DNA of 41,558 nucleotides from an uncultured Acidobacteriota bacterium (lineage in GTDB: Bacteria; Acidobacteriota; UBA6911; CAINFC01), in NCBI GenBank assembly GCA_903847975.1, contig CAINFC010000276.1:1-41558 (forward strand). The letters run 5' to 3'. Within the stretch, counting starts at the first letter, position 1, and the number at the start of each line of letters is the position of its first letter. Under the pieces are notes generated by a model. The model did no database searches. It had not been told where the DNA came from and saw only the letters and a list, made by a program, of their open reading frames with translations. This document shows positions 1-41,558 of the stretch, one piece after another. Both the position numbers and the translations under genes were made by a program.

Positions 1-4
1 GGAT

Positions 5-207
5 CACAGCCCGGGGTTGCGCCGCATAGGCGCTACCCCGGGTAGACGGATTTGTTTAAAACCCAGCCCTGAAAGGGCTGCGCAAACACGTGGTATTGCT
101 GGATTTTGCGCAAGCCTTTCAGGGTTGTTGCCTACGGGTGTCCCTACCCGGGGTAGGCGCAAAGCGCGCCAACCCCGGGCTGTGTTACAAAGCCCTATAA
201 GGGCTTT
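5..207. repeat. Nested inverted repeat plus a REP-like hairpin
   Basis: Three pairs of complementary arms are nested inside each other: CACAGCCCGGGGTTG (5-19) with 170-184, a CTACCCCGGG-type arm (about 31-45) with 144-158, and an AACCC..CTGAAAGG..GCGCAA arm (about 60-87) with 108-132. Together they can fold into one interrupted hairpin of about 180 nt. Immediately after it, AAAGCCC-TATAA-GGGCTTT (189-207) forms a second, separate hairpin. The open frames crossing this stretch on both strands are by-products of the repeat. Nothing else is recognised from 208 to 461. The element looks like a REP/BIME-type or foldback repeat; no transposase lies next to it. Confidence 0.75.
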
Positions 208-461
208 CCCCAACGGGAATTCGAAGATGTGGGAATTTTTCCCGGCCCATCTTCCCTGACAATCTCGCAATAACCATCTATTTTCCGGAAAAAGCCAAGG
301 GCCTTCAGCCCGCACGGCTAAATACAAATCCTTAATGACCGAAAAGTCTTCTTCTGACGACGGGAAGGCCTCTTCCTGGAAGCGCCTGCGTGCGACTTTT
401 AACAGCGCGCAGTCTAAAGACTGTACTCATTTAGTTGGAAAGCGATTTCTCGGGCAGGCCA

Positions 462-884
462 CTAGGACGGCTTCAGCAGGGCATCGATGCCCGCCTGGGC
501 TACAGCCATGTCCTGGGCCACGCTGCCGGAGCTGCAGCCGACCGCTCCGACGCAGACCCCGTCCACCAGGATCGGCAGCCCCCCGCCGTAAATGGTGAAA
601 CGCCCCTGGTTGCTGACGAAGATTCCGAAGGCCGGCCCGCCGGCCCCGGCCACCTGGGTGTATTCGTGGGTGCCCTTGCGGGTGCAGGCGGCGGTAAAGG
701 CCTTGTCCATGGCCACCTGGATGCTGGTGATCTTGGCGCCGTCCATGCGCTCGAAGGTAAGCAGATGCCCTCCGTCATCGGTCACGGCGATATCCATGGG
801 AACCCCGATCTGTTCCGCCTGCCGGCGCGCGCCCGCCAGGATTTTCCGGGCGTCTTCGATCGTTAGTTTGGGGACTTGAATCAT
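462..884 (-). CDS. GlcG/HbpS family (DUF336) protein
   Basis: A protein of about 140 residues matching the GlcG/HbpS (DUF336) family: small single-domain proteins, some of which bind haem or cobalamin, often found beside oxidoreductases; most have no assigned reaction. Visible family features are an N-terminal LTIEDARKILAGA helix, the VTDDGGHLLTFERMDGA strand-loop, and the glycine-rich end with GGGLPILVDG and VGAVGCSSG. The ATG at 884 is chosen because GAGGAG lies 8 nt upstream; the longer frame to 929 would overlap ispH. It is the last gene of the SDR-ispH-GlcG minus-strand run, 22 nt after ispH. There is no signal peptide. The family is clear, the function is not. Confidence 0.85.
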   Translation of the reverse strand: MIQVPKLTIEDARKILAGARRQAEQIGVPMDIAVTDDGGHLLTFERMDGAKITSIQVAMDKAFTAACTRKGTHEYTQVAGAGGPAFGIFVSNQGRFTIYGGGLPILVDGVCVGAVGCSSGSVAQDMAVAQAGIDALLKPS

Positions 885-906
885 CTGATTTCTCCTCAGG
901 GAAAGG

Positions 907-1776
907 TTAATCCGGGGATCGCTCGCCACCGGTCATTTCGGTAATGCGGTGAATGACCTCCTCCAGGATCCAATCCGGGGTGGAGGCTCCCGCGGATACC
1001 CCAATGTCGCGGGCTTCTTCAAACCACTCCGGCCGAAGCTCCTCCGCCGACTGCACCTGGTGGGTTCGCGGGTTCAGGGCGGCGGCGATCTGGGTCAGCC
1101 GCGTGGTGTTGGCGCTGGTGAACGATCCTACGATAATCATGACATCGTTATTTTTCGGCATCTGCCGGATTTCCTGCTGGTGGTCGGAAGTGGGCTTGCA
1201 GATGGTGTTCAGGAATTTGAGCTCCCGGCATCGGGCCGCCAGCTCTGCCAGAATGGATTTCACGCGGTCCATGTCCTGCGTGGATTGTACGATCACTCCG
1301 ATTTTTTTCAGGGAGCGGGGATGGGAAACCACCTCTTCCGGCGAGGAAAAGACCACCGCTTCCCGGACCTGCCCGGCAATGCCGACGACCTCGTCGTGGC
1401 CATGATCGCCGATGACGACCACCTGGTATCCTTCCTTTTCCAGACGGCAGGCGGCTTCATGAATTTCCTTTACCAGCGGGCAGGTGGCGTCCACGATCTT
1501 CAACCCCTGGCGCTGTGCCTGCCGGTAGATCTCCGGTGTGGCCCCGTGGGCACGCAGCAGCAGGGTGCCTGATTTCATCTCTCCAAGGTCTTGGAGGGTC
1601 TCGATGCCCGATTCGCGGATCTTGCGGACCACGTGCTCGTTGTGCACAATGGCCCCCAGCATGCGCACCTCCTGGTCCGTTTGGGCGGTATTGGTGGCCA
1701 TCTGGATGGCCCGCCGCACGCCGAAGCAGAACCCGGCGGCCCGGGCCACGTGGATGCGCACGCGCTTTCCTGTCAC
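907..1776 (-). CDS. ispH: 4-hydroxy-3-methylbut-2-enyl diphosphate reductase (IspH/LytB)
   Basis: Last enzyme of the MEP isoprenoid pathway: reduces HMBPP to IPP and DMAPP with a [4Fe-4S] cluster in the cytoplasm. The three cluster cysteines are visible at C17 (AAGFCFGVRRA), C99 (VDATCPLV) and C193 (NTICKPT), as are the substrate-pocket histidines (VHNEHV near 45, RAHGA near 77), the SFTSANTTRL serine/asparagine motif and the C-terminal SAGASTPDWI. I start at the GTG at 1776: it lies 7 nt after the SDR stop with GGAAGAG upstream and gives the family's usual N-terminus (289 aa). The ATG-type start at 1824 would overlap the SDR gene by 41 nt. It sits in the middle of a three-gene operon. Confidence 0.95.
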   Translation of the reverse strand: MTGKRVRIHVARAAGFCFGVRRAIQMATNTAQTDQEVRMLGAIVHNEHVVRKIRESGIETLQDLGEMKSGTLLLRAHGATPEIYRQAQRQGLKIVDATCPLVKEIHEAACRLEKEGYQVVVIGDHGHDEVVGIAGQVREAVVFSSPEEVVSHPRSLKKIGVIVQSTQDMDRVKSILAELAARCRELKFLNTICKPTSDHQQEIRQMPKNNDVMIIVGSFTSANTTRLTQIAAALNPRTHQVQSAEELRPEWFEEARDIGVSAGASTPDWILEEVIHRITEMTGGERSPD

Positions 1777-1783
1777 GGCCGGC

Positions 1784-2527
1784 CTACTCTTCCAGGAAAA
1801 CGGATCGGCCGCCGTCGATGGCAATCACCTGGCCGGAAATCGCCTGACCTCCCTCCACGAAATAGAGGACCGCGCTGGCCACATCCGCCGGGGCTCCCAG
1901 ACGGCCCATGGGAGTCGCCTGCACCATCGATTCCAGTTGCTTCTCGCTGGTGTCTTCCCCGGGCAGGACCATGGAAGGGGCTACGGCGTTGACCTGGATC
2001 TGCGGGGCCAGGGTGCGGGCCATACCGCGGGTCAGGGCGATCAGCCCCGCTTTGGAAACGCTGTAGGGAATATAGCCGCTCCAGATCCGCTGTCCGCCTT
2101 CGTCGGCGATGTGGATAATCTTACCCCAGCCCCGGGACTGCATCACCCGGGAAACGTGCTGCGAAAGCAGAAAGGGAGCTTTAAGATTGACGTTCATGAA
2201 GAGATCCCAGTCCGATTCGCGAATTTCCGCCCAGGGAGTGCGATAAAAGACGGCGGCATTATTGACCAGAATGTCGATGCGCCCGAAGCGGTTCAGAACC
2301 TCCTGGATCAGCCGGTCGATTTCCGAGCTGAACTCGAGATTGGCCTGGAAGATATCGGCGGCCACATCCTTTTCCCGGATCTGGCGGCGCAGCGTCCGGG
2401 CCTCGCTGGCCGATTTTCGATAGTGCAACGCCACCGAATAGCCGGCCGAGGCCAGGGCCAGGGAAATTTCTCTACCCAGGCGCCTTGCGGCGCCGGTAAC
2501 CAACGCAACTTTTCCATGAATCGCCAT
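1784..2527 (-). CDS. SDR oxidoreductase, pteridine reductase/FolM-like
   Basis: Short-chain dehydrogenase/reductase of 247 aa using NAD(P)H. The Rossmann motif is TGAARRLG (11-18), the NNAA motif is at 89-92, and the catalytic YxxxK is Y155/K159. The usual catalytic serine position holds aspartate (HIADEGG, D142), and the N-terminus is arginine-rich right after TGAA. Both are features of the PTR1/FolM pteridine-reductase branch rather than of FabG, so dihydropteridine or dihydrofolate-like substrates are a reasonable inference. The protein is cytoplasmic. It is first in the minus-strand run leading to ispH (7 nt) and the GlcG-like gene. There is no Shine-Dalgarno sequence before the ATG; a CATAAT box ends 6 nt upstream, so the message may be leaderless. 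Confidence 0.88.
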   Translation of the reverse strand: MAIHGKVALVTGAARRLGREISLALASAGYSVALHYRKSASEARTLRRQIREKDVAADIFQANLEFSSEIDRLIQEVLNRFGRIDILVNNAAVFYRTPWAEIRESDWDLFMNVNLKAPFLLSQHVSRVMQSRGWGKIIHIADEGGQRIWSGYIPYSVSKAGLIALTRGMARTLAPQIQVNAVAPSMVLPGEDTSEKQLESMVQATPMGRLGAPADVASAVLYFVEGGQAISGQVIAIDGGRSVFLEE

Positions 2528-2602
2528 GGGCTAATTATGTCGTGATCGCCGGTCCCGGAGCAACTAAAATTTTCCTCATCGGCCGGTATCCGCCGGGAAA
2601 CC

Positions 2603-3700
2603 TTACCGGCGCAGGAAAGGCAGGAAAACCTCGTGAGCCGGCCGGGCCAGGTGGGCGGCGGCTCCCACCACGGCTTTGGTCATTTCGGCAAAATAGGCAA
2701 AATCCAGCGTGGAGATACGGTCCGTTGTCTTGTGATAATGCGGGGTGTGGTTGTCCCAGTCCTCGATCATCAGCAGCGCCGGAAATCCCGAAACCCAGAA
2801 GGAATACTGGTCGCTACCGTCGTCATTGGAGGCGTATACCAGGGGAATGAGGTTGAGCTGATAAGCCTGGATGACGCCGGTGATCATGGTGCTGAGCGCC
2901 TGGTCTTTGACTCCTTCCGGACCGGAGCGGATGTCCATTTCCATGGTGGCCGCCGATCCGGCCGTGTTAAAGGCGATCATGTCCAGGTTGATCACGCCCA
3001 GGATCGGGTCGCCGCGCAGGGCCGCATCCCGAGCATAGGCTTCGCTTCCCAGCAATCCCTGCTCTTCGCCGCTGAAAATCACGTACTGCAGGGAGCAGGC
3101 GAAACGGTAGCGGCTCAGAATTTCGGCGGCGGCAAAGACCCCGGCCACGCCGCTGGCATTGTCGTCGGCTCCCGGCGCCAGGGTGCCGGGGGTCTCCGAG
3201 GCGTCGTCGATATGGGCGGCCAGGAGGTAGAGGCAGCCGGGATTCGCTCCGGCCTGTGTGGCGACCACGTTCCGGCGCACGCCGCCGTTGAAACTCCAGG
3301 TGTGGTAGGCGACCGGCAGCCCCAGGGCAGCGAAATGTTCGAAGGCATACTGGGTGGCCTGCGCGATGGCGGCGGCGGAACTGGTGGAGCGGGTGGTCAG
3401 GGTAACGGAAGCGCCCCCCACCGAAACCGGCTGCTCGCCCGACAGCCCGGCCACGTAGCCGTAAAGTATGCTGCTTTGTACCTGTCCGATCATTTGCCCG
3501 ATGATCGGGTTCGGGCTCAGAGAGGCCGGGGAGTTTGTTTCCAGCGGCTGCAGGGTGCCGGCCCGAGGAGGCCGGGCTGCTTCCGCCCGGGCCGGCCCGG
3601 CCATTGCCGCCATCCAGAGCAGTGCCGTCCGGAGGAAAAGAAGGCGAATCGTGCTGGAAACGGTTTTTCGCTGCGGGGTCGGAAAATGCGGCTTCATCAT
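2603..3700 (-). CDS. Exported M28 family zinc aminopeptidase-like protein
   Basis: A 365-residue secreted metallopeptidase of family M28. An N-terminal signal peptide covers about 40 residues and ends near GPARA. The co-catalytic zinc site can be followed: H and D in LAAHIDDASET, the bridging D in GADDNASG, the catalytic glutamates in FSGEEQGLLG, the D in NLDMIAF and the last H in TPHYHKTTD. M28 enzymes remove N-terminal amino acids or act as carboxypeptidases outside the cytoplasm. The gene stands alone, divergent from the large deacetylase-like gene, with a promoter-like TTGCTT-N17-TAGAAT upstream. The start is uncertain (MMK or the next codon); no Shine-Dalgarno sequence is visible. Confidence 0.9.
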   Translation of the reverse strand: MMKPHFPTPQRKTVSSTIRLLFLRTALLWMAAMAGPARAEAARPPRAGTLQPLETNSPASLSPNPIIGQMIGQVQSSILYGYVAGLSGEQPVSVGGASVTLTTRSTSSAAAIAQATQYAFEHFAALGLPVAYHTWSFNGGVRRNVVATQAGANPGCLYLLAAHIDDASETPGTLAPGADDNASGVAGVFAAAEILSRYRFACSLQYVIFSGEEQGLLGSEAYARDAALRGDPILGVINLDMIAFNTAGSAATMEMDIRSGPEGVKDQALSTMITGVIQAYQLNLIPLVYASNDDGSDQYSFWVSGFPALLMIEDWDNHTPHYHKTTDRISTLDFAYFAEMTKAVVGAAAHLARPAHEVFLPFLRR

Positions 3701-3721
3701 GGTGCGTTACTGGTCCGCAAA

Positions 3722-3750
3722 ATTCTATCGTGCCGGCCCCGCGGAAGCAA
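3722..3750 (-). promoter_or_regulatory. Putative sigma-70 promoter of the M28 peptidase gene
   Basis: On the minus strand TTGCTT (3750-3745) and TAGAAT (3727-3722) are separated by 17 bp. A start near 3715 would give a 5' leader of about 15 nt to the ATG at 3700. The -10 is good and the -35 is weak. No equally clear promoter for the plus-strand gene at 3975 is visible in 3751-3974. Confidence 0.4.
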
Positions 3751-3974
3751 GTGGGGCGAGGCTCCTGGTTCGGGCTTCTGCTCTCTTTCCGGTCTTCCGG
3801 CCTCCCTGTGAAACAGGAAAACCGCGCTGCAGGAAAAGGGAGAGCGGGACAAACACGAAGGGTCTTCCCTTGTGCTCCGCTTCACAGTTCTCTTTTTTCC
3901 GAGGTAACCTTTTTTCGGTCCGCTCGTCTGGAATAGCTGGTACGCAACAAAATCTTTCGAAGGAGAGAAAGACC

Positions 3975-6900
3975 ATGAACCCGGAAAAATGGATGATCCC
4001 CACCACAGCGGCCGGATCGCGCTGCAAGCCAGCCTTCCGCTTCGCCCGGCTCCTGCCGGGACTGCTGCTTTTTACCGCTCTGTCGCCGGCCCAGGTCCCT
4101 TCCGCCGGCGCCTCCCTGGTCAACACCCGCGTGTCTTCCGATGCCGCAGGGCAGGGAAGCCTGGCGGTGCGCCTCTACGCCCCTTCCTCAGCGTCCCGGT
4201 TCCGCTACGGCTCCGCGGACGGCGCTCCGGTCGTGGTGCTGGTCCCCGGAGGATTCGAGCCCGGCAGCCTGGATGCCCAGGCCGGGCCGTTTGTCGACCA
4301 GGGCCTGGTGGTCATCACCTTTCTGTTCCCGGGAGGGATCCAGGGCCCTTTCCGCAGCGACGGAACCTACGACGACCGCGGCGACAGCTGCCATCGCGCG
4401 CTGCGCGACGTGCTGCGCTTTGCCGCCGGCGAAAAGGCCGATGTCCAGGGCCGGACTCTCTCCCAGCTGGTTTCGGGTCCGGTCCGCAAAGACGCTGTCG
4501 GAATTCTGGCCCAGTCCAACGGCGGATCCATTGCCGCGGCCGCCCTGGGCCGTTACGGAGAGCAGATACCTCCTTTGGGCTTCCTGATCCCCTGGGAAAG
4601 CCCGACCAACGACCAGGTGCTGGCCGCGGAACTGGGCGCCAGGGAAATGGACCCCGACCTCCTGTCGGATGCGGACCGGGACGGGCTGCCGGCCAATGAC
4701 GGTGCCAATCCCGCCTACCACCAATACGGATTCCCTTCCTGCTCCGTAGACTACAGCCGCCTGCGCTTCGACCCCGCAGCCCGCTATCAATACCGCGGCA
4801 GCGGGCCCTTCTACCAGGGGCTTTTCTACTTCGACAACAACGGCAACGGGCGGCTGGATCTCTCCGCGCCGGGAACCGTGCAGACCGACGTCAATCACAA
4901 CGGCATGGTGGACGCCGACGAGGACTATCCGGTACCCGGTCTGGCGGCGGTCCTTCCCGACGGCAGCCGGCGGGCCTATCTGTCGGTGAAGGCTGCGGAG
5001 GCCGCTGCCTCCGCCCGTCTGGCCGATCCCTGGCCCGCACATATCGCCGCCGCGGAGGAAACCCGCGCCTACTGGGAGATCCGCAATGCAAATCTCTATT
5101 TTGCCGCGCTGGCCTCCCGGCAGCCTGCCCTGGCGGGGATGTCCGTTTTCAGCCGGATCGACCATGTGCAGGTGGCTACGGATCACCCTCACGTCCATCA
5201 CTACCTGGATGGGTTCCGCCAGAATCGGCTCTGGTACCGCCTGAACCCCGATGCCGCTTACGTTCGCAGCGTTGCCGGATCGGCCTATCCCGATCCGGTG
5301 GATAATGACGCCAACCTTAACCCGGCCCCCGGGGAGATGTCCTCTTTAGCCGAGCCGCCCAGCCGCGCCAGCGCGCTGCTGCTGCAGGCCGCGGCCCTGG
5401 CGGAAATGGCCGACCGCTGCGCCTATCGCAACTGGAGCCCCAACCTGACGGAGCCGATTCATCCCGGGGTGGGCCGTCCCCTTTCCGCGGGGTATGCGGG
5501 AGCTACGACTACGACTACCACGCAAACCGTCAGTACCACTACCACTACCACCACGACCACCACCCGCCCCGGGGCTTCCTCCACCACCAGCAGCACTCTG
5601 CCCAATGTCTCGCCGGCGCCCCGGTGGCTGACCTTCGCCTTGAACTGCCATGACTGGTCGGACCCCGACCGCAGCGCTGAAACGCTCACTTTTTTCCTGG
5701 ATACCCTGGACCAACACCGATTTCAGGGGGAGCTTTACCTGACCGCTCCCCTGGTGGAGGTACTGGTGCAAAAGCATCCGGCGCTGATCGAGCGGCTGCG
5801 GGGGGCGGTGCACACCATTTCCTATCATGTGCGCGCCCCGCATCCCGCTTTGTATGCGCCGACGGGCAGCTGGCTGGAAAAATACTCACTGGCCCGCTAT
5901 GAAAGCTGCCGGCTGGACATGCGCACCGGCGGTCTGGACGAAAGCCAGCCGGGCGGATACGAATATGTCGCCCGGGTGTTTGGGCGGAAGCCGGTGGCCT
6001 CCGGCGTTTCCACGCTGCCTCCGGAGCTGCTCCGGGAATACGCAAGTGTCCTGGCGGCGCGGGGAGCGCGGGTGATGGTGTTCGAGCACCAGACCCAGGG
6101 TCAGCGCGGGTGGGAGGCTCTGGCCGGGGTCCGCTCCGGGCTTTATCCCCGTCCGGCGGACTATTTTCTGGCGCGAACCGATGCCCGCGGGCATGCCGCG
6201 GTGCAGGGAGATTTCTGGTGGAACCGCATTTCCAGCGGGCAGATTACCGCGGAAGAGCTGGCCTCCGCCTTCCGCGAGGATTTTCTGGATCAGGCCGGTT
6301 TCGGTGCCCATCCCCGTTTCGGCATCGTGGTGATCCATGAAAATGATTTCTATTCCAGGGGAGTTTCCTGGAACCCGATCTATTTCTCCGACGAGGCGGC
6401 GGGCGGCAGGCCCCTGAATCCGCCGTATGACCTGTCGCGGGCGGGGCTCGGGATCCCGATCCGCAGCGCCGCCGAGCAGCTGGCGATTCGCCGGGCCTTT
6501 GCCGCGCTGGCCCGGGCGGCGGCAGCCGATGCGGAAACCCGCGTGGCCACTTCCGCGGAAGTGGCGCGGTATGGCGACAGCCTGGTGCCAGCCGGCACCT
6601 TTCCGCAGAAGGCCGAGGAGTGGTTCGCGGACCCGGGCCTGGAGGAGAATCCCTTGCTCCGGTATCCGTTCGTCAGCGGGAATCTGCCGGGAGACCCGGT
6701 CCCCGTTACGGCGGTGTTCCAGGTTTCGGAAAAGGCCGCACGCAGCGGAAAGAAAGGGCTCTGGATTGACGCCGCGCGAGACAGCTCCCTGGTTTTGCAG
6801 ACCCGGCTGGACCTGGATAAAGGCCGCGAATTCACCTTCGGCGCTTCGGTTGCCGCCAGTGGGCCGGGAAGCATTTCGTTCTCCCTGATCCCGGTGGCCT

Positions 6901-7997
6901 GGGTCGGAGGGATTCTCCGACCGGTGTCCCGAGAGGCCGCCGTCGCGCCTGCCGTGTTTTCCGGAAGCTCCGACTGGAAGGAAGTGAGGGCCCGGGCCTA
7001 TATCCAGGATAATTTCGACTATTGCCTCCTCCGGATCGAAATCACCGGAGGAGGGCAGTACCGGCTGGACGATTTCACCGTTACCTCCCGGGAGCACATG
7101 CCGCTGGCCATTCCGCTGGAGCCCCGGGGGCCGGTGCAGATCGGCTTCCTGATCCACATCGAGGATGTGCCGGCCCTGCGAAGCGACACGCCCTATTACC
7201 GCGCCAAGACGCAGGTGTTCCTGGATCTGGCGGACCTTTTCCGGCGGCACGGGGCGCGGATGACCATTCAGCCGGAGCTGGACTGGGTGATCGGCGCGCA
7301 GCGGTCGGATCCCGGCCTGATCCGCCGGCTGCAGGAGCAATACGACGTGGGATTCAGCGTGCACACCCACGGGCCGCAGATTCCGAACCCTTCCGAAGCG
7401 GCGGTCCTGGATTATATCGCCGAGCGGAAAAGCGCCCTGGAAGCGTCCGGCAGCGGGCCGGTCACGGACCTGAACGGCAACTTCGATATGCCTGACTGGT
7501 CCGTTTTTGCGCGCGCCGGCATCCTCTCGATGACCGCCTATAAAAACAAGAACACCCAGGCGGGTTATGAAGGGCATTACTTCCATCCATGGCGGCCCTC
7601 TCCCGGCAACCCTACCATCGACGAGAAGGCCTGGGCGGTGGACGATCCTTTCGGCCGGGTGGTCTATCTGCCGGGCGACTGCACCCAGGTTACCAAATTC
7701 CACTCACGGCTGATGGAACGGGTGCTTCCGGGCTTGACCTACGCTCTGGCCAATGCCCGGCCGAAGCAATCGACCACCTGGTATTTCATCGGGCATGTGG
7801 ATAGCTTTGCGGACAAGGACGGGGCGGATCTTGCAACCTACATGGCTTCCGGGCAGTACCGCGAGGATCTGCAGTTTTACGATCGGCTGCTCGAGGAGGT
7901 TCTCGATCCGCTGGTGCAGAGGGGATTTGCCCGGTGGGCTCATCCGTCGGATATGCGCGAAGCCTTCGAATCCTCTTCCGCCGCTTCGCAGCCCTAG
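3975..7997 (+). CDS. Large exported protein: alpha/beta-hydrolase-like region plus two polysaccharide-deacetylase-like domains
   Basis: A 1340-residue secreted multidomain protein. The start is the ATG at 3975, preceded by AAGGAGAG; the frame stays open 507 nt further upstream, but that part overlaps the divergent promoter region and has no ribosome site. In order: signal peptide (1 to about 45); an alpha/beta-hydrolase-like region with VVLVPGGF and a nucleophile elbow AQSNGGS (S181); two calcium-loop-like segments, DNNGNGRLD (from D287) and DVNHNGMVDADED (from D305); a threonine-rich linker (about 510-542); a first NodB-like domain (about 550-690, FALNCHDWSD, ISYHVRAPHP); a beta-rich stretch (about 890-1040); and a second NodB-like domain from about 1054 (GFLIHIEDVP, FSVHTHGPQ). 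Polysaccharide deacetylases use an Asp-His-His metal site; the histidine pairs are present, but I cannot confirm activity. An envelope or extracellular glycan target is inferred. Confidence 0.75.
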   Translation: MNPEKWMIPTTAAGSRCKPAFRFARLLPGLLLFTALSPAQVPSAGASLVNTRVSSDAAGQGSLAVRLYAPSSASRFRYGSADGAPVVVLVPGGFEPGSLDAQAGPFVDQGLVVITFLFPGGIQGPFRSDGTYDDRGDSCHRALRDVLRFAAGEKADVQGRTLSQLVSGPVRKDAVGILAQSNGGSIAAAALGRYGEQIPPLGFLIPWESPTNDQVLAAELGAREMDPDLLSDADRDGLPANDGANPAYHQYGFPSCSVDYSRLRFDPAARYQYRGSGPFYQGLFYFDNNGNGRLDLSAPGTVQTDVNHNGMVDADEDYPVPGLAAVLPDGSRRAYLSVKAAEAAASARLADPWPAHIAAAEETRAYWEIRNANLYFAALASRQPALAGMSVFSRIDHVQVATDHPHVHHYLDGFRQNRLWYRLNPDAAYVRSVAGSAYPDPVDNDANLNPAPGEMSSLAEPPSRASALLLQAAALAEMADRCAYRNWSPNLTEPIHPGVGRPLSAGYAGATTTTTTQTVSTTTTTTTTTTRPGASSTTSSTLPNVSPAPRWLTFALNCHDWSDPDRSAETLTFFLDTLDQHRFQGELYLTAPLVEVLVQKHPALIERLRGAVHTISYHVRAPHPALYAPTGSWLEKYSLARYESCRLDMRTGGLDESQPGGYEYVARVFGRKPVASGVSTLPPELLREYASVLAARGARVMVFEHQTQGQRGWEALAGVRSGLYPRPADYFLARTDARGHAAVQGDFWWNRISSGQITAEELASAFREDFLDQAGFGAHPRFGIVVIHENDFYSRGVSWNPIYFSDEAAGGRPLNPPYDLSRAGLGIPIRSAAEQLAIRRAFAALARAAAADAETRVATSAEVARYGDSLVPAGTFPQKAEEWFADPGLEENPLLRYPFVSGNLPGDPVPVTAVFQVSEKAARSGKKGLWIDAARDSSLVLQTRLDLDKGREFTFGASVAASGPGSISFSLIPVAWVGGILRPVSREAAVAPAVFSGSSDWKEVRARAYIQDNFDYCLLRIEITGGGQYRLDDFTVTSREHMPLAIPLEPRGPVQIGFLIHIEDVPALRSDTPYYRAKTQVFLDLADLFRRHGARMTIQPELDWVIGAQRSDPGLIRRLQEQYDVGFSVHTHGPQIPNPSEAAVLDYIAERKSALEASGSGPVTDLNGNFDMPDWSVFARAGILSMTAYKNKNTQAGYEGHYFHPWRPSPGNPTIDEKAWAVDDPFGRVVYLPGDCTQVTKFHSRLMERVLPGLTYALANARPKQSTTWYFIGHVDSFADKDGADLATYMASGQYREDLQFYDRLLEEVLDPLVQRGFARWAHPSDMREAFESSSAASQP

Positions 7998-8285
7998 GCC
8001 GCAGGGAAGGAGGGATGCTGGCCGCTATGTGCGGCTGCATCTGGAATGCCAGTCAGATCGAGGCCGGATTGGGACTTGGCCACCATACTGTCGATTCCTA
8101 TCTCGATTATCTGGAAGGAGCCTGCCTGATTCGTTGCCTGCCCCCGTATTCCGCCAACCTCGGCAAACGGCTGGTGAAGAGCCCCAAAGAATACGGGAGG
8201 GACAGCGGATTGCTGCACCGTCTATTGGGAAATCCGTCGCTTTCGCGTTCCCATGGGCGCGATCTGGCAGGTATTTTCGAGCTTC
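7973..8285 (+). pseudogene. Remnant of a DUF4143 AAA+ ATPase (C-terminal part only)
   Basis: The plus frame reads a recognisable piece of the DUF4143 domain found at the C-terminus of small AAA+ ATPases: LLxASxIxxxLGxxxxTVxxYLDYLEGxxLIRxLPPY, then ANLGKRLVKSPK and YGRDSGLLHRLLG. The ATPase (Walker) half is missing. After LLG (about 8227) the match continues in another frame as PMGAIWQVF (about 8252-8280), equivalent to the family's PVVGASWEGF, so there is also a frameshift. The remnant abuts or overlaps the 3' end of the deacetylase-like gene and converges on the nucleotidyltransferase gene. It is not expected to be functional. Confidence 0.75.
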
Positions 8286-8288
8286 CCC

Positions 8289-8873
8289 CTAATCGGACCA
8301 TCCTTCACGCCCGGCTCTGAAAAGAGATAGGAATCGCTTATGGGCTGGATTTCCAAATTGCCGAACCAGCCGACCCAAAAGGCTCAAGTCCAGTCGATCC
8401 TTGAGCGGACGGAGCAGTGCCTTTACGTCCGCAAGATCTTTAGGACTTCCCGCATAGAGTTTCATGGCTAGAAGATCTTCCGGCGAGATCATGGCAAGAG
8501 GCTGATTTTCAAAGGAAGTAATCCATACACGTTCGAAGGCCTTCTCATCCATTCGGCCGATGCCCTGAAGGATGTCAACCTGATTGGCGTAGGCATCCGT
8601 TACTTGAATGACATTTCGGATGGGATCCTCTGCATCCCCGCGGCGGTGCTCAACCTGCAGCCCGGCCGCTACAAAAGCATCCGTCAGGTCTTTCAAGGCT
8701 CCATCTCCGACGGTTGATGAAATCACCAGGTCCGCGTCCAAACTGGCACGTAAATAGCCGTAGAAAGAAACCGCGAAAGCACCGATAACGGCGTAGGGGA
8801 TGTTCCTCCGGCTGAGAACTTCGACGACCTCCAGCAGCAACAAATAGGATTGCCCGCGCCCTTTGGCTTTCAT
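8289..8873 (-). CDS. Nucleotidyltransferase-fold protein (DUF6036/MNT-like)
   Basis: A 194-residue protein with the minimal nucleotidyltransferase signature near its N-terminus: IGAFAVSFYGYLRASLDADLV corresponds to GGxAxxxYGxxRxTxDxD, with the two metal-binding aspartates kept and GA in place of GG. Downstream, MISPEDLLAMKLYAGSPKDLADV is typical of the DUF6036/AbiEii-like group (ISPEDLIAMKL..R.KDLxDV). Members transfer nucleotides to proteins or tRNA, often as toxins or antitoxins. I start at the ATG at 8873, which overlaps the stop of the upstream small gene as ATGA, showing translational coupling; the longer frame to 9140 would run through that gene. Activity and target are unknown. Confidence 0.82.
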   Translation of the reverse strand: MKAKGRGQSYLLLLEVVEVLSRRNIPYAVIGAFAVSFYGYLRASLDADLVISSTVGDGALKDLTDAFVAAGLQVEHRRGDAEDPIRNVIQVTDAYANQVDILQGIGRMDEKAFERVWITSFENQPLAMISPEDLLAMKLYAGSPKDLADVKALLRPLKDRLDLSLLGRLVRQFGNPAHKRFLSLFRAGREGWSD

Positions 8874-9082
8874 TGTCGATTTCTCGATTGGGATTGCTTT
8901 TCGGTATGGCCTTGCTCCGGCTTTTTGCTTTTCCGGTATTCGGCCCCCACATCCATAAGTCGGATCAACCACTTGGAATGCTCCGCAAAGGCAACCAGGC
9001 GTTCTTCCGGGTTCATGCGCTCGTGTGCCGCGGCAAGCTCTTCCTTGGCGGCTGCCAGTATTTTCGATTTCCTGGGCGTCAT
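8870..9082 (-). CDS. Small charged protein coupled to the nucleotidyltransferase
   Basis: A 70-residue protein starting MTPRKSKILAAAKEELAAAH, with a predicted amphipathic helix (LVAFAEHSKWLIRLMDVGAEYR) and a basic, polar tail. It has no signal peptide, membrane segment or cysteines. Its stop overlaps the start of the nucleotidyltransferase gene by 4 nt, so the two are co-translated and probably form a pair. In my memory, small proteins of this kind precede DUF6036-type genes in acidobacterial genomes, but I cannot check that. The ATG at 9082 lies 7 nt after a TGCTATACT extended -10 with no Shine-Dalgarno sequence between, so a leaderless message is likely. An antitoxin or partner role is only inference. 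Confidence 0.6.
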   Translation of the reverse strand: MTPRKSKILAAAKEELAAAHERMNPEERLVAFAEHSKWLIRLMDVGAEYRKSKKPEQGHTEKQSQSRNRQ

Positions 9083-9089
9083 AACGGGA

Positions 9090-9098
9090 AGTATAGCA
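9090..9098 (-). promoter_or_regulatory. Extended -10 promoter element of the small gene/nucleotidyltransferase pair
   Basis: The minus strand reads TGC-TATACT, an extended -10 hexamer, ending 7 nt before the ATG at 9082. Transcription would begin at about the start codon. No good -35 is present, which is usual for extended -10 promoters. Confidence 0.45.
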
Positions 9099-9127
9099 TC
9101 GGGTCCGCGACCCGACCAGGAAAAGGA

Positions 9128-9293
9128 GGGCGTCAGGCAAGAATCGTCTTTCCCTGGAGGGGCAAACGAGAACAAAGGAGCAGCGGGAGGCTCGCTTCTT
9201 TTTGATATCGGTGCCCGAACGATAGAAACGGAGAAGAACGCAGGGACACCCGCTTTCCCCTCGACGGACCGGAAAAAATGGGTGTCCTTTTCT
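9128..9293 (-). mobile_element. Miniature deletion derivative of the IS91-like element at 19.1-20.1 kb
   Basis: Three blocks are shared, in the same order and orientation, with the longer element at 19055-20148. The outer block 9233-9293 matches 20087-20148 (GAACGCAGGGA, CCGCTTTCCCCTCGAC, GGAAAAAATGGGTGTCC). A short block 9204-9230 matches 19635-19662 and on the minus strand encodes VRAPIS, part of the transposase. The other outer block 9128-9200 matches 19055-19129 (AAGAATCGTCTTTCC, GGGGCAAACGAGAACAAAGG). The coding interior is almost entirely gone, so this is a non-autonomous derivative or scar about 166 bp long. It lies just upstream of the promoter of the 9082 gene and beyond the 3' end of the MFS gene. 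Confidence 0.65.
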
Positions 9294-9368
9294 TTCCGAC
9301 GCTTTTCTTTCTTTTCTTTTTATATCCGTTTCGCTCCGCCCTTTCCGGAAGGGCGTGGTGCCGGCCGG

Positions 9369-10628
9369 TTATATGTTTGCGGGCGGGATTCGGATCGGCA
9401 GCAGGAAGAGCAGGAGGCGACCGGCAATGCCGATAAAAACGACCATCAGGAGGGGAGTGGTATAGGTCCCGCTCCACTCCCGGACCAGGGAAATAAAATA
9501 GGGAAACCATGTTTGCCCCAGGGTCATTACCGCCAGAACAATGGCCAGTATTCGCGCCAGGGAAATCGAGTTGAAATAATCCGCCGCCATTAATGCGATG
9601 ATCAGGAAGTCTCCGCCAAGGGCTAAACCGAACAGCAAAGGAAATAAATAAGCGGGACGTCCGGGCTGCAGAAGCAATAGAAAGGGAATGGCGCTCACGA
9701 AGAACAGGACCATCAGGGATAAAACATGCTGCTTGGGAAAGCGATCGGCCATCCACCCTGCGGCAATTCGACTGCCGGCGCTGACGATCAGCAGCAGCAG
9801 GAGTGTCTCACTGAAAATGGAATTCAGCTGCAGCTGGTCGCGGAATCCGGCATCTTTGAAAATCAGTTTCAAGTGCTGGCTTATGGCCCCCAGCGCCCCG
9901 CTGATACAGGTGCCGCCCAGCATAAGGATCCAGAAAATCCGGGAGCGAATCATATCGGCAAAGGGCAACGCCGACTCCGGGTCCGCCGGTTCGGCAGGGG
10001 AAGGGGGGGATCCATCCGGATGTAAGCCCATCAGGGCCGGTCGGTCCTTGTACACCAGCAGCACCAGCGGCCAGGCCAAAAACTGCAGGCTGCCCATGAC
10101 GATTAATGCCGTACGAAAGCCGTACGTTTCGGTGATCGGTTGGACCAGGAAGCGCGAAGAAACGGCACCGATCACGTTGATTCCGAGGTAGGCTATGGAA
10201 AGCGCCAGTCCCCGTTTTTCCCGGAACCATTGTCCCAGGAGCATTTGATGGGTAAGGACGCCGCTGAAAACGTTTCCGACCATATAGAGCAGCCAGAGCG
10301 CCCAATAAACCCATAGTGCGCCCGACATGATTCCGAAACCGAAAAAGGTCGCCGCCGTACATGCCGTTCCCAATAAAATTAACATCCGCGGCGGGAAACG
10401 CGGCACAAGGATCGGCCCTACCCAAAGTGTAAACAGCGTGCCCACCGGCAATCCGAAGGTAATCACCGAGCGGGACCACCCGAAGCCGCCCGCGATGCCG
10501 GGCTTCTCAAAGTAATCATAGAAGAAGGTCATGCCGAAATAGGGCAGTCCAACCGATAATCCCAAGGTGAAAAAGGAGGCGAGAACGATGCGCCAGCCGT
10601 AAAAAGGGATAGGTAATTGCTTTTCCAC
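9369..10628 (-). CDS. MFS transporter, OFA/monocarboxylate-type
   Basis: A 419-residue polytopic inner-membrane protein with about 12 hydrophobic segments, starting GWRIVLASFFTLGLSVGLPYFG, the common beginning of the OFA (oxalate:formate antiporter) and monocarboxylate-transporter branch of the major facilitator superfamily. Other family features are GWSRS near the first loop, GQWFREKRGLALSIAYLG at the domain-A motif, a central hydrophilic loop (about 195-220) and a basic C-terminus. Substrates in this group are small organic acids; the particular one cannot be read. The start is a GTG at 10628 located inside a dispersed promoter repeat, about 20 nt after TATACT. There is no partner gene. Confidence 0.85.
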   Translation of the reverse strand: MEKQLPIPFYGWRIVLASFFTLGLSVGLPYFGMTFFYDYFEKPGIAGGFGWSRSVITFGLPVGTLFTLWVGPILVPRFPPRMLILLGTACTAATFFGFGIMSGALWVYWALWLLYMVGNVFSGVLTHQMLLGQWFREKRGLALSIAYLGINVIGAVSSRFLVQPITETYGFRTALIVMGSLQFLAWPLVLLVYKDRPALMGLHPDGSPPSPAEPADPESALPFADMIRSRIFWILMLGGTCISGALGAISQHLKLIFKDAGFRDQLQLNSIFSETLLLLLIVSAGSRIAAGWMADRFPKQHVLSLMVLFFVSAIPFLLLLQPGRPAYLFPLLFGLALGGDFLIIALMAADYFNSISLARILAIVLAVMTLGQTWFPYFISLVREWSGTYTTPLLMVVFIGIAGRLLLFLLPIRIPPANI

Positions 10629-10676
10629 GTTTTCTTACCACTTCGCAAGTATACGATGCCGATAAAGGATTGGGAA
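10605..10676 (-). promoter_or_regulatory. Dispersed promoter repeat, copy A (drives MFS gene)
   Basis: The minus strand carries TATACTTGCGAAGTGGTAAG followed by AAAACGTGGAAAAGC; the GTG in this segment is the start codon of the MFS gene. The same sequence recurs at 14908-14979, 18958-19034 and 20560-20636. Here the part upstream of the -10 (TTCCCA as -35, 17 bp spacing) has diverged from the other copies, while everything downstream of TATACT is closely kept. Confidence 0.65.
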
Positions 10677-10970
10677 TTTTATAGCGTTTCATTTCCCCCT
10701 CTTCCATCAGACAGATCAGGAGGGAGATCTGGAACTCGTCACGAAGCCGATCCAGAGTATTTCCTAGGTCCCGGTCCCAGAGTGCACCGTAAAACGAATT
10801 GCACTTCTTTCCAGGAGCGATGGTCAACCCGATTTTCCCCTTCCCGGGTAGATGCAGGTCTTCACCTGATGTATGCCGGGAAATTCCTTTTTGCCCGCCT
10901 GGGACAAAAGGAATGGCATGGGACCTGGCTGAAGCCCGGCACCCGGATCTATATGCTGGATTGGTGCTAA
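10677..10970. other. Stretch without a recognised gene, left of the insertion sequence
   Basis: No frame on either strand gives a recognisable protein. Minus-strand residues such as LDRLRDEFQISLLICLMEEGE could be part of a decayed coding sequence, but there is too little to identify. The ISAzo13-type element was inserted at its right edge. Confidence 0.4.
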
Positions 10971-12270
10971 GGGTCTGTCACAATATAAACGTTCCATTAT
11001 TACAATAATATGGAGCGATTGTGTAATTCCAATCTCCATGGAACCTATCAGCTTTCAAATTGACCATTCGGAGTTGCTGGTCGCTTGCCTTGCACGCTGC
11101 TGGGTATTGATTGGGGTCAATTGCTGACTGCACCCTCAATCCTTCACGGTTGGTCATAGCAGCAATTAGCTTTACAATAACCTCATGGCTAACCAATGGT
11201 TTGCCACGCCAATTCTGGCTGATAAAAGAAAAAAGGCGATGCTCAATCTTATTCCATTTGCTGGTACCAGGTGGTAAATGGCAAACGGTTATCGGTATTT
11301 TCAGTTCGTCTGCCAAACTTTGCAGTTCTGTTTTCCAAAGCCTCAGCCGGGGTCCATTGCTTCCCCCAGCATCCGCCGTGATCAGCAAACGCTTTGCGTG
11401 GGAATGAACCTGGCAACCCATGGAATACCACCAGCAGCGGATTGACTTTACCGCAAAAGCGGCCGTATCGTGATCCACTCCAACACTTACCCAGCCGGCA
11501 TTGGCCCCAATATCATAAACCCCATAGGGAACCGCACGCCCCAGAGTGGGATCCACAAAATCGTGAACCTTTACCCGCTCCGGTTCACACTTCGGGCGCA
11601 ACTCTCGCCCTCCATTCTTGAATTGACCCACCAGCTCTTTCTTTTTCGTATCCACCGAGATTACCGGGTCGCCTCGCTCCAGATAGCTGCGTACTTTGCG
11701 GTCAATATGTTCAAATTGTGCATTCCGATCCGGATGGCTTGCCCCCTCCAGGGTTTTGCGGTTGGCCTGTAAGCTGTACCCCAATTCATGAAGTAATTCC
11801 GCAACCATTCGATGGCTGGTCTTATGCCCTGTCCGTTTCAGTTCTTCCGCCAGGCGCCTGACGCTTTTGCAGGTCCACCGCAAAGGTGATTCCGGATCTC
11901 CTCGAGTGGTTGGTTCCACCAAAGACTCCATATCATTAATTAATTTTGGATCCCATGCCGCGGTTCGCTTTCGGCCTCCGCCAGGTTTTCTCATCCTTCC
12001 GCCAATTCCAACAGGAATCCAATCTTCCTGCAGTTCTTTGGCTCCCTGCCGGATTGCACGTCGTGACATCCCCGTGGCACGGGATACTGCGGAAATTCCT
12101 CCCTTCCCTATTGCCAAGGCTTCAGCGGTGACAAAGCATCGCCTGGTCTTTTCATCCAGTTTCCCTTGGAGAAAGTGAAAACGCTTTTTAATTCCAACTT
12201 CATCCACCATACATGGGATAGTATACACCCTTTACCCCAATATATGGTACAGTTATTTTGTGACAAACCC
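10971..12270 (-). mobile_element. ISAzo13-family insertion sequence, 1300 bp, complete
   Basis: The ends are imperfect inverted repeats: GGGTCTGTCACAATATAAAC from 10971, and, reading inward on the minus strand from 12270, GGGTTTGTCACAAAATAACT. The triplet TAA is present on both sides (10968-10970 and 12271-12273), consistent with a 3-bp target duplication. One transposase gene fills the element and its stop codon lies within the left terminal repeat. Intact ends and an undamaged reading frame suggest a fairly recent insertion into the decayed sequence around it. Confidence 0.88.
10978..12210 (-). CDS. ISAzo13-family (Rhodopirellula-type DDE) transposase
   Basis: A DDE transposase of 410 aa. 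The N-terminal third is a helix-turn-helix region (AEALAIGKGGISAVSRATGMSRRAI), followed by MRKPGGGRKRT and a second DNA-binding part (SVRRLAEELKRTGHKTSHRMV). The catalytic core shows PVISVDTKKKELVGQFKNGG (first aspartate), LLITADAGGSNG (second aspartate) and HLPPGTSKWNKIEHRLFSFI (glutamate), the hallmark of PF07592. I use the ATG at 12210; an in-frame GTG at 12228 is possible. No ribosome site is obvious before either. The frame is intact, so it may be active. Confidence 0.92.
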   Translation of the reverse strand: MVDEVGIKKRFHFLQGKLDEKTRRCFVTAEALAIGKGGISAVSRATGMSRRAIRQGAKELQEDWIPVGIGGRMRKPGGGRKRTAAWDPKLINDMESLVEPTTRGDPESPLRWTCKSVRRLAEELKRTGHKTSHRMVAELLHELGYSLQANRKTLEGASHPDRNAQFEHIDRKVRSYLERGDPVISVDTKKKELVGQFKNGGRELRPKCEPERVKVHDFVDPTLGRAVPYGVYDIGANAGWVSVGVDHDTAAFAVKSIRCWWYSMGCQVHSHAKRLLITADAGGSNGPRLRLWKTELQSLADELKIPITVCHLPPGTSKWNKIEHRLFSFISQNWRGKPLVSHEVIVKLIAAMTNREGLRVQSAIDPNQYPAACKASDQQLRMVNLKADRFHGDWNYTIAPYYCNNGTFIL

Positions 12271-12335
12271 TAAGTCGAGGCAGATCAATTCCGGAGCCAC
12301 ACCAAAAAGTGGCCGACTTGCATCCGGCATCGGTA

Positions 12336-12440
12336 GCCGTTTACGTCCATTAATGGGTGGCCGGTTTTTCCCAGGAAGCGGTATAGCCGGGCAGAACCGA
12401 CGGATCCTGATATACGGAAAATGCGGTTTGCAACTCAGGT
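12336..12440 (-). pseudogene. Short IS91-like transposase fragment
   Basis: A minus-strand frame reads AFSVYQDPSVLPGYTASWEK, which aligns with GFSVYQGPPVLSEDTAAPEK from the transposase remnant at 19.3-20.0 kb. The DNA is also clearly similar (about 12378-12425 against about 19680-19725). The frame stops soon after. It is a third piece of the same transposon family in the island, now directly beside the ISAzo13 insertion. Confidence 0.55.
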
Positions 12441-12544
12441 TGTCGGAAATCACACCAGTGGAATGGCGTGACGCCTCGACCGGGTCGGCAAAGATGTTCG
12501 GTTCCATGTCAGCGCCCTGGCGTACGAGATGCCGAATGCTTGTC

Positions 12545-12784
12545 CTACCTTAGAACGGAATGTGCTGTATCTGGAGGAATGTAGACCAAGTCGCCAGGGC
12601 CGATGGTCTGCGTCTCACCGCCCACGGTCCACTCCATCCGGCCTTTGAGAACGAGGAAGGTTTCCGAGTGATACGTGTACGTGTGCGGTATGCTCTGCAT
12701 ACCGGCCTTGAACACCTCATCGACATTGCTATACCGCCCGTCGGTCTGGTCGGCGGTGAGCATGATGCGGGTGCGGTTGGTCAA
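12545..12784 (-). pseudogene. Truncated cupin-domain protein
   Basis: A 79-residue frame with one cupin core: HTYTYHSETFLVLKGRMEWTV is motif 1 (histidine and glutamate ligands) and GPGDLVYIPPDTAH is motif 2. It is short at both ends: a stop codon lies a few codons before the TTG start, and the protein ends abruptly after motif 2 (HSVLR). Cupins of this type are metal-binding single-domain enzymes or sensors of 100-150 residues. It is most likely a gene fragment, although a miniature cupin cannot be excluded. Confidence 0.6.
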
Positions 12785-13146
12785 AGTGTACTTCTATGGG
12801 CTTCTTAAGAAGAGTGGAAATGGTAACAGTCTGTGTGGTAGAATCATTCATTGTTTGGCCTCTTTGGCGTTCCTTAAAATGTTGTTTCCACTCACTTTAT
12901 ACGCTTTTTTTTACGACTTCGTGAATAATCCGGGTTAGAACTCGGTACTCACAAGATTTATTGGAAAATAAACGAATTTCTGCAATAGATTTAGTACATT
13001 ACTCACAATCGGTATTTTTTTGTTGAATCTATACTATCAACTTCGGAAACCTACGCACCGTGGCTTTTTAAGCTACCTTTTTCTGTCTCCTGTTCTTCCT
13101 GCTGCTGATCTCCCGCGATTGAGGGCCGGCTGCCTTTTACACCTTT
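12785..13146. other. AT-rich spacer without a recognised gene
   Basis: This stretch is markedly richer in A and T than its surroundings (T-runs near 12908 and 13016). A TATACT near 13031 might be a -10 for the glycosyltransferase gene at 13147, but no matching -35 is seen. No protein-coding frame is recognisable. Confidence 0.4.
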
Positions 13147-14685
13147 GTGACTTATCCGGATGATCGGGATATGCTAGCGACTTCGATCGGAGAACAATTC
13201 AGGATACCCTGGAAAACCGTCTGGCAAACGACTCTACTTTACTGGGTTCTATGGGCAGGCGCCAATTGGCCGGGCATTCGCCAGGCATGGTGGTATGCCG
13301 ACGATTTAGGTTTTGCGGAAGGCTCCGGTAAAAGCCTGCTCTCTTTTCAAGCGAGTCATGGGCGTCCTTTGGCCGGCGTTTGGCTTTCTTCCATCTATCT
13401 TGATGCGCCGCCCTCCCGGAAGTTGGCCAACGTGTCGCTCCGAGTGCTTCAAGGTTTGGAACATTCGTTCAACGCCGCCCTGGCTGCTGTGTTGGTATGT
13501 CCATTTTCGACTGGCCCCCAAATGTTCGCGGCCGGCTTGCCGTTATTATTGTGGCCTTTTCACGCCGATGCCGTTTTGTGGCGTGCCGGGAGCATTCACG
13601 TTTGGGCGGCTCTGATCTCCCTGCTCGGCTTGGCACGGATCCTTTCCGGAAAAAGGATAGAAAAACAGCTCTCCAAGCCAAAGCTTGTAGGCGCTCTGGT
13701 CATTGCCCTCTCTACACTAGTGAGTCAGGCAACCCCATGGATTGCCCTGATCGTCTATCTGATGCGCGACGGAGTACGCATGCTTGCGGGGCAAACCAGG
13801 GAATCTTTCCGTAAGAATAGCGCCATGACTTGGGTTCTGGGTGGACTTTGTGGCGGAGGCACAATCAGTTTCACCGTTGGAATTTGGTTTGGCGGGGGCG
13901 GAGAACGTGTCCAATTGTCCAATGAGGTCCTTTCCAAACTGTTTCTTCTGCTGAAAACCCACTACAACTTCTGGTTTCGACCGCTATTCAATTCGATGGA
14001 CATTATCCTGGTCCATAGCCTGTTTCTGCTTTGCGTGGCAGCTGGGATTATCCTACACTTCGGAAGGCCCGTCCGATCCGCCGGTTCTTTCTCCTCCTTA
14101 TTGTTGATCGCCAATCCTATAGTCCTTGCCATAGCGTCTTTTTTGATCGTCCGGCAAAACGGCGTACCCTGGCGCGGAATGTATCTGATGCCCCTGTGCG
14201 TCACCTCCGGTTTTTTATTTCTGATCCACGCAGTCAAACCGGAACCCCGTCTGGCCAGGGCGGGGTTTCTCTGCATTCTGGCGGTCTCTTCGGTTTATGG
14301 TTTGTCCTCTTGGAAAAACTCCGGAGACTACCCGCGGGTAATGCAAAAGGACCTGTCCCTGGCGCGAGACCTGGAAGTTTGGATGGCAAGGGAGAGCAAG
14401 CCCACAACACCTCTGGTTGTTTACGCTTCGGAAGACTGCGTGCGGGTGAATCCGAATCCCTATGGTCTGAACTATGTTTATCATGACGATAAGGTTCCTG
14501 CCTTTTATAACTCCGCGGACTCCTTTCTTCGCACCTTCACGAGAATCAATATATCTACGGAGCCCAGACATCGGGAAGCATGCCGGGTATTGTGCCGCCG
14601 CCAAGAACCACCCCTCTGGGAGCGTGGGTTTTTGTCCGTTTTCCATTTACCCTCCGGGCGGGTACTCTGCGGTTGTGTTCGCTAG
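13147..14685 (+). CDS. Polytopic GT-C-type membrane glycosyltransferase, GtrII/PMT-like
   Basis: A 512-residue integral membrane protein with about 10 hydrophobic segments. The first loop has YADDLGFAEGSG and SHGRPLAGVWL; an acidic pair followed by GRPL is the arrangement seen in GtrII and related GT-C transferases, which use polyprenyl-phosphate sugars on the outer face of the membrane. The C-terminal 130 residues form a soluble region (LVVYASEDCVRVNPNPYGLNYVYHDD). The start is uncertain: GTG at 13147 or ATG at 13171. GC content is lower than in the core genes around the island. It is the first of three large GT-C-like genes on the plus strand. Donor and acceptor are unknown. Confidence 0.65.
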   Translation: MTYPDDRDMLATSIGEQFRIPWKTVWQTTLLYWVLWAGANWPGIRQAWWYADDLGFAEGSGKSLLSFQASHGRPLAGVWLSSIYLDAPPSRKLANVSLRVLQGLEHSFNAALAAVLVCPFSTGPQMFAAGLPLLLWPFHADAVLWRAGSIHVWAALISLLGLARILSGKRIEKQLSKPKLVGALVIALSTLVSQATPWIALIVYLMRDGVRMLAGQTRESFRKNSAMTWVLGGLCGGGTISFTVGIWFGGGGERVQLSNEVLSKLFLLLKTHYNFWFRPLFNSMDIILVHSLFLLCVAAGIILHFGRPVRSAGSFSSLLLIANPIVLAIASFLIVRQNGVPWRGMYLMPLCVTSGFLFLIHAVKPEPRLARAGFLCILAVSSVYGLSSWKNSGDYPRVMQKDLSLARDLEVWMARESKPTTPLVVYASEDCVRVNPNPYGLNYVYHDDKVPAFYNSADSFLRTFTRINISTEPRHREACRVLCRRQEPPLWERGFLSVFHLPSGRVLCGCVR

Positions 14686-14907
14686 CAATTTATGGCTGAT
14701 CCCGTACCTCCCACCTTCCGCTCTGCCAAGAAAGGGCTTTGGCGGTAGATTTATGGGTCATGCTGGGCGTCCGGATGGACGGCCAATCTGATTCCGCGCT
14801 TGTCCGGTTCGATTCCCCATGGAATGATCCTTGCAAGTCAATCCTGCCTTCTTATTCCATCCCTCAACCCCAAAAAGATCACGGTTCTTTCTTGACGTCC
14901 CCCTTTC
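14686..14907. other. Spacer without a recognised gene
   Basis: No conserved reading frame is seen. It separates the first glycosyltransferase gene from promoter repeat copy B. A further gap, 14980-15103, holds only a 32-codon frame (14979-15077, MNRGGSVGLSLRGD...) without a ribosome site, which I do not consider an established gene. Confidence 0.4.
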
Positions 14908-14979
14908 GCTTGATTTTGCTGTAGCTGCGTCGTATACTTGCGAAGTGGTAAGCAAACGGGGGAATACGGTTGCTTACTA
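14908..14979 (+). promoter_or_regulatory. Dispersed promoter repeat, copy B
   Basis: TTGATT (14910-14915), a 17-bp spacer, and TATACT (14933-14938), followed by TGCGAAGTGGTAAGCAAACG. It is the only copy on the plus strand and points toward the glycosyltransferase genes starting at 15104. The -35/-10 half is nearly the same as copy D (TTGATTT-GCTGT); the 3' half has diverged (GGGGGAATACGG instead of GTGGAAAAGCGG). Confidence 0.7.
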
Positions 14980-15103
14980 TGAATCGAGGAGGATCTGTCG
15001 GTCTGTCCCTTCGCGGTGACCTTCGGGTATTGCAATTGCTGTCGGAATCCGTTCGTCTGTTTTTGCCAAAGAGTTGAAGAAATGAAAGCCCGGAAGATTT
15101 CTA

Positions 15104-16366
15104 ATGTCGCTAACTATAGTTGACAGGGGAGAAAAAGAGAAAGCGATAGAATATGTCCTTTCCGCGGTTGTTATCCTGACCAGTTGGATAGCCCTAGGCA
15201 CGGAGTTTTTAAGCCGTCTGTACTTTCTGAGTTTCTGGCTGGTTTTTCTTTTTGGGACCCTAACTCTTGCAATAGGCGCAGGCTTGGGAATCCGATATGA
15301 TTTTTTTGTCACGGAGGCAGGATGGAAGCTTAAAACGGCTTTCCTAAAAGAAAAAGAAGGAAAATCCCTCCGAATTATTCTTTTGGCATTAATTTTCACA
15401 GCCGGACTTTCGGCAATCCTTTATCCACCCAATACCTGGGATGGACTGCTTTATCACCTGCCGCGCCAGATTCGTTGGATCCAAAACCGTTCTCTGGAAT
15501 ACTTCCCGACTCATTTCCTGTTTCAGCTCTACCAGGAGTCGTTAGGCGATCTTCTCAGTATGCACACCCTGATACTTTTCGGGACGGATCGGTTTTCCAA
15601 TTTGGTTTCCTGGTCGGCTTACCTGTTGATTCTGCCCGCTGTCTCTTTCCTGGCATTAAAGCTGGGAGCAAGCCGGTCTACCGGCAGGATTGCCGCCATC
15701 CTGGCTCTTTCTGTGCCGGTTGCTTATTGGGAGGCTTCGACAACCAAAAACGATGTCCTTTTCGCATTATGGTACATCATTCTCTTGGGGCAGAGCGTAC
15801 AGCTCTTCCGTGAAAAATCCTGCACGTACTTTAAAGCCGTGTGTGTCGGACTGACCTTTGGCCTGTTCCTGCTGACCAAAATCCTTGCCTATCTATACGG
15901 CGTACCCCTGGTTTTCGCGATAACCTACGGCCTAATCCGCTCCCACGGAAAAACGTTCTGGAAAAGTGGCTTGCTAATCGCTTTCCTGGCATTATCCTTG
16001 AATGCCGGCATCATCAATCGGAACATTCGTTTTTTTGGCAGCCCGATACCGGCTCCGACAGACGATGAGGGAAAGCTGGTGGAGCAATACAACCTTCGCG
16101 GATTCATCTCCCGCTGTCTGCGGGATTTTGCCTATCAGTTGGGAAGCCCAATCGCCGGACTGAATCTGCGAATTGCCCAAGGCGTTTCTCTCTTCCACAA
16201 ACAGATTGGAATCGACCTGGACGGACCCTCCACCACGATTCGGCCCTTTGCGATAAACTACCGTCCCAACAATGAATACCAGGCATCGGCACCCGCTCAC
16301 CTGTTGATCGCTGTCGGTATCTTTCTTTTTTATTGCTTTCGAGGAAAAGGGGAGTCGATCTGCTGA
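15104..16366 (+). CDS. GT-C-like membrane protein, N-terminal part of a frameshifted gene
   Basis: 420 residues, strongly hydrophobic, about 9-10 membrane segments. The first large loop has YPPNTWDGLLYHLPRQIRWIQ, whose WDxxxYHLPR stretch is typical of a GT39-like family of bacterial GT-C transferases. The start at 15104 has GGAAGA 7 nt upstream. The frame breaks at GKGESIC around 16340-16366, next to the run AAAAGGGG, and continues without loss of sense in the next frame (16333-17025). Joined, the two parts would make about 640 residues, a normal length for this family. The cause is a 1-nt deletion, a sequencing error or, less likely, a translational frameshift. Confidence 0.7.
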   Translation: MSLTIVDRGEKEKAIEYVLSAVVILTSWIALGTEFLSRLYFLSFWLVFLFGTLTLAIGAGLGIRYDFFVTEAGWKLKTAFLKEKEGKSLRIILLALIFTAGLSAILYPPNTWDGLLYHLPRQIRWIQNRSLEYFPTHFLFQLYQESLGDLLSMHTLILFGTDRFSNLVSWSAYLLILPAVSFLALKLGASRSTGRIAAILALSVPVAYWEASTTKNDVLFALWYIILLGQSVQLFREKSCTYFKAVCVGLTFGLFLLTKILAYLYGVPLVFAITYGLIRSHGKTFWKSGLLIAFLALSLNAGIINRNIRFFGSPIPAPTDDEGKLVEQYNLRGFISRCLRDFAYQLGSPIAGLNLRIAQGVSLFHKQIGIDLDGPSTTIRPFAINYRPNNEYQASAPAHLLIAVGIFLFYCFRGKGESIC

Positions 16367-17025
16367 TTTGGTGCTTATGGGGTATGTCCTTTCTCTCCTA
16401 CTGCCTGTACGCTCTGGTGTGCCAATTCGATTATGCCCAGGGACCCCGTTTTTTGTTGCCGGTGCTCTTCACGCAATCGACGATTGGTGCCGTGCTGTCG
16501 GAAAAGGTCTGTTTTACCCGATTTCGGCTCTCCCAATTCTGTGTTTTCCTGGCGCTCGCCGCCCTTCTGCCTGCCGTCGTTTTTCACTCCAGATCCCTAG
16601 TTTGGCCTAAATATCTGCAGCAAAACGAAACGGATTCCATGTTTTTCTGGGCACCTCAACTGAAAACAGAGCTGACGGAAGCGGCCCGCTTCGCTCTGAA
16701 ACGCCATGATCTCACGGTAGGGATCGATGCCCGACTTCAGGAGGGTACCAAGGGAAACTTGTCCCTCGATCCTTTCGAATACCTGATCATGCGTCCGCTG
16801 ACACTTCCCCATCGGTTTTTACAGCCGCAGACCGAGCCTTTTGATGTCGATAATCTTTCAGCGAAATTATGGCAGGATCAATATCGTCCCCCGGACTGCG
16901 TCATTCTATACTCCCGTCCGGCACAGGAAACCGTCATCGATCGTCAAACCGGAAGAGTCTACCGGGCAGCAAAGAAATGGGAGCATGTTGCCTTTCTATT
17001 GCCCCATGAATCTCCCTTGGAATAA
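16333..17025 (+). CDS. C-terminal part of the frameshifted GT-C-like protein
   Basis: 230 residues continuing the preceding gene in another frame: LLIWCLWGMSFLSYCLY is the next membrane segment, FDYAQGPRFLLPVLF the luminal loop that usually follows in GT39-like proteins (QxxxxRxLLPxxP type), then two more hydrophobic segments and a soluble tail with PPDCVILYS. There is no ribosome site in front of the apparent start, and the first codons overlap the upstream frame, which supports a broken single gene rather than two genes. The next glycosyltransferase gene starts 42 nt downstream. Confidence 0.7.
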   Translation: MLSRKRGVDLLIWCLWGMSFLSYCLYALVCQFDYAQGPRFLLPVLFTQSTIGAVLSEKVCFTRFRLSQFCVFLALAALLPAVVFHSRSLVWPKYLQQNETDSMFFWAPQLKTELTEAARFALKRHDLTVGIDARLQEGTKGNLSLDPFEYLIMRPLTLPHRFLQPQTEPFDVDNLSAKLWQDQYRPPDCVILYSRPAQETVIDRQTGRVYRAAKKWEHVAFLLPHESPLE

Positions 17026-17067
17026 GCCAAGAAAGGCCGCCCCGGAAATTCCTCGAGGTTTTGTTTA

Positions 17068-18717
17068 ATGAGTAAATCCACAGGGGATAGGTTATCTGCT
17101 GGAATCTTGTTCCTCTTGCTCGCGGTAACATTTCTACGAATCTATCCGACATACAGGGAGTTTACCCAAACCAGCGATGAGCCATTTCATATCGCCGCGG
17201 GCATGGAGTGGTTGGACCGAGGAGTGTACCGTTACGAACACCAGCATCCGCCGTTGGCGCGAATCCTGGTAGCTTTGGGGCCCTATCTCAAAGGATTGCA
17301 CTCTTTTGGAAAAGAACAGGCGATTGACGAAGGCAATGCCATCCTTTTTTCGGACGGCCGATATTGGGAAAATCTGACCCGGGCCCGTTCGGGCACATTC
17401 CTTTTTCTGGTTCTTGCTGCGATAGTGGTTTTCCAGTGGGGATGCCGTTGGTTTGGAAGGGTAGCTGGTATCGTCGCTGTTTTTCTATTTCTGCAATGCC
17501 CTCCCATTCTTGGGCATGCCGGATTGGCGACAACGGACATGGCTTGTACGGCCGCCGTGGTATTCCTACTTTACCGCTTTTTTCGCTTTATCGAATCGCC
17601 GGAAATGAAGCAATCCATCTGGCTTGCCGTTTCCCTGGCTTTGGCTGTCTTGGCGAAGTTTTCCGCCATGCTCTTTGCCCTCCCCTGCTTGGTGGTTTCG
17701 TCGGTGTATTTCTATTTAACCGAGCCGGAAAAAATCCGTCCGATCCTCCGGCTGCGATCGGTTGGGAAGAAATTATTAGCACTGTTTATGATCGCTTTTT
17801 TCCTGGTCTGGGCGGGATACCGTTTTTCCCTGGAACCGCCACTTTCCGGCGAAGGTACCTACCACCTCACCGTGAAGCAAAAGCTGGCCGCTTATCCCGT
17901 TTTAGGTGAAATAGCCTATTTCCTCCTTCTCCACGTACCTGTTCCCGGCCACGAAATCTTCAGTGGGCTCCATACCCTTTCCCTGCACCAGAAATTAGGA
18001 CACCCGGCATTCTTCATGGGAGAGTACCGATCCGACGGTTGGTACCGTTACTTTACAATCCTTCTGGTTTTAAGGACCCCATTGGGCTTTCTTCTTTTAT
18101 TTTTAATCGGAGGAATTCTGATCTGGCTAAACCGGAAGACATTTCCATATACCGCCATTTATACCGTTTTATTTCCTATCGTTATTTTAATCGTCTGCCT
18201 TCCTTCGCGCATCAATATCGGTCTTCGGCACATTTTCCCGCTGTATCCCTTCATGGCTTTGGCTTGCGGCTATGGCGCCTCACTCCTGTGGCAAAAGAGG
18301 AAAGTGTGGGGAAGAGCTGTCGTTCTCTTTTGCCTCCTGGCAACAATGGGGGAATCGATCTTCTCTCATCCCGATTACCTTGCCTATTTCAATCCATTAG
18401 CAGGGAAACATCCGGAAAATATAGTCTGCGACTCCGACCTCGATTGGGGGCAGGATCTGCAGCGACTTTCCAAAAGGGTTTCCGCCTTAGGCATCCAGCG
18501 GCTGGGGATTGGCTATTTCGGCACTTTCCCCTTGGAAAAATCCGGATTAACGAATTACTACATTCTTTCCCCGGACAAACCGACATCCGGATATGTTGCC
18601 GTTAGCGCTTTTTATCTGCACAATGCTTTTGGCTCCCCTCAGGATTACGCCTGGCTGCGAGCACGTACACCGCGGGAAAGAATTGGAAAGTCGATTTATT
18701 TATACGAAATCCCTTGA
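17068..18717 (+). CDS. GT-C membrane glycosyltransferase (family 39/PMT-like)
   Basis: A 549-residue protein with about 11 membrane segments. The first periplasmic loop has QTSDEPFHIAAGMEW (the D-E pair characteristic of PMT/ArnT-type enzymes) and EHQHPPLARILVAL (HPPL motif). Further family features are GHAGLATTDMACTAA, SRINIGLRHIFPLYPFMAL near the C-terminal membrane block, and the soluble end starting DSDLDWGQDLQRL, a sequence I associate with this bacterial group. Such enzymes move a sugar from a polyprenyl-phosphate donor to a protein or glycan outside the cytoplasm. It is intact and probably cotranscribed with the preceding gene (42-nt gap). GC is lower than in flanking core genes. Substrates are unknown. 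Confidence 0.82.
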   Translation: MSKSTGDRLSAGILFLLLAVTFLRIYPTYREFTQTSDEPFHIAAGMEWLDRGVYRYEHQHPPLARILVALGPYLKGLHSFGKEQAIDEGNAILFSDGRYWENLTRARSGTFLFLVLAAIVVFQWGCRWFGRVAGIVAVFLFLQCPPILGHAGLATTDMACTAAVVFLLYRFFRFIESPEMKQSIWLAVSLALAVLAKFSAMLFALPCLVVSSVYFYLTEPEKIRPILRLRSVGKKLLALFMIAFFLVWAGYRFSLEPPLSGEGTYHLTVKQKLAAYPVLGEIAYFLLLHVPVPGHEIFSGLHTLSLHQKLGHPAFFMGEYRSDGWYRYFTILLVLRTPLGFLLLFLIGGILIWLNRKTFPYTAIYTVLFPIVILIVCLPSRINIGLRHIFPLYPFMALACGYGASLLWQKRKVWGRAVVLFCLLATMGESIFSHPDYLAYFNPLAGKHPENIVCDSDLDWGQDLQRLSKRVSALGIQRLGIGYFGTFPLEKSGLTNYYILSPDKPTSGYVAVSAFYLHNAFGSPQDYAWLRARTPRERIGKSIYLYEIP

Positions 18718-18840
18718 AGTCCTTTAAACGAAAAGCTCTGTTAACGAGTCTGACGATAGTGGATGGTGAACCGCTCCGTATGACTCGCATAAACTGATTA
18801 TGCACATGCAAGCCAGCGGCATGATAAGGAATCCTACCTT

Positions 18841-18978
18841 CTATCGCAGGACCAGAAGAAGAAATAGCAGAATGCCGAGAAAGGCGGCCAGGAGAGCCAC
18901 GGCGCGCGGGTTGCTGAAATTGAGGGTGTAACCGATTCCAAAGCGGCGTTCGATAAACAGAGATAGATAGGTAGTCGC
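18841..18978 (-). pseudogene. C-terminal fragment of a DUF5808-type small protein
   Basis: The minus frame from 18978 to the stop at 18841 reads SLFIERRFGIGYTLNFSNPR followed by a hydrophobic helix (AVALLAAFLGILLFLLLVLR). The FGIGYTLNF core followed by one membrane segment is the pattern of DUF5808. There is no start codon: a stop lies just upstream, where promoter repeat copy C begins. The gene's own 5' part therefore seems to have been replaced by the repeat. The remainder of 18718-18840 has no recognised content. Confidence 0.55.
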
Positions 18979-19034
18979 TTATCCACGTTTTCTTACCACT
19001 TCGCAAGTATACGACCCAATACCAGCGAAAGCAT
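18958..19034 (-). promoter_or_regulatory. Dispersed promoter repeat, copy C
   Basis: Minus strand: TATACTTGCGAAGTGGTAAG, then AAAACGTGGATAAGCGACTACC. Upstream it keeps TTTCGCTG as in copy D, but the -35 position reads ATGCTT instead of TTGATT, so this promoter is probably weak. It is joined directly to the DUF5808 fragment on one side and lies 21 bp from the end of the IS91-like remnant on the other. Confidence 0.65.
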
Positions 19035-19054
19035 GCATAAACGAAGAAAAAATA

Positions 19055-20148
19055 GGGCGTCAGCCAAGAATCGTCTTTCCGTGCAGGGGCAAACGAGAAC
19101 AAAGGAGCAGCGGGAGGCTCGCCTCTTCCTTTTTCCTGGGGAGGAGGGTGACGATTCGACAGACGAAGGGCATCCAGAAGGCGGGGCGGGACAGACCTCC
19201 CCCATGGTCGCCCGGGGCGACCGCCAAAAAAGGCCGCCTGCCCTGCCGGGTTCCCGGCAACCTGATTCGAGGAAGGCAGGGGAGAAGAACCTAATCCGGA
19301 TAGATGGGGTCCAGGCCGTCGTACGAAAAGACCAGTTCCATATCCCAAGGCAAACGATCCTCCCCCGCGGGTTCCGCCGGTGCGAGGGGAACGATCTTTT
19401 TAAGGGGAGGACGAGGAGGCGTTTTCCGGATTCCCAGATGCTGAAGAATTAACGAGGTAGACTTTCTCGATGAGCTTTCGCAGGCCCCTACTTTTATTGG
19501 ATTACCCGAGCGAAGCCAGGCCATCCAAGGGATCCTGGTGGGGGGTATCCTCGGCGAACCGAGGATGGCCGGGCGAGGGTTCAGGCCGGTAATCCACCGT
19601 ACCGTTGGGACCATCGTAGGAGAGGCGGTCGAGGGATATCGGTGCCCGAACGACATAAACGGCAAGCTTTTCGGGGGCCGCGGTATCTTCGGACAAAACC
19701 GGCGGACCTTGATACACGGAGAATCCGGTATATGGGAGGCGATCCGGAATTTCTATCGTTGCCGGATCAATCTTTTCCAGGCGTAAAAGCTCCTGCAGCA
19801 GGGTATGACGAAAGAGCAGCATGAGTTGTTGGGAGTCTCAGGGGGGGCAAAGGTTGGAAGGAACCATCGGTACGGAAAACGCCATTGGTTAGAATGCTAC
19901 GGCAATGGGGGTGCCGATGGGCCAACTTATCCCCGAACGTTTGTAGACTACTCACAATACCGGGGACCGAGCGAGGGTCATCGGATACGGCTTGCATCAT
20001 CTCCCGAACAGCCGCATACGCGCAGGAACTCAATAACCCCGGGAGTTGGTATGACAGTCCTGGGCCGGTTTACGCGGGGCCTCCCGGAAGAACGCAGGGA
20101 AACCCGCTTTCCCCTCGACTGACCGGAAAAAATGGGTGTCCTTTTCTT
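19055..20148 (-). mobile_element. Decayed IS91-like (HUH, Y2-type) transposon
   Basis: About 1.1 kb bounded by two sequence blocks that also bound the miniature copy at 9128-9293: 20087-20148 at the transposase-start side and 19055-19129 at the other. Between them lies a frameshifted transposase pseudogene. Elements of this class move by a rolling-circle mechanism, lack long inverted repeats and can mobilise adjacent DNA. The 19130-19290 part carries no recognised coding sequence except the element's own tail. Confidence 0.65.
19291..20040 (-). pseudogene. IS91-like transposase (PF04986, putative transposase), multiply frameshifted
   Basis: Pieces of one transposase are found in successive minus-strand frames. 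First, 20033 to about 19860: VPGIVSSLQTFGDKLAHRHP then ILTNGVFRTDGSFQPLPPL, equivalent to the family's VQTFGxxLxxHPHxHxLxxDGxF; the HUH histidine triad HPHxH is here HPHCR, so the metal site is damaged. Second, 19822-19502: LLFRHTLLQELLRLEKI, TGFSVYQGPPVL, YVVRAPISLDRLSYDG. Third, about 19450-19291: LILQHLGIRKTPPRPP to the stop. The zinc-binding C-terminal core (CPxCGG) appears deleted. Not functional. Confidence 0.72.
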
Positions 20149-20234
20149 CGAAGAAAAGGGATGCACTTTTTCATGGCCATTGATTCCTTTGTCCGGCCGG
20201 CATCTCTTTTTCTTCTTTTGTAAAACAGGCGGCT

Positions 20235-20486
20235 TTAATCGTGGTCGCCTCTGAAGTCTGCTACGATATAGTGATAGGTTCCGACCTCACGTAAATGTCG
20301 GTCCATGAACCCGCAAATTTCCAAATACGTTTTGCCGCGGTGAGACCAGCCGCATGTTTGGCATTGGGCATACCACCCTTCCGTGGTAGTACCTCCGGCA
20401 ACTTCCCCCAGTTGCTCGTCGGGGATCTCGGACAAACGGACGACAGGATCCACCGACTGGATACGCTTTTTTGATTTTGAGAACAT
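20235..20486 (-). CDS. Small peptide with double-glycine leader and Cys/His-rich core (RiPP precursor-like)
   Basis: An 83-residue protein. Residues 1-32 look like a bacteriocin/RiPP leader: charged start (MFSKSKKRIQ), then LSEIPDEQLGEVAGG with leucine at -7, valine at -4 and glycine at -2/-1 relative to a cut after G32. The remaining 51 residues hold C42xxC45, C58, H64 and H72 in CQTCGW...ICGFMDRHL, which resembles a small zinc-ribbon/zinc-finger spacing. Peptides with such leaders are normally cut and exported by C39-peptidase ABC transporters; none is in this window. The start is the ATG at 20486, with a weak AAGAGA upstream; the longer frame to 20585 begins in promoter repeat copy D. An intracellular zinc protein is the alternative reading. 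Confidence 0.6.
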   Translation of the reverse strand: MFSKSKKRIQSVDPVVRLSEIPDEQLGEVAGGTTTEGWYAQCQTCGWSHRGKTYLEICGFMDRHLREVGTYHYIVADFRGDHD

Positions 20487-20559
20487 CGACGATTTATCTC
20501 TTGTCACAAAGGGTCGGTTCACGCTCCGGCAAATACACAGCGGCCGACATACGTTCGTT

Positions 20560-20636
20560 GGGTGGATAGCTAACCGCTTTTCCACATTTTCTTACCATTT
20601 TGCAAGTATACGATGCCGCCACAGCGAAATCAAACA
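20560..20636 (-). promoter_or_regulatory. Dispersed promoter repeat, copy D (upstream of the leader-peptide gene)
   Basis: Minus strand: TTGATT (20633-20628), 17-bp spacer, TATACT (20610-20605), then TGCAAAATGGTAAGAAAATG and GTGGAAAAGCGGTTAGC. It gives the 20486 gene a leader of about 110 nt. -35, spacing and -10 are the same as in copy B, making these the two best promoters of the set. Confidence 0.7.
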
Positions 20637-20846
20637 AAAAGGGGTGTCGGGATAATACCAGTATTTTTTCGGGGAGCGGAGAGGGGTCCGTTTCTGATTT
20701 AGCCCGGGAGTCTGTCCGAGAAAATTACTATGCGGAAGGCCGCTATCCAGCTCCCCGGAGGAATCGACTGGCAAGGCGATTGGGGGAGGGGCGCGCGGCG
20801 CGCGCCCCAAGGATTATCCGGAAAAGGAATGCCGGAGGATTCCGGA
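20637..20846. terminator. Spacer with a strong GC hairpin downstream of the Gfo/Idh gene
   Basis: GGGGCGCGCG-G-CGCGCGCCCC (20788-20808) is a perfect palindromic hairpin about 40 nt after the stop of the minus-strand Gfo/Idh gene. No T-run follows it, so it is either a factor-assisted terminator or a structural repeat. It also marks the right edge of the accessory island. No gene is recognised in the rest. Confidence 0.35.
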
Positions 20847-22268
20847 TCAGGCGTATGCTTTGCGTGGAGGAGGCTGCTTCAGCACCCGGCGGGTGGAGGG
20901 ATCGAACGCCAAGACCTTCCCCTGGCGGTAGGAGTCAACGCCAAGCTTGATGGCCGTCATCACCTGGTATCCGCGGGTGACATCGTAGACCGGCTTTTCC
21001 CGGCTGCGCATGCAATTCAGCCAGTTATCGGCCAGATCCTCGTTCGGTTCGGATTCGATGACCACCTCCGTTTTTCCCTCGTTGGCCTCCTGGAAACGGT
21101 TCAGGAACTCTCTCTCCGCGCGGATGACTGCCCGCTCCCGCGATCGTCGCGGGCGTTCCCGGGTCAAATCGCCCATGGCGCTCCCCGCCGGGGCACGGTC
21201 CTGGACGATCTGCAGGGTAGCCCAGTTGCCGTACACCGTGATGGGGGCCGATTCCGAATTGGCCATGCAGGAGATCATGTTCACTGTGTAGTCTCCCGGG
21301 TACTCCACAGCGGTCATGTACACGTCGGGCACCTCGCGGTTTTTCTGCACGTAAATGCCTCCGGCCGCGGTAACCCGCGTCGGGAATTCGAAGCCCAGCA
21401 TGGTGCACATGGTGCCCAGCCGATGGTAAAGAAGGTCGGTGGCGTTGCCCCCGGAGTAATCCCAGAACTTCCGCCAGCGGAAGTACCTCTCTGCGCTGAA
21501 AGGGCGTTTTTTCGCCGGTCCGAGCCACAGGTTCCAGTCGAGGTTCCGTTCACTCACTTCGGCATGGGGCCAGGCCTCGTCGCCCACGCCGGGGATGGGA
21601 TAATCCCACATGCCGCTGCCGGTGTTGCGGTTGTAGCTGATCAGCCCCCACAGGATCTTGCCCATCTTTCCCGAGCGGATATACTCGTTGATTTTCCAGT
21701 TGAGACGGGTGGCCGGCCCGGTGCCGCCCACCTGCAGGATGCGGCGGGTCTGGCGGACCAGCTCCTCCAGCCGGGCCGACTCCTCGATGGTGTAGGTCAT
21801 CGGCTTTTCCAGGTAGACGTCCTTGCCGGCCAGCAGCGCTTCCCGGGCGATGGGGTAGTGCAGGTGATCCGGAACGGCGATGACCACCGCATCGATATCC
21901 GCTCTCTGGATCACCTCGTGGTAATTGCGATAGGCTTTTTCCGCTTTGGTTTTTTCCTGGGCGTTTTTCAGGCGCGGCTCCCAGACGTCGCAAACCGCGG
22001 CATACTCGAAGTCTCCTTTCCCCTCCTTGCGCGCCTGGAAAGCGCGCTGCAGGAGCCCGAGAAACTGCATGCCGTTGCCGATAAAGCCCAGGTTGATCCG
22101 GTCATTGGCTCCCAGGATTCTTCCCCGGGCGGGAGGAGCGGGTTTGTCCCTGGCGGAGGTCGGGGCCGGGAAGAAAGTTTCCGCGGCCAGACCTGCTCCG
22201 GCACAGCGAAAGAACTGACGGCGGCTGGATTGCGGTTTGGGTCTTTCTACGTTTGGTTTCGTCGGCAT
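20847..22268 (-). CDS. Tat-exported Gfo/Idh/MocA family oxidoreductase
   Basis: 473 residues. A twin-arginine signal is at the N-terminus (SSRRQFFRCAGAGLAAETFF). The dinucleotide-binding fold begins RINLGFIGNGMQFLG, continues with AAVCDVW at the end of the second strand, and has the family's KDVYLEKPMTYTIEE motif (EKP lysine) followed by LEELVRQTRRILQVGGTG. The C-terminal alpha/beta domain is complete. Gfo/Idh/MocA enzymes oxidise or isomerise sugars, cyclitols or glycosides with NAD(P), which Tat-exported members carry out with the cofactor bound before export. AAGGAG lies 8 nt before the ATG. The gene is divergent from a second member of the same family. Substrate unknown. Confidence 0.9.
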   Translation of the reverse strand: MPTKPNVERPKPQSSRRQFFRCAGAGLAAETFFPAPTSARDKPAPPARGRILGANDRINLGFIGNGMQFLGLLQRAFQARKEGKGDFEYAAVCDVWEPRLKNAQEKTKAEKAYRNYHEVIQRADIDAVVIAVPDHLHYPIAREALLAGKDVYLEKPMTYTIEESARLEELVRQTRRILQVGGTGPATRLNWKINEYIRSGKMGKILWGLISYNRNTGSGMWDYPIPGVGDEAWPHAEVSERNLDWNLWLGPAKKRPFSAERYFRWRKFWDYSGGNATDLLYHRLGTMCTMLGFEFPTRVTAAGGIYVQKNREVPDVYMTAVEYPGDYTVNMISCMANSESAPITVYGNWATLQIVQDRAPAGSAMGDLTRERPRRSRERAVIRAEREFLNRFQEANEGKTEVVIESEPNEDLADNWLNCMRSREKPVYDVTRGYQVMTAIKLGVDSYRQGKVLAFDPSTRRVLKQPPPRKAYA

Positions 22269-22360
22269 AGCAATGGCTCCTTTTGGTTACGTCAGTGGAT
22301 TATAATCCAGGCGGGACCCGGGCGGCTGCGGACCGGGCCGGGGAATGTAAAAAAACCGGC

Positions 22361-22390
22361 TTGACCGCGGACCTCGTGTCCTCTTACAAT
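22361..22390 (+). promoter_or_regulatory. Sigma-70-type promoter of the plus-strand Gfo/Idh gene
   Basis: TTGACC (22361-22366) and TACAAT (22385-22390), 18 bp apart, about 50 nt before the ATG at 22441. In the same divergent region GGATTATAATCC (22297-22308) is a perfect 12-bp palindrome containing TATAAT on both strands and could serve the minus-strand gene or bind a regulator. Confidence 0.6.
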
Positions 22391-22440
22391 GGGCCTTTTC
22401 CTGTGTCGTGCAATTTGGGCTGCATGAAGTGAGGTGAATC

Positions 22441-23799
22441 ATGGATCGACGTTCTTTTTTTCAGACGGGGGTTCTGGGAACCGCCGGCCTGGCTCTTTCC
22501 TCTCGTTCCTTTTCCGCCGCCTTTCAGGGAGGGGCACCCAAACGGGTCGGGCTGATCGGCTCCGGCTGGTATGGAAAATGCGATCTGCTGCGCCTGATCC
22601 AGGTCGCTCCCGTGGAGGTCGTATCCCTGTGCGACGTCGATGGCCGGATGCGGGCGGAAGCCGCGGAAATTGTCGCCGGCCGACAGGTATCCAAAAAGAA
22701 GCCGCGCCTTTACTCCGACTATCGGGAGATGCTCAAGGAAAAGGATCTGGATATCGTCCTGGTCGGGACTCCCGATCACTGGCACGCCCTGCCGATGATC
22801 GCCGCGGTGAAAGCCGGCGCGGACGTGTGGGTGCAGAAGCCCACCAGCGTGGACGTGGTTGAGAGCCAGGCGATGATCGCCGCCGCCCGGAAATACAAGC
22901 GGGTGGTGCAGGTCGGGTTGCAGCGGCGCAGCACGCCGCATCTCATCGAAGCCCGCGACCGCGTGCTCCGGGAAGGCCGCCTGGGGCAGATACGCCACGT
23001 GGAGATCTGCTGCTACTACCCGAGGCGGTCCAGGGAGGCTCCCCCCGACACCGCTCCGCCCGATTATCTCGATTATGAAATGTGGACCGGTCCGGCCCCG
23101 ATGCGCCCCTTCCATCCGACGGTTCACCCCCGCGGATGGCGCGCCTTCATGGAATATGGCAACGGGACCGTAGGGGACATGTGCGTACACATGCTGGACA
23201 TGGTGCGCTGGATGATGAACCTGGGATGGCCGAAGCGGATCTTTTCCTCCGGCGGCATTTATGTGCACAGGCAGGGGAATGCCAACATCGCCGACACGCA
23301 GACCGCCACCTTCGATTTCGGCGATCTGCAGGTGGTCTGGAATCATCGCGCCTGGGGGGAGGGAGTGGATCCGCAGTATCCCTGGAGCGCCACTTTTTTC
23401 GGGGATAAGGGAACCCTCAAGGCCAGCGTTTTTCGCTACGATTTTACTCCCCTGGACAAGGGGGGGCAGGCCCTGCACGGCGAGCCGCTGTACGAATACG
23501 AAAAATATCCGGAAGACCAGACGGAAAAAGACCTGGAAAAACACTGCGCTTCCGCCATTCGCGGACAGATGAAGGACTTCCTGCGATGCATCGAGTCGCG
23601 CGAAAAGCCGGTGGCCGATATCGAAGAGGGCTGCATCAGCAGCATCAGCTGCATACTGGCCAACCTTTCCATGCAGCTGGGCCGCTCGCTGGCCTGGGAT
23701 CCGGCGCGCGGTCGGGTCACGGGGGATGAGGAGGCCAACCGGCTGCTGCGCCGCCCCTACCGCAGCCCGTGGGTCCACCCCGAGCCGGATGCGGTCTGA
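22441..23799 (+). CDS. Tat-exported Gfo/Idh/MocA family oxidoreductase, QKP variant
   Basis: 452 residues with an N-terminal twin-arginine signal (DRRSFFQTGVLGTAGLALSS). The Rossmann part starts KRVGLIGSGWYGKCDLLRL, with VVSLCDVDGRM after strand 2 and the catalytic-lysine motif as VWVQKPTSVDVVE: glutamine replaces the usual glutamate of EKP, while the lysine is kept. VVQVGLQRRSTPH and the C-terminal domain with YGNGTVGDMCVHMLDM follow the family pattern. GAGGTGA lies 5 nt before the ATG, and a clear promoter lies at 22361-22390. It is the divergent partner of the 20847-22268 paralogue; both probably act on related glycosides in the periplasm (inference). Confidence 0.9.
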   Translation: MDRRSFFQTGVLGTAGLALSSRSFSAAFQGGAPKRVGLIGSGWYGKCDLLRLIQVAPVEVVSLCDVDGRMRAEAAEIVAGRQVSKKKPRLYSDYREMLKEKDLDIVLVGTPDHWHALPMIAAVKAGADVWVQKPTSVDVVESQAMIAAARKYKRVVQVGLQRRSTPHLIEARDRVLREGRLGQIRHVEICCYYPRRSREAPPDTAPPDYLDYEMWTGPAPMRPFHPTVHPRGWRAFMEYGNGTVGDMCVHMLDMVRWMMNLGWPKRIFSSGGIYVHRQGNANIADTQTATFDFGDLQVVWNHRAWGEGVDPQYPWSATFFGDKGTLKASVFRYDFTPLDKGGQALHGEPLYEYEKYPEDQTEKDLEKHCASAIRGQMKDFLRCIESREKPVADIEEGCISSISCILANLSMQLGRSLAWDPARGRVTGDEEANRLLRRPYRSPWVHPEPDAV

Positions 23800-23808
23800 G
23801 CGGCCCCT

Positions 23809-24411
23809 TCAGGCTGTCAGGCGAAGCCCGAGTTTGCGTGCCCTTTCCTGCGCCCGCGGGGGAAGATCCTGCCGGGCGTGAACGGCGGTGAGGCCCAGCC
23901 AGAGGGTTCCCACCGGCCGGGCGCCCAGAATCCATGCGGTACTTTTCAGCGCCCGGGGAGCTCCGGTGGCTACAGGAATAAAGATCCCGGGCATGGCGGA
24001 GGTGGAGATCAGGACCGCTTTTTTGGAAAGGATTTTATTGCGCTGGACAGGGCCGCCCTGTTTGCCCCAAGGCCAGTAGGCATAGCAGACCAGGCGTTCC
24101 ATGAAGCGTCGGGTCAGCGCGTTCAGGTTATAAAAGTTCACCGGTGCCGCCAGCACCAGGGCGTCGGCGCCTTCCAGGCGGGACAGAACTCCGTCCAGGT
24201 CATCCTTCTGGATGCAGGTGCCGCGAACCGGTCCCGGCTCCTGGGTGCAGGACCGGCAGTTGGTGCAGAATTCGATCCGGCGGTCCAGCAGGTAGATCTT
24301 CTCGGTCTCGGCGCCTTTTTCACGGGCGCCCTCCAGGACAGCATCCACCAGGGAATCCACGCTGCATCCCTTGCGGTAGCTGCCGACCAGCGCCACGATC
24401 CTTTTGGGCAT
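23809..24411 (-). CDS. Iron-sulfur flavoprotein / NADPH-dependent FMN reductase family
   Basis: A 200-residue flavodoxin-fold protein. The FMN phosphate loop is GSYRKGCSVDSL (10-21), and ADALVLAAPVNFYNLNALTRRFMERL is the second flavin-binding region. Between them a cysteine cluster, C49xxC52xxC55 with C66, is placed as in the iron-sulfur flavoprotein (Isf) group, so an additional [4Fe-4S] centre is likely. These are cytoplasmic electron-transfer proteins. GAGGAGGAAG lies directly before the ATG. It is 9 nt downstream of larE and ends 9 nt from the convergent Gfo/Idh gene. A redox partner for the LarE neighbour is possible but not shown. Confidence 0.85.
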   Translation of the reverse strand: MPKRIVALVGSYRKGCSVDSLVDAVLEGAREKGAETEKIYLLDRRIEFCTNCRSCTQEPGPVRGTCIQKDDLDGVLSRLEGADALVLAAPVNFYNLNALTRRFMERLVCYAYWPWGKQGGPVQRNKILSKKAVLISTSAMPGIFIPVATGAPRALKSTAWILGARPVGTLWLGLTAVHARQDLPPRAQERARKLGLRLTA

Positions 24412-24420
24412 GCTTCCTCC

Positions 24421-25233
24421 TCAGGACCGGGCTGTTTCCGGCAGGTCGTCGTTGAGGGCGCCGCTGCGGAAGCTGCGCCGGTCGATTTCCTCGAATCCGA
24501 CGGCTTTCAGCTTTTCTTCAATCTCCCGGCTGTGCCGCTCCAGGATCGCAAAATCCTCGGCACGGACCTCGATCATGGCCAGCCGGCCGAAATGCCGGAC
24601 GCGCAGCTCGCGCAGGCCGAGGCTGCGAAGAAAATCCTCCGCCTGCTCCACCTGGTTCAGCTTCTCGGCGTTGATAGTCTGGCCATAGGGTATTCGGCTG
24701 GCCAGGCACGGACTGGCCGGTTTGTCCCAGATGGCCAGGCCCAGCTGCTGTGCCAGGAGCCGGATGTCCTGCTTGGTGAAGCCGGCATCCTTGAGCGGGC
24801 TGACGATCCGGAATTCCTCGGCTGCCTGGTGTCCCGGCCGGTAATCCCCCAGGTCATCCACATTGGCTCCGTTGGCAATGGCCGCCATGTTCTCTTCCCG
24901 GGCGACATCCTCCAGGCCGCGGTAAAGCTCCGACTTGCAGTGGTAGCAGCGGTCGGCCGGGTTCTGCGCGTATTGGGGATCGTCCAGTTCGCGACACCCC
25001 ACCACTTTCAGCCGGGCGCCGATTTCTTCGGCAAAGCGCTGTGCGTCCTGCAGCTCGCGCCTTGCCAGGGAAGGAGAGTCGCCGATGACCCCCAGGGCTT
25101 TATCCCCCAGTTCGTCACAGGCAACCTTGAGAAGAAGGGCGCTGTCGATGCCTCCCGAGTAGGCGATCAGCAGGGAGCCGTAGCGATGCAGCTGTTCCTT
25201 CAGGCACTGATATTTCTGATCTATGGCATTCAT
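24421..25233 (-). CDS. larE: ATP-dependent sacrificial sulfur transferase LarE
   Basis: A 270-residue enzyme that adenylates the pyridinium carboxylate of the lactate-racemase cofactor precursor and donates sulfur to it. The PP-loop is YSGGIDS (25-31). NPADRCYHCKSELY holds C96 and C99, NGANVDDLGDYRPG is the conserved substrate-site segment, and SPCLASRIPYG carries C176, the same residue number as the sacrificial cysteine of the Lactobacillus enzyme, implying the single-turnover type. No larA, larB or larC is in the window, so its usual partners are elsewhere or the gene serves another sulfur-transfer reaction. It lies between the SYLF gene (47 nt) and the flavoprotein gene (9 nt). No Shine-Dalgarno sequence is seen. 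Confidence 0.93.
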   Translation of the reverse strand: MNAIDQKYQCLKEQLHRYGSLLIAYSGGIDSALLLKVACDELGDKALGVIGDSPSLARRELQDAQRFAEEIGARLKVVGCRELDDPQYAQNPADRCYHCKSELYRGLEDVAREENMAAIANGANVDDLGDYRPGHQAAEEFRIVSPLKDAGFTKQDIRLLAQQLGLAIWDKPASPCLASRIPYGQTINAEKLNQVEQAEDFLRSLGLRELRVRHFGRLAMIEVRAEDFAILERHSREIEEKLKAVGFEEIDRRSFRSGALNDDLPETARS

Positions 25234-25280
25234 AATGATGTTCGGTTTGACCTTAATGTTTCAGGGATGGTGCCGGGAAG

Positions 25281-25976
25281 CTAATTGGAGCGGTTCCTGG
25301 GAGAAGCTTTCTGCAGAACATCCACCAGATTCCGGCCCTCTCCAACCGGCTTGACTTTTCCTTCCAGGATGATCTCCCGGGCCGTGACCTCCCTGCCGTA
25401 AATGGTTTTGTTTGCGCCGCTGTCCTGCCGGAGAGAAGAGCCCGCCAGGGATACCCCGGCGAAAAGACCCCGGGCACGCGAATAGGAAAGAATTTCCGCC
25501 CGCATGGTAGCGTCGGTCTCGGCGGAAGTGGCGCGTCCTTTGGGACCGGCTGCAGCGCTGGCGTCCGCACCGAGCTTTACTTTGCTGCTCAGGATTCCAT
25601 CTATACCCCGGGGATTCATCACCAGCAGCACGAAATCGGTGGCGGTTCCGCCCAGCTGGATGCCGATGTTGCCGCCCTCCAGCCGGTACATGGCCGGCGC
25701 TCCCCAGGGGCCGTCCATTTTGGCTCCGCTGCGGCACACCAGGGCACCCCGCCCGTAGCTGCCCCCGATGCCGATCGCAACCTTCATCACCGACGGCATG
25801 ATAATGATACATTCGGCTTTATCCAGCAGGTCCTGGGGGATCCCGTCGGGAATATGAAGGATTTCATCCAGAACCCTTCCGCAGTTGGCCAGGCGGCTCT
25901 GGTCCGATTCCGCCTTTAGAGGCAGGGACAACGCCAGAGCCAAAACCAAAATCGCTATTCCAATATTACGTATCAC
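25281..25976 (-). CDS. Exported SYLF-domain (Ysc84-like) lipid-binding protein
   Basis: 231 residues. A signal peptide (IRNIGIAILVLALALSLPLKA) is followed by the SYLF/Ysc84 domain: ECIIIMPSVMKVAIGIGGSYGRGALVCR, GNIGIQLGGTATDFVLLVMN, VKLGADASAAAGPKGR and YSRARGLFAGVSLAGS are its standard blocks. Bacterial SYLF proteins are periplasmic or outer-membrane-associated and bind lipids; the exact job is unknown. I start at the GTG at 25976 because AGGAG lies 7 nt upstream and the product begins directly with the signal peptide; an ATG-type start at 26021 lacks a ribosome site. It is first in the SYLF-larE-flavoprotein run and has a TTGACA promoter about 100 nt upstream. Confidence 0.9.
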   Translation of the reverse strand: MIRNIGIAILVLALALSLPLKAESDQSRLANCGRVLDEILHIPDGIPQDLLDKAECIIIMPSVMKVAIGIGGSYGRGALVCRSGAKMDGPWGAPAMYRLEGGNIGIQLGGTATDFVLLVMNPRGIDGILSSKVKLGADASAAAGPKGRATSAETDATMRAEILSYSRARGLFAGVSLAGSSLRQDSGANKTIYGREVTAREIILEGKVKPVGEGRNLVDVLQKASPRNRSN

Positions 25977-26367
25977 TTGAGTCTCCTGAAACGATACTAA
26001 AATAACCCTCTTTTTCTGCAATCCGCTTTTCCTTTTCCGTCCGGAATGGCGGAACCGGACGGCAGGATGTAAAAATACCTGTCCTCCGCCCGATTGTCAA
26101 ATCGGCGGTACGGCGGAACCGGATAAATTAAGGACAGCAATTTCTTGACCGCAAAAGGATCCTTTCGATGGCGATAGCGAACAGATCTTAACAAATGACC
26201 AAGGTGCAAGAAGTCTTCGTCTGCGGATGACAGGCCCTTCCCCTTGTCTTCCCGCTCTTCCTTTCTTCCTGTAAGCCCTCTTTTCAAAGGAAGACGGGAA
26301 GATCAGGAAGGAAGAAAAAAGCAGCCCGCGTATTCCGGAGGGGGTAGAGAAACCTTTTGCGGTGCCA
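25977..26367. promoter_or_regulatory. Upstream region of the SYLF-larE operon, with promoter at 26072-26100
   Basis: Minus strand: TTGACA (26100-26095), 17-bp spacer, TATTTT (26077-26072). The -35 is perfect and the -10 matches four of six. A leader of about 90 nt would follow. Further left-to-right, 26262-26312 holds partly complementary CTTCCTTTCTTCCTG / CAGGAAGGAAG arms that may form a hairpin. A 96-codon minus frame (25997-26287) overlaps the promoter and resembles nothing I know; I do not call it. Confidence 0.5.
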
Positions 26368-27156
26368 TCAGCCCGGCATGGAAACCAGGGGATGATCCTC
26401 CACCCAGCGGACTTCTACTTCCTTCCCGTAGGCATCCGAGAGGTTCTCACCGGTCAAGGCCTCCCGGGGGGCGCCTTCGGCCCAGGCCCGCCCGCGACCC
26501 AGGACCAGAACCCGGTCTGCGGCCGCAGCCGCGGTTTCGAAATCCTGGGTGGTAAAGACTACCGTCTTTCCCGCCTGTCCCAGGAGCCGGATGATCTCCT
26601 GCATCCGTGTTCTGAGGCTGAGATCCAGGTGGGCTACGGGCTCGTCGAGAAGAAGGATCCGGCACTGCTGGATCATGGTCCGGGCCAGCTGAACCATGCG
26701 AAGCTCGCCGGCGCTCAACTCGTCGAGCTTCCTGTTGCGCAGAAGGGGAACGCCCAGGTCTTCCAGGCATTGCAAGGCAAGCTGGCGATCTTCTTCCAGA
26801 GGGGCGGAAAGATAATCCAGATAGGGAACCCGTCCCAGGAGGACGTAATCCGGAACAGAGTAAGGAAGTGGAATGGATTCGGATTGGGGAACCAGGCCGA
26901 CGACTTTGCCGCGGTCCTTGGATTCCAGGTCGGAAACGATCCGCCCGTACATGGAAATTTTTCCTTTCCAAGGGATCAGCCTTCCCGAAAGCAGGTGCAG
27001 GAGCGTGCTTTTGCCCGAGCCGTTCGGTCCCACTACCGCCAGGACCGTTCCGCCGGACAGGTTCAGGGAAAGGCCGGAAAGGACCAGCGTTTCCCCACGC
27101 TGGTAGCCGAAGTCCAGGTCCTTGACCACCAGGGCGTTCGGATAATTTGTGCTCAT
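26368..27156 (-). CDS. ABC transporter ATP-binding protein, FecE/BtuD type
   Basis: 262-residue ATPase of a metal-chelate importer. Walker A is GPNGSGKST, the Q-loop region GLVPQSESIPLPYSV, the signature LSAGELRMVQLAR (A in place of the second G of LSGGE), Walker B ILLLDEPVAHLD, and the switch region reads TTQDFE where a histidine is more usual (TTHD), so the switch histidine is replaced by glutamine. Start at the ATG at 27156, overlapping the permease stop by 4 nt, which indicates translational coupling. Together with the FecCD permease it forms the membrane part of an importer for iron-siderophore, haem, cobalamin or another metal complex; the substrate-binding protein is not in this window. 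Confidence 0.9.
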   Translation of the reverse strand: MSTNYPNALVVKDLDFGYQRGETLVLSGLSLNLSGGTVLAVVGPNGSGKSTLLHLLSGRLIPWKGKISMYGRIVSDLESKDRGKVVGLVPQSESIPLPYSVPDYVLLGRVPYLDYLSAPLEEDRQLALQCLEDLGVPLLRNRKLDELSAGELRMVQLARTMIQQCRILLLDEPVAHLDLSLRTRMQEIIRLLGQAGKTVVFTTQDFETAAAAADRVLVLGRGRAWAEGAPREALTGENLSDAYGKEVEVRWVEDHPLVSMPG

Positions 27157-28157
27157 GAGCGGCTCCTCCGTTTCCAGTTGGTGAGGCAGGCCCAGAAGGC
27201 GATGGCGCCCAGGATTGTGGTAATCATTCCCAGGGGAATTTCTTCCGCCAGGGGAAGGGCAACCCGGACCAGGTCGTCGCAAACCAGGATGCAAAGCGCG
27301 CCGGCCAAGAGGGAACCCAGGAAGCTATGGTGGGCTTCGGCGCCGAAAAGCCTTCGGGCCAGAAGCGGAATCACCAGACCGACCCAGAAAAAAATCCCCG
27401 CTTCCGCGGTTACCGTGGCGATGGCGATTACGGCCAGGGCGGCCATCCAGAACCGTTCGTACTCCGGGGAGCTGCCCAGGGAAAAGGCGGACTCCTCTTC
27501 GAGCAACAGCAGGTTCAGACGGTGCCGTAAGCAGTAGAGAGCCAGCAGGGGGATAAGCACCCACGGGCCGGCATGATAAACGTTCTGCCAGCCGACGGCT
27601 CCCAGTCCACCCAGAAGCCAGGAAGGGAATACCGGCCTTTCCGGCCGGAGCGCGGTGATGAAGTTCACCAGGCTGATCCCCCCGAGAAACAGGGAGGAAA
27701 CCGCGATTCCCGAAAGGAGCAGCCGCAGCGACCATTCTCCGATGCGCAATCGCTGGGCCATCCGGTAGCTCAGCGTCAGCCCCAGAATACCGAAGAGCGC
27801 GGCGGATAGCTCCATCAGCAGCAAAGGGCGCTCGGCTTTCGAAAAAGCCAGAACCAGGGAAGCCCCGAAAGCGGCTCCCGGCAGGACGCCCAGGAAACCC
27901 GGGTCGGCCAGCGGATTGCGCAGCAGCATCTGCAGCACATACCCCCCGCCGGACAGGGCCGCCCCCAGAAGAAGAGCCATGATCAGGCGGGGTAGTCGAA
28001 CCTCGGTCACCGTCGCATGCAGTGGATCCTCTGTCCACAGGGTGGAGAAATGAGTCCACAGGGGCTCCGGAGAGCGTCCCAGGAAGAGGGAGGCCAGAAA
28101 GACCAGCAAAAGGCTTCCTCCGAGCAAGGCCAGCCAGGGCGGTTGCCGCAACTCCAT
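27153..28157 (-). CDS. FecCD-family ABC importer permease
   Basis: 334-residue inner-membrane permease of the BtuC/FhuB/FecCD family with about 9-10 membrane segments. Diagnostic stretches are RLPRLIMALLLGAALSGGGYV, LLRNPLADPGFLGVLPGAAFGA and the ATPase-coupling loop region WVGLVIPLLARRLFGAEAHH. The start at 28157 has GGGGAG with a 5-7 nt spacer; the frame is open to 28544 but that extension crosses the regulatory palindromes and the TetR promoter. It works with the ATPase encoded immediately downstream. The absence of an adjacent binding-protein gene is unusual. Confidence 0.92.
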   Translation of the reverse strand: MELRQPPWLALLGGSLLLVFLASLFLGRSPEPLWTHFSTLWTEDPLHATVTEVRLPRLIMALLLGAALSGGGYVLQMLLRNPLADPGFLGVLPGAAFGASLVLAFSKAERPLLLMELSAALFGILGLTLSYRMAQRLRIGEWSLRLLLSGIAVSSLFLGGISLVNFITALRPERPVFPSWLLGGLGAVGWQNVYHAGPWVLIPLLALYCLRHRLNLLLLEEESAFSLGSSPEYERFWMAALAVIAIATVTAEAGIFFWVGLVIPLLARRLFGAEAHHSFLGSLLAGALCILVCDDLVRVALPLAEEIPLGMITTILGAIAFWACLTNWKRRSRS

Positions 28158-28193
28158 TGTGTCTCCCCTTTCTGATCCCTCGGGGATCTGTCT

Positions 28194-28277
28194 GAACCAT
28201 GGTTCCGGCCCGAGGCCGGCATCCGGAACCGACCGTTTCGGTCCTATTCCTGGTATTGTAGCATAGAACCATGGTTC
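28194..28277 (-). promoter_or_regulatory. FecCD promoter with duplicated palindromic operator
   Basis: GAACCATGGTTC, a perfect 12-bp palindrome, occurs twice, at 28194-28205 and 28266-28277, with centres 72 bp apart. On the minus strand a TACAAT -10 (28260-28255) follows the second copy, which fills the space where a -35/-10 spacer would lie (TCCCAG as the poor -35). The other copy lies in the leader about 40 nt before the start codon. GACCG-TTT-CGGTC (about 28231-28243) gives a small hairpin between them. Control by a dimeric metal-responsive or MerR-like regulator fits this layout but the regulator is not identified. Confidence 0.5.
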
Positions 28278-28391
28278 CTGGGAGTACGGCCCCGCCTCGG
28301 ACCGGTTTTCTCCCGCCCTTGCCGGCCGGCGCGGCCGCGAAAAAAAGCACGGCGGATGAAACCTCCCGGTGGGCGGAACCGTATTTCCTGC

Positions 28392-28441
28392 TTGACGAGC
28401 TCCGGTCTCTTTTCTATACTTACCGGTAAGTATAGAAAAGA
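28392..28441 (+). promoter_or_regulatory. tetR-efflux operon promoter with perfect palindromic operator
   Basis: TTGACG (28392-28397), 17-bp spacer and TATACT (28415-28420) form a strong promoter. A perfect 34-bp palindrome spans 28408-28441, with arm TCTTTTCTATACTTACC and no central gap, covering the -10 and the start site. The TetR-family gene begins about 20 nt further on, so autoregulation by the encoded repressor, and with it control of the downstream efflux genes, is the natural reading. The palindrome also contains TATACT on the minus strand. Confidence 0.8.
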
Positions 28442-28461
28442 AAGCGAGACAGGAAATGCCG

Positions 28462-29169
28462 ATGCAGGAAAAGAAGACCTCGACGCCGAATGACAGCGTG
28501 CACCAGCGGCTGCTGCGGTCCGCCAGCACCGTCTTTGCCCGCAAGGGCTACGCCGCTGCTTCGGTGAACAGCATTGTCGAGCTGACCGGGGTCACCAAGC
28601 CGGTCCTGTACTATCACTTCGGCAGCAAGGAAGGAATTTTCCTGGCCCTGATGAACCAGGCGCAGCACGGCCTCCTGGAGGCCCTGCTCCCTTCCGGGGA
28701 AGAGGACGATCCTCTGCGGCGGCTTCGCCGCCTCTGCACCCGCATTCTGGATCTTTCCGCGGATAACCTGGATTTTATCCGCCTGATCAACACCATTCTC
28801 AACGGCCCGCCGCAGGGAGCTCCGCCCTTCGATTTCGAGGCCTTTCATACCCCGCTTTTCCAGGCCATCCAGTCGCACCTCGAGGAGGCGGCAGCACGGG
28901 GCCTGCTGCGCGACGGCCGGGTGAAGGACCAGGCCTGGCTGGTTTACGGCACGCTGTGCTGCTGCCTGGATGCCCAGGTTTGCCTGCCGGATAGCGCTCC
29001 CGGCCGGGAGGGGCTGCAGCGCATGATGAAGATGATTTTCCGGGGCATTGCCTCCGAAAAATACTGGCAGGAGCTGCCGGCTGGCGACGGGCCTGCCTCG
29101 CGGTCCCGGGCTGCCAGGCCCAAATCCACTCTGTCCGGTTTGAAAACTAAAAGGAAATCGTATGTCTAG
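28462..29169 (+). CDS. TetR/AcrR family transcriptional regulator
   Basis: 235 residues. The N-terminal helix-turn-helix domain is standard: LLRSASTVFARKGYAAASVN, SIVELTGVTKPVLYYHFGSKEGIF. The C-terminal ligand-binding domain is all-helical and ends in a basic tail (SRAARPKSTLSGLKTKRKS). I prefer the ATG at 28462, which has AGGA at a 7-nt spacing; an in-frame ATG at 28456 sits too close to it. The 3' end overlaps the membrane-fusion-protein gene by 8 nt, so the regulator is the first gene of the efflux operon and probably represses it from the palindrome at 28408-28441 until an effector binds. Confidence 0.92.
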   Translation: MQEKKTSTPNDSVHQRLLRSASTVFARKGYAAASVNSIVELTGVTKPVLYYHFGSKEGIFLALMNQAQHGLLEALLPSGEEDDPLRRLRRLCTRILDLSADNLDFIRLINTILNGPPQGAPPFDFEAFHTPLFQAIQSHLEEAAARGLLRDGRVKDQAWLVYGTLCCCLDAQVCLPDSAPGREGLQRMMKMIFRGIASEKYWQELPAGDGPASRSRAARPKSTLSGLKTKRKSYV

Positions 29170-30319
29170 ATGGATTCTCAACCTGCTGCTCTTCGCACTG
29201 CTATGGACCGGCATGGGTGGATGTAGCCAGCCCAGCCCGGGGCAGGAGAAGCAGGCCACCCAGGGCAAGCCGCCGGTGGCGGTCGATGTGGCCCCGGTTG
29301 CCGTGGGCACCCTTACCGAAGGGATCGAGGTGGTCGGCTCCCTGGCCCCCAAGTTCCAGTCGGAAATCAAATCCGAATATGCCGGGATCGTGACCGAGGT
29401 TTTCGTCACCGAGTGGGTGCGCGTTTCCCGGGGCGATCTGCTGGCGCAGCTGGACACCCGGGAAGCCGCCGTATTGCGGCAGAAGGCCGAAGCCGGGCTG
29501 GAAGCGGCGCGCGCCGGGGTTCGGCAGGCCGAGGTTTCCCTTTCGCGCACCGAGCGGGAGTACCAGCGGTTTCTCAAAATGAAGGAGGCCGGGCTGGTGA
29601 CCCAGCAGTCGCTCGACGAGGCCCAATCCGCCCGGGACGCGGCGCTGGCCGCCATCCAGGCGGGCAAAGCCCAGATCGCCGTGGCCGAAGAGGACGTGCG
29701 CTATATCAAGACCCGTCTGGAGAAGGCCACCATCCGGTCTCCGCTGGACGGCGTGGTCGCCTTTCGCGGAGTCAATGTGGGCGACCTGGCCGGAGAGATG
29801 GGCATGCCCAAGATCATGTTCCTGATCGTGGACAACCGGATCATGAACCTGACGGTGACCGTTCCTTCCTCCCGGATCAGTCCGCTGCGCCCGGGGCAGA
29901 CCCTGCGCTTCCGCACCGACGCCGTTCCCGGAAAGGAATTTCAGGGCAAGGTTATGTTTATCAACCCGACCCTTTCCGAAACGGACCGCTCGGTCCGGGT
30001 GGTGGTCGAGGTGCCCAACGCGGACGGCGTGCTGAAGGGCGGGATGTTCGTCAAGGGGAAGATTGAAACCGGCCGCCGCGAGGGAGTCATTCAGGTGCCG
30101 CGCCTGGCCATCCTGAACTGGGATGTCGCCGGAGGGAAAGGACAGGTGTTTCTGGCCAACGGAAGCCAGGCGGAGCTGCGCTCCATCTCCCTCGGAGAGC
30201 CGATGGAGGACTTCGTGGAGGTGACGGCGGGGTTGTCCTCCGGGGAAAAAGTGGTCATTCGCGGGGGATTTAATCTCAAGGAAGGAGACCGTTTGATCCT
30301 GGCCGGGAAGGGAGACTGA
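29162..30319 (+). CDS. RND efflux periplasmic adaptor (HlyD/AcrA-type lipoprotein)
   Basis: 385-residue membrane-fusion protein. An N-terminal lipoprotein signal ends in GMGGC (C21), so it is probably lipid-anchored like AcrA. The order follows the family: a lipoyl-type half (VVGSLAPKFQSEIKSEYAGIVTEV), a coiled-coil hairpin (about 90-165, KAEAGLEAARAGVRQAEVSL to AEEDVRYIKTRLEKATI), the second lipoyl half with IRSPLDGVVAFRGVNVGD, then beta-barrel and membrane-proximal domains. AGGA lies 6-7 nt before the ATG. It links the RND pump to the outer-membrane channel encoded by the next two genes. Exported compounds are unknown. Confidence 0.93.
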   Translation: MSRWILNLLLFALLWTGMGGCSQPSPGQEKQATQGKPPVAVDVAPVAVGTLTEGIEVVGSLAPKFQSEIKSEYAGIVTEVFVTEWVRVSRGDLLAQLDTREAAVLRQKAEAGLEAARAGVRQAEVSLSRTEREYQRFLKMKEAGLVTQQSLDEAQSARDAALAAIQAGKAQIAVAEEDVRYIKTRLEKATIRSPLDGVVAFRGVNVGDLAGEMGMPKIMFLIVDNRIMNLTVTVPSSRISPLRPGQTLRFRTDAVPGKEFQGKVMFINPTLSETDRSVRVVVEVPNADGVLKGGMFVKGKIETGRREGVIQVPRLAILNWDVAGGKGQVFLANGSQAELRSISLGEPMEDFVEVTAGLSSGEKVVIRGGFNLKEGDRLILAGKGD

Positions 30320-30321
30320 CC

Positions 30322-33300
30322 ATGCTGCTTTCCAACCTTTCCATCAAGCGGCCGGTCTTCGCCAGCGTGATGATGCTGGCCCTGGTTACTCTCGGCCTTT
30401 TTTCCTTCCGGCGGCTGCCGATCGACCTGTTCCCGGATGTGGAGATCCCGGTCCTGTCCATTACCACCATCTTCCCGGGGGCGTCTCCGGAAACCGTGGA
30501 GCGCGAGGTGACCAAGCGCATCGAGGAGGCGGTCAACCCGATTTCCGGCGTGAAGCATGTCACCTCGGTATCCCGGGAAGGCGTTTCCACGGTGATCGTG
30601 GAATTCCGGCTGGAAGTGAAAATCGATGAAGTCTCCCAGGATGCCCGCGGCAAAATCGGGGCAATCCGCCGGGAGCTGCCCGCCGGCATCGAGGAGCCGA
30701 TCATCCAGAAGCTGGATTTCGCCGCCGAGCCGGTGATCTCCCTGGCGGTCCGCTCCCAAAGCCTGCCGCCGCAGTCGCTGACCACGCTGGTGGAAAAAAA
30801 GGTCAAGCGCCGCCTGGAAAACATATCCGGGGTCGGCAAGGTCAAGCTGGTCGGGCCTTCCAAGCGGGAGGTGCATGTCGACGTGCTGCCCGCCCGCCTC
30901 GAATCCCTCGGTATGGGCGTCGACGAAGTGGCCATGGGGCTGATGTCCGAGAACGTCAACACGCCGTTGGGCCGGCTGAACCGCGGCCATTCGGAATACC
31001 CCTTGCGCGTTTCCGGCAAGCCGGCGGTGGTCGACCAGTTCCGGGAAATGATCATCAGCCGGCGGAACGGGAGGCCGATCCCGCTGGGGGAAGTGGCCGG
31101 GGTTCGCGACGGGATCGAGGAGCAGCGCTCCCTGGCGCTCATCGACGGGGTGCCGGCGGTGGCGCTGAACATTCTCAAGCAGTCCGGGGCCAACACCGTC
31201 CAGGTGGTGGACCAGGTCAAGGCGGAAGTGGAGCGCCTGAAGAAGGAGCTGAACGAGGGGACCTCCATCGACGTGGTGCGCGACGGGTCCATCTGGATCC
31301 GGGATTCGGTGCGGGATGTCGAGGAGACCATGATCATCGGGGGCATCCTCACCATCCTGATCGTTTTCGTGTTTCTCAACTCCTGGCGCAGCACGGTAAT
31401 CACCGGCCTGACCCTGCCGATTTCGGTGATTTCCTCCTTCATCGTCATGCTGTTCATGGGAATGACGCTCAACACCCTGACGCTGATGGCTCTGTCGCTG
31501 GCCATCGGGCTGCTGATCGACGACGCCATCGTGGTCCGGGAAAATATCGTCCGCCATCTGGAAAAAGGGCAGGACCATTTCACCGCGGCGCGCGAGGGAA
31601 CCAGCGAAATCGGCCTGGCCGTTCTAGCCACCACTTTCTCCATTGTGGCGGTGTTCATCCCGGTGGCTTTCATGAAGGGCATCATCGGGCGCTTTTTCTT
31701 TCACTTCGGCATCACGGTCACTTTTGCGGTTCTGGTCTCGCTGTTTGTGTCCTTCACCCTGGATCCCATGCTCTCCTCCCGCTGGGTCGATCCGGACATC
31801 GAACATGCCGGTCGACGGCGCTGGATCAACCGGGGGCTGGATCGCTTCAACAACTGGTTCGACCGCTCCGCCAACGGCTACCGGCGGGTGATTGCCTTCG
31901 CCCTGGACCACCGCAAGACGGTCGTTCTTCTGGCCATCCTTTCCTTTTTTGGCGGGCTTTTCCTTTTCTCGCGGCTGGAGAGTAACTTCATGCCCGGCTC
32001 CGACCAGAACGAGTTCCTGGTCAAGTTTAAAACCGCGCCCAACGCTTCCCTGCTCGAAACCCGGGGGCGGATCGAAGCGGTCCTGGAGTCGCTTCGCCGG
32101 ATGCCCGAGGTGAAGCAAACCTACGCCACGATCGGCGCCGGCGACTGGGATACGGTTCGGGACGCCGCCGTGTATGTGCGGCTGGTCGACCGGGAGCAGC
32201 GGAGCCGCGGGCAGTTTGCCCTCATGCGGGAGGCCCGTCAGCGCCTCAGCCGCATTCCCGGCATCATCCCTTCCGTGGAGGAAGCCGGGCGCATGGACAC
32301 CCGCAAGCAGCTGGTGGTCAGCATCCGGGGAGAAGACATCCGCCTGCTGAAGCAGTATGCCGCGGAGCTGAAAGGCAGGCTTTATGATATTCCGGGAATT
32401 GCCGACATGGAGGTTTCCCTGGAGCAGGATATTCCGGAGTTCCGGCTGGTGGTGAACCGCGAGCGGGCCCAGGATGCCGGGGTGATGACCGCCGACATCG
32501 CCCGCCTGGTGGGCTCGCTGATCGGCGGCCAGGCGGTGACCACTTTTGAAGACGAGGACGGAGATGCGATCAACGTCCGGCTGCGCCTGCCGCCGGACCA
32601 GCGGCAGGATCCCGGTCACATCCAGCGCCTCTACCTGGCGGTCAGCCGCCCGCCGGCGGGACTGGCCCTGGTTCCCTTGTCCGACCTGGTGTCCTACCAG
32701 TCGAGCACCACGCCCTCGGAGGTCAATCGCACCGACCTGTCCCGCGAGGTGGTCCTCTCGGCCAACCTGGACGGGCTGGCCCTGGGAACCGCGGTGGAGG
32801 CCATCCGTGCCAGGGCGGCCGGCATTGCCATGGCCCCCGGTTACCGGGTGGTCTTTTCGGGAGAGAGCGAGGACATGGCCGAGTCCTTCCAGTACATTGC
32901 CGAATCCCTGCTGCTGGCGGTCATTTTCGTCTACCTGATCCTGGCGGCCCAGTTTGAGTCCTTCATCGATCCGCTGTCCATTATGCTTTCCCTGCCCCTG
33001 TCCATCGTCGGCATGGCCGGGCTGCTCTGGCTGACCGGCGACACCATCAACATCATGTCCCTGATCGGACTGATCATGCTGATGGGGCTGGTTACCAAAA
33101 ATGCCATTCTGCTGGTGGACTTCGCCAAGGTGCTGCAGTCCCGGGGCATGCCCCGGCGGGAGGCGATCATCACCGCGGGCCGGACCCGGCTGCGGCCGAT
33201 CATGATGACCACCTTCGCCATGATCTTCGGCATGCTCCCCCTGGCCTTCGCCATGGGCTCCGGCGCTGAGTTCCGGGCTCCCATGGCCCGGGCGGTCGTG

Positions 33301-33429
33301 GGAGGCCTGATCACCTCCACCTTTCTGACCCTGATTGTGGTCCCGGTGGTCTATTCCGTGCTGGACGACTTTGCCGGCTGGATTCGGCGGGCCTGGGCCC
33401 GGCCGGCCGCTGAAGTGCCCCATGAATGA
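30322..33429 (+). CDS. RND family inner-membrane efflux transporter (HAE-1/AcrB-like)
   Basis: 1035-residue proton-driven pump with 12 membrane segments and two large periplasmic loops. Family features: RLPIDLFPDVEIPVLSITT and FPGASPETVEREVTKRIEEA near the N-terminus; the proton-relay aspartates D400-D401 in GLLIDDAIVVREN (segment 4); K926 in GLVTKNAILLVDFA (segment 10); and GRTRLRPIMMTTFAMIFGMLP. All relay residues corresponding to AcrB D407, D408 and K940 are present. It begins 2 nt after the adaptor gene with GGGAG upstream. The hydrophobic-and-amphiphilic (drug/lipid) class is more likely than the heavy-metal class. Confidence 0.95.
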   Translation: MLLSNLSIKRPVFASVMMLALVTLGLFSFRRLPIDLFPDVEIPVLSITTIFPGASPETVEREVTKRIEEAVNPISGVKHVTSVSREGVSTVIVEFRLEVKIDEVSQDARGKIGAIRRELPAGIEEPIIQKLDFAAEPVISLAVRSQSLPPQSLTTLVEKKVKRRLENISGVGKVKLVGPSKREVHVDVLPARLESLGMGVDEVAMGLMSENVNTPLGRLNRGHSEYPLRVSGKPAVVDQFREMIISRRNGRPIPLGEVAGVRDGIEEQRSLALIDGVPAVALNILKQSGANTVQVVDQVKAEVERLKKELNEGTSIDVVRDGSIWIRDSVRDVEETMIIGGILTILIVFVFLNSWRSTVITGLTLPISVISSFIVMLFMGMTLNTLTLMALSLAIGLLIDDAIVVRENIVRHLEKGQDHFTAAREGTSEIGLAVLATTFSIVAVFIPVAFMKGIIGRFFFHFGITVTFAVLVSLFVSFTLDPMLSSRWVDPDIEHAGRRRWINRGLDRFNNWFDRSANGYRRVIAFALDHRKTVVLLAILSFFGGLFLFSRLESNFMPGSDQNEFLVKFKTAPNASLLETRGRIEAVLESLRRMPEVKQTYATIGAGDWDTVRDAAVYVRLVDREQRSRGQFALMREARQRLSRIPGIIPSVEEAGRMDTRKQLVVSIRGEDIRLLKQYAAELKGRLYDIPGIADMEVSLEQDIPEFRLVVNRERAQDAGVMTADIARLVGSLIGGQAVTTFEDEDGDAINVRLRLPPDQRQDPGHIQRLYLAVSRPPAGLALVPLSDLVSYQSSTTPSEVNRTDLSREVVLSANLDGLALGTAVEAIRARAAGIAMAPGYRVVFSGESEDMAESFQYIAESLLLAVIFVYLILAAQFESFIDPLSIMLSLPLSIVGMAGLLWLTGDTINIMSLIGLIMLMGLVTKNAILLVDFAKVLQSRGMPRREAIITAGRTRLRPIMMTTFAMIFGMLPLAFAMGSGAEFRAPMARAVVGGLITSTFLTLIVVPVVYSVLDDFAGWIRRAWARPAAEVPHE

Positions 33430-33507
33430 CCGATCCTTCCCAGCGGAGGGGCCGTGGCGGCTGATCCGAGACTGCCCCTCCTTTTATCGATTGAATGCGA
33501 GACCATC

Positions 33508-34887
33508 ATGACTGATTTCCGATCTGGTTCCTTTCCCGATACCGGTTCCTTCCGCCGGAGAGGCCCTGCGCCGGCTCCCGGGCTTGCCTGCCTGCTGGTC
33601 ACCGCCGGCGTACTCCTGGGAATGGCGGGATCCGCGAGGGCCGAAGTCCGGATGCTGACCCTGGAGGACGCGCTGCGCATCGCCGCGGAGGAGAATAAAG
33701 ACATACTCAAGGCCAAGGAATACCGCAAAAAGGTCCTGGGCCGCTATATCGAGGAAAAGGCGAACGCCATGCCGCAGCTTTTCGCTTCCAGCTCCTTTTC
33801 CCGGGACAGCGACAACAGCCAGAAGGCCTTCGGCGGCGGATTTTTCATGGATATGCCGGTAACCCGCAATCTTTATACCGCCGAGGTCGGGGTCTCCCAG
33901 GTGCTCTTCACCTGGGGGCAGGTCGGAGCCGCCCTGCGGGCCGCCAGGGAGGGGATCGAGGATGCCGAGGCCCAGCTGGCGATTTACCAGCAGGCCGTGG
34001 CCCGCGACGTGACCGCCGCCTTTTACGATACGCTGCTGGCCAAGGAGATGTGGACCCTGGCGGAAGAGAACCGCCGGCAGAAGAGCCGGCACCTGGAGGA
34101 GACCCGGAAGAAATATGAGACCGGGACCGCTACCGACTACGATATTCTTGCCGCCCAGGTCACGCTGAGCAATGCTCAACCGGAGGTGATCCGCTCGGAA
34201 AACCTGATTCGCACCAGCCGCGAGCAGCTGCGCTTTCTGCTCGGCCTGGAAGGGCAGGAAATCGATACCACCGGGTCCCTGAACACCGAGGTCCGCAGCA
34301 ATCCGGATTTTGATCGCCTGCTGCCCGTCGCTCTGCGTTCCCGTCCGGACCTCCACGAGCTGGAACACCAGGAGGCCATGACCCGGGAGCTTTACAAAGT
34401 CTACCAGGCCGGAAACAAGCCCAGGCTGGACTTTCGCGGCGGCAGCGGCTGGAGGAAGATGACCATCGGCGAGGGTACCGCCGACGGCTTGGCTTACTCG
34501 GCCGGGGTCTACCTGACTTTTCCCTTTTATGACAGTGGTCGGACCGCCGGCCGGCTGATGCAGGTCCGCAGCGACCTGGAACAGCTGCGTTTGCAAAAAG
34601 CAAAGTCGGCCGACGGGATTTCGCTCCAGCTCCGCCAGGGGATTCATGCCGTGCGGGAGGCGGGGGAAATCCTGCAGGCCCTGACCGGGACGACCGTGCA
34701 GGCGGATAAGCTGCTTTCCATGGCGGAAAAGGGATATGAATTCGGAGTGAAGACGCGTCTGGAGGTAGAGGAGGCCCAGCTGAACCTGCGCCTGGCCAAG
34801 AGCAACGTCTCGCGGGCGCGGCGCGATTACCTGGTGTCCCTGGCCACCCTGGACTGGATCACCGGAACCATCCGCACCGCCCCCTGA
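33508..34887 (+). CDS. TolC-family outer-membrane efflux protein
   Basis: About 459 residues. A signal peptide (RRRGPAPAPGLACLLVTAGVLLGMAGSARA) is followed by two OEP repeats of long helices and short strands: LTLEDALRIAAEENKDILKA opens the first; LPVALRSRPDLHELEHQEAM the second; the end is AEKGYEFGVKTRLEVEEAQLNL and ATLDWITGT. As outer-membrane trimer it completes the tripartite pump. The start is open to question: an in-frame GTG at 33454 follows GGAGG closely but would place 18 extra residues before the signal peptide; I use the ATG at 33508. The operon ends here. Confidence 0.92.
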   Translation: MTDFRSGSFPDTGSFRRRGPAPAPGLACLLVTAGVLLGMAGSARAEVRMLTLEDALRIAAEENKDILKAKEYRKKVLGRYIEEKANAMPQLFASSSFSRDSDNSQKAFGGGFFMDMPVTRNLYTAEVGVSQVLFTWGQVGAALRAAREGIEDAEAQLAIYQQAVARDVTAAFYDTLLAKEMWTLAEENRRQKSRHLEETRKKYETGTATDYDILAAQVTLSNAQPEVIRSENLIRTSREQLRFLLGLEGQEIDTTGSLNTEVRSNPDFDRLLPVALRSRPDLHELEHQEAMTRELYKVYQAGNKPRLDFRGGSGWRKMTIGEGTADGLAYSAGVYLTFPFYDSGRTAGRLMQVRSDLEQLRLQKAKSADGISLQLRQGIHAVREAGEILQALTGTTVQADKLLSMAEKGYEFGVKTRLEVEEAQLNLRLAKSNVSRARRDYLVSLATLDWITGTIRTAP

Positions 34888-35495
34888 TTCCCATAGCCTG
34901 TGCCTGTTATTTCTGATAACGAACGTGGATGTGCGGCAATTTGTGCTGTCGGTTATCAAAAAAATTGAGAGAAACGATGATGCCATAGAACATCGAAATA
35001 ATTGCCCTTTTTTGCTGTCCTTTTTCCCAATGCCTTACCCTCGGCTGGGCGTACACTCATAAGCATTTCTACTCCACTCCACACGAGCTCCAATGAGGCC
35101 GTCAAGCATTCCAGGGGCACATCCTCTTTCCGTGCTGCTGCAATGAAGGCTTCGTCCTCACATTTTCGTAATACGATTCCCCCACTGTGGAGAGTGAGTT
35201 TCTGGAAGGGGTTCCCGGTGCAAAAGGCATGGAGGTAGTCCGGTTCTGCCGTCCCGATAGGGACTTGCCCCGTGCCGGAGCCAACCCGGCACTGAATTGC
35301 CAGGCTAAAATCTCACCGTCCATGAAGGGACTATGCCTCGGAATCACAGACCTGTGCCGGATTACGCGAGGCCTCCCAAGGCCATGGGGGAGCACAACGG
35401 TACGATCTCCGTTTTTTCGTCCCGCGCGGCACACATGCTAGTCATGTAAGGGACGGCAGAACATAAAGTATGACCTTTTGCGGCGCCGGCGGAAG
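34888..35495. repeat. Gene-free region with REP-like hairpins
   Basis: 607 bp between the efflux operon and the glycosidase operon. Small inverted repeats are concentrated at 35251-35331: GTCCC-GATA-GGGAC (35251-35264), GTGCCGG / CCGGCAC (35272-35278 and 35286-35292) and GTCC-ATGAAG-GGAC (35318-35331). The GGGAC-type stems with A/T loops resemble the hairpin at 189-207 in design. A minus frame (about 35310-34960) stays open without a start codon and without similarity I know. No convincing gene or terminator is seen. Confidence 0.5.
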
Positions 35496-36293
35496 TTATC
35501 TTCCTTCCAGCAGCTCCGCGGAAAGGACGGTGGGGCACCAGTACTTCTCGATATGTTCGATCACCTTCTCCGTTCCTTCCGCGTGGCTGACATAGGGCCG
35601 GTCCCCGGGATCGTACATGGCATCGGTCAGGTCGCGTATCAGAATGCAGCGGATTCCCCAGCGGGTCATCTGGCGGATGGCAAACGAGCGGTTGAGAATG
35701 CACATGTTGGTGTGGACCCCCATCAGAAACAGGTGGGTAATCCCGCGGCTCTGCAGGGCGCTGTAGACCTCGCTGCCTTTGTCGGAGATCAGGTCCTCCG
35801 GGCCGATATGAATCGCGGGATGCTGGCGCGTCCAGGCTTTATGGCTCCGGTCGCCGGGAGTGTCGCAGCCGCCGTCGGAGTCGTCGATCGGCAGGGGGGG
35901 ATCCCTGGTATCGGCTGCCGGCGGGGTGGCGGTCGCAGGGATCCGGAGCATGGCCTGCCGCTGGGGCGCTTCGCCGTAAAAAACCATGGTGTCCGAGGGG
36001 GCGTGGATGATCAGGAATCCCAGCCGGCGCAGGCGCTCCAGAAAGGGGTCGGCCTTTCGGGCCAGAGCGGCGGTGCGCTCCGCCGCTCCGCGGCACCAGT
36101 GGTTGTCCCACATGTCGCAAATCAGGATGGCGCTGGTGTTCGGCTGGATCGAAGCCGAAAAAGTCACCGTTTCCCAGTTGTCTGCTGCCTTGAAAGGCTG
36201 CAGGCGGCTGCGCAGCCGAACGGTCAGCGGCTGGCCCGCTGCCGGCAGCGCACTGAGGAACAGCAGCCATAAAAGGAGGGTCCGGCGTTTCAT
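35496..36293 (-). CDS. Exported isochorismatase-fold cysteine hydrolase
   Basis: 265 residues with a signal peptide (MKRRTLLLWLLFLSALPAAG). The isochorismatase/nicotinamidase fold has its catalytic triad: D60 in ILICDMWDNHW, K172 in ISDKGSEVYSAL and C198 in FLMGVHTNMCIL. The cis-peptide region GVHTNMC and the late IRDLTDAMYDPGDRP also follow the family. Such enzymes hydrolyse amide or ester bonds of small molecules; secreted ones are uncommon and the substrate is unknown. Start at the ATG at 36293, 7 nt after the Gfo/Idh stop. It is the third and last gene of the GH38 operon, so its substrate may be released by the two preceding enzymes (inference). Confidence 0.88.
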   Translation of the reverse strand: MKRRTLLLWLLFLSALPAAGQPLTVRLRSRLQPFKAADNWETVTFSASIQPNTSAILICDMWDNHWCRGAAERTAALARKADPFLERLRRLGFLIIHAPSDTMVFYGEAPQRQAMLRIPATATPPAADTRDPPLPIDDSDGGCDTPGDRSHKAWTRQHPAIHIGPEDLISDKGSEVYSALQSRGITHLFLMGVHTNMCILNRSFAIRQMTRWGIRCILIRDLTDAMYDPGDRPYVSHAEGTEKVIEHIEKYWCPTVLSAELLEGR

Positions 36294-36300
36294 AGGCGTC

Positions 36301-37494
36301 TCACTCCGCCTGATTCCGCTGGGCATCCCAGCGGACCCTTCGGCCCAGCTGCAGGGACCGGTTGGCCAGCTGAACCACCAGCACCGCCTGGAATCCCAGC
36401 TTCATGGGGGCGGTGGTCGGACGTCGGGTGCGCACGCAGTCCAGGAAATTGGCGACATGCAGCTCGGTGGCTTTGCCGAAACCCGCGGCGGTGGTCCGGG
36501 TGGCCGCGGCGCTCTCTTCCGCGCCCTGCCGGTAAATGGCGAAACTTTCGCGGCCGATATCCAGCCGGGCCAGGTCGCCGTCCAGCTGGTTGAGCTGGTC
36601 GTTGCGCGCCTGATATTTCATAGCGGCGTAGTTGATGGTAAAGACGGCGATGAAGTCCTCCGGGTACTCGGCAACGACCACCACCGATTCCGGCATGTCC
36701 ACTCCACCGGCCTTGTGCGGCCGTCCGGCGGAGGCGTTGACCGCCAGGGGAAATCCGGCGTTCATCAGCAGGTGGATTCCGTCAAAGACGTGGGCTCCCT
36801 GGTCGGCGACGATCCCGCCGGCGTAGTCGGAAAAATAGCGCCATTGGAAGAAGCGGTAGGGATCCAGCGGGTGGCGCCGGGCGGGTCCCTGCCACTGCTC
36901 CCAGTCCAGCGGGCCTTCCAGCCGGGCCGTCCCGGATTCGTGCAGATAGTTGTTCAGCCACCAGGAGCGAGTCATGCGCACCTTGCCCAGGACCCCGGAG
37001 TTCACCTGGGCTTTGGCTTCGAGGAACAGGTCGTAGCTGCGCCGCTGCATTCCCACCTGCACGATGTTGCGGCTGCGGGCTTCCGCCTGCACCAGCTCGA
37101 CTCCCTGCTCCGGGGTCTGGCAGAGAGGCTTTTCGAGATAGAGGTCCTTACCGGCAGCCAGGGCGTCCAGCGCCATGCGGTGGTGCCAGTGCTCCGGGGT
37201 GGCGATCAGCACCGCCTGGACTTCTTTGTCCTCCAGGAGCCGGCGGTAGTCCCGGTAGATTTTCGGAGCCGGCGATCCGGCGGGCTGGGAGGCTTCCGCC
37301 AGGGCTTTCTGCAGGTGGGGCTCATAAACGTCGCACAGCGCGCCGACGCGCACCCCGGGCTGCTTCCGGAAGACCGACATCACCGAAGTTCCGCGCCCGC
37401 CGCAGCCGATCACCCCCAGCACGATCGAATCGGAAGGCGCGCCCTGCGCCGCCAGGGCCGTACCGCCGGCCAGGAAAAAGGTTCTTCTGTCCAT
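36301..37494 (-). CDS. Tat-exported Gfo/Idh/MocA family oxidoreductase (third copy in window)
   Basis: 397 residues. Twin-arginine signal MDRRTFFLAGGTALAAQG; Rossmann start IVLGVIGCGGRGTSVMSVF; ALCDVYEP after strand 2; KDLYLEKPLCQTPEQGVEL with the catalytic lysine; VQVGMQRRSYDLF; C-terminal domain with YFSDYAGGIVADQGAHVFDG. It is shorter than the two copies at 20.8-23.8 kb but belongs to the same exported group. The position between the GH38 enzyme (24 nt) and the isochorismatase-fold gene (7 nt) points to oxidation of a sugar or glycoside in the periplasm. Substrate unknown. Confidence 0.92.
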   Translation of the reverse strand: MDRRTFFLAGGTALAAQGAPSDSIVLGVIGCGGRGTSVMSVFRKQPGVRVGALCDVYEPHLQKALAEASQPAGSPAPKIYRDYRRLLEDKEVQAVLIATPEHWHHRMALDALAAGKDLYLEKPLCQTPEQGVELVQAEARSRNIVQVGMQRRSYDLFLEAKAQVNSGVLGKVRMTRSWWLNNYLHESGTARLEGPLDWEQWQGPARRHPLDPYRFFQWRYFSDYAGGIVADQGAHVFDGIHLLMNAGFPLAVNASAGRPHKAGGVDMPESVVVVAEYPEDFIAVFTINYAAMKYQARNDQLNQLDGDLARLDIGRESFAIYRQGAEESAAATRTTAAGFGKATELHVANFLDCVRTRRPTTAPMKLGFQAVLVVQLANRSLQLGRRVRWDAQRNQAE

Positions 37495-37518
37495 GGCTTG
37501 TTTTTTCTCCTTCTTGTT

Positions 37519-40263
37519 TCAGAGGATTCGAATGCTTACCAGCTCGTTGGCCCGCAGAGTGACCGGTATGGTGCGGCCGTCCGTGGGGATTTCTTTCAGG
37601 TCCTCCTCGCTGATCCGGCAGAGGATGGCTTTCCGGATCTCCCGGAAATTCACCTTGACCCGGATCGTGGTCTCCGGATTCCGGCCGGTTTCATACAGCC
37701 TCAGGATCCAGCCCTGCCCGTCTTCCGCCTGCTTCAAGGCGGTCACCATGACGCTGCCGCTGTCGAGCTCCACCGCTGAATAGGAGTCTGCGGGCAGGGT
37801 CCCGGCCTGCGGCCCCAGAACGCAGGCCAGCAGAGGATGGGCGGCGTTCCACCCGAAGCGCGTCGACTCGGCCAGAGGGATTTGCGCCCCGGAAGTGAAG
37901 GCGTAGGGGAGCCGCAAGGAGCCGCCCTGAAAGAGCGCATAGTTGCAGTTCCACATGTTGCTCATGGCGTAGGAATAAATCTGGGCGTTGGCCGGGACAA
38001 AGGTGTCATGCCATTCCGGGTCGTAATGGTTGCTGTTCAGCCCGCCGAAGGTGGCTACCGGGACCTCCGGCGAGGACCAGACCACCGTGCGGTCGCCGCC
38101 CGTCAGGCGGACGAAGTTCTGTACGCTGCTGTAGCCCCGCCAGGATCCCGGGAAAATGTCCCTGTCCCAGTCCAGGACCGCGTAGGGCAGTTCGATCTGC
38201 AGGGAAGGCCGGCACCCCAGGGAAAAGGGAAAGGCGATGTAGATCTGCTCCTTGTAAAGGGACTCCCTCTTTTCCACCCGGTTCACCACTTCGATTTTCT
38301 TCTGCAGGTGGTAGACGCGAACCGTCCTGCGGATGGTGGCCGGGGCCGGACCCGCCGTCAGCCGGGCCAGCGACTCGAAACAGGAGTAGACCGGGCCCGG
38401 GCGGCATTCCACCCGGTCGAGGATATTCGGCGTGTAACGGGTTCCTTCGCCGTAGGTGATTCCGGCTTTTTCCGCAACGCCGGTGCCGATAAAGCCGGCA
38501 TTCACGTCGTTGTGGATGTACTGGTTGAAAGTGTAGGGAGCGCTGCCGTCCACGATGTCCCGTTGGAGCTCCTTGTCGAGGATGGAAAGGATCGTGCCGG
38601 TTTTTTCGTCCACCCGCACCCGGTAAAAAGTATTTTCGATGACCGTGGCGGAATCCGCCCGGGGCTCCGCCGCGGGGCGCAGGTCCCGCGAGGGCTCGAA
38701 GCGGCTGTAGCCCAGTCCCGGCAGGTCCGCGGCGGCGAACACCAGGAAGCCGCCGCCGCCTTCGCCGGCTTCCCACTGGCAGGGAGCGGCTTTCCCGCTG
38801 CGCACATCGGTCATTTCGGCGGGGATGGCGTCCGGCTTCCAGGGAACGCGCACAATGTCGGACCGGCGGTAGGACATCGGGTTCCACACCACCACGCTTT
38901 CCCGGGGAACAGCGATGCGCCGGCACAGCTCCCTCCAGTGCTCCTCGCGGATTCCGGCAATGATGTTCTGCGCCTGGTAGGCATAGTCCTTTTTGGCCTG
39001 CCAGTGCTTTTTATAGGGGACAAAAAATTCGGAATCCACATCGAGCTGCTGCCCTTCCGGGATTTTCAATTCGATGGTTCCCTGGAAGGTGGTGGCGCGC
39101 CGGACCCGGCGAATTTCCCCGGGGCGCCCGTCTGGATTAAAGTCGTAGCCCCAGGTGTGGTCGGAATAGAGATGCATCAGGTTATAGGCTTCCCGGATTT
39201 TTCCGCCGGGATAGCCCCCGGCCGGGAACAGGGCGGCCAGGGCTTCCGCGGCCAAAATTTCATGCTGGTTCCGCTTGTGCAGGCCGGTCTCCCGGGCCAG
39301 GGAATTGGTTCCGTCCGCCCAGGAATGCGGGTTGTCCCCGCGCATTACCGGGATCCGGTTTCCGAAATTCTCTTCCATGTAGGAGAAGAACTCCGCCATG
39401 GTGGACAGGTGAATGACGGCGCCGGGGCATTCCTGGCGGAATTTCCGGACGTCGTCGAGCAGCCCGGGATCGGAAGGCTGGATGTCTCCGCGCCCTCCAT
39501 GGCGGAAAATCGCGTCGTACGGATAGTCCGCCATCTGCTCGAATTCGTCCAGGGTCTGTTTGCCCTTCATCCCTGCGGAGGAGAATTTCGTATAGGTCCA
39601 TTTCCCCGGCGTCCAGGCCAGCAGCACCCGGCTGCCGTCGACGGTTTCCCAGTGCAGGATGCGCGGAATGCGCGGGGCGATCCCCTTCCACACCACTTTC
39701 ACGCCGGGGCCGAAGGTGACGCCGCGGATGTCGTTTTTAGCCAGCAGCTGCGGCAGCCCCATGGTGAAGCCCTCGCTGGCGTCGTTGAGCATGGCGTAAT
39801 GAATGGGGAGGTGGTGCTGGCGGCGCAGCTGGGCGGCATAAAAGCAGAGGCGGGCCAGCTCCTCGTGGCCGCACAAGTCGGTGTGCACGCTGGTATAGAA
39901 GGCGCCGACGTCGATCTGCCCCCGGCGGATGCAGTCCAGGAGGGCCTCAAATTTCTCGGGCGGGCGGCGTCGCCCGTAGTAGTCGACAATCCAGGCATGT
40001 TCAATGGTGCAGACAAACTGCAGCCGATCCGGGGCCTCCCGGGTCTGGTTGCAGAGTTCGATGGTCCGGTCGAGAAAGCCGAGGGTCCGCTCCATGATTT
40101 CCGCCGGCAGGTCATGCCAGCCGATATCGGCGTGCGAGGCATTGAAAATAAATACTTTCCAGTTCCGGGGAGCTTGGCCTGAAACGGCGGGGGCGGAATT
40201 GCCGGAAGAAAGGAAGCCGGCGGCGGCCAGGGATCCGAGCTCGAGAAATCTTCGTCGCTTCAT
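37519..40263 (-). CDS. Glycoside hydrolase family 38-type alpha-mannosidase, Tat-exported
   Basis: 914 residues. Start at the ATG at 40263, giving a twin-arginine signal (KRRRFLELGSLAAAGFLSSG); the upstream extension lies in the leader. The N-terminal catalytic domain of the GH38 fold shows the zinc-site opening NASHADIGWHDL (44-52), AFYTSVHTDLCGHEELARLC and HYAMLNDASEGFTMGLPQLL, where D161 is placed like the nucleophile; the C-terminal half is the beta-sandwich part (from about 500). Classical motifs are altered (no HSHxDxGW, no WxxDxFGHS), so specificity for a substrate other than plain alpha-mannosides is possible. First gene of a three-gene operon with a strong TTGACA promoter. Confidence 0.82.
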   Translation of the reverse strand: MKRRRFLELGSLAAAGFLSSGNSAPAVSGQAPRNWKVFIFNASHADIGWHDLPAEIMERTLGFLDRTIELCNQTREAPDRLQFVCTIEHAWIVDYYGRRRPPEKFEALLDCIRRGQIDVGAFYTSVHTDLCGHEELARLCFYAAQLRRQHHLPIHYAMLNDASEGFTMGLPQLLAKNDIRGVTFGPGVKVVWKGIAPRIPRILHWETVDGSRVLLAWTPGKWTYTKFSSAGMKGKQTLDEFEQMADYPYDAIFRHGGRGDIQPSDPGLLDDVRKFRQECPGAVIHLSTMAEFFSYMEENFGNRIPVMRGDNPHSWADGTNSLARETGLHKRNQHEILAAEALAALFPAGGYPGGKIREAYNLMHLYSDHTWGYDFNPDGRPGEIRRVRRATTFQGTIELKIPEGQQLDVDSEFFVPYKKHWQAKKDYAYQAQNIIAGIREEHWRELCRRIAVPRESVVVWNPMSYRRSDIVRVPWKPDAIPAEMTDVRSGKAAPCQWEAGEGGGGFLVFAAADLPGLGYSRFEPSRDLRPAAEPRADSATVIENTFYRVRVDEKTGTILSILDKELQRDIVDGSAPYTFNQYIHNDVNAGFIGTGVAEKAGITYGEGTRYTPNILDRVECRPGPVYSCFESLARLTAGPAPATIRRTVRVYHLQKKIEVVNRVEKRESLYKEQIYIAFPFSLGCRPSLQIELPYAVLDWDRDIFPGSWRGYSSVQNFVRLTGGDRTVVWSSPEVPVATFGGLNSNHYDPEWHDTFVPANAQIYSYAMSNMWNCNYALFQGGSLRLPYAFTSGAQIPLAESTRFGWNAAHPLLACVLGPQAGTLPADSYSAVELDSGSVMVTALKQAEDGQGWILRLYETGRNPETTIRVKVNFREIRKAILCRISEEDLKEIPTDGRTIPVTLRANELVSIRIL

Positions 40264-40336
40264 AGGGTGTCTCGTTTTCCGTTCGATCGTTGCGCTGCGT
40301 GAGCAGGACGAAACGCAGGATACCTGCGATGGCATG

Positions 40337-40366
40337 ATTGTATGCACCGCCTGCCGCCGGTGTCAA
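40337..40366 (-). promoter_or_regulatory. Sigma-70 promoter of the GH38 operon
   Basis: Minus strand: TTGACA (40366-40361), 18-bp spacer, TACAAT (40342-40337). The -35 is perfect and the -10 matches five of six. The leader to the ATG at 40263 would be about 65 nt. Confidence 0.7.
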
Positions 40367-40439
40367 GCCGGGCTGCGGGCCTTTCCGCGCCGCGGCCGGA
40401 CCGGTTCGGCTGCAGGAAACCGGAACCCTGCTTTCTTTT

Positions 40440-40468
40440 TTGACTCCGCCGCGGTTCACCTCTAAAAT
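40440..40468 (+). promoter_or_regulatory. Promoter of the sugar ABC importer, probably leaderless
   Basis: TTGACT (40440-40445), 17-bp spacer, TAAAAT (40463-40468). The -10 ends only 6 nt before the ATG at 40475, so transcription would begin at the start codon; no Shine-Dalgarno sequence is present. It is back to back with the GH38 promoter. Confidence 0.55.
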
Positions 40469-40474
40469 TGTGGC

Positions 40475-41491
40475 ATGATGAAAAGGAAATCAATCACCGG
40501 ATTCTGCCTGTGCGTCGTGATTACAGCTTTAGCCGCCTCCGTCTCCTCCTGCCGCGGCCCTTCGGAAGGCGGGCCGGCCCCGGCCGTCAAGCCGGCCGGA
40601 GCCCCGGTCATCGGCGCGATTATTTTCGGGCGCGACAGCTTCTTCGAAAATATCCAGCGGGGGATGGAGGCCGCCGCCCGGGAAGCGGGCGCGGAGCTGC
40701 TGGTCAGCATTCACGATCACGACATCAACAAGGAAACCGAGTTCATCGAGAATTACATCGCCCGCAAGGTGCAATCGATTGTGATTACGCCCGAATCGAC
40801 AGAAGCCTCCGTGGCCGCCATCCGCCAGGCTCACGACGCCGGCATACGGGTGGTCTGCTTCAACACCTGCATCAATCCGGCCGATGCCGCCCGCTATGTG
40901 TCGGCGCACTACGAAACCGATCAGGCTTCCCTGGGATACCAGACCGGCGAGTACCTGGCCGGGTGGTGGGCGGAGCATATGCCGGGCCAGGAAATCCGCC
41001 TGGGCATCCTGCAATGCGAGCGGTTTGAGAATTGCAAACGCCGCGGCGAGGGGTTCCGGAAGGCGCTCAACGATAAGAAGGTGGCCTGGAAGGAAATCGC
41101 CGTCCAGGAGGGATGGATGCCGGACGAAGGGTCCACGGCGGCCGAGGGGATGCTGCAGTCCGACCCGGGCATCAATCTGCTCTGGTCGGAAAACGAGGGG
41201 GGAACGGTCGGCGAAGTGGTGGCGGTGCGCTCCATGAACCAGGCCGGAAAAGTATTTGTTTTCGGGACCGACATGAGCCCGCAGCTGGCGGAAATGCTGA
41301 TTCACCCGGAAAATATTCTGCAGGCGGTTACCGGCCAGTCGCCGAGGGAGATGGGCTCGGCGGCGGTGCGCGCCGCGGTGGCCTCTGCGAAGGGCCAGCC
41401 GGGGGATTCCTATCACGTCGTGCCCAACGCTTTCTATTCGCGAAGCAAGCCTGCGGAGGTTCAGAAATACCTGCAGGAGTACAACCGGTGA
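40475..41491 (+). CDS. Ribose-type sugar ABC transporter substrate-binding lipoprotein
   Basis: 338 residues. Lipoprotein signal with VSSC (C26), then a periplasmic-binding-protein fold of the RbsB/Peripla_BP_4 type: APVIGAIIFGRDSFFENIQR, GMEAAAREAGAELLVSIHDHD, KVQSIVITPESTEASVAAIRQAHDAGIRVVCFNT, and GKVFVFGTDMSPQLAEML. Binds a monosaccharide or a small sugar derivative outside the membrane and delivers it to the ABC permease. The start is the ATG pair at 40475/40478. An ABC ATPase gene begins 10 nt after its stop. Divergence from the GH38 operon suggests uptake of the sugar released there (inference). Confidence 0.9.
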   Translation: MMKRKSITGFCLCVVITALAASVSSCRGPSEGGPAPAVKPAGAPVIGAIIFGRDSFFENIQRGMEAAAREAGAELLVSIHDHDINKETEFIENYIARKVQSIVITPESTEASVAAIRQAHDAGIRVVCFNTCINPADAARYVSAHYETDQASLGYQTGEYLAGWWAEHMPGQEIRLGILQCERFENCKRRGEGFRKALNDKKVAWKEIAVQEGWMPDEGSTAAEGMLQSDPGINLLWSENEGGTVGEVVAVRSMNQAGKVFVFGTDMSPQLAEMLIHPENILQAVTGQSPREMGSAAVRAAVASAKGQPGDSYHVVPNAFYSRSKPAEVQKYLQEYNR

Positions 41492-41501
41492 GAAGGGCAG
41501 C

Positions 41502-41558
41502 ATGACCTCGGCCGGCGAACCGGTGCTCCGTACCGAGCAGGTCTGTAAATCCTATCCC
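41502..41558 (+). CDS. Sugar ABC transporter ATP-binding protein, N-terminus only
   Basis: The first 19 codons of a gene cut by the window end: MTSAGEPVLRTEQVCKSYP. The LRTEQVCKSYP start is the normal first strand of RbsA/MglA-type sugar ABC ATPases (LxxxxIxKxFP). GAAGGG lies a few nt before the ATG. It is 10 nt downstream of the sugar-binding protein gene, so both are in one operon. Confidence 0.7.
   Translation, partial: MTSAGEPVLRTEQVCKSYP

Follow-up and report, generated by a model that had tools for sequence, protein, structure and literature searches.

We describe a small gene that quite probably encodes a double-glycine (GG) leader precursor for the sole NHLM exporter of its genome, with presumed cleavage after G32, export of the core, folding of the core around zinc outside the cell and a presumed activity there. 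The gene lies in a window of 41,558 nucleotides that covers contig C276 in full. The draft Acidobacteriota genome to which this contig belongs comprises 326 contigs with a total of 8.13 Mb, and is estimated to be 99% complete with 1.8% contamination. It occupies positions 20235-20486 on the minus strand and comprises 83 codons and a stop, read from an ATG at 20486. The 83-residue product consists of the leader MFSKSKKRIQSVDPVVRLSEIPDEQLGEVAGG and the core TTTEGWYAQCQTCGWSHRGKTYLEICGFMDRHLREVGTYHYIVADFRGDHD, and contains C42, C45, C58, H64 and H72, as well as H49 and H82. The division into a leader and a 51-residue core and the positions of the first five of these residues, as given in an earlier note on this DNA, were all confirmed from the sequence, the strand being minus.

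The start of the gene is not certain, because an in-frame GTG at 20585 (first base, minus strand) would give a 116-residue product with a leader 33 residues longer. The ribosome-binding site ahead of the ATG is weak. The GTG falls within copy D of a promoter repeat (20565-20640, minus strand; 76% identical to copy C), and an MFS-type gene (9369-10628) starts at the equivalent GTG of copy A, which illustrates that a GTG inside the repeat can act as a start codon. The repeat is composed of a promoter-like sequence, TTGATT-17-TATACT, and a conserved, initially transcribed stretch, TGCGAAGTGGTAAGAAAACGTGGAAAAGCG. It occurs genome-wide in at least 29 copies, which precede unrelated genes and include four in the window (10608-10683, 14899-14971, 18966-19041 and copy D). 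The repeat copy that had been proposed earlier as the promoter of the gene is thus real and contains a sigma-70-like promoter sequence at 20605-20633 (minus strand). This promoter is predicted from the consensus only and is conserved in the repeat family; shuffled sequences also yield about one such pattern per region of this size.

The DNA around the gene is a mosaic. A 177-bp stretch, unbroken at 9118-9294, recurs in pieces at 19045-19127, 19635-19662 and 20087-20148, with gaps of about 500 bases, and positions 20011-20085 match about 35 places in the genome, many of them at contig ends. By eye, we would guess that this split region is transposase debris of the IS91 type. On another contig (L042, G000:C105), a copy of the promoter repeat at 401-481 runs into a 490-residue ABC transporter frame that looks truncated at its N-terminus, as if the repeat had supplied the frame with a new start.

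The leader (residues 1-32; 20391-20486, minus strand) ends in GG and includes the predicted C39 peptidase recognition motif IPDEQLGEVAGG (residues 21-32; 20391-20426, minus strand), with cleavage expected after G32. According to PMC6363468, the C39 domain LahT150 reads the last 13 leader residues; it can do without Glu-5 and Glu-8 but depends on Val-4, on Leu-7 and on a residue at -12 that fits. The window leader carries V-4, L-7 and I-12, and is thus hydrophobic at the three positions before the GG cut site. A GG-leader profile built from other genomes ranked the window frame first among the 928 window frames (E = 0.007; the next, 5.7). By its sequence, the window peptide possesses the cut site and the hydrophobic -4, -7 and -12 residues of GG-leader NHLM/C39 substrates. 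In the NCBIfam search, the leader matched neither the NHLP (TIGR03793) nor the Nif11 (TIGR03798) long-leader model; the protein also had no match to the class II bacteriocin models PF10439 and TIGR01847, which some of its relatives match weakly. A direct cleavage test is feasible, since the tolerant C39 protease LahT150 has already been described.

Genome-wide, C39 peptidases were found at a single location, on contig C265; the window contig carries no C39 transporter. Contig C265 encodes a complete NHLM export system, including an ABC transporter with a C39 domain (TIGR03796; 904 bits, cut-off 853), a second ABC transporter (TIGR03797; 713 bits, cut-off 709) and an HlyD-like protein of 238 residues (TIGR03794; 111 bits, below the cut-off of 156). 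A short HlyD is normal in this clade, as the HlyD proteins beside the transporter in related loci are also short (169-201 residues). The expectation that the processing machinery would act in trans is consistent with this location. NHLM precursors may sit far from the export genes, and it is the NHLM transporters, not the modifying enzymes, that track leader families (Haft et al. 2010, PMC2887384).

Eight GG precursors were detected in the genome by the leader profile, the window gene and seven more; the leaders of the window gene, C289 and C73 had been included in the profile, whereas the remaining five were independent finds. Short cores follow long leaders in five of the eight, and by eye these leaders are of Nif11 or nitrile-hydratase type. 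The other three have short leaders; they are the window gene and two further Cys/His precursors, on C289 (EDTLYAECSYCGRLFSVTILTSHMSTCYMKP) and C35 (DGGVIYFCTRCLTCEITWGPMPGSSIPACEGQHTAQSGHNAFSRFQV). For the C35 peptide, the leader search gave a weak match (E = 0.76), and the Pelotomaculum-array profile described below a strong one (1.7e-5). A core pattern of CxxC plus His is present in all three short-leader and none of the five long-leader precursors (Fisher p = 0.018, for a small sample classified post hoc). Among the long-leader precursors are two candidate modified RiPPs, one on C294 (L157) near B12-type radical SAM genes and one on C73 (L158) near a weak match to a B12-type radical SAM gene.

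Relatives were found mainly beside NHLM exporters of Clostridia. A scan of the genome collection with the C265 transporter gave 80 loci, with a transporter of an Acidobacteria MAG (70% identity) followed mostly by those of Clostridia (66-53%). GG precursors adjoin the transporters in these loci, 130 of them in 42 of the 80 loci by a strict pattern; these counts are lower bounds, because the pattern missed a QGG-ending array in Pelotomaculum that was found by a looser one. Two CxxC pairs occur in 44 of the 65 cores that have at least two Cys or a CxxC, compared with 6.3 in shuffles, the sequences being related to one another and the counts therefore not independent trials. Of ten GG precursors compared with Pfam, most match zinc-ribbon or C2H2 families weakly (best 4.9e-6), all below the curated cut-offs.

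The array in Pelotomaculum sp. SL1-B34.2 (L088:14911-17519) consists of eight tandem short-leader peptides adjoining NHLM genes, for example MKKDLKNEKLLDEQLGRVQGG (leader) with ASKNIVTVHCQQCPWTYEGPADVALTAQKIHTRDTGHRWYDSRETRTFE (core). An independent profile built from these eight peptides alone ranked the window gene first among the 928 window frames, with E = 1e-6 (the next, 1.9). Over the 25,943 frames of all fetched loci, the same profile gave about 2e-5 for the window gene, and the C35 peptide of the same genome was equal. Further members are present in Dethiobacter, Syntrophothermus, Syntrophomonadaceae and two Clostridia MAGs. Judged from these sequence comparisons, the window gene is no chance ORF and belongs to a peptide family, encoded beside NHLM exporters of Clostridia, in which a GG leader precedes a core with C-x2-4-C-x-W and H-x-H. 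The earlier note had reasoned that relatives without a GG leader would speak against its reading; the relatives that share the core motif retain the GG leader. Together with the NHLM exporter of the genome, this conservation supports the idea of an exported metal-binding peptide.

In the taxonomic class to which Pelotomaculum belongs, 3 of 113 genomes gave a match at E <= 0.001, and the two outside Pelotomaculum are ordinary NHLP-type peptides. Among 396 genomes of the phylum of the window, a convincing match was found in the own genome alone, with no orthologue. The weak matches in the phylum were rejected as mostly out of frame, interrupted by stops or unrelated, the exceptions being L004 of the own genome and a Nif11 precursor in G209. 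A single-protein scan of the genome contigs and a tblastn search against phages and plasmids gave no relatives of the window peptide.

Several other features were observed in the fetched loci. Clostridial NHLM loci L110, L112, L122, L142, L121 and L153 carry many GG precursors with two-CxxC zinc-ribbon-like cores; such precursors of Clostridia may form a broad class of secreted zinc ribbons. CxC pairs and multi-glycine runs mark the GG precursors at L077:2777-3184 and 7731-8120, L087:14338-19767 and L138:4458-5316, and a radical SAM/SPASM gene adjoins those of L077. Amino-acid-type solute-binding proteins, one of which comes with a permease and an ATPase, are encoded directly beside NHLM precursor arrays (L088:17585-20203, and by eye L080:3984-4736); they are perhaps peptide sensors or importers.

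The core (residues 33-83; 20238-20390, minus strand) is predicted to be a zinc-finger-like mini-protein. In the AlphaFold model, for which a 12-row alignment (A7) was used, the leader has low confidence and the core is confident, with pLDDT about 92 over residues 41-70; strands at 37-42 and 48-51, a helix at 54-68 and a strand at 73-78 form a beta-beta-helix-beta order. The proposed zinc knuckle CQTCGW (20346-20363, minus strand), in which C, C and W are invariant in A7, places C42 and C45 on either side of the first turn. The proposed second ligand pair (20271-20297, minus strand) consists of H64, which is invariant in A7 and lies near the helix end, and H72, which lies just ahead of the last strand and matches the second histidine of the H-x5-H in the relatives, with a spacing of 7 instead of 5. 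C58 sits inside the modelled helix and is probably no zinc ligand. The predicted arrangement is that of a C2H2-like finger, in which these four residues would bind the zinc. Of the earlier suggestion of a zinc-ribbon-like Cys/His core, the finger-like fold stands as a prediction and the two-CxxC ribbon is replaced by a beta-beta-helix-beta, C2H2-like one.

Of the 928 window frames, one has the motif C-x2-4-C-x-W-x8-25-H-x3-8-H; shuffling of the window core produces it in 0.25% of cases. A core-only profile gives the window core no advantage over shuffled versions of it, so the homology rests on leader, motif and spacing together. Fold searches with Foldseek gave no match with E <= 0.001; in the viral library, small phage proteins are closest (probability up to 1.0, E 0.05 or worse). 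Single-protein searches of Pfam, NCBIfam, PHROGs and PDB gave no convincing match to the window peptide. Membership of an intracellular zinc-ribbon family, which had been named in advance as evidence against a secreted peptide, did not emerge, since no intracellular zinc family in the searched libraries matches the window protein.

The exporter has probably been acquired. In the transporter tree, the own transporter and that of the Acidobacteria MAG group together (100/100) and fall within the Bacillota transporters, while six other Acidobacteriota NHLM transporters stand apart from them, a split that has full support; an NHLM transporter above the cut-off is present in 24 of the 396 genomes of the phylum. 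Acquisition from Bacillota is the simplest reading. The existence of a related transporter in an Acidobacteria MAG argues against plain contamination.

The observations suggest the following mechanism. The C39 domain of the C265 exporter would dock on I-12, L-7 and V-4 of the leader and cut after G32, in trans. Type I exporters pass unfolded chains, and the 51-residue core would cross the ABC1/ABC2/HlyD complex unfolded and metal-free. Outside the cell, C42, C45, H64 and H72 would bind one zinc, and the core would fold into a beta-beta-helix-beta mini-protein in which zinc could serve as a fold lock, as disulfides or thioethers do in other such peptides. The likeliest role may be that of a secreted, bacteriocin-like competition or signalling peptide, with metal scavenging as the main alternative. 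A broader proposal is that unmodified zinc-finger and zinc-ribbon mini-proteins form a secreted class, which NHLM systems export across Clostridia and some Acidobacteriota have acquired, with external zinc replacing disulfides or thioethers; we put this forward tentatively, as an idea that falls a little short of probable.

Several observations count against this mechanism: the result of the core-only profile, the lack of an orthologue in 396 genomes of the phylum, the fold searches without a significant match, the draft state of the genome with its estimated contamination, and the setting of the gene, an orphan among IS debris that could be a remnant. A decayed or silent leftover of an imported precursor, without present function, would explain the repeat- and IS-rich surroundings, the lack of an orthologue in the sampled relatives and the weak ribosome-binding site ahead of the ATG. 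However, the ORF is intact and keeps the leader and the four proposed ligands, a promoter-like sequence is present, and the genome still has a full exporter and two intact precursors of a similar kind. We regard decay as unlikely.

The same exporter class is used by many RiPPs, and the core might be one whose cysteines are enzymatically modified, for example by thioether or radical-SAM cross-links, instead of a zinc protein. Radical SAM/SPASM proteins are indeed encoded in two related loci (L077 and L091), and two of the long-leader precursors of the own genome have B12-type radical SAM neighbours (C294) or a weak match to one (C73). Yet no radical SAM/SPASM relative was found in the whole window contig, on C289, near the C35 precursor or near the NHLM locus, nor, by eye, among the listed ORFs of the loci of the closest peptides (L088, L080 and L078). 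Cysteine modification would also leave the conserved Trp and the His pair unexplained, and a finger-like fold is confidently predicted for the unmodified chain; this explanation is rated as rather improbable. We consider it least probable of all that the protein is an intracellular zinc finger and the likeness of its N-terminus to a GG leader accidental. The weak structural matches to small phage proteins (E 0.05 or worse) and the non-significant core-only profile speak for this reading; against it, independent profiles recover the leader, the relatives retain it and are encoded in arrays next to NHLM exporters, and the searched libraries gave no intracellular zinc family that matches the protein. 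The reading as an exported, zinc-folded core is the one that we prefer.

Bacteriocins, signals and modified peptides are the known cargo of GG-leader exporters, and our analysis suggests that bacteria secrete miniature zinc proteins via a system known for antibiotic-like peptides. If so, the zinc-finger and zinc-ribbon precursors of such loci would represent a new strategy by which secreted bacterial peptides fold, many unnamed small genes of gut and sediment Clostridia would gain a testable function, and the module would be shown to have reached Acidobacteriota.

Among known systems, NHLM export with NHLP/Nif11 precursors (TIGR03793, TIGR03794, TIGR03796, TIGR03797 and TIGR03798; PMC2887384) shares with the present one the three-gene exporter, the GG motif, hypervariable cores and scattered precursors. 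It differs in that the window leader is short (32 residues) and has no nitrile-hydratase or Nif11 domain, the window core is a predicted folded zinc-finger-like domain whereas theirs is a short Cys/Ser/Thr-rich substrate, and no radical SAM/SPASM modification enzyme was found near the window gene. The Pelotomaculum sp. SL1-B34.2 peptides, for which the searched libraries give no family name, have the same short leader, GG, C-x2-4-C-x-W, helix and H-x-H; however, they are encoded in eight copies beside their exporter, with H-x5-H and QGG, while the window gene is a single copy with its exporter in trans, H-x7-H and AGG. Class II bacteriocins (PF10439, TIGR01847) likewise combine a presumably unmodified core with a short GG leader that a C39 transporter removes, but are characterized by a pediocin box or disulfides, in contrast to the four-ligand metal site proposed here.

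C2H2 zinc fingers (zf-C2H2_4, Sp1 finger 2) resemble the window core in C-x2-4-C, the hydrophobic or Trp spacer and the helix with H...H, the family profile giving a non-significant E = 0.57 against Sp1 finger 2; they differ in that the window peptide is presumably secreted, has no DNA-binding context and possesses an extra C-terminal strand. No Pfam or NCBIfam family covers the window peptide, and a literature search, mainly outside subscription journals, did not turn up any report in which a GG leader carries a zinc-finger core. The exporter class and GG leaders are already known, and what appears to be new here is a zinc-finger-like core on a GG-leader peptide predicted to be exported by an NHLM/C39 system.
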